DNA from: Amanita rubescens
Lineage: Eukaryota > Basidiomycota > Agaricomycetes > Agaricales > Amanitaceae
DNA: 64,000 nucleotides
Assembly (NCBI GenBank): GCA_015039365.1
Contig: WION01000193.1
Location: 1 to 64,000, forward strand
Direction of reading: 5' to 3'
Shown here one piece after another: positions 1 through 64,000 of the stretch. Position numbers and translations under genes: made by a program. Under the pieces are notes generated by a model. It did no database searches and had not been told where the DNA came from. It saw only the letters and a program-made list of their open reading frames with translations. Numbering within the stretch: position 1 is the first letter of the stretch; the number at the start of each line of letters is the position of its first letter.

Positions 1-460
1 CCACTCCGAGGGAGTACCGTCGTTCATCCAGATGACTGGGAGCTGCGACGAAAAAGGAAAGACCCAGTCGCGTAGATCGTGAATTCACGTGATCATGTTA
101 CTTTACGTAATTAATTCCCTATTTCTCGCTTCGACTACAATAGCAGGACAAAGCGAACGGATGTCCTTGCAGGCTGCCAGACTCCTACCCAGTCCTCGGT
201 GCTGCGCTTGACGAGCTTAAGTAAGCGTTAACGCACCGGAGGGACTGGCTTTAACACATGTAAACAAAACGCTCGGCACGACGGACGTGACTCGTCGCTT
301 AACTAATGCTGAAATATTCTTCCTCGACTTTAAGTATCCTCTACATGCATTGTCAAAGGACTTGAGTAAATCACATATTGTATTCCCCTACATTGCCTGG
401 TTTTTGGGCTGGGGGGCAAGATTGTCCTATATGTAATACATTTGAATACATAATTTAATT

Positions 461-539
461 GCCTCTGTGGCTGAGTGGTTAAACTCTCAATTATTTTTGT
501 ATGGTTGAGGGTTCAATTCCGGCACCAACCACATTTTTT
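461..539 (+). other. tRNA-like (SINE-type) module, plus strand
   Basis: The stretch looks like an RNA polymerase III internal promoter. An A-box-like TGGCTGAGTGGTTA lies at 468-481 and a B-box-like GGTTCAATTCC at 510-520, followed by a T6 run (534-539) that could act as a Pol III terminator. The acceptor and T-arm halves do not pair, so this is a degenerate tRNA-derived sequence rather than a working tRNA. It is related to the oppositely oriented module at 631-701. Confidence 0.5.
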
Positions 540-630
540 CTATGAGACAGATAGCCACTATGTGCTATGGTAGATGCAAATAAAATGCCACAGAGACTTA
601 TGGTGGCTAATGCTGAAGGCATAAAAAGGT

Positions 631-701
631 GAGCCTGCCCGGATTTGAACCCCAAGCCATGCAAAAACAGACCATCATAACAACCATTCAGCCAAACAGC
701 C
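631..701 (-). other. tRNA-like (SINE-type) module, minus strand
   Basis: On the minus strand this reads GGCTGTTTGGCTGAATGGTT for the A-box region and GGTTCAAATCC for the B box. It is a diverged second copy of the 461-531 module, pointing towards it. The two share layout and box spacing, and both lie inside the inverted-repeat arms. Stem pairing is poor, so a functional tRNA is unlikely. No anticodon can be assigned safely. Confidence 0.45.
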
Positions 702-1093
702 AATTGTAACTGTACATCACAGGTTTCATATATAGACGAATCTCACACTGACCAGCTTTAACTAGACGAGCATGGAAGCAACAACATTCCAACCTCATCA
801 CAATTATACATCACTACTAAGCTGTATGGAGCGTACACGAATGCAAAGATAAGACAAATGAATGTGATCGACGTGTGACACTCGGCATTGCAGACCTTTT
901 GTTTACATGTGTTAAAAGCCATCCCTCCGGTGCGTTAACGCTTACTTAAGCTCGTCAAGCGCAGCACCGAGGGACTGGGTAGGAGTCTGGCAGGCTGCAG
1001 CCTTCTAATCGATGTTAAGGAACCTGAGCGTTTACATCAGTGGCTGGAATCGGGTACTAGCCGATCGGCAAATTGTCACGTGGGAATAATGGA

Positions 1094-1100
1094 TATAAAA
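1094..1100 (+). promoter_or_regulatory. TATA box of the UBE2G1-type E2 gene
   Basis: TATAAAA followed by GG lies 59-65 bp upstream of the start codon at 1159. It is the only good TATA match in the short stretch between the foldback element and the gene. Confidence 0.5.
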
Positions 1101-1158
1101 GGAACGCTGTGCCATTTCCGATACTCCTACGACATTATTAACTGTTGTTGTACCCACC

Positions 1159-2076
1159 ATGTCCAAATCTTCACAAGAAACCCCCCCAGCATCCAACACT
1201 CTCCTTCTTAGAAGGCAGCTAGTAGAACTTACGAAACGCCCTGTTGAAGGCTTCTCAGCAGGTACAAAACCGTGATCTGTTCCCCCCGATCATGGACTTG
1301 ATTCATGATTCCTGCTCTTAGGTCTCGCTGATGAGAATAACTTGTATGAATGGGAGATCTTAATCATTGGGTGTGTCTGCGCATTAGTTTACTCCCTTGA
1401 ACCGTATTGACGTTCCTTGGCACAGTCCTCCAGACACATTGTAGTACGTTTCAGCTAATACCCCCCGTTTCACCCTTTCTGAAATAACTTGAAGTGAAGG
1501 AGGATTTTTCAAAGTTCGGCTGTCATTTCCTCCTGAATACCCTCTCTTGCCTCCAAAGATGCGCTTTACAACTCCCATGTGGCATCCAAACAGTAGGAGG
1601 CACAGCTTTTAACGATCTCGCTTATATACTAACCGTTTCGCAGTATATACCGATGGGGTTGTCTGCATATCTATTCTGGTATCTACTTTCCGTCCGTCAG
1701 CCATAAGGCGTTTCTAATGGGACCGCAAAGCACGCACCAGGGGATGATCAGTATGGCTATGAGGATGCAGGAGAAAGATGGATGCCAGTGCATAGCGTCG
1801 AGTCGATTGTATGGATCTTCCTCGGTGACGTCAATGTCGTAGCTGATGATGTTGTTTGCAGCTTCTGAGCGTAATTTCTCTACTGTCATCAGAGAAACCT
1901 AATTTGGACAGCCCTGCAAACGTCGATGCTGCCAAGGAAGTGCGGACGGACTTTGATTGTAAGTATTTGAATTGTGCACTCGTTCATGACATTGATCACG
2001 GTATTGTCGTCCCGTAGCCTACAAGAAGAAGGTACGGCGACTGGTCCGCAGAAGTGCTGAGGAAGCATTTGATTGA
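1159..2076 (+). CDS. Ubiquitin-conjugating enzyme E2, UBE2G1/UBC7 type
   Basis: This encodes an E2 of roughly 170 residues that takes ubiquitin from E1 and, with ER-associated or SCF-type E3 ligases, passes it to substrates. Exons were joined by splice sites at 1262-1321, 1371-1425, 1444-1494, 1593 to the acceptor before TATATACC, and three later introns. The joined frame reads [21 protein letters not shown] at the N terminus. It then gives the G-type signature PPDTLYEGGFF, the [14 protein letters not shown] beta strand, HPN, the catalytic CISIL cysteine and the G-subfamily acidic insert [12 protein letters not shown]. The end SAEEAFD matches the family. The start is the first ATG (CACCATG) in frame. 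The foldback element sits directly upstream. Function is inferred from homology; the UBE2G1 rather than UBE2G2 assignment rests on the N-terminal half. Confidence 0.93.
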
Positions 2077-2303
2077 AGTAGTCAATGTGTCCTTGCGAAC
2101 GCGAATATCTGCTCGTCTGGCCAATTCTATCTTACTTCGCATATCGTGATGTGTTTTTCCAATACGCATTTGTTTTCACTATTGTATCTGTGCAATCTAC
2201 TAGTCATCGTCAGTCGCGTGACATATGCGTCACGCTTACCGCGGTTGCGAAACACGAGTCACAGCGACAGCGCCGTTAACCCTTTCTTCAAGGTACACTC
2301 GCG

Positions 2304-5300
2304 ATGCCAACGGGTTCAGACGATTCATTTGGTTTGTACGCTCACGCGTGAACAATAGTAATCTGACTATTCAATAGCCAATGATTCCGACTTCCAGGCT
2401 GGTCCATATTCTTATGACACCAAGAAAAGAAAGAAAGGAAAAGCTAAGGGACGACGAGCTGTTCTTGGTCTCAAGAATAGCCGAGGTCCAAAGAAACGAT
2501 GTATGACAGTAACCAATCTTTTTCTCTCTTACACCTAATAATAGCGCAGTCCAACGGCATAGAAATGACGGTGATGCCAACCCACTTTTGCAATACTTTG
2601 GTAAGATTGTACTAGAACCACATAATGAAGATGCATCATGCATTGTGAACTGTAGCAGAAGGCTTTGATTTGCATTCAGCGTCTGAGGAAGAACCTAGTA
2701 GGGCTGCTCGAACAGATGAGGACAGTGATTTGGAGGATGCTCAACATGAGTCTGACGAAGACGAAGAGCAGCCACTTATTTCAAGAGTGACAGAAGAATC
2801 TATACGCCAATGGAGTGTGACATCGGGTACACAACCTGAAATCCCGCAAGCACGGAGGCTAAGCGCAGTCCAAAGCGATTCAGTAACAGGTGAAGGTGTC
2901 CTGAAATGGTTCCAAAGATGATGTTCATGTATGCGTTAAGAATCTGATTCCGACTTGGAAATTCTGCCCAAGAGAAAACATACAGCGATCGAGAGCGAAA
3001 ATAAAAGACCAACAAAGAGAAGTAAACGCTCAAACAGCGTCGCAGGTAGTTGAGTAAAATATAAGACTTGCATGGACTCTTGTTGAATTTCCATTGCTAA
3101 GGCGAAAGCTCGGTGACAGAATCAGATCCTAGTGGAATAGAATGGAGTTGAGCAGATTTTAAACGCCAATATTTCCACGGCGTAACTGACTACGGCCTTA
3201 GCATCAACGAAACTGAGAAGTCAGAGTCAAGACAGCAGCGAAACCGAATCTGAGGCTGAGGCCGAGCTGCTGGCCGATCCTGTGAGGCTCGCTCTTGAAT
3301 ATTCAGATGGGAAAGTAACTTTGCATTCAACTTTCAAGGGACTAAAGCCAAAGCCTGGTTTTCCGCTTGCGCCTGGACAGAGACATTTGGGACCACTGAT
3401 CCTCGATACAGAGCAGAAATGCATGGTTCCGGCCGCAATAAACACGTATCTACGTGAGTATCAGCGGGACGGTGTTCGGTTCTTTTGGAGACAATACAAA
3501 GAGGGACGAGGTGGCCTGCTCGGCGATGACATGGGTTTGGTACGGTTCAGATTACTTATTCAATTTAATTAACTCAACGACACGCCCCATTTCTTAGGGC
3601 AAGTCACCACTGTACACTTTCGCAAGACGATTCCTAACACACTCACAGGAAAGACCATTCAAGTTATCTCCTTTCTCTCGGCTATCATGAGGAAAAATGG
3701 TGTGGAAACTGATAGGAATCGCCGCCGTAAGCACGTGTCGAACTTACAGGACCGCGAAGCGTGGAAGAAACGGAGAGAATTACCTCCTGCTGATGCGACT
3801 TGGCCAACTTGCCTGATCGTCGCACCCAGTACTGTGGTGCATAATTGGCAGCGAGAGTTTGAAACGGTAGGCACCCCTGTGTTCCGTGTCATTGTGGCTG
3901 ACCGTAAGTCGCCTAGTGGGGTTACTTTGAAGTCGGTCTGTACGTTGGAAACCCCAAGGAACGCGAACCGGTGTTACAAGATTTCAAGATGGGCCGCTTG
4001 GACGTAGGTAAGGGTCGGAACCAATGTTGCCATTTTCGTACTTGAAATTTTTTTAGTTTTGACCACATTTGATATCGCTAGAAAAGATATTGACATTTTA
4101 GACGACCTTGCATGGTCTTGTATATTTGTGGATGAGGTACATCGCGTAAAAAATGAAGCAGCGAAGATAACACGAGCCTACCATCAATTTCGTTGTTGCC
4201 GGCGATTTGGGTTGACAGGGACAACTATTCAGAATTCTTACAAAGAGATGTGGACCATTTTGGACTGGTCAAGCCCAGGGCAACTCGGTAGCTCCAGGCA
4301 GTGGCAAGGATTTGTTGTCAAGCCCCTGACAGCTGGACAATCCGCGTCAGCCACGGAGGAAGAAAGAGCCAAGGCGCTGGTGAGCGAGCCGCTAATTTGA
4401 AATTGTCTTATCGCTCGAGCGGCTTTACATAGGCTGTTGCTCTCGTTTTGAAGGATAAATTACTCCCGCGTTTCTTCCTACGGAGGTAACAGGATCACGA
4501 TTATATACGGCTCAACCTTTGTTTATACTAACATTTTCTCAGGACGAAGGAGATCATCCAAAACCAGGTATATGCGAACCCCGCATTAATGAAGACGTAC
4601 TTACGTTATACAGTTACCTCGAAAAGTTGATCAGGTCGTCTTTTGTCCCCTTAAGCCACAGCAAATTCATGCATACAAGAACTTATTACAAACGGAGCAG
4701 GTCCAGAACTTGATACAACGGACTGCTCCCTGTACATGTGGTTCAGGGAAACAGTGCGTGCCGATCAAGGGTTAACGTTAGGATATAATCTGATCTAAGC
4801 CTAGTCGGCAAGCATGCTGCCACCCACTAATTCCTGGGGATGTTTTCAAATACATGTCTATATTGATTAAGCTTTCGAATCACCTTGGGTTGATTCTTCC
4901 AGGTAAGCTGAAAGTGAACTTTCGTCTCAGGTGATCGTCATTAACAACAGGATTCCAGCGCCAACGGACAGTCCCGAACAGGTACACTATTTTTTAGCTC
5001 CTTCAGTATATACAATTTATTTGCGCAGACAATACGGAACCGAGCCTTAGCCCAGTTCGCCTTTCCAGAAGGTGACATTCCCAAATATGGCACTGCTATG
5101 ATGCAGCCACAATACTGCGGTAAATGGGCTGTAAGTCGTTTCTCATTGGCGGCGAGACAGGAGTTTATGTCACCATCTCGCTATAGGTACTAGATCTTCT
5201 CCTTAAGGAATGGCACAAGGACTCTTCCAACAAGGTGTTAATTTTTACGAAATCGGTGAAATTACTAGAAATGCTGGAATTTCACTTGCGCGCTCAAGGT

Positions 5301-6975
5301 CAACGCCAATCACTTCAGTGGTAGTCGACGTATTTGACCTTAGCTGATTAGGATATGATTTCCTCAAGTTGGATGGCAGCACAAAACAGTCCGAACGTTT
5401 GTTTGACAGACCACAGGGGCACTGATGTCCACTTACATTTTTCGTAGGCATGCCGATGATAGATCGGTTCCAAACGGATCCAGCCGTATTCATTTTCCTT
5501 ATTTCGACGTTAGCAGGTGGCACAGGCCTCAACCTAACAGGTTAGTATGCTGTAAAAAGCTGGTTTGGCATCTAACTTGATCTGTCGCAGGTGCAAACAA
5601 AGTCGTAATATTCGGTGAGTTTTATCCCTGGCTTTGTGGCTGAGCCACCCAACTTCCGCAAAGATCCCAATTGGAGTGAGCGCCAACATTGTTGATCTCA
5701 TCATATCATTCAACGCCAGCTTAGATCCTGCGCACGATTTGCAAGCTATGGATAGGTAATAATAAAAAACTCTATCTCAATCCCGATCATTACTCAAAAG
5801 GACAGAGCATTCCGCTTTGGTCAGACTCGTGATGTCTCTGTCTATCGATTACTGGGTGCCGGCTCCATTGAGGAGTTGATCTACGCCCGCCAGATATACA
5901 AGCAACAACAAATGGCTATAGGGTATGAAGCAAGCGTTCAAACACGGTAAGTAGGGCGTGAGCGAAGGGGTCATATATTTCAATCACGCGTCAGGTACTT
6001 CGAGGGCATTCAAGGCGATACTACCAAGAAGGGAGAGTTATTTGGCATCGAGAACATCTTCAAATTCCACGAGGATAAGTTAGCGACGAAGATGGCGGTA
6101 TGTTATACGGAACCCAGCTTTACTTTTCTTTGATACCTAGTAACTTAGATCGAAAAGGCCAACCTTGCCGAACTGGATTGGGCATTAGCAAACATGAGGG
6201 CCGTTAGGTCCAAGAAGCGGGATAAAATAACCGAGGAGCTAGTTACAGATGCCGATGGAAAAGCAGGCAAAGAAGACGTATGTATTTTCATTCAGTAGAC
6301 AACATGATACCTGACACAGTCTCAGAGTAATTTAAAGGGCCTTGGAGCACTACTTTTCGACGATGGCAAGGAATCTTCTACGTGTTGCATGAATGGTCTA
6401 ATGACGATTCTTTAGCTGTTCCTGACCTACAGGATATCGACAAGGATGTCATTCAGAAGACATTGAATGCAATTGGTGTCAGGTATAGCCACATCAATGA
6501 GGAATTGCTAAGGCCCAGTCGAATTGAGGAAGAGCGCACGAAAGACACGCTTCGGGTACGGCAAAATCATTCGTTTTCATTATGACAATAACACAGAGCA
6601 GAGGACACGCCGGAAATCGAAGCAGCCTAAGGGTACCAGTGCACGGACATCGCCAGTGCCGCAGTGGCCTCCGAAGCGCAAACACCATAAACCACCACCC
6701 ACACCAGAGGAGCAGTAAGTACCTCTGCCATTGCTGCTCCACAATATTTAAATATCATCAGGCTTGCTTCACGATACGAAGCACTTATACAACTAGGAAT
6801 GATTGGTAGCAAGGACGATGTTCCTGAATTTGCACGCGAGTTGTAAGTGTTATTATGACCTGTTCAAGTACGATGCCTCTGATTGTCCGCCAGTGCCCGT
6901 AAATCTTTAGACGAGCGGAACGAAATCATATCACGATTAGATGAGTGGACGAGGTCCAATTCATCGGGGCGTTAG
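2304..6975 (+). CDS. SNF2-family DNA-dependent ATPase, ERCC6L2-like
   Basis: A multi-exon Swi2/Snf2 ATPase, closest in motif wording to ERCC6L2 (a DNA-repair relative of CSB/Rad26). The N terminus is Lys/Arg- and acid-rich. The helicase core begins with [14 protein letters not shown]. It continues with Walker A DDMGLGKT, which needs a 1-nt exon at 3598 (see findings). Motif Ia is [12 protein letters not shown] and motif II is VDEVH, so the usual DEAH Ala is Val. Then come [12 protein letters not shown] and [15 protein letters not shown]. The C-terminal lobe shows [20 protein letters not shown] and DRAFRFGQ. The tail (about 5,990-6,975) is low-complexity, with a basic patch near 6,600. It likely acts in the nucleus on chromatin or DNA breaks. 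The start is a short first exon MPTGSDDSF ahead of an intron; the middle exons (4,400-5,600) are less secure. Confidence 0.88.
3540..3648 (+). other. Two adjacent introns separated by a single-base exon
   Basis: Intron 1 runs 3540-3597 (GTACGG...TTCTTAG). The exon is the single G at 3598. Intron 2 runs 3599-3648 and opens with GCAAGT, the consensus of GC-AG introns; it has a CTAAC branch site near 3634 and ends CACAG. Joining TTG + G + GA AAG ACC restores DDMGLGKT, invariant in SNF2 ATPases. Skipping the G breaks the frame. The only in-frame alternative donor (GTTTGG at 3535) would delete two residues of Walker A. An equivalent description is a spliceosomal twin intron. Confidence 0.65.
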
Positions 6976-7095
6976 CCTTGGGAAGTAATGTTCTAAGTAT
7001 AATGTATTACGCCAACTGTTGTGACCCCTGTACAACCTCTCTCCGATCGTTTATCTTTTCTATACCAGATCATCAGATCTCAGGTTCAGACGTTC

Positions 7096-8474
7096 ATGAG
7101 CTCTGACTTGCCAACCAAACCAGAACGTTAGTATTTGCGAAGTGTCAATTTAACTTAACCTCAACATTTTGACATTTAGCCGCGAGGCCCGAGCATGGTC
7201 AACCAACCAGTGACGCAATAGATCCAGCACCCCCCACTTCAGATGCTATGCAAGTGGAAATCAACGAGAACACCTGTGAGTTCCCTCAATGAGTCGGAAG
7301 GATTGAAATTGCTACAACCGCACGACGTGTAAACAGTGCTCTCGGATCTAACACCATCGCAGCTTATCGATCTAAATCAAGTTCGTTGGAGATACGCCCA
7401 AGTGGAATGGAGAATTAATATATGGAATATATGACAGAATGCCCTTAACGATCTGGTACCCCAGCGACCCCTCATCGAAGAAACAGAGCCGATTTCGGGG
7501 CTACGCGCAGAGTATGAATCAGGCTCCGCAAAATTCTTGAAGCAAATCGATTGGCTGAAGGACCATGGTTTCCACTATCTTAGGCGGGCGAGGGGTGATG
7601 GTGATTGTTTCTATAGAGGTAAGCAATCCCTGTTTCTATACTACATTCGTCGATCCAGGTTGTTCGCCCAAACAGCGCTAGGATTTGCCTTTGTGGAACA
7701 GATATTGAAGGCCCCCGAGTACGACATTGCAGCAGTCAGTGCTCTCTCTTTGCTAGAGACGACTTCAAGTTCGCTAGAAGCCGTTGGTTTCCATCGTATC
7801 GTGTTCGAAGATTTCTACGATGTGCTCTACGGCCTCATCAAGAGTGTTGTCCAGCCCGATGATGGACAAGCATTTCTAACACCGGCGACTCTATTACAAA
7901 AGTTCCAAATCCCTGAGGGTGCGTATTTTGCTACTTGGTGTCCTGTCCATTAATTGATGATTTTCATAGTGTCAAATTGTATCGTTGTGTACTTGAGGCT
8001 GCTTACTGTACGTCTCTTCTCCTGCAATATTCAGACGGTCTTACAGTGCCGTCAAGTCTGCACAACTACGACTCAACGAGGAAGAATATTCACCTTTCCT
8101 TACTAATCCCGAGACCGGAGGGCCTATGATGGTTGGCGCGTTCTGCGAAAAGTTTGTAGAGGCTACGGGCAAAGAAGCAGGCTTGTCCAGATCATATCTT
8201 TATGCGAATGCATTGACCCATTTCATCGCAGATCATGTACAGATAACAGCCCTATGCCGCGTGTTGCGGTTGGACGTAAAGGTGGCGTATCTCGATGGCA
8301 GGGGAGATACCGGTACCGTTGAATTTGTGGAATTCCAGAATGAATCGGCAGCCCAGGAACCCATAATGCTATTGTATAGGTGCGTACATCACATCTAGAC
8401 CACCGAGACGTGTAATCATTGATTTATATGCCAGACCGGGTCATTATGATATCCTCATTAAAAATGGTGTATGA
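7096..8474 (+). CDS. Otubain-type deubiquitinase (OTUB1-like)
   Basis: A cysteine protease of the OTU family, expected to cleave Lys48-linked ubiquitin chains or to bind and restrain E2 enzymes. The catalytic core reads RRARGDGDCFYRALGFAFVE, with Asp and Cys in the canonical GDG.CFYR setting. Further along are VVYLRLLTSAQLRLN, the Glu/Pro-rich EEYSPFL stretch and the terminal catalytic His in LLYRPGHYDILIK. About eight short exons are needed. One intron (8009-8060) ends at an AAG rather than CAG acceptor, and this restores LLTSAQLRL. A first exon of 31 nt carries the ATG. The N terminus (about 40 residues) is Pro/Thr-rich and probably disordered. It converges on UBP6, another deubiquitinase gene. 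Confidence 0.92.
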
Positions 8475-8876
8475 CACTACAGGCTGAGCCATGAAAAGAT
8501 AAATCGTAGTCCAATCTATTCAGTGACCAGTGGTGACTCGGGTACAGACATAATACCGTATCTATTGTCTATCCTTAGAGGTTCGAAAACATGAATTCGT
8601 TGTTTTGCTTACTGCGTTCTGCTATGCTTCGCTGCATGCGGCCTTAATAGCTCAAACCAGTTCGGAATGTACAGTAGGTATGTTTTCCACGGCTCTTACA
8701 TCCTTACTGTACTATATATGTACCGCTGCCTGACCATACATATGTATGCGGAAGATATTGGACAGGCCGTTTTGGCTGATAAAAGCTCTTGCAAGGTAGA
8801 TTCTATGCGGGTGGGTCACGTTGTCAAGTATTTTACATTTGTTCTAACAAGGATACAAGGGAAGAATGTAAACCAT
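8475..8876. other. Intergenic, shared 3' flank
   Basis: Lies between the convergent otubain and UBP6 genes. I see no coding frame, repeat or RNA gene; it probably holds the two 3' UTRs and polyadenylation signals. Confidence 0.5.
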
Positions 8877-11157
8877 TCACGCTAATGGCTTGCTCCTGTA
8901 CAATAGTACATATGCCGATGAATCCTCACCTGTAAACATAGCTTCAGACAATGCGTATCGACCGTTGGGAGTGACGTACCTCCACCGTCCAGAGTCGTTA
9001 ACTTCTCTACAGGGAATATGGAAACTTTATCATCGTCAAACTTGTACCAGTCCTCATCGTTTTCATGATCATATATCTTTTGTGCTGAGCTGGAAGATTC
9101 GCCCGATGCCGCAGGGGGCTTTCCATGATTCGCGTGGAACACGCTCTTTTTGACATACCCGACATAGTGACCGGAGTCTGCGGCGGCACCCTTGTGCGTT
9201 ACAATTGCTATGCGACAATTAGCCATGTTCTTGTATGACAATTATTACGTACCAATCAACTCGTATAGGCCGCTTACACTGCAGCCAATGTCCTGCTTCA
9301 AATCAGGATGAATGAGGGTGTCTAGCTCGGCCAATTCCTTCGTCCTATAAACATGCTCATCTTCCAACTCGCCCGAGGCCTTGTTTTCAGGTGCGGGCGT
9401 TGCAGCATTGGCGTCTGTCATCTCCACATCATTGTTCGCGGGTGCAGTCGAATTTGCAGATGCCACAGCGACTTTTGTTCGTCGTCTGACCTTCCGACGT
9501 TCTGCCCGCTCTGTTTGGAACTCCAAAAGTCGTCGACTGACAGGTAATAACTTTTTTTTAAGTTCATCAGTCACGAGGTCTAAGGCATCGAGTTCGTTTG
9601 GAAATTTGACTTTCCGCTAACAGAAAGTATGATAAGCGTTCAGTCCTGTGCGAGAAAGGGAACATACCATGATCTTGGCCTTCTTTCGAATGTCTGCTTT
9701 CCATGCGAAACGAACCATGTGAACAGTGAGGTATGTCGGCAGCCTTGTCAATCGAGACTTTAGGCTATACTGGGCTTCTCGACCTAGCGTCGGAGAGTTC
9801 TTGTCAACTTTCGTATCCAACGACTAAAATACTGTGAAGAATAAACACAAGGGTCGTAATAATTAAGCCTTACGTTCATGATGCCCGAAAGCATGTAATT
9901 AGTCGTATTGGTTATGTTACATTCTATTTTGAGGACTTGTTCCTTGGCAATTGATGGAGGCTCTTCAGGAGATTCATCGCATGTCAATCTGGATTAAGCA
10001 TAAGAGGTGTTAACACCCAAGGCTGAAAGTCTCTCACGTCCTCTGAATCTCTCCCATAAGGTATTGTTCAACGAAACTCTTCGTAGTGTCACTTGGACCG
10101 GCCGATGGAATGCCAGGAACCTGCCTCAAACTATTGATAATTTGATTGTAGCATTCTTCCGCGTCTGCTCCAGTTTTAGCATGGAAAGAGATGTAATAAA
10201 GTATAGCATACAAACCTTGCTGTGCATAACCACTTAGAATATTATTCATCCTGCCCCTGTCGCGCTCCGCGAATTGTGGATTAACCTATAATGGTTGACG
10301 AATGGACAAATCGGTCAAAAATGACGTCGAACCTGCCGCAACGCCTGTAAAAAGCCATTCGGGTTCACAGTGTCCGTTGTGCTGGACATATTCTTGTACA
10401 GGTCACTCAGTGCCTTGGGCAGGGGCGACCCTGCGGGTAAACCAGGCCTGAAGAAGCAGCGGAGTAAGAGACTTGGTCATTGAAAAGCGAATTTACATAC
10501 GCGCTAAGGGCGAGCTGGAGTTCAGGAACGGCCCTCAAGGCTTGCACTGTGGCGTTCATGTAACAGGTATTTCCCAAGCTTATCCAAGAGTTAGCCACTG
10601 CCTCTCGCGCGAAATAATCAAAAGTTACTTGTGTAAGCCAACAGGTTTCGCCAGCTATTGAGGAATGTGAAGAAATGGAAATCGCAGTGAGGTGGTTGCT
10701 CACAGCTTCCGCGAGCTCGGCATCGTCCATATCTGAACAAGTTCCGTGAGGTATGAGCTTTATCAAATTGAACTATCCAACCTTCTAGGAACTGGGTAGG
10801 TTTTTCTGGAGGTTTAGGTAACTCTCCAGCTGCACCAATGACTGTGAAGGTTTGCCCCTATCCATAATGTCATCGTTTTGATGGCCGTAAAAGTCGCGTA
10901 GCAGCCGCACCTCTTTTGGCCCAATCTTCTTCCAGGGGGTATCGTCCTGTTTCATACGTATTTATGACGAACACCAGCATATATATCATTTTACAAACTT
11001 TTAGTACGGTTCCTTTAGCCATGACTTTCATTCTATCGACAGGAACTCCAGTGGCCTGGTAGATCAAATCCTTGAAGGCTGCTGGAGGCTGATCGGTGTC
11101 GAGATTTAGTTCATGAGTCTTTCCAGCATGCTTGACAGAAACTTTGAGGGGAGCCAT
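8877..11157 (-). CDS. UBP6: Proteasome-associated ubiquitin carboxyl-terminal hydrolase UBP6/USP14
   Basis: A ubiquitin-specific protease that docks on the proteasome and trims chains from substrates. The N terminus is a ubiquitin-like domain (MAPLKVSVKHAGKTHELNL, then GVPVDRMKVMAKG). The Cys box NLGNTCYMNATVQALRAVPEL appears once the exon LAKPVGLHN is spliced in at about 10,635-10,660. Middle exons include LPTYLTVHMVRFAWK and a Lys/Ala/Asn-rich insert (about 9,380-9,560). The His box reads ADSGHYVGYVK, followed by WYKFDDDKVS and the final AYVLLYRSKPLA. Start is the ATG at 11,157, just before the beta-grasp fold. At least nine exons are present. Key catalytic residues are intact. It faces the otubain gene tail to tail. 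Confidence 0.92.
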
Positions 11158-11343
11158 GGGAACAGAAAGCAAGATCGCGGTACGGGTTTTTATGACTGCC
11201 AAATCAGTGACGCGTCGCGCTTGCGTCACCCGTGACTATCACGCTAACATGCCGATTGTGACGTCACATCCTTCCTTGCTGCGAATACTGCGAACCGACA
11301 CGTTGCATACTCAACTTATACGTCCAAATACGAACTCGCCAAG

Positions 11344-12273
11344 ATGACCGTATAGTAAGTATTCGATGCGTTAGTATTACTTTCTGATAACCCGAGTCAA
11401 TTAGTTATCACCTTACTTTTCTACTCCTAGCCGCAGAAGTGCGTTTACATTGAGGTTTGAGCTATTGCGTTACCAACTGATATTTCCAGATGGTCACTTT
11501 CTGCTTGTTGGTTGCACCGCTTCCACATGGCGTTCGCAGGAATGTTTTCAAGTTCATTTCTGGGTCATGGATTGTTGCCAAGATTGCGTATGCACTCAAA
11601 ATCGCATTTATGTATGGTCCTGTCCATCAAAGTAGTACCTGACTAACAATGCATATAGCTTTGTCGGAATTCTCTTTGTCGATGCTATACAGCGCATGTA
11701 CCGAGTCTCAGCTGAGGTCGAGCTCGCCAAGGCTTCCATGGCTACAGACCTTCGAGTGGAATCCAGTCTGGCAGCCAGAAAATTCTAGTAAAGAGTTTTG
11801 ATAACATTTCTCAAGCCATTCATCTAAACTATTTATTCAGTGCACAGCGTAACACTTATCTCACTGGTTTTTGTCTTTTCCTCTCCCTCGTTTTGACGCG
11901 CACGTTCTATATACTCCTCGAACTTATTCATACCCGGGAAGAAAATTCGAAGTTGAAGAAAGAGGTGCATACTGGTGGCATCTATACTCTTCGTCCTCAG
12001 TTCTGATCTCTTGAAATAGGCCACGCCTCAGAAAGGAGGGAAGAACCAGGACGCAGCTAAAGAGGTTGTAGAATTGAAGAAGAGGATTGCAGAGCTCGAA
12101 ACGAAAGATCGCGACATTGGTTGGTTATATCAACGCAGTTCGACAATGTTTGCTAATATCATGTTTTAGAGACATTGAAGAAACAGGCTCTACAGCAAGC
12201 CGCAGAATATGACAGGCTTGCTACAAAGTATAATGAGGAGACAGGAAATGTATCGAACAAAAGGAAAGATTGA
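11344..12273 (+). CDS. BAP31/Yet3-like ER membrane protein
   Basis: An ER protein of the B-cell-receptor-associated 31 family, which helps sort and retain membrane proteins. The first exon is only 11 nt (ATG ACC GTA TA). The second, reached by an acceptor at 11,403, gives YHLTFLLLAAE. Next come MVTFCLLVAPLPHGVRRNVF and FVGILFVDAIQRMYRV, two hydrophobic segments. A third, YLTGFCLFLSLVLTR, is followed by FYILLELIHTREEN. The C terminus (after about residue 145) is a Lys/Glu/Ala-rich coiled coil with the basic end NKRKD, in a place where animal homologues carry a KKxx retrieval signal. Length about 215 residues fits the family. The gene is divergent from UBP6, with 186 bp between starts. Confidence 0.88.
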
Positions 12274-12457
12274 GATAATTCTGTATGATATCGCATGTCC
12301 TTAGCGTTTAGTCAATCCGAGTCGCGTTGAGTCAGTTTGGTGTCCAGGTCACATGACCGAGTATTTAAAGTCCGCAGTTGGAACAAGTTGAACCGGGCTG
12401 AGTTCTTGTGCCACGACTGAGCTACGTCTGCTTACGCGTCATCTATCTCGTGCAATC

Positions 12458-13471
12458 ATGGTAAGTACTGGCTCTTTTCGTGTCAATTTCATCTAACTTA
12501 AAGGCGCGTATTAGTCTGTTTCACCCGCCGTTATGCGTCGCGTCATGCGAGAACTGGCCGAGCTCAAAAAGAATCCACCGGAAGGTATCCGGGTTCAAAC
12601 GAACGAGCAGGACATGATGGATGTTACAGGGATTATCCAAGGACCCGGTGAGCATATCCCGCGGTTTAAATCTGCGATTCCGATCACTGACTCCTTTTCC
12701 GCCATGAGCAGAGGGTACGCCTTACACTGGCGGTTACTTCAGGGTCAGGTTCAAGTTTACAGACGAGTTCCCCGCTGCGCCTCCTAAATGTTAGTGCGAT
12801 TCGCTGCCGGTTTTTTATTTATGCTGACGATACATTTGGCAGGCTGGTTTGCAACGAAGATCTTCCATCCCAATGTTTCCAGCTCCGGCGAGATCTGCGT
12901 GAACACGCTCAAAAAGGACTGGAAGTCAACATATGGCATTGGTCATATCCTCGTCACCGTTAAATGCCTTTTGATATATCCTAATCCCGAATCTGCTCTG
13001 GATGAAGAGGCTGGAAAATTACTATTGGAAAACTACTCGACGTATTGTGATCGTGCAAAATTGATAACAAGTGTGCACGCTACTCCTCGAGTGAGGCCTG
13101 TGGAATTTGATTCGTCGGCCTCGGAGGAAGATTCTACCTCACCAAGCTCATCAACAACAAAATCTACCGCAGGGGAGATACCTTCGGCTACCTCTAGTTT
13201 CAAGCTGCCTATCAGCTCGACAAAATTGCCTCAACTACCAATTTCAAAAGGCACGCTATCTGTAGAAAAGGATAGCGCGAAAGAGCGCCACCCGTCACCA
13301 TCACCTCTTAGTACGGCAAATGCAAATGTGGGAGGTAAGGCTGCCCCGGGGGTGACTGTTAGCATAGCCCCACTAGCAGTGCCAGAAGGCAAGAAGGCTG
13401 TCAAAAGAGCTGCAACAGGTGGAGGTCCAACGAACGCAGAGAGGAGGAAGAAGGCACTGAAGCGGCTATGA
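12458..13471 (+). CDS. Ubiquitin-conjugating enzyme E2, UBE2S-like
   Basis: An E2 of the UBE2S type, which in animals extends Lys11-linked chains with the anaphase-promoting complex. The start codon stands alone in its exon: ATG is directly followed by GTAAGT. The frame then reads [20 protein letters not shown], then [18 protein letters not shown] after splicing. Next come HPN and the active-site stretch [33 protein letters not shown] is typical of this subfamily. A Ser/Thr/Pro-rich tail follows, ending in a Lys/Arg-rich patch (RRKKALKRL) that resembles the basic C-terminal peptide through which UBE2S binds its E3. Four exons. It is the fourth ubiquitin-pathway gene in 12.3 kb. Confidence 0.92.
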
Positions 13472-13700
13472 TACATCAGGTGGCCCACCGACCACCTAAT
13501 TCATTTTCCCTTCTCTGGTGGATGGGGTTTTATTTTTTCACTCACTTCGGAAGGACAGTTGTAGGCAATTAATTGGCTAGGCTACCGCTATGTTCTTTAT
13601 GCGCATTCTACTGTATAACATGACATACTTGTGTACTATTGGAGCGGAGTTACTTTATTGGTTGACCACGCAGTGAACACGACTTTCTTTGTTCTCGATA

Positions 13701-14606
13701 ATGACTTCCGCACAGAAGGTTCTTGCAGACTTTCATCGCTTGGTCGATGTCAACCAACAGTCTCTACTCATTTCCCTTGCGGCGATCACATTTAACCCGA
13801 CGGCATGGAACATTGTCGCCCGCCACGGTACGGCACATTCGCTCACGGAAACTGAAAACACTGACCAAACGCATGGTCATTAGAGTATAGAAACAAAACT
13901 TTGACGAGTCTGTTTGGAAGCCCACGCCGTGGATGCTATTTCCTCGCTCTGGCAATTTTTTCATTCGGTATTCTTCGGGACCACCTGTACGTTCATTTCT
14001 TTCTCTTTTTTTGTATACACTGTCTCTTACGCTTTTACCCTCCCCAGATACCAACGCGCGCTCCAGGACCAACCTCGCGTTCCGCTTCTCCCCGAGCCCT
14101 ATGATACCATAGTCCCGGCTGCGCTATTCGCTCTCGGTCAAACCTTTGTCATTACTTCTACTTGGGCACTCGGGGTCACCGGGACGTTCTTGGGAGACTA
14201 CTTTGGTATCTTGATGGATCATAGAGTGACTGGGTGGGTTCCCTTTCATCATCCCTTCTTCTCTTCAGAGGTGCTGACGATGGCGAGCAAAGGTTCCCAT
14301 TCAACGTTCTACGTGACCCAATGTACGTTGGAAGTACCATGTGTTTCGTTGCAACTGCATTATGGTAAGTCCCATTGTCCATTTGTGTGTTAATTTGACT
14401 TTTGTGCTCGCAGGTACGAGAGGCCGGCTGGGTTGTTCATCTCAGCATACGTGTACATTCTCTATCTGATCGCTCTCCAGTTCGAAGGGTACGTAAAGCT
14501 AGATGTCATAACTCTGGTTGCCATTAACTTAATGGTATTTTACAGACCCTTCACGGATATGATCTACTCTAAACGAGCAAAGGCAGCCTCTAAAAAAGCC
14601 ACATAA
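13701..14606 (+). CDS. OPI3: Phosphatidyl-N-methylethanolamine N-methyltransferase (OPI3 type)
   Basis: The enzyme carries out the last methylations that turn phosphatidylethanolamine into phosphatidylcholine, using S-adenosylmethionine in the ER membrane. The joined frame gives an N-terminal hydrophobic region. The family core follows: GTFLGDYFGILMDHRVTGFPFNV, with the GxG-type SAM-binding motif, then the second motif in DPMYVGSTMCFVATALWYERPAG. A last membrane segment YVYILYLIALQFEGPFTDMIY leads to the Lys-rich end AKAASKKAT, a possible ER-retrieval signal. Five exons. The protein of about 205 residues has the expected length. Start is ATG 13,701; no upstream in-frame ATG was found. Confidence 0.92.
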
Positions 14607-14803
14607 TCGTCTCTGGATATTAGACACGCATAGTGGCATGGATCAGTAATCTGCATTACTTAGTTTACTCTTCATGATTAATGCTAGGTGATGACGATTC
14701 AGAAACCTCCTGAACTACGAGTGGAATCGTGGGTAAGGAACGGTATCCTTTTTAGCCACCCATGAGCACTTGAGTTGTAATCGTGCACTGGGGTAACCCA
14801 GAG

Positions 14804-16988
14804 CTAAGGAGTATTGAAGTGGTACTTGCTGACAACCTTATCCCAGATGTCCCTTGTAGGTATAGTTGCGTTTAGACGGGACGCCAGGAGGAAAGCACCA
14901 CTCAATTTCCTAAGCGCGAGTGAGAAATCCGGGCTATGTGGGTGCAAATCTCGTTACCTGTTAAGGCTGTACGTCTCCCTCGGTGGCGGCGTCAACCTAT
15001 GTTGAAGCATCACGGGTATTTGAGCTCTAATCTCGGCCGTTATGTCAGCCCAGATGCTGCCGGGACCGAAAGAAAACGGTCGAGGACCTGATTCTCTGAA
15101 GGGTGTCGCGAGAAGCACCATCGAGTTCGCGTGTGCGTTTAGCATAACCTGTTTAGATCATGAATTGTTGCATGCGAATATGGATTTGCGATATTTACCT
15201 CGTTTTCTTCACCGGTCAGATACCCAAGCTTAAGACTCCATTGGATGCATGCATCTCTATCTTGGGAAGCAGCAGCCTGCAACAAGTGTAACCAGTTATC
15301 CATGAATTGCTGGGAGTATTCCCTCGACGCGCCAAAGTCAACCAATTCAACCTGTAATATTAGATGAGAACGGTTTTCTTGGGCTTTATACAGTCACGCA
15401 CTTGCCGTGTTGCTGGATTCCACAAGAAATTTGACCAATTAGGGTCTGTCTGCATAGTTCTGTATTCAAACAGCTCTTTCAGACACAACTCCATAACCCA
15501 CGAGGAAATCTACGCTAATAAATGCCCAGGTCATCACATAAACAGGGTTTACTTACATCATTCCTGTCTTGCTGGCTTAATCGCGAAGCATTTGCTTCAC
15601 CGACGCTGAAGCCATTGACCCGTTCCATGACAAGCACATCGCGAGTGCTCCCATCCCAAACCCATGGAACCCTGAATCGGGTATCGTTGCCCAGACGTTC
15701 CGCAGAACCAAACTTGCGCAAGAAAGAAGCCTCGCGCGTATAATCACATTCGTCTGCCAATTCTTCTCCCATTACCTGACAAGATCCATTCAGATAAACA
15801 CCACACGACTTGTGAAACCATCTGACCTTGATGGTTTTGTCAAGAAACAGTCCTTTTGGTAGCAACGCGCTGGCAGTCAGCAAAAGCTTGATGTATCCCA
15901 GATCGCTAGTAATGGAGTCTTTGATGTTAGGAAATTGGACTTTGACAGCAACGGCTTCCTCTTTCCCAGTAGGCGAAACTGAAGGAGAAAGCACGGCTTT
16001 GTGAACTTGTCCAATTGATGCGGCAGCAAAGGGAATGCGATCAAACGACGTAAAGTTTGACATCCAATCTGGACCTAATGATGCTTGCATAACTTTCTGA
16101 CGGCAAATAAGCTTATTTATCGGCACTCCGAGAATGGATCATATACCTCCATCTGCCAGTCGGGCATGTAATGTGCACTGTCTTGGACCCTTCTAAATAT
16201 CTTGTCGATTTCTTCAGGAAGGACGTGGGTATCTGCAGTCATCAGAACGTCATCCCCAGGAAATCTTCAACAAGAGTTACGAACCTTGGATGCTCATGAA
16301 TTGGCCCAACTTCAGCGCCGCGCCGCGCATTTGGGACAATTTCGCCACGAGACGTTTGATGTTAGCTTCAGTCATGACAAGAGAAGATTGAGAGTCAGAG
16401 TTTCCGCTTGTTCGACGAATTAGTTCAGAGGCAGCGCCGTAACCGAGGGATGCAGCAAGTCCTAACTAAGGTCAGTATAGTAGTTGGATGAGATACGCGT
16501 GTACTTGCCTCCGTAGTGGAAAAGTCTTCCTATCCGCGATGATGGGACTTTGGAGGATTGCAAATTACGGGCAGGTGTTGAGTATACGGGAGTCTAGATT
16601 TTGTATGAGTGTATTGCGGTCATATTCCAACACTCGTCTGTACCTTGTGAAGTGGTTCGTCAAGTGATAAATCATTTTGCAATGGAGAAGCATCTGGTTG
16701 GATATCCTCTGATGGAGTAGAGTTGGGGACCGGTGGTATAAGTTGCTGCGATAATTTTCTGGATCTCGTGTCACCCTCTATGCTTTGTTGGACACCGTAA
16801 TGCTGCCTGACAGGGCTTTCGGGCTCCTTGCTCGGCTCTTCTTGCCTTGACTTTGAGCTTATTGCAGTGGTGGCTCTAGCAGCAGTATTTTGTGCGACTT
16901 GAGTTGCTCTGTGGTGGGCTGCATGAGAGAGGATGTTAAGGACCGAATAGGCAACACAGAACCAGTTGTAGGCGGGGCCAGGCGGCAT
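14804..16988 (-). CDS. COQ8: COQ8/ADCK3-type atypical kinase of coenzyme Q synthesis
   Basis: A mitochondrial UbiB-family ATPase/kinase that supports the ubiquinone biosynthesis complex. After an N-terminal region rich in Ser/Glu/Pro, the gene shows the family-specific KxGQ motif in [14 protein letters not shown]. It continues with [16 protein letters not shown] (the A-rich nucleotide loop), VAVKVQFP (ATP Lys), [29 protein letters not shown] and VDFGASREY, the last holding the metal-binding Asp of the DFG equivalent. The start [12 protein letters not shown] was chosen because the ATG 40 bp upstream is in another frame. About nine exons. The start lies only 39 bp from that of the divergent gene at 17,028, so the two must share a very short promoter or have overlapping leaders. 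Confidence 0.9.
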
Positions 16989-17027
16989 ACCGCGTGCAGC
17001 CAAACAACCGCCAAATTGCCGTTCACC

Positions 17028-18157
17028 ATGATGTCGCTACCGACGCATCAGACTCCTTCAAAGAAACTGCGTTTCATAATTCAAAGGTTCTTATTCTCCT
17101 TGTTACAAATTTTTTTTCATAAGCTTAGTGCACCAGCACAGATGTTTTGCAAGAAATGCGCATAAACGTCTCTGAGGAGAACTCAAATCAAATCATCTGG
17201 TACAAGGTTAGTACTATCGCGTGTAGCATGTACATATGTTTAACTTGTTTTTGAAGGAACGATTCTTATCTGATCATGAAATTGTCGAGCATATTGTTGT
17301 GCGTGTTATCTAGTATATAATGCGAGTCATACTGATATGTGTAGCACGATCCAAGCAAGACCCTCTGCTGGACAATCCACAAACCAAAGCGCGGGTGGTA
17401 CATTCGCCTCAGGAATCCCTCTTTCCCTCCGGGCGCTTTCATACCCTTCTTACCCGTACCACCTTCAGCACCATACCACTCTGAAGGGGCACTTTCTTTC
17501 AATTCCCGGACTGGCGCATTCACCTCGGACAACTATGCCATCCATTCACCTGACGGGTCAAGCAAACAACAGGACGACGCTGGCAGCTCTGGTAGCAAGA
17601 TTAGCGTACACGTCTATCCTCCTACACCTCCTCCAGTCGTAATCCGACCGCGGTCCATGGCCGCTGTAGCGTCCAGAGGTTCAACGCCGCAAACTTCGCC
17701 TACAATGGCATCAAATATACCTCGCCCTATGGAAATCACACAGTTCATCCTGGCTCCCCACTCCTTGGCACCGCAAGTACCAATCACTGATTCGTTCTTT
17801 TCGCGTGCCCTCTCTGTGATCAGAAGTCATCGCCCTTCACACTCGAGATCGTTCACATTATCTCGTGTACCACCCTCCCAGTCTCTTCCCCCTCCTTATA
17901 CTTCTCAATCATCTGTCACTCTTACCGCAGATGTGGAAACGAGCCTGTCGGCACCGCCTTTAATACCTTTCTTGGTTCACCATGATCGTACACCTGTTCT
18001 CACCTTTGGATCTTTCACCGGGCTAATCGAGATTGATACGGTCGAGGAGAGAATGCTCGGCATTGACAGGAGCTTCTGGATTGCGGTTTCTTTGACATAT
18101 TTGGAATTTTTGGAAAACAGAGAGGTCCGCAAGACGATTTACTTGGTTTTATCATGA
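17028..18157 (+). CDS. Hypothetical protein, Pro/Ser-rich middle
   Basis: I do not recognise this protein. The joined frame starts MMSLPTHQTPSKKLRFI. It passes through three short exons (VLQEMRINVSEENSN, then YKERFLSDHEIVEHIV) into a long open exon from about 17,344 to the stop at 18,155-18,157. That exon reads WTIHKPKRGWYIRLRNP, then a Pro/Ser-rich stretch with PPTPPPVV, and ends with a hydrophobic region FWIAVSLTYLEFLENREV. The length is about 320 residues. It is divergent from COQ8 with 39 bp between start codons, which suggests co-expression but not function. The long uninterrupted frame and consistent splice sites argue that it is real. Confidence 0.65.
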
Positions 18158-18274
18158 GACTGATTTTTTCTATAGAGTTACCTCATTGCGCTCCACGACT
18201 GATCTAACTTGTAGAAGTATTGAAGAAAGTGGTGGTGGTTATATTAATATAATCTAAGAACGATCCTGTAACAA

Positions 18275-19199
18275 CTAGCGATCAAAGGCATTACCATAGA
18301 CATCGACGCTTTCTTTCAAGCGCCTGATGCTCCTGGTTTCTATGTCTTTTTTCCAAGCATACTCCAAATGCAGTGGACAGCCAATATGTGTCATTTCTCC
18401 ATTGAACTTGTTTAAAACTTCTTCAGCAATATCAGCGCCCTCACGCTTAAAAACGATATGACCGCGGTCCCATATCTGACCGTCCTTGAATGGAGGAACT
18501 GTGAGCATAGTTAGCTATCTTTCTTTCCCTACTGGAGAGCAAACAACACTCACGGAAAGATATCTGTTCAATATCGTCTTTATATTGCTCTAGAACGGTT
18601 AGAAGATCTTCTTTTTTCCCCAGGAAATCACGAAAGAATAGTGTATGGTTCTTGGGAGCGATGGGGTGTTTCCTCGAATAATCTACGAATAGAGTTCGGC
18701 TCATCATGTAGAAAGGTTCGACTTCTGCACTTTCGTACGCCGCAATGGCGTCTTCTAGCTTGTTGAAATCGACACGACCGCATCCCTTGTGACCTCCCAT
18801 GCGAGCAGGGACTAAAAGGGGTGGTCAGGATCAAAACACGCACGCGCCAATAAAGAAGTGCAACGTACAAAGATAAATGCGGTCAATTGATCCATACGGG
18901 GAGAATACCTCATGCAAATGCTCACTAATAGCTTCTCGGGGGACATTCGAGACAAATAGGCTCTTGGTAGGTGGTAGTTTTTCTTTCCGGCCCCTTTTAT
19001 TTTCCTCTGGCTTTGGCTCTGGCTCCGTTGAAAAAAATCTCATGGAAACGGGCGACCGCCATGACGAGGAAACAGCTCGTGGTCTGTAAAGTCTTGCTGC
19101 AACTAGACTTGAAGTAGTCAATGTCCGTGAAGTTTGTAATCGGAATGAAGATAGTGAGCAGCGTGGTTGGAGTCTGACGAGTTTTGCTAGTGTAGACAT
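18275..19199 (-). CDS. Mitochondrial-type RRM RNA-binding protein, copy 1
   Basis: The N terminus (MSTLAKLVRLQPRCS..., rich in Arg, Ser, Thr and Leu, no acid for about 45 residues) looks like a mitochondrial targeting peptide and ends near MRFFSTEPEP. An RRM follows: RNP2-like KSLFVSNVPREAI, YGSIDRIYL, and after an intron GCGRVDFNKLEDAIAAYES as RNP1 region. A second, weaker RRM-like module (HTLFFRDFLGKKEDL ... DRGHIVFKREGADIAEEVL) completes the protein. Four exons. The neighbour at 19,365-20,189 has the same exon layout and about two-thirds identical wording, so this is a local tandem duplication. The RNA target is unknown. Confidence 0.8.
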
Positions 19200-19364
19200 G
19201 CGAGCGTGCTAAAACCAGAAGTTTGTCGTGACGCATTTTATTTGTTGCTTGTGACGCGTGACGTACGGTCAATTGTCGGGTTTTCTTGCTTTGCACTTAA
19301 ATAATTCTCTATGGCACTCATGTATTTCTCCAAACTAGTAACATTCTTGTGCTACTGGGCTGGA

Positions 19365-20189
19365 TCAAGTGTTTTTCATAGCATACTCGAAACACAATGG
19401 ACAGCCTTGCTCCGTCATTCTTCCATTGTACTTGTCTAAAGCCTCTTCAGCAACATCCCGTTCCGCAAAAAAGATATGACCGCGGTCCCATAATTGATCC
19501 TCCTTCGTTGGAGGAACTGTGAGCATAGTTAGCCTATCTTTGCCTACTGGACAGCAAACAACACTCACTGAAAGCGATTTTATTAATCTGGTCCTTATAT
19601 TCCTTTAGAATGTCTCGAAGATCTGCTTCGTTTCCCTTGAAATCACGAAAGTATAGTACACGGCTCTTAACGCCGAAGGTTTTGTGCGAATAGCTGACGG
19701 TTAGAGTCCGGTCCATCAAGAAGAAAGGTTCCGCTTGGCTACTTTGGTACGCCACGGTCGCGTCTGCTAGACGACTGAAATCGACACGAGCACATCCCTT
19801 GTGACCTCCCTTGAACCCAGGAACTATAAACGGTGTCAGAATCAACGCGCCAATAATAATAAAAAGTACAACGTACAAAGATGGATGTGGACTATTTCTC
19901 CAAACGGCGAGAATATCTCTCGTAAATGCTCACTGCCAGCATCCCAGGGGACATTCGTAATAAACAGGCTCTGGGAAGGATTTTTTGCCTCTCTCCGCCT
20001 CTTTTTTTCCTCTGGCTCCGTTGAAAAATATCTCATGGAAACGGGCGACCATGATGAAGAAACAGGTTGTATCAAGGAAGGTCTGTGAAGTCTTGCTGCA
20101 GCTACACTCGAAGTAGCAAGTGTCCGTGAAGCTTGTAGTCGGAACGAGCAGCGTGGTTGGAGTCTGACGAGTTTTGCTAGCGCAGACAT
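19365..20189 (-). CDS. Mitochondrial-type RRM RNA-binding protein, copy 2
   Basis: Paralogue of the preceding gene. It has the same targeting-type N terminus (MSALAKLVRLQPRCSFRLQ), the same break into four exons and the same two RRM-like modules: SLFITNVPWDAGSEHLREIF, GCARVDFSRLADATVAYQS, VLYFRDFKGNEADL and RGHIFFAERDVAEEAL. It stops right after CPLCFEYAMKNT and lacks the last 20-odd residues of copy 1. The flanks upstream of both ATGs are also alike (both carry GTGACGCGT-type repeats), so promoter and gene were duplicated together. Confidence 0.8.
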
Positions 20190-20934
20190 CGTGGTAAACC
20201 TGAAAGTTTGTCGTGACGCGTTTAGACTTTAAATTTGGTACCCGTGACAAGTGACGCGTGACGACGATCAAAATCTATTTTGCATTCGTTCAAGGTAACC
20301 TCCGTGCCACTTGGTACGACGCTGTCTTTTCATTCAGCGTTATCCGATCTCTCCAGCGTCCAAATTCGTAGTCCAGTTCATTTCAACGGTGCAAACTCTG
20401 CGAAGAATGTTCGCTCAACCAGTATTTCGACGAGGAAAAAAATATTGACATGGCCTTTCTACTGAGCTGAGCAAGGGATGTCGTATGCGCCGTCAAGAAA
20501 CGAAGTGCTAAGATGCCCCTTCCTGTTAGTATACGTGGCGGATTGATCTACTTCTGTAGCCTTGTATTATCCATCCGCGCGGTGCCCAACAAGGCGATGG
20601 TCTGTTCCTATTCGCTTCAAGTCCACAAGGTTCTATACTAGAATGTATAGTAGTAGCTCAAGGAAGAAACTGTACCTGACCATTGCGATAGAAAGTAATG
20701 CTCGTTAAGCACAACGGTGGATCCGATTCTCTTCACTGAGGGATTGCGCGTCGAATATGTGGCTACTTAGCGGTGTCCGTTCTGCTGTAGTCTTCTCTAT
20801 CTGGCTCGACCTCATATCCATCCGATCGAATCTCGCATCAACCTGATTCTTACATGACCACCCAAGAGGTCTAAAAACTAAAATCTAGGTACCATCTTGT
20901 ATGGATATGCGATTTCTAAAGGTTGTTGTATAGA

Positions 20935-22092
20935 TCAGGTCCAGGTCCTGACCAGGTCCGCTAATGGCTTGTGATAAGATTCACGGCTCAGGATCAACTC
21001 TTTAGCCAATTTGACGCCAGGTAATCGTAATATGGCGGGATAGTAGTCTGGTTCTTGCTCCTTGATGGCAGTGTTGTAAAATTCATTGTTTATCTTCATC
21101 GTTTCATACAAATCATTTAGGTATTCTACAAGTTCCCATGAAAGCAATATTTCAAAATGAATACAACTTTTGACTCACTTCTGACACAGCCGAATCATGC
21201 CATTCTTGTCGAAGCACCGCCTGGGATAAGTTGTAGATAATTTCTAGTCTTAGATTAATAGAATGTTGGTATGTCGGTGTATCGGAAATGCCGAGGCGCA
21301 AAGAAATGAACTCTCAACGTCTTTGCGCAGTCTTCCCACTACCTCCGGAACAGCCATGATGTCTAGCATGATTGAAATTCCACGAAATGCAGCAGGGAAT
21401 GCACGATATATCTTCTCCACGTAGAGCAGCATGGTCATGGAGTCGCGAGCAAAAACAAGCTTGATGTTCTTGATCAACTGAACGTAGCCATAGTAGGCAG
21501 AAATCAACGAGACGCCGTTCACGGTGAAGAGCGTCGCGCCAGGGTCAGTTTATACATGTTCTCCTTGAGAGTATCTGTAACATTTGCGGTGACATCTTCA
21601 ACACAGAAGGCTTTATCTCATGGTTCCCATGCACGCGATACCTTCACAGTTACTAGTACAGATCACTTATGCATATGCCTGATTGAGTCGAGAAGTTTAA
21701 ATTTGTCATACAGTGCCCTGCAGGCTGCGAGGGCTTTTGTCGGCTTTCCGCATCATTTGGAGTCTTACTTTAACTTGGCCGCATCGCCATCGACGACCAT
21801 ATTCGTGTCTCCCTGCGGTTTAACTGCGCCATCACAATGGGTAAGCGCCCCCAAAACGACCATATACGGAGTCGAACTGACGATGACAGGCATTGTGGAA
21901 CAAGCTCTGCAACTTTGACAGCATGATTACTGAAGGTCAAGGACACGCTAGCCGGAAGGGTTCCAAAAGCGTGTCTGTCCCAGGTGGTTAGGGAGAGCAG
22001 CAAATTGCGTATATTGTATCTGACAGCACGAAGGCGATGATCTTGAACCAAAGCTCGCTAGGGAGATCAAATTCGCTATCCTGGGACGACAT
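20935..22092 (-). pseudogene. Decayed F-box-like gene
   Basis: The minus strand from ATG 22,092 reads FDLPSELWFKIIAFVLSD, the style of a fungal F-box, but meets a stop at 21,988. Later open pieces in other frames follow. One (21,250-21,530) reads YYGYVQLIKNIKLVFARDSM and RGISIMLDIMAVPEVVGRL. The last (20,935-21,147) reads ELVEYLNDLYETMKINNEF. No splice model I tried joins all of them without stops. The 3' part (ENLSQAVLRQEW-like, near 21,200) is repeated in inverted form at 32,345-32,430. The family call rests on the first 30 residues only. Confidence 0.4.
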
Positions 22093-22232
22093 GACGCGGA
22101 CGGCGGGTGACCTCAACGGTTGCAATTTTAGCCTCGCTCGATCCAGTCAATTCATTTCGTTTGCGCAGTGTCAGCCATGCCTAGGTTCCACTATAAAGCA
22201 CCTTAGCTGGATTCCACCTTCCTTCAATAACA

Positions 22233-23024
22233 ATGGGTATCCCTCAGGAAGATCCTCTACATGATTTTCTCGCTCCAACAAATCCAGCAACAACGCGCTC
22301 GCCGTGTCCTGCTTTGAACGTACTCGCGAATCATCGATACATGTTCGTCTATTTTGTTTCTTATATATCTTACGCTGACTGCTCTTCTTCTACTAGACCA
22401 CACGATGGAATGAATATTTCATACACAGCTCTGGTGGACGCAATATGCTCCGTGTACAACGTATCTAGGCCACTAGCTAACCTCTTGGCCATAGTAGGGT
22501 ACAGTACATGCGGCAAACTATCCTTTTCCATCCAGTCGTCCTTCGCCATCCCCATACCTCATGTCACATGGTCTGTCAACCTCGCCAGCCTTTCCCAACA
22601 CGGCGGATTCGCGATAGCCCACAACGCTTCCATTGTCCACCCAAACGTCATCCCTTCGACACATTCCCCCGATCCCGCACTCTCCGAACAGGTTCTCGAA
22701 CGTGCAACCTCATCTGGAGGCCTTTCACTCCGAGATTTGGCGCATATACGCACAGAAAGACTAGCCAAGCTCGAGCAACCGCTGAGCGGCTACCATGAAC
22801 AGGTTGCATTAGGAGAAGCTGGCCTGTTGTGGTCGATTATGCGGGAAGGAAAGCAGGAGAAAGGATACGATGACGTTATCCCTGTTGAACGGCTGAGGCA
22901 TTGGCTGTGCGAAGAAAGGCTACCGGACAACTGGTGGTCCTCTGTCCGCCCATCTCACGCAGTTGGCCTCACAGAAGCCCGCTCAAACGCCAATGCTGTA
23001 CATACGCTCATGACCAACGTTTGA
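22233..23024 (+). CDS. Heme-thiolate peroxidase (Peroxidase_2, chloroperoxidase/peroxygenase family)
   Basis: Fungal heme-thiolate enzymes use hydrogen peroxide to halogenate or oxygenate organic substrates. The proximal heme ligand lies in SPCPALNVLANHRY. One intron (about 22,343-22,395) joins to PHDGMNISYTALVDAI, as usual in the family. Further matches are LANLLAIVGYSTCGKLSFS, LASLSQHGGFAIAHNASIVH (the distal H/E region), LSLRDLAHIRTERLAKLEQP and LRHWLCEERLPDNWW. No signal peptide is seen, so this is a short intracellular-type member of about 245 residues. The distal acid normally seen as EHD is here AHNAS, so the catalytic Glu may be displaced. A truncated copy lies at 32,860-33,222. Confidence 0.85.
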   Translation: MGIPQEDPLHDFLAPTNPATTRSPCPALNVLANHRYMFVYFVSYISYADCSSSTRPHDGMNISYTALVDAICSVYNVSRPLANLLAIVGYSTCGKLSFSIQSSFAIPIPHVTWSVNLASLSQHGGFAIAHNASIVHPNVIPSTHSPDPALSEQVLERATSSGGLSLRDLAHIRTERLAKLEQPLSGYHEQVALGEAGLLWSIMREGKQEKGYDDVIPVERLRHWLCEERLPDNWWSSVRPSHAVGLTEARSNANAVHTLMTNV

Positions 23025-23099
23025 GATATGATTCTTATTTCCTAATACCCTACTACTGTAGCTCTATATATTTACACATGTATCACATCACCCATGCCC

Positions 23100-23880
23100 C
23101 GCCTTGACGTTCTTGGCCTGCCTTGATATCTGACTTGACGAGCACCATAACACGCGCAAGCGCAGTACGGAGTGATTTAGGTGGGAATGCAGGGAACACC
23201 ATGGCCCTCTAGATCTACCTTGCAACACGATCGGCCTCGATGGATAGATCGTCAGTCATAAACTACGACTCACTCAGATTCATCTTGCCAAGATGACACA
23301 GGAACCCATTTTAATCAAACAGCTCTTGCTCGATATTGGGTCACAGGGGTATTCACGCCAGCTTATTTTGTTCCGCAGGGGTCGTAACTTCCTTGAACGT
23401 ACGAATGCAAGTACACGTCACTATCCGGGTCCGGATGTCCCGATCTGTGTACCTCGTATCAGTCGATCCCATCCCAAAAGAAACAGCCTTCTTACTATAC
23501 TTGTACCGCTCCTCCATGCCCATCTCAGTCAACGCCCTAATCAATTTCCATTCTGCAATCTGCATCAATGCCGAAATCGTCCTGCTGCTGATTAGCCAGA
23601 CTCGTTGTCTGTGCCATCTGCCTCGTCTCCCTCGCAAACTTGAGCAAAGGAACGGAAGCGGGGTTCTGTGCAGGACAAATCAACGGGTTTCTCCCCGAAC
23701 GAGACTGGCGAAGCGATTGCAGAACCGAGCATTGCAATGTCGACGACGAACTGGGAGATGGGGCCACCCAAACCGACGAGGCCGACGCGCATCCCAATAT
23801 AAGCGGCGAATCCGGTATCAAAGGCGTCGTGCAGAACCCGCCTGCGGCAGCAGCGCTCTGAAGATCAAACCAAACATTCT
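23100..23880 (-). pseudogene. SET5 pseudogene fragment
   Basis: Corresponds to the middle of the intact SET5 gene (about 33,460-34,380). It keeps IPDSPLILGCASAS, LANQQQDDFGID and ALTEMGMEERYKYS in the minus frames. It lacks the SET catalytic end (NHSCRPN) and has frameshifts near 23,530 and 23,600. It has no 5' part. It is the decayed partner of a segmental duplication in which the neighbouring peroxidase stayed intact. Confidence 0.75.
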
Positions 23881-23885
23881 GAGGT

Positions 23886-24872
23886 CCTGCTTATAATGAC
23901 GGCCGGATGCCGATGTAGACGGTCAACTTGTCACAGCTGAGCACGACATAATGATGCTTACTGAAATGGTTGGGATACAACGTGAACCAGGCGTAGGATA
24001 CCTTTTCTCGTGCGGCCTCATGTTGCCCATTGTATAGATCTTAGTCCTCATCTACACGAGGACCTTTCCTCTAAGAAGAGGGCAAACATGGGAAGTGTCA
24101 CGACGAGAGCATTGAGCAAAAGAAAGGTTGCTGAGGGGAGTAAGCCTTCGAACGGCCCGAAGCTCGCGATAAGACGAAGGTGGACTAGTCCATGTGATGC
24201 AACGGATATTCATCCCATAGATTTTTCTTTCCCTCAACTGAATCTGTATGTGGACATTGTGAACATCAGATATCGGAAAATTTGTATTGGTTACAAAGCA
24301 ATGGGGCTATTATGTGGGAAGAAAGAGGTGACCAGAGGAATCTGGAAGAAAGATTGTTGCGGGTTCTGCTGCTAATTATGAGGAGCGGCCTGGGTGAGAC
24401 GAACGTCGAACAGGGAGCTTGCCGATGCGAAGGGGTTGACTTTAAGTTTGCAATTTCGACCGAACGAGAGGCCGAGGTCACATGACTTTGACCAGTTGCC
24501 AACTTTGGGGCGACGCCAAACATCGCCAAAGAGATCGCCGTCCAGTCCTATCAACTGGACTTTGAATCCCTAGTAAAATAAAAATAAAAAATCAAAAAAA
24601 TTGACTCTAGTCATGGCAACACTAGGAACAGCTGTTTGATTGTTTGATGAACATTAACAAAATTTGGCTGATAGACATATACATATGCATACGGTCTACA
24701 TTACAAAGAAAGTTTGAGACAGATGCATAAGGAGCCAAAGGAGGGCATATGATTGTAAGTGATCTAACTTTGTACAAATAAATGTGAGCTCAATGCAAAG
24801 GTGAATTGTGATGCAACCAATAAATCACCTGGATACCACAGTGACTGTGTGTTTCATCCTGCCATGAATTGT
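23886..24872. other. Intergenic, no gene recognised
   Basis: Lies between the end of duplication copy A and the stop codon of the GTPase gene. Open frames near 24,010-24,555 look like nothing I know and lack splice-consistent extension. An A-rich run occurs at about 24,576-24,600; from there the sequence turns AT-rich up to about 31 kb. Confidence 0.5.
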
Positions 24873-27800
24873 TTATAAGTAGTGCATGGCTAGACAAAGT
24901 ACATACATACCATCAATGTGAGTCACCTGCATATAGAGTAATGTGATCAAATCTTGATGACTAGAATGGATAAATTCAGGAGTAATGTCAGCCTTCAACT
25001 TCTGAACATAGCCATTTTGCTTGTATTGATCCAAGGCTTCTGTGACTGACAGCAGAAATGATTTATGGATCCAAAAGGATAGCTTAGCAATGATAATCAT
25101 TGCTTGAATTTTTAAGCATAAATACAGTGGATGAGGAGGAATAATTTACAAACTAAGAACTGGCAATCAGCAGGCTTGTTACAATGACATCAGTGATGTA
25201 CTAGCCTGAAAGAAAAGAAAAAAAATACCATAATGGCAAAGTGCTTTTGCTTGTCTCCAAATATGGAGGAAAGTTCATGCTAGTGAGATAGGTAAAATAT
25301 CCAGTGTATAATTGGGCCCCAGACCTACACACTAGCATGCCAACTGATATGAATATCAATGCCTCATGAAACAGCATCACATACCTGGAAATCAAGGAAG
25401 ATATACATATGTAAGTGTGAGGAATAGTCACATGAGGTGAAATCTTACAATCTAAAGCAATAGTAAAGTGGAAAAGGCAGAAATGGAAAAGATAACTTCT
25501 TGCTTACTTTCTGATATATTTACATAAGATGTCATGATATACATATAAAGTGACATTGATGAATAAAAACTTGTCATGATGTCACTCACAAGCTATTGGT
25601 CAGATGTAATCAGATTGCCTTTTATAAACATGCAATGTCACTCACTTCCTGTTGGACATAGTAGGAAAAGATGTGATCAGATTGCCTTTCATAAAATGTG
25701 CAATGTCACTCACATCCTGTTAGTCATAGGAAAAGATGAGATCAGGCTGCCATTATGTGCAATGCCACTCACTTGCTGTTGGTAATAGGAAAAGATGTGA
25801 CAGTGTGAGTCACTTTCACAAGATGTGCAATGTCACTCACAAACTGTTGGTGATAGGAAAAGATAATCATGAGACTGCCTTTCATAAAATGTGCAATATA
25901 CTTACTTCCTGTTGGTTATAGGAAAATGATGATGTGGTGAGACTGCCTTTCACAAAATGTGCAATGTCACTCACTTCCTGTTGGTCAAAGGGAAAAATGT
26001 GAGGAGATTGCCTTTCACAAAATGTAGAATGTCACTCACTTCCTGGTTGCCATAGGAAAAGATGTGATGAGACTGCCCCAGTTCACAAAATGTAGAATGT
26101 CACCCACAAGCTGTTGGTGATAGGAAATGATGTGATGAGACTGTCTTTCACAAATGTCCAACTTGAATATCACTTACAAGCTATTGGTGATAGGAAAAGA
26201 TATGATGAGACTGCCCTTCACAAATTGTGTAAATATCACTAACAGACTGTTGGTGATAGGAGAAGATGTGATGAGACTACCTTTCATAAAATGTCAATGT
26301 CACTCACTCGCTAGTAGTGGTGATAGGAAAATATATGATCAGATTGCATTTCACAAAATGTGCAATGTCACTCACTGCCTGGTTGTGATAGAAGAATATG
26401 TGATAAGACCATTGTTCACAAAATGTGCAATGTCACCCACTCCCTGTTGGTGATAGGATATTGAAGATGTGATGAGACTGCATTCTGCAAAGTCTGAGTC
26501 AATGTTGCTTACATCCTGTTGGTGATGGGGAAAATGTGATGAGAGTGCCTTTCACAAAATGTGCAATGTCACTCACAAGCTGTTGGTGATAGGAAAAGAT
26601 GTCATGACTTGATGATTGCCTTTCATAAAATGTGCAATGTCACTCACAAGCTGTTGGTGGTAGGAAAAGATGTAATATGAATGCTGGTCACAAAATATCA
26701 CTCACAACTTGCTGTTGGTGAAGATGTGATGAGATTGCCTTTCACAAAGTGTGCAGCATCACTCACTGCCTGATGGTGATAGAAAAAGATGTGATGAGAC
26801 CACCACTCACAAAATGTGCAATGTCACTTACTCCCTATTGGTGACAGGATAAGATGTGATGAGACTGCATTCCACAAAAGTCATCAATGTTGCCCACATC
26901 CTGTTGGTGATGGGAAAAAATGTAATAGATAATTGCTTTCAAAAAATGTGCAATATCACATACAAGCTGTTCATGATGGAAAAAAATGCAATGAGATGAT
27001 TGCCTTTCACAAAATATGCAATGTCACTCACTTCCTGTCGATCATGGGAGAAGATGTGATGAGACTGCCCCCTGCAAAATATCACTCACTCCCTGTTGGC
27101 AATAGGAAAAGATGTGATGGGACTGCCTTCTGAAAGTGTGCAATGTCACTCACATGCTAGTATTGGTGATAGGAAAAGAGGTGATGGGACAGCCTTTTAC
27201 AAAATGTGGAATGTCACTCACATACTGTTAGTGATAAGAAAAGATGTGGTGTGAGACTGCCTTTCCCCAAGTGTGCAATGTCACTCACTCCCTGTTGGTG
27301 ATAGAAAAAAATGTGATGAGTCATGAGACTGCCTTTCACAAATGTGGAATGTCACTCACTCGCTATTGGTGATGGGAATAGATGTGATTAAACTGCCTTT
27401 CACATAATGTGCAATGTCACTCACAAACTGTTTGTGATAGGAAAGATGCAATGAGACTGCCTTTCACAAAATGTGGAATGTCACTCACAAGCTGTTGGTG
27501 ATAGGAAAACATGTGATGAGATTACCTCTCACAAATGTGGAATGACACAAACATACTGTTGGTGATAGGAAAAGATTGATGAGACTACCAGTCTTTCACA
27601 AAATATGCAATGTCACTCACTTGCTGTTGGTGACAGGAAAAGATATGATAAGACTGCCTTTCACAAAATGTGGAATGTCACTAACAGACTGTTGGTCATA
27701 GGAAAAGATGTGATGAGAGTGCCTTCCCACAAAATGTGCAATGTCACTTACTTGCTGTTGGTCATGAGAAGAGATGTGATGAGAGTGCAAGTTTCACAAA

Positions 27801-30800
27801 ATGTGAAATATTCACATACTGTTGGTGATAGGAAGAGATGTGATGAAACTGCATTTCACACAATGTGCAAATGTCACTTACTTGCTGTTGATGATAGGGA
27901 AAGATGTCATGAGACTGCATTTCACACAATGTGCAATGTCACTCACTGCCTGTTGTAGAAAACAGTGATGAGACTGCCTTTCACAAAATGTGGAATGTCA
28001 CTTACTTGCTGTTGGGGATAGGAAAAGATGTGTTTTACACAATATGGAATGTCACTCACAAGCTGTTGGTGATAGGAAAAGATGTGATGAGACTATCTTT
28101 CACAAATGTGCAACTTGTATCACTCACTAGCTGTTGGTGATAGGAAAAGATATGATGGAACTGCCTTTCACGAAATGTGCAATATCACTCACATGCTGTT
28201 GGTGATAGGAAAAACTGATAAGACTGCCTTTTCACAAAATGTTCAATGTCACTCACAGACTGTGGTGATGGGGAAAGATGTGATGAGACTGCCTTCTGCA
28301 AAATGCACAATGTCACCCACTCCCTGTTGGTCATAGGAAAAGATATGATGAGGTTGCTTTCCACAAAAATCTTCAATGTTGCCCACATCCTGTCAGTAAT
28401 AGGGAGTAAATACATGTACATATGTATACTAGTAGAACAGCTTTTCACAATATTTGCAATGTTACTCACATACTGTTGGCCATTTGCAAAGATTTTGATT
28501 AGGTCATCCTTTGAAGCACAGTGCACCAAACCAGCATGACTGCTAACCTCCTAAGTGTATAGGAAAAGATGTGATTTCACTGCTTTTCACAAAAGTTGGA
28601 ATATCACTCACAATCTGTAGAATGAAAGAATGTGTCTGTGTGTGGCAGATTTGGCTGTCATCACTCACTTCCTTTTAGGATGGAATTAACATAATGAATT
28701 GGGGAAAAGAAATGATGCCACTGACTCTCTTTGCCATAGTATTTCATATGATGAAGAGTCACATCTCACAAAGGTATCACATACATCCTGTTTGTTTTGG
28801 AATAGTTTATGAAGAGGCTTTGAAAAGGAGACATACATATTCACCATCTGTTGTTTGGGACAAGATGTCATAAAGTTTCTAAACAGACAGAAAAGACATA
28901 TCATTTACTTTCTGTTATTAATCCAATGAAGTTTGTCAAGATACTCTTCCAGATAACAGTATGTCACCAACTTTCTATTGTTCATTGAGTCATGTCTGAC
29001 AAACTGCACAGACATCAATGTTGCTTACTTTCTTTAAGCAGGTCAAATGTGGTGTGAGGCAGTGTTGTATTACTCACTCCCTGTCCATGAGAGACTGGGT
29101 TGACAGGCCCTTTGCTTACAATGATAGATTAACTCACTTGCTATTCATCATATGATGCACCATCATTGGGATCATTTACCAAAAAACAAAACTGAGTGTC
29201 ACTCACTTCCTGTATAGTAGATTATGGGACAACGTTGATCACAATGAAAGCATTACTCACAAACTGTTGTCATGAGACAATATACATATCAGATCTATGC
29301 TGGTTCAATGTCACTTACCCACTAATATCAATAACATCAGACCCTGCCACCAAGGATATGGTGACAACTAACCTGTGCTTCACTCAGTTGTTTATTGGCC
29401 ATCTAAAGCATAACTAATCTTTTTTTGTGTAAAGGTGAGTGTTACTTACCTCCTAATGAACTTTTTGCAAGTATTTATCATTCAGATGAAGGCCACCTAC
29501 CACCCTGTTCACCTATTGCCATTAATTTTTCCTAGACTGATGTGCAGCTTAATAAATTCATACCCAAAAATGTGGAAATTTTGAAAAAACTATGATAATG
29601 ACTTCATCCCATGTGAAATCCTTATACTTCAGAACATGTCTAAACAATGTCAATGTTAGTATGTGACATTTTGAATATGACACTCACTGAAGTGCAGATT
29701 TCACACAAAGGTCAAGATTATTCATCTGTGTTGAAACAAACAACTGATATATGCTGTCATCATCTATTGCATCAGCAGTTTGTTGAGTTAATTCAGCACA
29801 ATTCTTTTCTGGCAAGTCCATGTCTACAAAACAACATTACTCCCATTTTTCAGGAAGATATCCTCATCATTCTCACCTTCCAACTGTACATATGCCTTGG
29901 GAGGATATTTGGCATCCAAAACTTTAGGAAGATAAACTTTCTGAAAAGTGATTTTAGCAATTTCCCTGGCTCTCTCCCACTCATCTTCATCATTTGAATT
30001 AGTCAAGTTGACAAATTCACTTGCTATTTGACCATCAAATTTAGTGAATATAACCACCAAAGGAACTGTAAAGGACATATTTGTACTAGTCAGCACACTG
30101 TAGATCAGTACTTAGTATGTTTTAGCCAATGGAAAGGGGGGTGACAATAGTTAAGGGCAAACAATCTCTCCAAAACCAACTTCAAGATGAGATATGAATT
30201 CATTAGGACTTACCTCTGCCTGTTCCTTTATTGAAGAATTCAAGTTCTGCAGGTAGAATGGGACGAGGGCTGTCCATAGGTATACAATACCTAGAGGAAG
30301 CCAGGTCAGCCAGTACAGTAAAGGGATGAAGCAAGATCTTAGATACCAAATTGCATGCAGCTGGTTTTTCAACTCAGTTTCTGCAGACTTCTTTTCAATG
30401 AACTTCCAAGCAATCTCCAATTCTTCAGTTGAACCAGATTCAAAACCCTGAGAGTCATGGAAGATAAAGTTACTTCCAGGGTATGTAATTTGATGCTCAA
30501 TATTGTGCAGGCCTCTCTGTTATCATTGCATGTAAATGGGTACATTCATACATCTTTTTTTTTTGACTCACCTCAACTGATGGAATCAAATGAATCACAG
30601 ACTGTTCAAGCTGATTACCTGCAAGAGACTCAACAGTCAAAGGATAGCACAAAACTGAGACTGACTTACCATCCTTGTCATATATGATGGGCTTTGTCCC
30701 CTTTGCCACACCACAAACCTTCTCAAGGATGGTTGTCTTGCCTGCATTAGCCCTCCCAATGACAAGGATGCGAAAGTGTGGGCATAGATAGTGCTCTCTG

Positions 30801-30920
30801 AGCATTTCAACATGTGTCTCATCTGGATCTGATCATGTGCATTAATTTACTATAGTAGTTGAGGATTCACATTGCTAAGGCATACTTACTCAAAGAAAGT
30901 GGACTGGTTGTGGTTGCCAT
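24873..30920 (-). CDS. G-domain GTPase with about 60 one-codon exons
   Basis: A P-loop GTPase of the type expanded in Agaricomycetes. Exons: 30,890-30,920; 30,670-30,828; 30,572-30,618; 30,347-30,516; 30,214-30,290; 29,877-30,065; 29,688-29,823. They give MATTTSPLSLNPDETHVEML, G1 GRANAGKTT, G3 HDSQG, YCIPMDSPRPILP and G4 TKFD, then LDLCVKSALQ. After that the gene enters the microexon region 25,449-29,504, where splice sites enclose single codons in phase. The C-terminal exons (about 24,873-25,380) include ALIFISVGML and EALDQYKQNGYVQKLKADIT and end AMHYL. An in-frame ATG also exists at 31,232. The G domain is certain. The C-terminal exon joins are tentative. Translation of the microexon part is inference. 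The GTPase's cellular role is unknown. Confidence 0.75.
25449..29504 (-). other. Series of 60 three-base exons plus one 6-nt and one 4-nt exon
   Basis: On the minus strand AG-NNN-GT recurs. Lowest coordinate of each exon, in transcript order: 29501 (4 nt), 29450, 29319, 29261, 29207, 29138, 29078, 29029, 28972, 28909, 28845, 28785, 28669, 28612, 28548, 28470, 28387, 28321, 28257, 28193, 28128, 28060, 28006, 27947, 27882, 27816, 27752, 27686, 27621, 27553, 27489, 27425, 27360, 27289, 27222, 27154, 27090, 27032, 26964, 26898, 26832, 26767, 26706 (6 nt), 26648, 26577, 26513, 26441, 26376, 26308, 26244, 26178, 26108, 26040, 25975, 25906, 25841, 25773, 25714, 25646, 25590, 25508, 25449. Codons: CTT 8, GAA 7, CAA 6, GGA 6, GAT 5, TAT 4, AAA 4, TTT/TCT/GCA 3 each, GAG/CGA/CAT/ATT 2 each, CTA/TGG/ATG 1 each; no stop. 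The 4-nt exon restores phase after a donor that leaves two bases. Confidence 0.7.
25590..28472 (-). repeat. Tandem array of about 45 intron-like units, period about 66 bp
   Basis: Each unit on the minus strand runs GTGAGTGACATTGCACATTT, then a GGCAGTCTCATCACAT core and a pyrimidine-rich CTTTTCCTATCACCAACAG end. So one repeat unit is one complete small intron plus one codon. Units differ by substitutions and small indels (51-80 nt), but donor GT and acceptor AG are kept in all. Donors vary within splice rules: GTGAGT, GTAAGT, GTTAGT, GTGGGT, GTATGT, GTTTGT. The flanking microexon introns at 28.5-29.5 kb and 25.4-25.6 kb are not clearly members of this repeat, yet follow the same spacing rule. 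Confidence 0.9.
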
Positions 30921-31839
30921 AATTGATGTTGTGCTAGAATCACAATGAGATTGTTTAACAAAAGTGGTGAAAAGGAAATTTTTGCCTAGTTCCACAGAAA
31001 AATACACCAAAGACAATCTCGGAGAAAGTACAATAGCTGAGTGTGTGAATCGGGAAAAGTCGTGTGCTGGACTTGACAGAGGTGATGGATGATGTGTCTG
31101 GGCCCTTGAGGAGGGATCAGCAGAGTTCAATGAAGCAGCTTCACTCCCTATGCGTATGTGAAGTGTACTAGATGGTGCGTATGGCACTGGCCCGGGCTGG
31201 GCAGCGGGCAAGTCGAGATAACGGTGTGTCACAGTGGGTGGCCGTGGAGAAGGCTTTAGAAACGATGATGCGCTTGGCCGAGGCTTGAGAGCGCTCTACT
31301 GTGTGGCTTGGTTACGAATGATGCGTGCGCGCGGGACTATAAGAGACTATAAGTTCGCGAGGCCCGTGGGTAACTTCTCCACGTGGCTACGGTATCATAA
31401 ATTCACCAGATAATTGACTCACCGCAAGAATACGGAGGGTCGCTCGCGAAGGGACGCTGACCCACCTCCATAACAAATTGCCCACGCTGCCCAACCACCA
31501 TATGCACGTTTCTGCCAATTCATCGCAACTCCAATCTTATTACGAGTCAAAAAACCTAAGAAAAAGGCCTCTGCCATGCAGGCGTTCAGGCATTCAGGTT
31601 ATCATTATGGCACAACGGTGGAAAACGACAGAGACGGACAGAAGGGGCAAGTTCATCTTACGCCCGCTCTAGGTCAGACGAGACACTTCAAGTTCCTGCC
31701 TCAGTAATGTCCGGTCCATTCCCGAACTTTTGCCCTAACTATGGGACGACTCTGTCCTGAGAAGGACCCAACCTAATCTATTCATGTCTTCCCTCCCTGC
31801 CAGTCCCACGATGCCAAGGCTGCCATTTATCACCCAGTA
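30921..31839. other. Upstream region of the GTPase gene
   Basis: GC-richer than the gene itself. The frame of the GTPase stays open up to an ATG at 31,232, so either a longer N terminus (Ser/Pro-rich) or a leader is possible. Nothing else recognisable up to the start of duplication copy B. Confidence 0.45.
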
Positions 31840-34385
31840 GCCATCAGCAGTCGCAACTCTGCTTTTTCATTCAACGCTATCTGTCTCCCCAGCATACCTA
31901 AATCTATAGTCCAGGTGCCATCGCTTCCGATGCAAGGTGTATCTCGCATTCCATTCGTGATGCTGCTTTCCATGTCTCCCGCATTTCCTTTCCTACCAAC
32001 CCACTGACTCTAGTCGTACCGCCAATGCCTCTTGCGTCCCTTACACCGTTTCATGATTCTCCTCATTCTCGCACGGATTTGGAAAACTCTCCATTAGGTA
32101 GTCGTCCCCTCAACTTCATCCGTAGCCTGCGCCAACTACGAATAGCTCAACGGTACGCCTCTCTCATCGTCCCGGGTCTCTGTCTAATTTTACCACCCCT
32201 GGTCTAAAGGTGTGTCATCCCCTTCCTATAAGTATGCGTGGCGGATTGATCTACTTCTGTAGCCATAGAGGTCGACGCATTGATTAGACGGATCCTCGGT
32301 AGGTGCACCTTGACATTTTCGATAGACCGTCATCAACATTCTTCTAATTTAGGGCAAAATTATCTATAACTTATCCCAGGTGGTGACTCGACAAGAACGG
32401 CATGATTCCGCTGTGTCGGAAGTAAGTTAAAGTTGTATTACAATCTTTGCAAAAAAGACTTCTCGGATGGCCGGTTGTGAATGCAAGAATTGATGTTAAG
32501 GAGCCACATATTCAACACGCAATCCCTCAGTGAAGAGAATTGGATCCACCATTGTGTTTAATGAACACTGATCCGTTTATACCGCCACAATCGCAATGGT
32601 GAGTTGAGCTACTACCATTCTAGCATGCTGTCAGTAAGAACATTGTTGATTTGGAGTGAATAGGAATGGACGAATTTGATTATAATATTTCACTTTTATA
32701 GGTTGACCGTCTGCAGTCGCCTCGTTGGGCGCCTCCATCCCAAAAGTCATAACCAGGAAACGAGGTTGCCCCTGACAGGTTCCAAGGCGAAATAAGACAT
32801 TTTGAAGGATGATTGGTGCAGATGTGAAAGAGTTGTGCGTGGATGGATGATATCTGGCCTTTCCCAGCACATGATGCCAGCCCACAACGCTTCCATTGTT
32901 CATCCAAACGTCATCCCTTCGACACACTCCCCCGATCCCGCACTCTCCAAACAGGTTCTCGAACGCGCTACCTCATCTGGGGTCTTTCGCTCCGAGATTT
33001 AGAGCCCATACGCACAAAAAGATTAGGCAAGCTCGAGCAACCGTCGAGCGGTTACCATGAATAGATTACAGTAGGAAAACCCGGATTGCTGTGGTCGATT
33101 ATTCGGGAAGGGAAGTAGGAGAGAGGGATATGATGACAGTTATCCCTGTTCAACGACTGAGGCATCGGCTGTGCGAAGAAAGGCTGCCAGGCAGCTGGTG
33201 GTCCTCCATGACCAACGCTTAAGACACCGTCTTATATCCTAATACCCTACTACTGTAGCTTTATATTCGCACATGTAAATCACATCACCCCAAGCCCCGC
33301 CTTGAGCTCCTTCTCCAAATCATCAATATCATCCTTCTTCTCCACTTTGGCAACCTTGCCAAACTTGGTTTCTTCCTCTACACACCGGTCACAGCGGCAC
33401 TCGCCAAAGCCCCAGGCTTCCAGCGCCGCCCGCCGGGCCTTGAGGTGCAGCTCCGGATTGACATACGTCACCATTAGCTCCTGGCCTGCCTTGATATCTG
33501 CCTTGGCGATCACCGTGACACGCGCAAGCGCAGTACGGTGATCTAGATGTCTAACGGAAACGTTTGGCCTGCAAGAGTGATTTAGGTGAGAATGCAGGGT
33601 ATACAGACCACCATGGCCCTCTAGATCTACCGTGCGAAACACAATCAGTTCGACGAATAGATCATAAGTCATAAGCCGCGACTCACTCAGATTCATCTTG
33701 CCAAGATGACGTAGGAATCCATTATAATCAAACAGCTCTTGCTCGATATCGGACCGCAGAGGCTTTCTAAGTATTCGCGCTAGCTTCTTTTGTTCCGTAG
33801 GAGTTGTAGCTTCTTTGAACGCATGCAAGTATAGGTCATATGCCTTTCTCCACGTCGCTCTATCCGGCTCCGGATGTCCAGATCTGTGTGCCCCGCGTCA
33901 GTCAATCCCATTGATCATTTCGAAAAAAAAGGGCCTTCTTACGATTTGAAACTATACTTATACCGTTCCTCCATGCCCATCTCAGCCAAAGCCCTAATGA
34001 ATTGCCATTCTGCATCTATGCCGAAATCGTCTTGCTGCTGATTAGCCAGCAGAATCCGACCCGTCGTCTGCGCCAGTGCATGGAGCGCCATCCACCTTGT
34101 CTCCCTCGCAAACTTGAGCAAAGGAACAGAAGCTGGGTTCTGCGCGGGACAAATCAACGGGTGGGTTTTCCCCGAACGAGACCGGCAAAGCCTATTGCAG
34201 AACCGAGCATTGCAGTGCGTCGACGACGAACTGGAAGACGGGGCCATCCCAGACGACGAGGTCGACGCACATCCCAATACAAGCGGCGAATCTGGCACCA
34301 AGGGCGTCGTGCAGAACCCGCAAGCGGCAGCAGCGCTCTGAAGATCGTATATCTCCCTGGATTTCTCAAACCAAACGTTCAATGT
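31840..34385. repeat. Segmental duplication, copy B
   Basis: Counterpart of 20,300-23,885. It begins near 31,840 with a diverged match to 20,310-20,400 (CATTCAACG.TATC blocks). It carries the inverted match 32,345-32,580, then the peroxidase remnant at 32,860-33,222 and the intact SET5 gene. Similarity stops inside SET5 near 34,385 (AAACCAAACGTTC), so copy A never had, or has lost, the SET5 5' half. Confidence 0.8.
32860..33222 (+). pseudogene. Heme-thiolate peroxidase pseudogene fragment
   Basis: Matches the 3' half of the intact gene at 22,233-23,024. Peptide pieces HNASIVHPNVIPSTHSPDPA and VLERATSSG survive in frames that then break. It has in-frame stops (TAG near 32,999 and 33,063) and a deletion of about 65 bp close to the end. 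It has no PCP heme-ligand region. Confidence 0.8.
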
Positions 34386-34820
34386 TGAATCAAAAGGTCC
34401 AACGTGAGAGAGCCTTTACCATTCTGGGGCTATCACGAACGGGTCCTCCCGCCAGAGGGTCTCCCCCTGTGCGATATCTTCTGTGGAGACCAGGCCTTTT
34501 CCCTTCTTGTTATCAATATACCGGACGGTAACCCTGGGAGACCAGCGGCGCGTGTCCAAGTGGGGGATTACGCGAGAAGTGGGAAAAACGGAAACAGAGG
34601 GGTCGTAGTTGGTCAGTGGAAAGGCTCCGCCGTTGGATGGCGTGATCAGCGTGAGACCCTCTGCCTGGAGAATCTTGCGGGTGCGCTTTTCGCTGACAGT
34701 CCAGTGCGGGTACATCGCGAGCAAGTATGCGTGGACTTTGGATATCCCCAATGACGGGTTCTGGCTCTTGAGATCGATAATCGCTCTTTTGAGCTCATCT
34801 TCGGGCGGTGATATGGGCAT
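33280..34820 (-). CDS. SET5: SET5-type histone-lysine methyltransferase
   Basis: A SET-domain enzyme like yeast Set5, which methylates histone H4 tail lysines. The start MPISPPEDELKRAI fits the family's short helical N terminus (then YPHWTVSEKRTRKIL). The SET domain opens with VRYIDNKKGKGLVSTEDIAQGETLWREDPFV (split here only by wording). It is interrupted by a Cys-rich MYND-like insert (CGFCTTPL ... CNARFCNRLCRS ... HPLICPAQ). It closes with HSHLNHSCRPNVSVRH, the Tyr in ELMVTYVNPEL and the post-SET cysteines GECRCDRCVEE. About seven exons. The ATG at 34,820 is 97 bp from the divergent SRPBCC gene. A decayed copy of its middle lies at 23,100-23,880. Confidence 0.88.
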
Positions 34821-34917
34821 TTTTTTTAAAAAAGGGAATTCGTGACTCAGTGCGACCGTTGCGCTCAAAAAATGGGTGATCGATGGTATTTGCTCTTCCT
34901 GCTGCAGCCAAACAAAC

Positions 34918-35519
34918 ATGGCTTCTACCAACATTCCTCCGCTCCCGCCTGGCGTATTTTCCGTCGGCGCAACGAGCCTCATAGATGCACCCATAGACGA
35001 AGTGTGGAACATTCTTCTCGACTTTCCATCCTACAATGAATGGAACTCATTTGTGTATGGCCTCCTTATCCGTTGAATGCCTTCCAAAAAGTGACTCTTA
35101 CGGACGTCGACAGTCGTGGACAGACTATAGTAGATGAGCGTGGGACCCCGTTAGCCGACCAAACACCCACGGAGGGCAGTTACGCCTCGATATCACCTGT
35201 CCACCTCCCCCCGACCATGGGTGAACCTGGCTTGTTCGGCAAGAGCTCCGCATTTGTGCGGATCACCGCTTTGGACCAAGAGAACTACCGCGTTGCGTGG
35301 AGCGTTGCCTCCCTCCCCGGATTCCTCCTCAGGTCCCAGCGGTGGCAGGCCCTTAGCATTGATCCAAGCGGAAAGACAAAGTACGAATCAAAGGAAGTGT
35401 TTGGTGGCGTCATCGCATGGCTTGTCTATTTCTTCGTCTACTCGAATTTGGTTCTGGGGTTTAATGCTCAAGCGGAAGGGCTGAAGAATAGAGCGGAACG
35501 GTTGCATAAGGCTACTTGA
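34918..35519 (+). CDS. SRPBCC (START/Bet v1-like) domain protein
   Basis: A small lipid/ligand-binding fold protein of about 180 residues. It starts MASTNIPPLPPGVFSVGATS. The helix-grip opening IDAPIDEVWNILLDFPSYNE is typical of polyketide-cyclase-like SRPBCC proteins. One intron of 59 nt (35,055-35,113) gives WNSFVRGQTIVDERGTPLAD; shorter donor/acceptor pairs nearby leave the frame. The body continues FVRITALDQENYRVAWSVAS, RSQRWQAL and YESKEVFGGVIAWLVYFF, and a closing helix NAQAEGLKNRAERLH. No ligand or pathway can be named. It shares a 97-bp divergent promoter with SET5. Confidence 0.75.
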
Positions 35520-35862
35520 CATTTCCTCGCGTGCTAGCTTGCCTACGGTAGCAGTTTGACCCAAGTTTTGCTTTGCTTCCAATCATCCCTTTCAGAATGT
35601 AAGGCATAGAGGTTGTAGATAGCAGTAGAATTCTTGTAATGTCAAGACGCAGGTGGATGTGCACTTGGACAAGTCAGCAGATCAGCACGCTGAAGGTGCA
35701 ATCCGGAAACTCCATTAGTTCTCTTGCAAAAATGCGAAATAATTATAACAAAGCTACTGTTAGACTCTACCACGTCCAAAAGACTAACACAACCAAAAAT
35801 AAAATATCAGATATCCAAACGACGTTTTGAGGGTATAAAACAATCGACCGCGTTGTTGCATT
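35520..35862. other. Intergenic, convergent 3' ends
   Basis: Between the SRPBCC gene and the GH3 gene. AT-rich, no coding frame recognised. Confidence 0.5.
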
Positions 35863-38800
35863 TTAAGAAGGGATGGCACCACGCAGCCTAATGTCTCTGC
35901 TGCTTGCTCCGACCGAGAGGCCGATCTTACCTTCCGGACGTCTCCATCCTTGTGCTACGGTATCCCAGATGGAAAGATCATAACGTGACAGCTGGATGGT
36001 CACCGGTTTCGTTTCGCCAGAAGCCAACACCACATCAGTGAATCCTTTGAGGAGAGAAGGTGGCTCGCCAGAAGAAGGGTCCATGTTAACGTAGAGTTGA
36101 GGTATCTTGAAGTGGAGTCATCAGTCAATGCACTTTCGCGACGAATAAACAATAATACCTCTGTTCCGTACAACGACCCAACGTTCTTGACATTGAATGT
36201 GACTTGATAAGCAGGGCGGTGCAGCCTGTCCATCCCATTTAGCGTGTACAAAATCGACGAGCAACTTCGACAAACCAGATAGCAGTTGATGATCCCTGAC
36301 CAGACGGAGATGGTTGCCCAGCATCCCAAGCCCCTTGTGAGCCAGCTTGGGTATTATCTGAATTGTAAACTTTGGACACTTGAAGGTTGCTGTACTCGAA
36401 TTGCGTGTAACTCAATCCAAAGCCAAACTCGAATCGAGGAGTGATTTTTTTCTGGAAAAAAATATTTAGCTTTTGGGTATGGTCCAGCTCAATTCCGAAC
36501 ATACAGCATCAAAATGGCGGTAGTCGATGAAAAGTCTACACATCACATAGTCATCAGATCGACGGCGCTAAGGAGGAAAATAAGGGAGTACATACCCTTC
36601 AGTGTATGGGATCTCCACGATCGCGGTCAGCCCTCCCGGATCTGCCGTAATAAGTTGAGTCGGGTAGTCGGACGGCTGTTTGGCAATTGTGTACGGGAGT
36701 CGGCCTGACGGGTTCCAGTCGCCGTAAAGAACGTCAACGAGAGCATTTCCAGTTTCTTGACCGCCAAGACCAGCCCACAAAACCTAAAATGGTAGGTGAG
36801 TATCTCAGACCACAGGTATCTGCATAGATAATACATACAGCAGTGACGTTCGGGTGTTCAATCCAAGGCTCGAGGATTAGTGGTCCTACACTGTGAACGA
36901 CAACGATGGTATTGTTGTTTTGCGCTGCGACCGTCAAAACTAATTGGTCGCCCGCATGCCACGCCGTCAAATTGTTACTTAGAAACAAGACGTAAGCACG
37001 CGACATTAATAAAAAACTCGGAGCACGTACCGATCTCCTTCATTTCCATCAACGATGATATAGTCTTCACCAGAATCAGCATTGATAAACACGACAGCAG
37101 CCGACTTCTGTGTTGCATACGATGCTGCTGTTGTAAGATCAAAGTCTCTGAACGTCCAGGCGAAAGTCGTGTGATCCTTGGCCGCGCGTCGCTGAATGGC
37201 TTCATAGGGCTGTAAGATACGTAAATTATGACTGCCCATAATTTGATTACGACAAGGTGCTCACAGAAATGAGGTAAGGGAACCAAGCAGTACCAGAGCC
37301 CCAACCCATAGCGAGAATACCCTCGTCACCACCCTTCCGATGTCAGTAACATCTAACCTGCCACGAAGGACGAGACACACCTGATCAGAGAATTGATTGG
37401 GTCCAGCTCCGCCAGGGCCCGCATCGCTACCGATCAAGGCAAGACTCATTGGCTTCTTGAGAGGCAGTGCTCCATTAACGTTCTTGAGTAACACCGTGCT
37501 GGACGCATCAATCTGGCGAACCAGGTCAGCGTGGTCGTCTTGTACGTCAACATGTTCATTTGTGGCTTCATCAAGAGGGAAGAACGCGTTAAAATTAGTT
37601 TCAGGATAAGATGGGGAATCTTGGCCCAGTAAGTACCATCCAGCAATAATGCGGGTGGCTAAGCAACTAGATTAGCGAATTATCGCAAATCGACATTGCG
37701 AACCTACCCATATCGTCAACTCGAGCCTCGGAGATTGTTCCATTTTCTACATATGCCGTCAGGTTCCCACCGAAGTAAGAGGTCCCGGAGTTGAAAGTTA
37801 TATCTCCAGGCATGGTCATCTGATAAACATATTTGAAACCGCATTGAGAAGGCAAATCAGCCCTCCACTTACGTCCAAACCAGCTACTGCACTCAAAGTG
37901 GACATCGTACTAGGAACATATGAGGTTTCGGAAAGAATTTTAAATCTTTATGGTTTCCACTTACGCAGCCCAGTCAGACATAATGACTGATGTGACAATC
38001 AGTCAAATATCCAAATGTGCATATAAAAACACTACTCACAGCCTTGGAAGCCAAATTCGCGTTTGATAATGTTATTCATAACCTTGTCGTTCTGGCATGC
38101 ATACGTATTGTTAATAAGGTCTAGTGATTCACGTAAAATACTGTGTCGGACAACGCGTTCTGCGACGTACTGTAGCTGCACATAATGCTGGTTACACCAG
38201 CCATTATACTTTTCAAGAAAGGTTGAGTATAAATTTCATGTTCAGTGCGATCGTCGACATTGGAGGATTCCTGTGTTCGGAAATGTTCTTGTTCGCTGTG
38301 CCAAAGTCACACATTTGACCGTGAGACAATATATGAAACCTACTTGTTAATCAAATGCTTAGCGCAAGCCTGAACGCCGCCTTGTTGCATTCCAAGAATG
38401 GTCTCATACGCAGCTTCTCCTGCAAGGAAAGGATCGGCACCGAATCCTTCCCAATTTCTTCCGCCTTGCGCAACTCGGCCGATATTCATCATAGGACCCA
38501 AAGCAATATTAACGCCCTTGCCACGGTGTTCCGTACCCATGGCGTGACCACGTAAACGCATCATCTTGCGATTAAAGCTGAGCAATGGTCAATGATTAGT
38601 ATAGCAATTGAAAATGTTTCATACGTCGTAGCAACATTAATTCCTGCAGGGAAAGCAGTGACATGGTCTGCAAAACGGACACCGAGGGGAGAGTCCTGGG
38701 ACGACTGTAAGATTAATTTCACTTTAACAACATCTAACTCACCTCCAGACAAAGGCCAGGCCAATCAGTGCCATTGGCAGATTGAACAGGTGGGGTATTG

Positions 38801-39528
38801 CCCTATGTGCTAACAATTAGCGCCGAAAAGATGCAAAATCTCGCGACGTACGACGCATCTGCCTCCCATCCAGCCAACGCCAGTCGTGATGTTGACTTTG
38901 TCCTCGAGAGAGAATCCAGATATCTGTTGCATTTACCGTAATTGTCAGTAATCGGACCACCAAATATAACCATAGAACACGAGAAGCACGGCAATCGACA
39001 GAACTCAAAGTCATAGACAGACGACGCGTGATGATAATGTTTTGACGCGTCTATTCTTACATACCATTGCTTTCGCCTTCTCATATGCAGCAGCCCATGC
39101 CGGATAAAAGTCGGGGATCAAGGATGAGTCGACCTAAAACACAGTCAGAACTGGAGAAAAACGAGACAAGTAAAGCCAAGCCTGCTCACTGGAGGCGGAT
39201 TTTGAGGACCCGCGGCTGGGAATACTCCAGGGATTGGTTGTTCGGTAGGTGTAGGGAATGGTGTGAAGGAATAAGTCGTCGGCGTGGATGAAGCAGAACT
39301 TGACGAGGATCCAGAAGAAGTACCTGTAGGGACAGACAATGGTGGTGGGTTCGTCGAGGATGAAGGCGGCGAAGAAACACCAGAGGGAATGAGAGACGAT
39401 GCAGTTGGAGCATTTGGCGCGGAAGGTGGAATCAGAGGCAACGAAGGGCTGGAGGGAACGCCGCCGATTTGAGCCAGCACCGTCAGAACCAACGGGTGGA
39501 GGATAACCAACAGCGACAGCAGACGCAT
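35863..39528 (-). CDS. Secreted GH3 beta-glucosidase
   Basis: Cleaves terminal beta-D-glucose from cello-oligosaccharides. The protein starts with a signal peptide [21 protein letters not shown] Ser/Pro/Thr-rich stretch of about 90 residues follows, likely glycosylated. The GH3 N-domain shows [72 protein letters not shown] and [15 protein letters not shown]. The catalytic nucleophile is in VMSDWAATMST. The C-domain has [40 protein letters not shown] and [35 protein letters not shown] is followed by an FnIII-like end. Around 20 exons. The catalytic parts look intact, so it is probably active in plant-wall or glucan breakdown. Confidence 0.9.
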
Positions 39529-40608
39529 CGCGAACTGAAGGAGAGAACTTCGTTAGTCGGTTTAGGACCCTTGCACTAAACCTATTTATGAGCACAATCA
39601 TCGATGATCACATAATGGAATCAGGATCGGTCGAGACTGGATTTGATTCTCAGGCTTCCGGTGAACTATATTATTATCTTGATCCCAAAGCTAAATCGAC
39701 GCTTAACGCGTTCGAGCGTGTAGAACGCCCGCTTTGTGTGAAAGGTCATATGGTACAGACGGAGGCCCGACCTTGCATCCCAAGGACATTCGATGCCGAA
39801 GCCGTCCATTTGAAACGCAAAAGACGTGGCAGTAAATTAACCTTATGACGTAAGTCCCATATAAGGCATAGCTTTTTGACGGCATAGGCTGCACGCTGGC
39901 GGCATTGACGCTGATCGATTAGAGCGTAGACTCCGGAGTGTTTCATTTCTGAGCTCAGATGACCTCCTACACCAGCCCAACGTCCGCATGACCCTACGAT
40001 AAGTTATTTATGTCCTTGCTATCATATTGAGTTTCTATTCCTAGTCCTTTCCCGACTTCGAGAAGCATAAGAAGTCTTCGTCAGCGTTTCAAACTTAGCA
40101 ATTGGAGCTAAATTCCGCTCTATATCTACTCCTATTGTCCACGTTCGACTGTTCGCGGGGCAAGGCGTCCCCTACTTTCTCTTCCACGAACTACCCTTGG
40201 ACCGGAAATATTTGATTTGGCTGAAGTTTTCACCTGCCATCCCACGTCAACGCAACATCGCGATAAATGATACGTGTCGTACTTATAACGATGACAAGAA
40301 CAACTATAAAATATGTCGTCCATAATCCGGCGAACCGGGATACCAGCCGTGATTATATAAAACTGTGGCATGTACACTTGACTCATGTCCCCTTTTGTTG
40401 CTTTCTCGAGCTCCATCACATAGCTGTCATGCACACTCAAGATATCGTTGAGGTTACATATAATCGAAGAAAGAAAACGACTTATAATACATAATAAACG
40501 TTCGTAACGTCTTCTTGTCATAAAAGCTAATGATACGTAACAGAATATCCTATGTAGACTACCAATCTCACCCAATGTCCATATCTTCGTCCATCCAGGT
40601 GACGTATT
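39529..40608. other. Intergenic / GH3 promoter region
   Basis: About 1.1 kb. It holds the GH3 promoter on one side and the 3' end of the small secreted protein on the other. Short open frames have no recognisable content. Confidence 0.45.
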
Positions 40609-41046
40609 TCAAAACGCGGCTGCTGCCAGAACTGCGAACAAGCCCGCAAATGTGCCCACCGCGCCAATGCGATCAGACGACGCGGCGTTGGTGCTACTAC
40701 TACTAGCAGTAGCGGCTGCGCTAGTGCTCGTAATCGTCGTCTGGCCTCCCGAGGTCGTAACTCCTCCGCTACTAGCCGCAGGCACCGAAGTGGAGATACT
40801 CCCGCCAGGTAAAGTACTCGGGGCAGAGACCCCGGAGACCGTGCTGGTCGATGAACTGAGGATGCAATCAAACGTCAATTTTACCAGGTATGGGCACTAG
40901 AAATAAGAGCTTGACCTTGGGATTGATGACGGCACAGATATCGGTCCACCAGGGTTCGTACTCAACGTACTCAAGATATTCACCGTTTGAGCCTGCCCAC
41001 AGAGGGCAGCAAGGAAAAGTGCTAGAATCGCGAGGGGGGCCTTCAT
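40609..41046 (-). CDS. Small secreted Ser/Thr-rich protein, probably GPI-anchored (1)
   Basis: Two exons. The first gives a signal peptide MKAPLAILALFLAALCGQAQ and a short mature start TVNILSTLSTNPGGP. After the intron (ending CCTCAG near 40,870) a Ser/Thr/Ala/Gly-rich body follows. The tail GTFAGLFAVLAAAAF is hydrophobic and ends the protein, as in GPI-anchor signals; a likely attachment site is the SS/NA region before it. About 125 residues. No enzyme motif or Cys pattern. Likely a wall or surface protein. Confidence 0.7.
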
Positions 41047-41090
41047 CTGTGTAACCTTGGGAAAAACTAGGGCCGTAAATTCCATGGCGT

Positions 41091-41100
41091 CTCTTTTATA
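41091..41100 (-). promoter_or_regulatory. TATA box of secreted protein (1)
   Basis: TATAAAAGAG on the minus strand lies 45-54 bp upstream of the ATG at 41,046, close to what is usual for a strongly expressed fungal gene. Confidence 0.5.
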
Positions 41101-41649
41101 CTTATATACACCGAAGCTTGCCAAGCGCGTGGCCGTGCTGATACTCCGCCGCAGTTTAGCTCCTGCGTTTTACACAAACCATTTGGTCATCGGTGTCTAT
41201 TATAGTAGAAGAGGTCACGTTCACGAATCCTGTGCCATCTGTACGTGGAGTTCAAACCTGTTCAGATGTATTCCACGGTGTCGTGACCGTATTGAAAGCA
41301 GTGGTTGGCTTGCGACCCCATTTGTTAAATTTCTCGCTTCCCGTTGTGGAGCATATGGTAGCATGGGAACGCATCATCCAAGCCGCTAAACTAACCTTTT
41401 GTAGCCACTCATTAAACACATTGTTCTTCCGAAAGTTATAATTAGTTCCACGTGTCAAAGAAATTGATCATTAAGCACTGGTAATACTCAAGGCAGCGAA
41501 TAGTACCATATGTAGAGTCTAAGACGTGGATGTAGTGGTTTGTTAAGGCTGGTTCCAAATTAGCAGCAAATTTAACTTCCAAGGCCGAAGCTCCTACGAT
41601 TAGAAAACAAGATTGCAGACGTCCGTGAACAAAGACATCATAGGTTTAT
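41101..41649. other. Intergenic between the two small secreted genes
   Basis: About 550 bp with no convincing frame. It holds upstream sequence of the 40,609-41,046 gene and the 3' flank of the next. Confidence 0.45.
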
Positions 41650-42009
41650 TCAGAGTATGGTGAGGCCAGCAAGAGCGAGAACGCCGGCGAGAGCACCGCC
41701 TGAAATTTGGACAACGACACCAGCACTGCTGCTAGATGTTGGCGTAGCAGTAGAGGAAGAGGTGGCATTAGCGGAGGCACTGTTCGAGCCAGACGCGGCC
41801 GAGGACGCTGCGAGGCTAGCGGTACCAGAGGTCGACGCTACCGAATGGGTGGCATTCGCGGTCGCAGATGCACTATTCAGGTTATAAACAACGGAAAGGT
41901 CAAGTTGTCATGTAAATACTTACGCGGAGGTAGCGCTCTTGTCCGAGCTAGAAGCGGCTTGTACACCAAAGACAAAGAGGGCAGCGAAAAGGGCGATAGT
42001 GGACCTCAT
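41650..42009 (-). CDS. Small secreted Ser/Ala-rich protein, probably GPI-anchored (2)
   Basis: Starts with a signal peptide MRSTIALFAALFVFGVQA. One intron (donor GTAAGTATTTAC, acceptor CTGAATAG) leads to a Ser/Ala/Thr/Asn repeat-like body with several N-glycosylation sequons (NAT). It ends in the hydrophobic tail GGALAGVLALAGLTIL. About 100 residues. It has the same layout as the neighbour at 40,609-41,046 but only compositional similarity; they may be an old tandem pair. No catalytic motif. Confidence 0.7.
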
Positions 42010-42076
42010 TATTTTGCACAGTTTCTGTCGGGGGCAATGTAAGTGCAACTTGCAGTGGTTGCTGCTCGACCAGGGT

Positions 42077-42083
42077 ATTTATA
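42077..42083 (-). promoter_or_regulatory. TATA box of secreted protein (2)
   Basis: TATAAAT on the minus strand, 68-74 bp upstream of the ATG at 42,009. Confidence 0.45.
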
Positions 42084-45000
42084 CAGTACAACCCTTGGTG
42101 GGTACCGTTCCGTAAAGCTATATAAATGGATCAGGCTATAAGTATACTTAGAGTAGCTAAGGACAGACTCTGGGTATAAATAGCGTGCATAGTACACCAC
42201 CGATCCAACACCCTTCTTTGATGGATGTGACACGAGTGTTGACCAGACCTTGTACTACACTGCCGTCCCTGCACTTTGTCAGGTTCGATGACGCGAAGCA
42301 CGTACTTAAGTATGTATAGGTTGCCTGCCTTCTCGGATTTTTAGAGATCGGTGGGGCAAAAGTGGAGATTATATACCTAACAGCTCGGAACTTTGTGATG
42401 ATGGAATTCGTGGCAGGGGATGTGAAGAGCGTTCTTTATATCCGCGCGTCTGTCGATGTTCAATGAGCACTTCTAATTTGTTTAGGGCATGAAGTCTATA
42501 TATTGACATTCCTTACAGGTTTGGTAGAATAACCAGACAACTTCACTAGTTAAACATTGCGAGAACGTTACCCAGGCTGTCGGTGCACATCCAAGAGCTC
42601 CATAGAATCAGCATCAACTGACCTGGAGAGGCAATGGTCCATGGACGATATCATGTCAAATCCACCACGTCAACGCCGGTTTGCATATCTCAATTCTTGG
42701 GTTATCATACCGTAATTGCTAGAAGCCGTCAAAAGGCATAACTTCACCGTAAAGTGCCGTATCGTGAGACCATTCATTTGTTCCTTTTGAGCACTAGTAG
42801 GCAATGGCAATCGAGCATACTTAACGAAAAAACAAAGGAACCTTGTGACTCCTACGATCGCGAGTGACGATGATTGTGACCGCCGGGAAAGCGATTCCCG
42901 AAATCATTGCCTTTCGTGAACAATCTCTATTCGGTGGTCCCACAATTGCAAGTACTTGTCAGTGCCGACAAGGTTGCGAGCGCGACTTTCAACACCGGCT
43001 TCACTCGACTGGATCAAATCCACCGTGTCGTAATATTATATAACTATCATCTACGAAATGAACCGACTCGGAATTGCAACTGTAATTGACGATGCAGAAT
43101 GAATGAACCATCTCCTTCAAGTTTATGGACGCGCAGGAAAGACGGGTATGAACGTAGCCTAGTGAGAGGGGTAAGTGGCTCCGAACCTTTTTTTTTTTTC
43201 GAAACTGGCCACGCCGCTCCCAGGTAGTAGGATAAGGGTATCCAAGTATCCAAGCCTACCGTTAACATCACGCCTCGAGCGGCTCGTGCGAGACTCACGT
43301 ATCAATATTTATGTTCTAGTTGAAAATTCAGTCGAGCTTCTGACAGCATTCCTATATACGAAGATCAGCGCTTGTCACTACGGCCATTGGGAGTAAGGCA
43401 AAAGCGATGTCTCTCCTTCGCATGCATATATTGCGTGCGTCAGTCCATCAGCTCCTGAGCCTCAGGACAACCAACTGGATTGTCACAGGACCCATGCCAG
43501 GGCCGAACGCGCTTCTACTAAGGGAACACTATTTTTTTTTATCCATGTGATTACCACCGTAGTGGACAAGATGCGTGTCAAAGGGATGATAATTTGGCAA
43601 AAATATTACCCTAACTCTGGTTTATATTCGAACCCATAAGAAGTATAACGGCCTTCGACGTTTCCGTATCCCGACGGCGAAAAAGCTATTCGCACATTTC
43701 AGGAATGCGGATAAGAGGATACGAATCGAAGATTAATCATTAAACCATCGGAGTGGACGAGGTGGCGTACCTCCAATGTAGGCGGATTTGGGATTGTTCC
43801 TATACCGTGATGCTTATGTTTGAGCGTTTGAGCCGCTCGGGCCGGTCCGCGGGCTTCAGACACAAGTACTTTGGACTACGGGAGAACAAGGAGACCATTT
43901 ACGTTCAACGGAGTTCAGCCCCGATTGAGTACCTGGGAGAAACCGTCTCCGTTACCGGTTAACACGCATCACAGATATTAAGTATGGCATATCTATCCGA
44001 CGCCATCGATGGGTGTTTCAAATACATCTACTTAATTAAGGAGCTCCGGGAACGACATACCTGCCCTTACAGGACCGACGCTGCGATCTGTACGCGAGAA
44101 ATGGAGCGGAAGGTAAAAGATACCAAGACCGCTAATCCTCGATTAAATAAATCTCTCCTGAAGAAATATCTGCTCCTACAACCAATTATCCATTGATGTC
44201 GCTGTAAAAAAAAAGTCATGTATATGGCTCGCTATCCCTCATCCGTGTTGCAGAATATGGTTATCAGTAGAACTAGCGCCACAATTAGCCGTGTCCGATC
44301 TCAACTTGAAAACACCCCCTGGTTTCGTTGTGTAACCGCGAACGCAGTGAAACGCTGGACATCGGATCGCACATCATATTCTGTATGACCAAATAGACCC
44401 TTGTTAACCACACCGTCACAAGCCTCAGGATGAATCACTTTCAATCGAGCTCGTGATAAAAAGCTCCTCGATTACGGGACGGACAAGAGATTAATGCGAA
44501 TTGACGGCTTCATGACAGTACGGATCATCATCAGGATCAAATGCTGCCTTCTGATACATCTCGAACAACCATCTTGTTCAATCGGACTAATATAGTAGTG
44601 TCCCGAAAAGCTTGGTGTTTTTTTTTGCCAATGGCGTCGCTACCACCAAGGTTGAACCTCATTAGATTGCTCCTTTTTCTAAATTGTTGGAATAGCGGAG
44701 GGCTTACACTGTGGGCAGATACATGATATCAAAGTGCTTCACCAACAGACCTCTAAAATACTTGATTAACAAAGGAACAAAACAAAAGTAAGGAACGTTA
44801 CACGCCATAGGTTGGACGGTGAACCGGTGACGTTCCTCCAAGGCCAAGATATCTGCGAGAATTAAGTGGAAATGGGCTTCAGTCACGTAGGGTGGCTGCT
44901 TACCACCATCGCCTTAGAATTCGAACTTCAACGTGTTAATCTCTCTGGATCCGTCGAAATAGCAAATAAAGGCAGACACGAGCATGGAGTAAAAACAAGA

Positions 45001-45156
45001 GAAATTTTAACTTGAACACTCTGTAATGATCAGCATCGCGACTGTACAGACCGTCCCTATTTCGGTATCACCATCGAAAAGCCTTCAGAGGACCCCTTGT
45101 TAGACCACGCAATCGCAAAGAAAAACATGGTATTGAGATTGAGTACATCGTGTAAG
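42084..45156. other. Gene-poor stretch of about 3 kb
   Basis: No gene, tRNA, inverted repeat or transposon recognised. Short open frames near 43,753-44,196 and 44,541 have no family resemblance and no splice-supported extensions. A T-run sits at 43,189. It may contain regulatory sequence, a non-coding RNA or a decayed element. Confidence 0.45.
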
Positions 45157-46866
45157 CTATCCGCTAGGATTGTTGACTCTCTGAAAGGTATACTTTGTTG
45201 GCGCAAGGCCGACGCGTTTGTTCTCACTATCGTAAGATATATAAAGCCTCTGATGCACGCAGTAACCGAGGATGAATTCGAATCCTGTGCTGGACATTTC
45301 CCCAAGATCACCGAAGATGAGATAAACATCGTCGGATGATGCATTGACGGAGCTGGGTGGCACGGACAATGCATCAGGAATGAGTTCCACAGTGATCTGC
45401 CAGTGAGAAGGAAATGTCATAAGTGAACGAAACCTAAAGTCTAGATGACTTACATCACCGGAAACTTGAATATAAAAGCTCTTCATGTTCGCAAACTGAG
45501 TTTTCGTAACTTTCAAAAGGCCAGAGCCATTGTCGAGGACTGCGCCCGTCACATTCTGAATCATTTTGTACACATCCGATGTAACATATAGCAGTGTCGT
45601 GCCCGAATCAAGAATTCCAGCAGTAACAGGTTGAATGGTTGTTCTTGCGTCGCCGTATTGGAATGATGCATCAATACCCCAGTAGGACGAGGCAGGAGAC
45701 TGGCTTGTGAGGGGGCTAAAGAGCGAGAGATTTGAGCATGCAATGAATAACAGGCGCACATTAAACCCACACGTATTGCAACTCGCCCACGAACCTGCTG
45801 TTATCAACGCCACCTAAATGCGTGTTAATAGTTTCGAGATAAAGATTTGAAAACAAACCAAAGGTAAGGTCGCCCTGCTCAGACACGGGGGAGGGAACAT
45901 AGGAGAGGCTGACTACAGATGCATTCAACAGTCCCTGATTATATGCGTTATCCGTAACAGTGGGGAAGGAGGAAAAGTTAAGGTTAGAGGGGCCGAACGC
46001 AGCACCTATAAAAATAATTCACATAAAATAATTCTGATATCAAGCATTTGCTCACCTGCCGTAAGATCGGTAGGACCGATTCTGCCGGGAGGATATAGTT
46101 AGAATAATAACAGGAGTAAGAATATGGTCATCTGCGTACCCGAGGATCCCATCGCACCCGGTGTCAGAAATACCATATTGCTGAGCAAAAGTCAGCCGGA
46201 AAAACTGAAACTCCAGTATATGCGCACCACTTGAACGGCTGCTATGGATTGATTGTGCACGACCATGTCAGCGATACCTACGATATCCGGATATTCAATG
46301 CCGCCCACAATCGCGGAACCATATACCCCAAGCTAGTTTGGATGTTCAACTTTTGTGTGAACAAGTACGCCTACACTTACGTCTACATTGTATTGAGTCA
46401 CTGCATAATCACTCGGCTTGCCAATGAAAAAGGTATTCGAGCTGTGCTGCGACGTCAGATAGAACACAGATTGGTCGTCACTCCTACCTTCCCGTATCAA
46501 TGATGAGGTTATCTGAGCATGTTCAAACTTGAATAATTTATCGTAGGCCCGTCATGGATAGCACGTACATTCCTTAGGAGGATTGCCAATGTTGACCGGG
46601 ACGCACTGAATGTCTCCCATATCCTTGGTGGCACTGCTATAGGTGCGACGCGCGTTGTCGACTTTGATGCCAGTGGATGAACGGCGAGTTATCGGTTCTC
46701 GGGCTCTAGCTTGGCCGCGTTGCAGGGGGTCAAAGGCGCCATGGTTCTTCCGAAGCCCGTAGCGCTTCCTTGTGGGCACGACGGGGGAACGACTGGGAGC
46801 TACTGGACTAGCGGCAACCGTCAATGCAAGGAACAGAGTGATTAGTGATAGCGAAATGAGCGGCAT
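45157..46866 (-). CDS. Secreted pepsin-like aspartic protease (A1 family)
   Basis: Secreted acid endopeptidase. Signal peptide MPLISLSLITLFLALTVAAS, then a basic propeptide (RKRYGLRKNHGAFD). The first catalytic motif, IDTGS, is split by an intron near 46,450-46,490 and resumes SNTFFIGKPSDYAVTQY. The second catalytic Asp lies in TAGILDSGTTLLYVTSD (about 45,580-45,620). FILGYCVHQRLYISYDSENK near the end is the usual C-terminal strand. About ten exons. A TATA box at 46,957-46,963 precedes the start. It sits in a run of secreted-protein genes and probably serves nutrition. Confidence 0.87.
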
Positions 46867-46956
46867 GAGATTAGACTGTGAATTAAAAGAGCGAATAGTA
46901 TATGAGAGAGCGTGAAGTAGGGGGTTGTGATGAAAGAGATGACGAGGGCATTGGGC

Positions 46957-46963
46957 TTTTATA
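46957..46963 (-). promoter_or_regulatory. TATA box of the aspartic protease gene
   Basis: TATAAAA on the minus strand, 91-97 bp upstream of the ATG at 46,866. Confidence 0.45.
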
Positions 46964-47178
46964 CAGCTGAAGGTGGTGGTCGGTGAAGTTCACGACGTCA
47001 TTGCCGATCATACTACGCTTACCCGTTTTGGTCAAGGTGGACACACAACGTACAACATTTGCTTACATTCTTCTATCTACACTACAGGAGCTTCACATAT
47101 ACACAGATTATATATACGAAAAACCGTCCCAGTGATAAACAATCCTCACTTACCTTTGCGATCCTGAATCCAGATCAA
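46964..47178. other. Intergenic
   Basis: Together with the protease leader, about 310 bp without a gene. Nothing recognised. Confidence 0.4.
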
Positions 47179-48103
47179 TTAAGAAAACGAGCCGTGTATG
47201 AGCGCATCCCACGCCGTATTCTTGGTTTGTAGCGTTTCCAGAAGTTTTGCTCGTGGAGTCAACGCACCTCCGTTTTCATGCGGATGATGAGACTTATCGA
47301 TGTGCGGAGACTTGTCGCCACGAGCTGGATCACGATTATGCTCGATTTTCGCATCTGCGTCCAGCGGAACGGCCTGTACTGGGCGTGGGACTGCTGTAGG
47401 AAAAACTTCCGCTGTGGGCTTGGACCCAGCTGCCACGATAGGCGGTAGCAGTTGCAAATGTTCTTCCTCCGGCGCTAAGATGGGCGAGTGCCCTGCCGCC
47501 GGCCCTGGAGAATGAGTGATGGGCGGACTATTTGCGGCACTAGCAGGGGCTGAGGAGGTCGCCGGAGTAGCGGTGCCGGATTCTAAGCCGTAAGGTGCAG
47601 GAGACGATGTCGCTGTGTGCGGGTGCGTGAAAAAGTAATGTGGCTGAGGAAATGAAGGAGTCATTCCCGGCGGCGTATTCAGCTCCTAGCCAGTTATCCA
47701 GGTCATCGGTGTTAGCGACTGAACCACACACAGGCCATAGATGACTCACGGGACGACCAAGCCTTGACGGAGGAGAGGGATGGTGAGCGTGGTGCAGATG
47801 GGAATGGGAGTGAGAGTGTGGATGGGGACTCGGGCGCGGATGGAGATGGGACGAGTCAAGTGGCCGACTTAGGAGAGACTCGGTTGGGATGACGGCTGGG
47901 TAGACAGGCGTTGCCGATCCGGAAGCTGGGCGAGATAGAGACGTGCAGGGCCTTTTTGGTGCCAAGATGCTGCCCAGAGCAAGCCTGAGAGCCTCTTTGT
48001 GATGTGTGTTTCGTGCATGGTCATGATGAGGATGTACAGCAGTTGGTGAGACAGAGCTGGAGCGGGAGCGCTCAACCTCTGCAGGCTGGATTACGAGGTA
48101 CAT
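47179..48103 (-). CDS. His/Pro/Ser-rich hypothetical protein
   Basis: Two exons. Exon 1 starts MYLVIQPAEVERSRSSSVSP, keeps a possibly conserved block KEALRLALGSILAPKRPC and ends in a run of alternating His/Pro/Ser (HPHSHSHSHLHHAHH) before GRP. A GT-AG intron of about 66 nt joins to ELNTPPGMTPSFPQPHYFF. The rest is Ala/Pro/Ser-rich and ends LLETLQTKNTAWDALIHGSF. About 280 residues. The two short conserved-looking ends around a disordered middle suggest a regulatory or adaptor protein. The His run could bind metal. No family assigned. Confidence 0.6.
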
Positions 48104-48350
48104 TACTGCAGTTTGAGACTGAGGATGAGACGTACCATAATGCGCAGTGTGTGCGTTCAACGTGAGTGCGCAGACGCAAGTGACATGAACAATCGGATGG
48201 GTGCTAAATGCCAATGTCCAGATTGGTATCAATCACATCACGTAAGCCAACACTCGCCACAGTTATACGATTAGATATACACCGTGCTGCTATATTGATA
48301 CAACTGCTTATATAGACGTTAAAAGAGTTTCAGGGTTGTAACCGCGACTA

Positions 48351-48699
48351 TCAGACGAGCGGCTCTCCTCGCGCTAATCTGCCCAAAGCATCCTCCGGTC
48401 TCACTCGGCCAATGCCGGGTTGTCCGATGACACCCATCTGCTGTGCCTCCCACTCCTCTTTCTTCTTTTCAACGGGGTACCACTCCACCTTACCAGCCCT
48501 GAGATTCTGAGAAGCAAAAAGTTGTCATGAGTGTTGGACAGCACGGATACAACCGGTCCGGTACCTGAGGTGGATGGCGAAAATATTCGTCATTGATATT
48601 ATGGTCCATGACCTTGGGACGGTCGACGACCTGATATGCTTTCTTAAACTTTTGGTCACTATATTTGAATCTCGTGTCTTTAGAGACAGCCTTCCTCAT
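48351..48699 (-). CDS. Small hypothetical protein
   Basis: Two exons, about 96 residues, without signal peptide or membrane segment. It begins MRKAVSKDTRFKYSDQKFKK, continues VMDHNINDEYFRHPPQ, and after the intron reads NLRAGKVEWYPVEKKKEEWE, then IGRVRPEDALGRLARGEPLV. The charged, compact content looks like a small conserved protein, perhaps mitochondrial, but I do not recognise it. The start lies 31 bp after the stop of the membrane-protein gene on the same strand, which is unusually tight for a fungus; co-transcription is possible. Confidence 0.55.
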
Positions 48700-48730
48700 G
48701 TTGTGTTGGATGAAGAATGTACAGGTGATG

Positions 48731-49756
48731 TCACGCGGTTTCTCTCCACATCGCAACGCCCGCCACGGCTGCTCCCGGCCCCACCAGTGGTACAGCCACA
48801 GCGTACCACGCCGCAACCCGCGCCCATCTCCGCCATCCTCCTTCCACAAGCCAGAATGTCCAAAAAATCATCGCGATATTCGCGAACAATACGTCCCACT
48901 GTAGCAGCTCCATCGTCTGGCCAGCCGTCGTTGCCCACGTATAACCGTACAGCCTTGCGGGCACAAATAACAGCTTGAGTGAGTCCAAATCCAATGATGC
49001 AAGCTTCGGCCAAACGAGGGCAGCATTCATCGATGATGCCACGATCCCTGTGATAAGGTATAGCATCTGTACAGCGCCATGCGCTTCCCCAACGCGTGGC
49101 CTCTTCACAGCCAAATGCATGTGCTTGAACGTCGACACTATAATTGGAAAAAACTGCCATATCGCCGTTACGTGCGGATCGTTAAGAACCAGCATCCCAA
49201 TTGCAGGAATTAGATATCCCATCAAGAGGCCAAACATTATTGCCTCAACGTGCTGTTTCGTTAACATGTCCTTTCGCCCTGGTGTAGAACCAAACAGTAT
49301 AACCATGGTGAAGTAAATAGGGAATGTTATCGCGACCGTCACGTTCTGGTATATCGCACCCAACAATGAAAAGCTAGACAGGAACGGGTTCCGAATCCAT
49401 TTCCCTGCCGTTCTTGCAGATAGTCTGTATCGCTGCATCTCGACAGCTATAATTGCGAACAAAGGCAGCAAGTTTCCGAGGCCGTAACTCGTGAACAACC
49501 TTGGAAGAGGCTCGTCCTCATCAGGCTGTATTGCGAATTGGAAAAAGGTGACAAGGTTACACAGCACTTTATCGAGCGCGTCGATAGCAGTGTAGGGTAG
49601 TCGATAAGGATTTTCCGAAAGATCAGTCTGTGCGGAACAGAGTCCTTCCAGGGCGCTTCCTAGTCCGGATTCATGGATGTGTCGAAAAATGTAGGTCGTT
49701 GCGAGAGCGCTGATAGTAGTGAACAGCAGAACGGGTAAAATCGTGTTCTTGAACAT
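48731..49756 (-). CDS. Multi-pass membrane protein, unknown function
   Basis: One uninterrupted frame of 341 residues, unusual beside its intron-rich neighbours. It opens with a membrane segment FKNTILPVLLFTTISALATT. It has at least seven hydrophobic stretches, among them LLPLFAIIAVEM, ITFPIYFTMVILFG, IMFGLLMGYLIPAIGMLVL and IAMIFWTFWLV. The general pattern resembles fungal integral-membrane proteins found near terpenoid or polyketide pathways, but no pathway gene is nearby, so I make no functional call. The frame is open to 49,891, but that extension would read through the terminal repeat of the element at 49,811, so ATG 49,756 is preferred. Confidence 0.65.
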   Translation of the reverse strand: MFKNTILPVLLFTTISALATTYIFRHIHESGLGSALEGLCSAQTDLSENPYRLPYTAIDALDKVLCNLVTFFQFAIQPDEDEPLPRLFTSYGLGNLLPLFAIIAVEMQRYRLSARTAGKWIRNPFLSSFSLLGAIYQNVTVAITFPIYFTMVILFGSTPGRKDMLTKQHVEAIMFGLLMGYLIPAIGMLVLNDPHVTAIWQFFPIIVSTFKHMHLAVKRPRVGEAHGAVQMLYLITGIVASSMNAALVWPKLASLDLDSLKLLFVPARLYGYTWATTAGQTMELLQWDVLFANIAMIFWTFWLVEGGWRRWARVAAWYAVAVPLVGPGAAVAGVAMWRETA

Positions 49757-49810
49757 TTTCCGTTGCGTTTGTCGGCGATTTGCAATAGGGATGCGCCAAA
49801 AACCCCCCCT

Positions 49811-51035
49811 CAGGTTTTTTACCAGTAAATTACCACGACCCGCTTCTGGCCCCAGGTAAATTACAGGTAATTTACCGTAAGCAAAATGCACGTGATTTAT
49901 ATTATGTAATATGATATCCCTGAAATTTCCTTTTATGGAAGGTGCAAGCGTCGAAATTTGACGTGCGTTGCAATCGAGGAAAGGGTATGAAATTTCTGTA
50001 TTCTATAAGTACTACATTATGAATGCAAAATCATTATCCCGGGAATCAGGGTTTGAAACTAAGATAGAAGTGCTATTGGAAGGTTTGTCATCATTAGTAG
50101 AATCCTCCACCTCAGATTCGGGGGAGAGGATTTCGGGAAGTAGCTTGCAATTAAAGTAAGACTCCTCAAATGCTTCAAGATATGAGCCCCCTTGTATTGT
50201 CTGGCAATGCCTGCTCACTGGTATTTGCCTCCGACGGCTCGTCATTGTCGCTGTTGTCAGCCTCAGTTGACTGAAAGGTATTGGGCTCATCAAGCCGCTG
50301 CTGGCGCATCTTCTCCGCAGCTTTAGCATATTTCAGACGAGGGATGTGGGGTGATTTGCTTGATGACCTCTGTGTCTTGTAAAATTGTCGTATTTGTGTC
50401 ATTCGAGTCATAGATGCCACGAAAAGTCTTGCACGACAAGTCAGTGTTATGATGTTATCCAAGTAAAGTTTGAGACGGTCCGCTCCTCTGCCATTGAGTT
50501 TACATGAACCGCAAAATTTTTCTGAGCCATGATCTAAGAAAATAGTCTGAAACAACTAAACAACAAAATTTGTTGTACGTACCGGAAGTATCTGCGCAAA
50601 CTCACGTCCATTGATCGCCTTCCATCAATTCATCGCAGACTGGTCCCGCCGTTCGATGGGCTCGTTGTATGGATATTGTTGTCGAGCATATCGCTTCATC
50701 TCATTCAAAAAGGTGTTCTTGTACTCGGTTGCTCAATTTTGCCACTGAGTTACTTAGCATCGGTTTATGCCCCTTCTGGATCTCCTTGATGGCGACATTT
50801 GATAAGAATAGAGTAACCATCCGGAAAACACCCAGGTGTTGTATCCCTGTGTAGTCAAAGTCGACGGTGGCAGTTGAGCGGGGTACTTCCTCGGAGCGCA
50901 GGATAGCTAGGCGCAGTTGCCGCAGCTGGCACTATGATCATCACGTGACTATGTAATTTACCCCAAACTTTTTGGTCAGCGGTGGCCGAGGTTATTTACC
51001 AGGTAATTTACCGTAATTTACCGGTAAAAAACCTG
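49811..51035. mobile_element. Terminal-inverted-repeat DNA element, hAT-like candidate
   Basis: Left end CAGGTTTTTTACCAGTAAAT at 49,811 mirrors the right end, which on the minus strand from 51,035 reads CAGGTTTTTTACCGGTAAAT. Subterminal copies of GGTAAATTACC/GGTAATTTACC occur at both ends. Inside, the minus strand at about 50,175-50,555 keeps an open piece with FCGSCKLNGRGADRLKLYL and many acidic and Asn/Ser residues, perhaps a remnant of a BED-finger or transposase protein. At 1.2 kb it cannot encode a full transposase. No clear target-site duplication. Confidence 0.65.
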
Positions 51036-51161
51036 ACTGGTAAAAAACTACACGTTTTTGGCTGGCGTGACGGATGCGCACGTGATGTGACCGGAGAATT
51101 TTCTCGAATTTTTTTTATAGGTTTATTCCAACTTTTCGCACCCTTCAGTTCACATTTCTCA

Positions 51162-51651
51162 ATGGTGCGCATCCCCGTTCCGCAAATGTTCCAAATACTA
51201 ACGAACATGACCTAGGCCGCTCAAGCAACATTCAAGTCCATTAGGTCTCTAGTACCTCTTCTGGACCGTGTTCTCGTCCAACGTTTTAAGCCAGAAACGG
51301 TGAGACTCATTGAGTGCTGCTACCACGTCATGCACTTACAACATGCATGCAGAAAACTGTGTCAGGCATTTTCCTGCCCACGTCAGCTACCAACAATCCT
51401 CTCCCTGAGGCTACCGTGGTTGCTGTCGGTCCTGGCGCGCCCGACAAGCATGGCAAGATTGTTCCTACGCAGGTCAAGGCAGGCGATAGAGTGTTGCTAC
51501 CTGGCTGGGGCGGCAGCTCCATCAAGGTTGGGGAAGAGGTCTGTACTCTGATAATTTCATTTGTCTGTTTTCCCTTTGCTGACGTCAACCGCGTATCCAG
51601 GAGTACTTCCTTTTCCGCGACAGTGAAATCCTTGCCAAGATACAGGAATGA
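51162..51651 (+). CDS. HSP10: Mitochondrial chaperonin HSP10 (GroES family)
   Basis: Co-chaperonin lid for HSP60 in the mitochondrial matrix. The start ATG stands alone in its coding exon: it is followed directly by GTGCGC, and the intron ends CCTAG before GCC GCT CAA. The joined frame gives SIRSLVPLLDRVLVQRFKPE, KTVSGIFLPTSATNNPLPEA, VVAVGPGAPDKHG (the roof/loop region), AGDRVLLPGWGGSSIKVGEE and EYFLFRDSEILAKIQE. The mobile loop sits at KTVSGIFLP. About 107 residues, four exons. Full-length and intact. Its upstream region is almost entirely made of the mobile element ending at 51,035. Confidence 0.94.
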
Positions 51652-52488
51652 GTGAGCTCTTGTGGTCCAGGGCTCTTCTGTAGTCAACGGCTCATGCGAG
51701 TAAAACGCGTGGCCATGATGAGACGTGGTACATGGATGAGACTCTGCGAAAAGTTGGTTATGAACCTACCTAATCCCCTCTCACTAATTATGTGTTCCAC
51801 GTTACCGCATCAATCAACAATGAATTTAATTATTGATAGATTTTGGCTTTGGTTTGCTCTGCGGTGTAGCCGTCGAGGTCAACCGGAATCTTGTTCGGTT
51901 GGCTGACGTCCAGTCAGATACCTGCTGTACACAGGCATAGTTGTGATGTAGGACTAGTATTGGCGCAAAGACGTTTCAAGCTCTCATTAATTATTGGGCA
52001 CGGCATATTCATGAGCATTCCCCGCGCGATAACATTAACAACCATAAGCCTTTGATAGTAACCGTGGGTAAAAATGTAAATTGAATGATCTTTCCGACTC
52101 CGACCAGGGATATAGCCAAGAAAGTAACTCATGCATATGATAAATGTAAGTAGCAGAACATCTAGCATGATTGTATAATGACAGGATTGCCATTAGCAAG
52201 ATAATTCAATAGAGACAGGCATCTTAACAAACCGGGCGGATGCCGTCAACTTGCCTTCACACGCGCTACAAGGTTTAAAGCAAATCTTATCTTCGCCAGT
52301 GCTCGTGGTCGTGGAAGATATGTAAACACTCCAGAACGCACTCGGGTTACTCATCCAGGAAAGGAAAATGTGGGTACGTGTGAAGGAGACTGAAAGAAGC
52401 GCTGGTCTTATATACACGTTTTCCGCAGCGCCCTTTCAATCGATTACCGTCATGTCGACTGTTATCGACTGTAAGTGCCGTCGAGAAA
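51652..52488. other. Intergenic, no gene recognised
   Basis: About 840 bp between HSP10 and the giant helicase gene. No consistent coding frame. It should hold the promoter of the helicase; no strong TATA seen. Confidence 0.45.
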
Positions 52489-55400
52489 ATGCCGCAGGTT
52501 TTTGTGCTTATCGGACCCATTACAGCGAAATCTGCGATTATAGATCCAGTACGAGCTGCCAAGCTCGATGCGCTCTTTAAGAAAACCTTGAAATCCAATA
52601 ATCCAGTCCCTCCATCGCAAAAGGAACTGTTTATCTCAGCCATATGTGCCCAAGGTGATCGAGTGGCGTGCATCAGCGAAATAATTCGATGTGGCAATGG
52701 ATTAGCATCTCTGAGAGCTGTGCTGCGATATGACTCCAGTGCTATGTTCGTCAATAAACATGCGGTGAAGATTTTGGATTATCTTAGGGCTCCGGAGATA
52801 GAGGAGGTTAGCGGCGGTCAGTATCTGCAGACGGTTCTCATGGCATTGGTGATGCCGCCGGTCTTCTGGGAATCGTTGTGTTCGGCGTATAATACTCAGC
52901 AGCTCAGTGGAGAGGGAGAGTACGTGATCTCATTAACAATTCTAATGTCTTAATAACTCCGCTGCAGGATATGTTTTGCATGGCTTGTATCTAAGCTTGT
53001 CTCGTACCAGATAAGCGATGCAGACTTCTTTCGGACCAATGTCCGAGAAAAAGGCTATGTTCATTTATTCATGCAGTCGAGCCACCCTGAAATGAAGGGC
53101 TATGGCGAACGCATTCAGCACACTCTCGATACCGGAAAAGTAGCCAGCGTGTCAGACAATGGGTCTTCCCCTGGAGGTCGTCACGATAACGACTTCTTGG
53201 ATTTTCGAAAGATCGCCATCATGCCCACGGTGGACGAGATGCTTTCGAACAAGAAGCCGTTCCTCAGGACGAGCTACATGTTCGAAGATCCGAATACGGA
53301 GGAAGACCGTGTCAGCATCTACCTCGACAATCAGTTCCGCTTATTGCGAGAAGACATGCTCAATGAGATCAGAGAAGAGTGGCAAGCAGCCCAAGGGAAG
53401 ACGAAGCGCAGGTACAAACCGCACATTTATGAGGGTCTCAAGATCTTTGACATCTATTGCGGTCCCGACAAGAAACGGACTCGCTGGGGCATACGTTTCC
53501 AGCTGACACAAGACATTCCAAGTTTCAAGAATAACAAGATTAAGCCAGGGGAACGCGAAGATTTTCTCAAGAAGCGTCGTCGTATTTTATCTCATCAGTC
53601 ACCTGTCTGTCTAATCGTCGACGAGGAGATAATTGCTATCCCACTTGTTGACAGGGACGAAGAAATGCTCGCTAAGATGCCGCCCGTCGTATGCTTGCAA
53701 TTTTACGGGGAAAATGCCGTCATTCGGGCATTGTCCAAGTTGAAAGCCGGTCGAAACATCAAGCTCTTGAGTGTTGATGTTGCTGTTTTCTCTTACGAGC
53801 CCATCTTGAAAGCAATACAACGAATTAATCGGGTTCCATTGTCCCAAGAGTTGTTACAGTGGAAGCAATCTACTGTGGTGTCGGCGCCTCAAAATATACC
53901 GCACGCGATTGTGGCGATGCTTAGGCTAAACCCGTGCCAAGAGCTCCAGTTACTGTTAAGGACACCTAAGTCCATCAAGCTGGACAAATCCCAAGGAGAA
54001 TCGTTCTTGAACGGTCTTACCCAACGCATTTCTCTGATACAGGGACCTCCTGGTGGGTGACGTCTTTTGTTGTAACTCCCGAATGGTCAGGCTGATACCC
54101 TTGATGAGGTACCGGGAAGAGTTTTATTGGTGCGCTCCTGGCCAAAACAATTCATGACCACACGGATCAAAACATACTCGTCGTCTGTTACACAAACCAT
54201 GCCCTTGATCAGTTCCTCGAGGAATTGATAGACATTGGTATCCCCGAGGCAGATATCGTTCGGTTAGGTGGCATAGGCAAAGCCACGCCCAGAACCACGC
54301 CATTAGCACTTCAGAAGCAGCAATCGATGCATCGGTTCACCCCCACGGACCGGCATGTCATCGACAGCATCAAATCGGAAATTGATAATAAGCAAGAAGT
54401 ACTTGAGGCCATGTTTGATAAGTACCTGTCGACGTCGCAGTCGACTTCCCTTCTGGATATACTTGACTGGCTTCAGTTCGAGGAACCGGATTTCTTTAGC
54501 GCTTTCCAAATCCCGACGCAAGCTGATGGAATGTCTGTCGTCGATCGCGGGGGAAAGCCTATCAAGGATGAATACCTGTTATTCTACTGGAGCAATGGAT
54601 GGAAACCTGCCAGTGCGCGATTCAAGGACAACGTGGAAAGTTCGCCTGAGATCTGGTCAATGGATCTTCCCAAGCGCCGAGCGCTACTGATGAAATGGGA
54701 GGAAGAAATCATAAAGGAGCAATGGACGGCATTTTTCTGCACTGGGGAAGAGTACAATGAATTGATTCATCAACTGGAGAGGAAGTTCGCCGAGAGGGAC
54801 ACCCATACGTTACAAAGGAGGAGGATTATTGGTTGCACCACCACAGGTGCAGCGAAATATACTGAACTCCTCCAGTCCGTCTCTCCTTCCGTCCTTCTCG
54901 TGGAAGAAGCTGGAGAAATTTTGGAGAGTCACGTTTTGACGGCGTTGGGAGGAGAAAAGAACCAGTTGATCCTCATTGGTGATCACAAGTGAGTCTTTCG
55001 GACACATGACAAGTTACTCTCGAGCATGCTAATGCGCTGTCAGGCAGCTGCGACCAAAAGTGAACAGTTATTCTCTCACTGTCAGTATCAAATTTACACT
55101 CTGGACCAGATCTCATGTAATTTAGGTCGAAAAAGGCGATGGTTATGATCTCAATAAGTCAATGTTCGAGCGACTTGTGTTACAAGGATACCCACACACG
55201 ACGTTGTTACAGCAACACCGTATGCGACCTGAAATTTCTGCTTTAGTTAGGGCTCTCACTTATCCTGACTTGGTCGATGCTCCGGGAACTACAGGACGTC
55301 CCAATCTCATCGGTGTTCGTGATAATCTTGTTTTGATCAACCACAACAAGCCGGAGGATGAGATGAGCGATCTTGCAGACCGCGCAGAAGGGGCAAAGTC

Positions 55401-58400
55401 TTCCAAGCAAAACGCGCACGAAGTTGAAATGGTGTTCAAAATTGTGCGATATTTGATCCAACAAGGATACAGAACGGACAAGATGGTCATATTGACGCCA
55501 TATCTCGGACAATTGCAAAAGCTGAATGCCAAGTTAAAATATTTGAAGGAAACGGACCCCGTTCTTGGTGATTTAGATGCACAGGAACTTGCTCGTGCGG
55601 GTCTTCTTACCAATGGTTCAAGCCCTGGTAAACGGCAGTTGAGACTCGCCACAATAGGTATTTGTTCTTCGATCTTCGCTTCGATCTCTAATTTGGCACT
55701 AGATAACTATCAAGGTGAAGAAAGTGATATCGTGATCGCCAGTCTCACACGCAGCAACTCCAACCATGATATTGGCTTCATGCACTCCGCGGAACGCGTT
55801 AATGTCATGTTGTCTCGCGCACGGAACGCTCTCATCATGATTGGTAACGTGGACACATTTAAGCATGCAAGGAAGGGGGAGGAAACGTGGCGACCCTTAT
55901 TGGACAATCTGCAAAAAGGTGGTCATATATATGAAGGCTTTCCTGTTAAATGCGAGGGGCATCCAACGAAAGTAGCGATCCTTGTACGTTTGTTTTGTTT
56001 TGCTACATTCTTGAGCTATACCTATTGATTTTTATCGAAGAAATCTCCAGAGGATTTCGATTCTGAAGCACCAGATGGGGGTTGCAGAGAGCCCTGGCAA
56101 GTGATATAATATGATGATTCATCTGGTGCTTACACGCAACAAACCCCCACAGCGGTGTACTCCTCAACTGCGGAGTACATAAATGCCCTCAGAGATGCCA
56201 CCTGAACAAGGATCACTCCAAGTTTCCATGCAGAGAGGTTATCTATGCCAGATGCAGCAACGGGCACGATACCTCTCATCTATGTCATAAAGGACCTGCT
56301 TCTATGTGTCCTTCATGTGAGAAGGAAAGGAAGCGGGCGGAAAAGCAGAAGAGAGACGATATCAAACGGAAGGAAAAACAGGAGCACGATAAAGTGGAGC
56401 ATGAGCTAAAAATGGCAGACCTCGATAAGCGGATACAGGAGGAAAGGCAAAAGATTCGCGACGTTCAACTTGAAGCCGAACGAGAACAGGCCCGATTACA
56501 AAAAGAAAATGACTTGCAAGACGTGCGAGAGATGGTTACGAAAGCACGGCAGCAGAAGCAAAACTTTACGACTAACGCAAGCAACGGTTCCAACCTTTCC
56601 CCGCCGCCCGCAGGACTTCAAAGTCCCGCCTTCAATCCGCCGTCGCAAATTTCAGTACCGACAGCTCCTACTGCATCTCATCCAATCCAACAGTCCATGT
56701 CAACGAGCACCAACAAACAGTCACAGTCGCAACCGGCGCAAGCACCTCCTACCAACTCCTCTTCTCTCCCCGACGAGTGGAAGTTGAAACCTTCTCAATC
56801 AGATGCCGAATGGAAGCGGCAAAAAGCTTTTGAGGGTGCACGCAACGACGCGATTGACGCCATAATGAAAATGACGGGTCTCGAATCCGTGAAAGAGCAA
56901 CTTCTTCGCATCAAGAGCAAAATCGATACGGCACAGAGGCAGAATGCATCAGTCAAGGGGGAACGTTTCAATATCGTGTTTTTGGGCAACCCAGGGACTG
57001 GTCAGTCATAAATATTCATAGTTAATCATGTGCCTGAATCGGATATAGGGAAAACAACTGTGGCCAGACAATATGCAAAGTTTTTGGCCAACGTTGGCGT
57101 TCTTCCTGGGAACGGCTTCGTAGAAACAACTGGTTCTCGTCTATCAAACGAGGGCATAAATGGAGCTCAAAAGCTCATCGATAGCGTTCTCAATGGTGGA
57201 GGCGGAGCTATCTTCATTGATGAAGCGTATCAGCTAACCGGCGAACATAACATGGGTGGTAGCATTGTTCTCGACTTCCTGCTTGCAGAAATGGAAAACA
57301 ACACCGATAAACTCGTTTTCATTCTCGCCGGTTATGCCAAACAGATGGAGAAGTTTTTTGAGCATAACCCCGGCATCCCAAGTCGCGTTCCCTATCAACT
57401 GGTTTTCATGGACTATGACAAAAGGGAATTACTTCAGATGTTCGTCAGACTCATTGAAACGACATGGGGTGGAAACATGAATGTCGAGGGGGGATTGACG
57501 GGGCTACATTCTCGGATTGCAATTACCAGACTGGCGCGGGGTCGAGGTACTAATGGCTTTGGTAATGCCAGAGCTCTCCAGAACATGTTTTCAAAAATTC
57601 GCGAACGTCAAGCCTCTCGTGTGGAGAAGGAGCGCAAACAAGGCAATAGGCCCGATGACTTCCTTCTGACAGCTGAAGATATCATTGGCCCTCCTCCGAA
57701 CCAAGCCATGAACGAAAGCAAAGCATGGAAGAAACTCCAAGAGATGATTGGTTTGGAGTCTGTGAAAAAGACTGTTCGAGAGTTCTTCATATTGGTCGAA
57801 ACTAATTATCTGCGCGAACTTGAAGAAAAACCAATCGTTCAGTTTTCTCTTAATCGTTGCTTTTTGGGGCCTCCAGGGACAGGAAAGACTACCGTAGCGC
57901 AGCTATACGGCGAAATTTTAAAGGATCTCGGTCTTTTAAGCAATGGAGAAGGTAAGTGAAAACTGAGATCCCCAAGTAATCTGAAAATTCTTACTCTGAC
58001 CTCATCTTCAGTCGTCCTCAAGAACCCCTCGGACTTTGTCGGGTCTCATCTTGGTCAGTCGGAGCGCAACACAAAGAGTATATTAGAAAGTACTAAAGGC
58101 AAGGTCCTCGTAATTGATGAGGTATGGCCATTTCAGATGGAAGCTTTCTACAGCTCTAATTCTCGCAGGCGTATATGTTGTACTCTGGTTCAAAATCGGG
58201 CGGCAATCATTCAGACCCTTTTAAAACTGCTGTCATCGATACTATAGTCGCCGAGGTCCAAAGTACTGCATCAGATGATCGTTGCGTCCTCCTGCTTGGA
58301 TACGAGGAGCAAATGAAGGAGATGTTCCAGGTCAAGCAAACCCTTTTAACAGCGACTGGGGAGCTGATGTACTGTAGAACGTGAATCCTGGACTGTCCCG

Positions 58401-60333
58401 GCGTTTTGATATCGAAAGAGCCTTCAAATTCGAAAATTTCAACGACGCCGAGCTGTTGCAAATTCTGGAACTCAAGATGAAACAACAAGGCTTGAAAGCC
58501 TCTGATGCTGCCAAAAAAGCTGCCATACACTTACTCAGTCGAGCTCGGAATCGTCCCAACTTCGGGAATGGTGGTGAAGTGGATAACGCTCTTGCGAGGG
58601 CAAAGGCAAGGTCCCAGCAACGGCTCGGTGCCGTCGCAGATATTATCCTCGAGCCACAAGATTTTGATCCTGACCACGATCGTAGCGAGCATGCATCGAC
58701 TAATCTTGAGAAACTTTTTGCGGACGTGGTGGGATGCGAGGACGTCATACAAAAGCTACGCGACTATCAGAGTATTGCACGCACAATGGAGGCACGAGGC
58801 AAGGATCCGCGTAACAAGATTCCCATGAATTTTATTTTCAAAGGCCCACCAGGTTAGTCGATCTCTTATTACCGGCATCTCTATCTGAATTGTGCAGGTA
58901 CGGGGAAGACTACAACAGCGCGAAAGATGGGTCAAGTCTTCTACGACATGGGTTTCTTGGCTGCACCGGAAGTTGTAGAATGCTCTGCCTCAGACCTAGT
59001 CGGCGAATACGTTGGTCAAACCGGACCGAAGACAAAGAAGATATTTGAAAAAGCACTTGGAAAAGTGCTATTCATTGACGAGGCATACAGATTGGCCGAA
59101 GGACACTTTGCTCAAGAATCTATGGACGAGATCGTTGCGTTGTTGACCAACGAGAACTTCATGGGAAAAATGCTGGTCATCCTCGCTGGCTATGATCGAG
59201 ATATGAATCGGTTGATGAACGTGAACACTGGCCTATCTAGTCGATTCCCGGAGACAATCAACTTCTATAATATGTCCATTGATAGGTGCATTCAGCTGCT
59301 TGACAAGGAACTCGGTAAAGACCAAGTTGTATTCCCCGCACTACGCGACGCGTCATGCCAAACCTACGATAAGCTCAGTCAACTGATTAACCAGCTTTCC
59401 CAACTCGATTCCTGGGGAAATGGTCGGGACATCAAGACCTTAGCGGGCCAAATGGTGCAAGAAGCATTCAAGAAAGGTAGCACTGCTAATGCAAAGTCAG
59501 AATTGAGCATTTCCGATGAAGATGCCCTGAAATGCGCTACAACTATGTTGCGAGAACGGCTCGACCGCGAGCGCAATGTTAATCACAGGCATTCCCATAG
59601 TCTTCCGACAGCATCCAAGTCACATACACAACAGCCGCCTCCACCTGTTGCAACTTCTAGTGCTGCTGCGGAACAAGCGCCTCCGCCTCCTGCTTCACCA
59701 TCCCCATCCACTCAGCCAAAACAACCACCTGCGCAACGGAAGCAGAAAGGCCCGAACAAATCAAGGCGTGATAGTGGACAGGGACCGCAATCTGGCGGCC
59801 CGAGCAGTCAGAACCAAACAACAGACTCACAGTCAGCGCGGAGAGGTCGTGGACGAGCCTCGGACAGCATCCCTAGAGATGCAGGTGTAACCAATGCGAT
59901 TTGGCAAGAGCTCCAAGCGGCCAAGAGGAGGAAAGAGGAGCTGGAAAGAAGTGCGCGCGCCGCCGAGGAAGCATTGAAAAAGAGCCAAGAAGAAGAGAAA
60001 CGGAAGGCAGAGGAGTTGGCAGCACGAAGGAAGGAACTAGAGGAACAGGAGAAGCGAGCAAGGGATGAGGCTGAGAGGCAACGTTTACGCAAGGAACGCG
60101 AGGAACAGAAGGCTAGAGAATTGGCGGCCAAGCGAGAGCGAGAGAGGATTGAAAGAGAACTGAAAGAAAGAAGACGACAGGAAGAACAACGGAAACAACG
60201 CGAGGCTCAGATTCAGACAAAGCTGAGGTCGATGGGTGTGTGCGTCCAAGGCTACCAATGGTTGCCTTGTGGAGGGGGTTATCGCTGCTCTGCTGGTGGG
60301 CACTTCATATCGAATGCACAATTGGGTATCTGA
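52489..60333 (+). CDS. Giant SF1 helicase (UPF1/ZNFX1-like) - NF-X1 Cys region - three CbxX-type AAA+ domains
   Basis: About 2,400 residues over 13 exons. Residues about 1-480 are a family-specific N region. The helicase follows: Walker A QGPPGTGKSF, Ia VVCYTNHALDQF, II LLVEEAGEI, then LIGDHKQLRP, LLQQHRMRPEIS, DNYQGEESDIVIASL and ERVNVMLSRARNALIM. Next come an NF-X1-type Cys/His stretch (DGGCREPCG, LNCGVHKCPQRCH, CPSC) and a charged coiled coil. Three AAA+ modules carry GNPGTGKTT/IFIDEAYQL, GPPGTGKTT/VLVIDEAYML and GPPGTGKTT/VLFIDEAYRL. A Pro/Gln linker, a long Glu/Arg/Lys coiled coil and a Cys/Gly-rich end YQWLPCGGGYRC close the protein. One intron (56,097-56,152) is GC-AG. All Walker motifs are intact. 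ZNFX1 relatives act on RNA in small-RNA inheritance and antiviral defence; the role here is unknown. The exact start is uncertain. Confidence 0.88.
56097..56152 (+). other. GC-AG intron
   Basis: The donor is GCAAGT. Splicing it to the acceptor CCCCACAG gives REPCGVLLNC, the conserved opening of the NF-X1 Cys region. The next GT (56,101) leaves the wrong frame and loses the Cys. Confidence 0.75.
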
Positions 60334-60462
60334 GCTAGTTACCGCGTACGATTTGGTGTATATCGTGTATATCGTGTACATTATTAATTAACTGTTTTGT
60401 GACATCAGCCAAAGTGACTGATCAACTGGTTTCTCCATTCACCCGCTCTTATCCTTGTCAAC

Positions 60463-61800
60463 ATGCAGAAAGAAAAGCCATTACACTCTTTGTAAGCCCT
60501 ATTATATGCTAGCCATCGCCATCATCTCCTAATTCTGCGCAGGTTCGCCGGTGCAACAGCAGGCGCCCTGGAAGCGTGCGTAACCCTCAAACTACGCTAA
60601 GCACTGGCCAATGAATCTCTCAGCACCACAGATTCATCACATACCCGGCAGAATTCGCCAAGACACGGTCCCAGTTTGGCGGCAAAGTGAGTCCGCCGTT
60701 GCTCGCTGTTCGAATATATCTGAAGCGAATACCGTAGAGAGAATCACCTTTTACAATAATCAGAACAACGGTCAAAACGCAAGGGATCACTGGCTTGTAT
60801 TCCGGATGTTCAGCTCTTATCATCGGGAACGCAACGAAGGCGGGAGTACGGTTCTTGAGCTATGATCATTTCAAGCAGATGTTAGCAGATTCCGAGGTAC
60901 TGTCATGCCCTTGCATTCTATGATCCTTTTTTCTGAACCACAGATGCAAGGGAAAAGTAAGCGCGCCGAGAAGCCTACTCGGTACGTATACAACAGATCA
61001 ACTCTGGGAGTAGTATTGACTAGGTGTTTGGCAGCCGGTCTTGGAGCGGGAATGATGGAAGCCATATTTGCTGTCACTCCTTCAGAGACGATCAAGTGTG
61101 TTATTCTTATGCTATGTGAACATCTGGACTGATGTCAGTCTAGGACTAAACTAATTGACGACGCCAAAAGGCCTAACCCACGGTACAAAGGACTGGTCCA
61201 TGGAACCGCTTGCATCGTGCGTGAGGAAGGTCTTAGTGGAATATATAGAGGCCTTTTCCCCGTCGTAAGTAATTACTGCAAGGAGAATGATTCGCTAACA
61301 TCGTCTTGAAAGATGATGCGACAAGGCGCAAACTCGGCTGTCCGGTTTACAACGTATACTACGCTGAAACAGTTTGTTCAAGGTACTGCCCGGCCGGGAC
61401 AACAACTTCCGAGTGCCATTACATTCGGAATTGGTGCTATTGCTGGCTTGGTGACTGTGTATACGACTATGCCACTGGAGTACGCTTCTATCCTCATATA
61501 AAGCCATACGATAACTAAAGGAAACTTCAGTGTGATCAAAACGCGAATGCAATCTCTTGACGCTCGAAGTCAATACCGCAACTCGTTTCATTGTGCCTAT
61601 CGGATTTTCACGGAAGAGGGCATTTTACGATTTTGGACTGGAACGACTCCCCGGCTTGCCCGTCTAGTAGTAAGTCTGACACTCGGGGTTGCACATCGAT
61701 GCTGACGTTTCTGTGTGTTGTCCAGTTGAGCGGAGGCATTGTGTTCACAGTCTATGAAAACATTATCAGAATCATCGGTCGTCAGCGTCACGATCCATGA
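60463..61800 (+). CDS. CTP1: Mitochondrial tricarboxylate (citrate) carrier, SLC25/CTP1 type
   Basis: Inner-membrane carrier that exchanges citrate for malate. Nine or so short exons spell three mitochondrial-carrier repeats. The first is LFAGATAGALEAFITYPAEF with PAEFAKTRSQFGG, where Px[DE]xx[KR] is the carrier signature. The second is AGLGAGMMEAIFAVTPSETI, then KTKLIDDAKRPNPRYKG. The third is SAITFGIGAIAGLVTVYTTM, then PLDVIKTRMQSLDARSQYRN. RFLSYDHFKQML and ARLVLSGGIVFTVYE fit the citrate-carrier subgroup. Length about 295 residues. The exon boundary at 60,995 uses GTATAC after GGTAC, which restores SLLGTCLAAG. Confidence 0.92.
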
Positions 61801-62025
61801 CGGGGCCTATGGTAGATTTACGGTACAATGGTCCGTTTCGTCCAGAAGCTACAGCTTTCGGGGATATCGTGTTATTGGCCCAAGTGCTACAATCCAATAT
61901 CATGTCACCACCTTGAGAACCCGAGCAAGTCATAAAAACCGTGTATTAAGTTATTGTCCTAGAACCTCACGACTCTTTAATACATGATAATGGTATACAT
62001 ATTATGTTTTGAACCAAACGAACAA

Positions 62026-63104
62026 CTATGCAAACCTAATGCAGCGTTCTGTCAGTTCCATAGCATCTTTCGCATGGTCTAGTTCTTGGCCGAAGCACAG
62101 CTGTCCAAGGCCCAAATCATGCAAACGTGTCATCTTGACCAGCATGCCAAGTGCAGTTCCCAGTTCACTAGTACCGTTGCCTCCGGCAGGACCGTTCATA
62201 ATTTCCCATGTCTCATCGTCGATTTCATCCACTGTGCGTCCCCAAGCCTTTTTGATTGCACCTGGATAATCATACGAGGCTAATATGAAACATACGGGTG
62301 AACCTGGTGACACAAAAATCCGCGTTAGAAATGTATTCTTACTATGGGACGCGATAGCAGGGGACGTACAAAGGCCGCTCATTTCTTGCTCACTTCTGAG
62401 GTATGGAGGGTCGTGTTGTTTTGGAGGGAGAGGTTCGTCGGCTATCAGACCAGGTAAGCTTTCGCCTAGATGGTACAGGCGTTGACATGCAGGACATATC
62501 CGGCTTGTAGCTCGGCTCTTGTTGTACCATAGGATCTATAAAGCTCTATTGTCAGTAGTCCTTCACGAAAGAGATAACACAGGGGGCATACCAGAGCTGT
62601 TTCTTCTGGCAGTATCGTCCGTAACATTTCTAGAATTTCAGGTTGAGCAAACTCTGCACATAGAGGGATCTGGGACAGGGGTTATGGGTTAGATGGATGA
62701 CGGTGTTGATGAATACAACGACGTACATGCATAGCTGGCTTTTGTGCAAAGTACCTTGAAGATAGAAAGGCATGCGTGTCGCGGACGCGAGGACCATTGC
62801 CTGGGTCATAAATGTATGGTATGGGTGGCAAGAAGTCGCCTTCAAGGCATTTAGGAGGAACATCGTCAAATGTGGAAAGATCGTCCCAGTCCTTGGGGTG
62901 TCTAGGCTGGTCAACAGGGCAATAAGATATAGGTGGAGGGGTCAATAGATGTTGGCTTGGCGTCCGGGAGCATGAAGGGCTAGAATCTTCAAGTTTCGGT
63001 TCTAAATCGCAGGTCTCTGGTTTAGTCTCTGGTTTTGGGGGTTTCCTGGCCTTTTGGAATTTGTTTGCTGGTTTACGTTTCTTCTTGTTGCAAGGCCCAG
63101 GCAT
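62026..63104 (-). CDS. Hypothetical protein with a CxxC motif
   Basis: About 300 residues in four exons. The start MPGPCNKKKRKPANKFQKAR is strongly basic (possible nuclear signal). A Pro/Ser-rich acidic stretch follows (PISYCPVDQPRHPKDWDDLS), then PLCAEFAQPEILEMLRTILP, a Cys motif ICPACQRLYHLGESLPGL that could bind zinc with later residues, and a helical end VKMTRLHDLGLGQLCFGQEL. I do not recognise the family, though the frame is consistent across introns. It lies between the convergent citrate carrier gene and the RTT106-like gene. Confidence 0.65.
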
Positions 63105-63261
63105 CTTTGCGGCTCATACGGATTTTGTGTGGTGGTATGCCACAAGTTGGGCCATCACGTGGGGACGCGACGCGACGCGTGCTGACAGCGCTACTGAACG
63201 TTAGAATGTCTATGATAGTATACATTCCCAGATGTATCCAATTACAATGTCCGTGTAGATC

Positions 63262-64000
63262 TTATTCGTCAAGTTCATCTTCCTCAGCATCTTCACTCCG
63301 GCCCAAAAAATCTTCTTCAACCATATTTACGACCATGTTCATAGCTGCTTTGGACATCCGAGGTACAGCACCCCGCCTTAACAGTGGATGATTCTCTTCT
63401 TTTAGTTCCTCTTCGTCTTCTCCCTCAGCGTCCGAATCTCTGGCCTCAGCCTCACTTTCGTCATCATTGCTCCCCTCATCCTCTGACTCGTTGGAAGAAT
63501 CGCTGTTCTCCGAGTCGTCATCTAAAGATTTCATGTGAAAGTCTTCATCTTCACTATCCGACTCATAGCCAATTTGGTGGATCGTTACAGGACCACGGTA
63601 GACCTTTGCAGGGCTCTTGTCGATTTTCTCTTTCGTCCCTGTTCCTTTTCTTCCAAATAAGTGCTGATGTGCCCGAACCCATTGACTAATACCGTCTTGC
63701 TCTCGAGAATCAATCATGGTGAATTCTGTTTCCACCCCGACGTCTTCATCAGCAGGGATTTCATCACTACCTTTTCTCGTCAGAGTGACTGAGCAAGTCC
63801 GGCCCCCGGCATTTGGTAGTAGGCGCAGTCCCTCCCTCGTGCTGAGCAGGTCCTCAACAGCCCAAAATTCACATGGTTTGCTTTCACCCCAAAGGATTCC
63901 TTCTTTCATGAACCATAGACTTCCCACTTTTGCAGCGCGGTAGGCTTCAACACCTGGGATACCACCTTGGCCCGCGTTGGCACCATAACCAGAGCATGCG
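63262..64000 (-). CDS. RTT106-like histone chaperone (5' end outside window)
   Basis: Only the C-terminal part is present. It reads VGSLWFMKEGILWGESKPCE and WAVEDLLSTREGLRLL, which follows the strand order of the second PH domain in Rtt106/Pob3 chaperones. Next are CSVTLTRKG and ETEFTMIDSREQDGISQWV, matching the final strand and helix. It then has a long acidic tail (Asp/Glu/Ser runs) and the end DELDE. Such tails bind histones H3-H4. The call rests on this PH module and the acidic tail; another PH-type chaperone is possible. No intron is needed in the visible part. Confidence 0.65.
   Translation of the reverse strand, partial: ACSGYGANAGQGGIPGVEAYRAAKVGSLWFMKEGILWGESKPCEFWAVEDLLSTREGLRLLPNAGGRTCSVTLTRKGSDEIPADEDVGVETEFTMIDSREQDGISQWVRAHQHLFGRKGTGTKEKIDKSPAKVYRGPVTIHQIGYESDSEDEDFHMKSLDDDSENSDSSNESEDEGSNDDESEAEARDSDAEGEDEEELKEENHPLLRRGAVPRMSKAAMNMVVNMVEEDFLGRSEDAEEDELDE

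Follow-up and report, generated by a model that had tools for sequence, protein, structure and literature searches.

The question raised by this locus is whether a gene can be assembled from dozens of consecutive exons of a single codon each. In the stretch of Amanita rubescens DNA analyzed here (64,000 nucleotides, hereafter the window), a gene of a fungal GTPase family runs on the minus strand from 30920 to about 24927, and between its G-domain and C-terminal exons the motif AG-NNN-GT recurs time after time, which the original prediction took for a row of about 60 one-codon exons. Sequence analysis makes it very probable that the array consists of real spliceosomal one-codon exons that separate the G domain from the C-terminal part; they would have grown by tandem duplication and be translated into a variable linker.

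The G-domain part of the gene, spliced by reading, gives 295 codons with an open frame that ends with ...SKFPHFW in phase 0. It is matched by Amanita proteins and contains the P-loop GRANAGKTT; the MMR_HSR1 label (PF01926) is precomputed on some relatives of the window protein, and in the four relatives scanned the best score (20.7 bits) falls below the gathering cut-off of 21.9. The donor following 29688 leaves two bases over, as predicted, but the phase is restored by a normal exon that had been missed (29639-29564, HVLKYKDFTWDEVIIIVFSKFPHFW). The 4-base first array exon formerly proposed for this role is thus rejected, and with it the argument that later members keep the phase it had corrected: phase 0 holds at the two ends of the array, which starts after FPHFW and stops at HELSSIFG. 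Between E (29452) and C (25331) there are 62 three-base exons plus one of 6 bases, so that the predicted 60 was close, although not exact; 59 of them and the 6-base exon come from the chain caller, and GAG (28550), ATT (25451) and TGT (25331) were recognized by eye. The run of AG-NNN-GT on the minus strand, the introns starting at 46 bases, the lack of any stop triplet and the single 6-base member all hold as first described. Two longer exons, VNRV and MANKQLSEAQ, lie among the first array members. At the other end, identity among 11 paralogs by codon position in the C-terminal exon (.877,.932,.838) follows the pattern of a translated exon (Table 1).

Table 1. Features of the GTPase gene in the window (all on the minus strand).
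Feature	Position	Remarks
G-domain part, 8 normal exons	30920-30890, 30828-30670, 30618-30572, 30516-30347, 30290-30214, 30065-29877, 29823-29688, 29639-29564	Spliced by reading
VNRV exon, 12 bases	29501..29512	V/A/I-x-R exon at the same place in 13/13 arrays listed
One-codon exon E (GAG)	29450..29452	
MANKQLSEAQ exon, 30 bases	29373..29402	All ten residues also in P0019
Conserved block, 17 one-codon exons	28321..29321	14/17 identical to P0002 and 11/17 to P0019, in order
First bases of the exons of the conserved block	W29321 F29263 E29209 Q29140 G29080 K29031 K28974 K28911 M28847 D28787 R28728 E28671 I28614 E28550 Y28472 D28389 G28323	
Variable block, 41 one-codon exons and one 6-base exon (S28259 to L25592)	25590..28259	Tandem units of ~65 bases
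6-base exon CAAGTT, inside the variable block	26711-26706	
One-codon exon K (AAA)	25508..25510	
One-codon exon I (ATT)	25449..25451	AG-ATT-GTAAG in several paralogs too
Zero-base exon tttccAG/GTATGT	25384..25385	Acceptor abuts donor, boundary between both bases; AG-GT at the same place in 15/16 rows read
One-codon exon C (TGT)	25329..25331	TGT, TCT, TTT or ATT in paralogs
Exon HELSSIFGDKQKHFAIM, phase 0	25229..25279	Resembles ELFSVFG of P0044
Exon PADCQFLV plus one base	25150..25174	Resembles ACQVLA of P0044
C-terminal exon, ...MIIIAKLSFWIHKSFLLSVTEALDQYKQNGYVQKLKADITPEFIHSSHQDLITLLYMQ	24927..25102	3′ end approximate; codon-position identity pattern in 11 paralogs

The borders of the triplets behave as splice sites. 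When 514 units from 14 arrays were chosen by 16-base anchors lying outside AG-NNN-GTGAGT, the acceptor AG was present in 513 of them, and the donors were either GT (503) or GC (11) and nothing else, more than chance would give. The donors carry G at +5 in 99% of the cases, and A at +3 in 10 of the 11 GC donors as against 11% overall (binomial P about 3e-9), which is a known compensation for donors of the GC type. Among 698 units, which were picked for motif likeness, 97% show C or T at -3. The AG, the GT or GC, positions +4 to +6 and position -3 are far better kept than the adjoining positions, with a triplet that varies. A branch-site-like CTNAY motif occurs in 406 of 713 introns, as compared to 233 in shuffled sequences, and half of these motifs map at -26. 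The array introns fit the U2 type by their GT/GC donors with a +3 to +6 consensus and their YAG acceptors, together with a branch-like motif that is enriched but not universal. The same constraint appears among five allele-like pairs, two of them identical and three differing. In the latter, changes were found at 183 of 9106 intron sites, at 9 of 1286 splice-site positions (Fisher P 0.0005 against introns) and at 2 of 428 triplet positions (P 0.02). All nine splice-site changes are C/T or A/G exchanges, and the indel events amount to 48 in introns, three in splice sites (by alignment) and none in triplets.

The triplets, in turn, behave as codons. Among 752 called three-base exons from 13 non-redundant arrays, obtained with a caller that carries no stop penalty, there is not a single stop. 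If T before AA or GA were as common in first place as it is elsewhere, about 166 TAA or TGA triplets would be expected, a number that gives a scale and no probability, as units are treated as independent and tandem copies are dependent. With the same reading of the expected numbers, stops are missing both from the first 17 exons (0/221, scale ~68) and from the rest (0/531, scale ~98). At exact sites genome-wide there are two TRA triplets, both TGA, versus 1280 VRA and 315 T[ACT]T; a T in first place is welcome unless a stop results. A looser scan of 1092 triplets, redundant copies included, returned three candidate stops (two TGA and one TAG), which were rejected: two are a 4-base register slip next to an exon called as TCA or AAA, and the third lies outside the array. 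The spacing between acceptor and donor at exact sites was 3 bases in 2461 cases, 4 bases in 11 and 6 bases in 33. Where anchor spacing implied a length that is not a multiple of three, as if an indel lay near the triplet, a 3-base exon was called all the same in 60 of 62 cases. The chain caller prefers 3-base exons, so its own length counts lean that way, and the genome pattern counts are unaffected. Called introns longer than 100 bases, which may hide a missed unit, make up 60 of 775, and a strict AG-stop-GT was found inside none of these 60.

The triplets follow a second rule as well. Their interiors avoid AG and GT and their ends avoid G or C. The codon set is narrow (CTT, CAA, GGA, GAA, AAA, TTT), and AAG and GTC are absent from it; AAA was counted 63 times versus 0 for AAG, and CTT 84 times versus 0 for CTC, whereas each of these codons occurs in the normal exons counted. 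This avoidance is a rule at the RNA level added to the code, and, at a guess, it may stop U1 from clamping the triplet.

Further support for translation comes from two intronless proteins, P0002 and P0019, which carry the 17-residue array peptide uninterrupted and in the same residue order. In the window, FPHFW is followed by VNRV, E, MANKQLSEAQ and the 17 one-codon exons that spell WFEQGKKKMDREIEYDG, and in P0019 FPHFW is followed by VGRDE, MANKQLSEAQ and WFEHGKKDTDKQIVYDG; the counterpart of VNRV is VGRD in P0019 and VDRA in P0002. Against the identities given in Table 1, the best agreement reached by 300,000 shuffles of the window codons was 8. All seven G-domain junctions are read through in P0002, whose contig measures 1446 bases; P0019 begins with the last part of exon 2 and reads through the last six, on a contig of 1903 bases. 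In view of these open junctions and short contigs, both presumably derive from cDNA. Among the matches listed, their identity to the A. rubescens genome reaches 89% at most, and a locus corresponding to either was sought in the assembly with none matched, so that from this level of identity they presumably come from other Amanita species. After YDG both proteins depart from the array peptide, where an intron may have been retained or the frame may have changed. The longer relatives P0044 and P0047 run on into ELFSVFG...ACQVLA...AKLSF, like the last exons of the window. When the protein collection was searched by region, twice, for the linker plus the C-terminal part, there was no match at E up to 1; the P0044 linker, used as a query for an uninterrupted linker in other paralogs, matched the C-terminal part alone.

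The array of the window is one of many. In the 75.7 Mb assembly, the pattern CAACAG-NNN-GTGAGTG has 2461 exact sites, as compared to 2 for the reversed pattern, which places the predicted run beyond chance; pattern hits lie on at least 31 contigs. Twenty stretches, with haplotype copies among them, were fetched round the best matches; all 20 carry the GTPase gene family of the window, with the C-terminal exon in 20/20, as in the window itself, and the end of the G domain in 19/20. The 13 non-redundant arrays that could be chained contain 40 to 85 called exons each, and a rough extrapolation from 752 called units per 247 exact sites would give about 7,500 one-codon exons in the assembly, counting both haplotypes. 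These counts leave out L039, in which an insertion disturbs the chain scan, and the redundant L031, L043-L046 and L048; L050 entered the splice-site count without chaining because the end of its G domain lies outside its stretch. Much of the conserved block of 17 codons can also be read in the other 12 arrays, where it carries changes, most of all in L037, L041 and L034, and the likeness between paralog arrays is restricted to their first part. In that part the one-codon exons are also conserved at the DNA level, so that silent change is unusable as a test there.

These data have to be weighed against the possibility that the array is spliced out whole, in one long intron or a few, joining FPHFW to HELSSIFG, with the triplets acting as decoys or as pure ratchet points. 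Such a joint would be in frame, given the phase 0 at both ends, 3-base exons are hard to recognize by known rules, and the region searches of the protein collection found no full-length linker protein. However, decoys need neither stop avoidance nor three-base spacing, and the fact that the triplets spell a peptide found in intronless relatives is left unexplained, which makes the decoy alternative, already raised with the original prediction, improbable. Even less credit is due to an ordinary intronic satellite repeat that shows AG-NNN-GT by chance and without function. The units are indeed tandem repeats, and their likeness is thus partly inherited, but splice-site positions far better kept than their neighbours around a varying triplet, GC donors with compensation, and coding exons preserved on both flanks speak against it so clearly that we consider it barely conceivable. 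The prediction that the linker is gained codon by codon draws support from the stop avoidance, the three-base spacing, the constraint on splice sites with compensated GC donors, the first codons conserved among paralogs and the residue order of the two intronless proteins.

Within the reading of the array as translated one-codon exons, a mixed case is a minor but real possibility, in which the conserved 17 and the last few codons would always be included and much of the variable block would be randomly skipped or included, with a linker that varies by transcript. Nearly every unit is symmetrical and can be skipped without loss of frame, P0002 and P0019 follow the array peptide no further than YDG, and the paralogs resemble each other in the first part of the arrays; against this, stops are missing from the rest of the arrays as well and splice sites are kept throughout. 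From the sequence, full inclusion of the variable block in the transcript would be expected.

As for the mechanism behind the array of translated exons, each unit would consist of one short U2-type intron (mode 62 bases) followed by one codon, and tandem duplication of this intron-plus-codon unit would lengthen the protein by whole codons without ever shifting the frame. Most units would be included, and the codons joined by splicing would form a linker of about 64 residues (besides VNRV and MANKQLSEAQ, which bring the total to 234 bases), with the conserved start WFEQGKKKMDREIEYDG and then a variable stretch. With about 62 bases, the introns have a length suited to being recognized across the intron, as occurs in fungi. 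The units would be spliced singly and probably step by step: after each splice the next donor would adjoin the growing exon, in the manner of recursive splicing. Stepwise removal is favoured because a donor 3 bases from an acceptor is hard to bind together with it, and the kept zero-base AG-GT site (15/16 rows) fits such a pathway.

Parts of this arrangement are known from other systems. The exons of schistosome micro-exon genes (MEGs) measure 6-36 bases. According to one report, these very small exons are symmetrical, make up most of the coding region, and alter the protein by a few residues when skipped, the products being found in secretions and glands (PMC4350168). The array resembles MEGs in its many very small symmetrical exons (3 bases, phase 0), but the window gene is mostly normal, with 64 linker codons versus 295 G-domain codons plus normal C-terminal exons, and it differs in having one linker, one-codon exons and introns copied from one repeat unit, in a fungal GTPase family. 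In Drosophila recursive splicing, ratchet points divide long introns and zero-base sites hide a cryptic exon (PMC8605326). In the array, acceptor and donor likewise nearly touch, each splice would recreate a donor, and there is a zero-base AG-GT at 25385/25384; unlike in Drosophila, the steps are of about 62 bases, one codon would be left per step, and the gap between acceptor and donor is 3 bases. Exons of 1 to 3 bases are usable by a spliceosome, as with the 1-base exon of Arabidopsis APC11, before which the smallest constitutive exon had 6 bases (PMC4674806). Human RPS24 has three microexons; unlike these genes, with one or three small exons each, the array strings dozens together. Introner-like elements and stwintrons form families of similar introns within one fungal genome that are dispersed or nested, whereas in the array intron and codon are repeated as one tandem unit. 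A 2024 abstract regards functional microexons as previously undescribed in filamentous fungi, and the abstract of a 2005 paper on Phanerochaete P450 genes contains the word microexon. Open-licence PMC texts returned no gene with tandem, single-codon or array microexons, and none for Amanita. To our knowledge, the arrangement of dozens of one-codon exons is without earlier description.

A last question is what such arrays could be for. As copies of one intron isolate each codon from the next, single codons could be added, removed or shuffled by unequal exchange with the frame intact, and we suggest, tentatively and as a somewhat doubtful proposal, that the arrays could be a generator of codon-level diversity giving the large GTPase family a segment for recognition or spacing that changes fast; many linker variants per gene would then arise when symmetrical one-codon exons are skipped. 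In any case, if the array is spliced as proposed, a spliceosome links some 60 codons one after another, and does so in many genes, which would test the lower limit of exon size, the sharing of three bases by U1 and the acceptor machinery, and splicing as a ratchet, and would mean that introns give a protein a way to grow by whole codons. It would also mean that gene finders miss the array proteins: all 34 A. rubescens database models checked stay outside the array, and 28 of them stop before FPH, most near ...CVKSALQ, the place where the unspliced donor after 29688 in the window reads CAG TGA.

The choice of codons in the array triplets, as read in the window (29452 to 25331) and in the arrays of its paralogs (stretches L031-L050 of the A. 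rubescens assembly), is strongly restricted, with nearly one codon used for each amino acid. The triplets shun AG, GT and NTA, and their third base is A or T in 704 of the 752 called in 13 non-redundant arrays, by a caller that favours 3-base exons. The zero-base exon AG|GT is present at its site in 15 of the 16 rows read (window and paralogs), the single exception being L038, which carries ordinary one-codon units in its place.

Features of the one-codon exon arrays
Feature	Location	Strand	Description
Zero-base exon	window:25385-25384; corresponding site in paralogs	minus (window)	AG|GT
Triplet codon per residue	window and L031-L050 arrays		L=CTT, K=AAA, G=GGA, V=GTT, S=TCT, F=TTT
Insertion	L039:2874-5659		about 2.8 kb, within one array copy; absent from L038

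The flanking matches of the L039 insertion overlap by 8 bases, which would fit a target-site duplication, and we would guess at a hAT-type transposon.

The GTPase family is strongly expanded in A. rubescens, as its C-terminal exon gave 148 matches among 150 scored candidates in the assembly, haplotype copies and distant subfamilies included. Most of the database models checked from this species (28 of 34, drawn from those listed) stop before the FPHFW exon, the last G-domain exon preceding the array, usually near ...CVKSALQ. In two of the paralogous stretches, L040 and L049, the array gene is adjoined by a second family member, convergent on the opposite strand, which belongs to a more distant subfamily.
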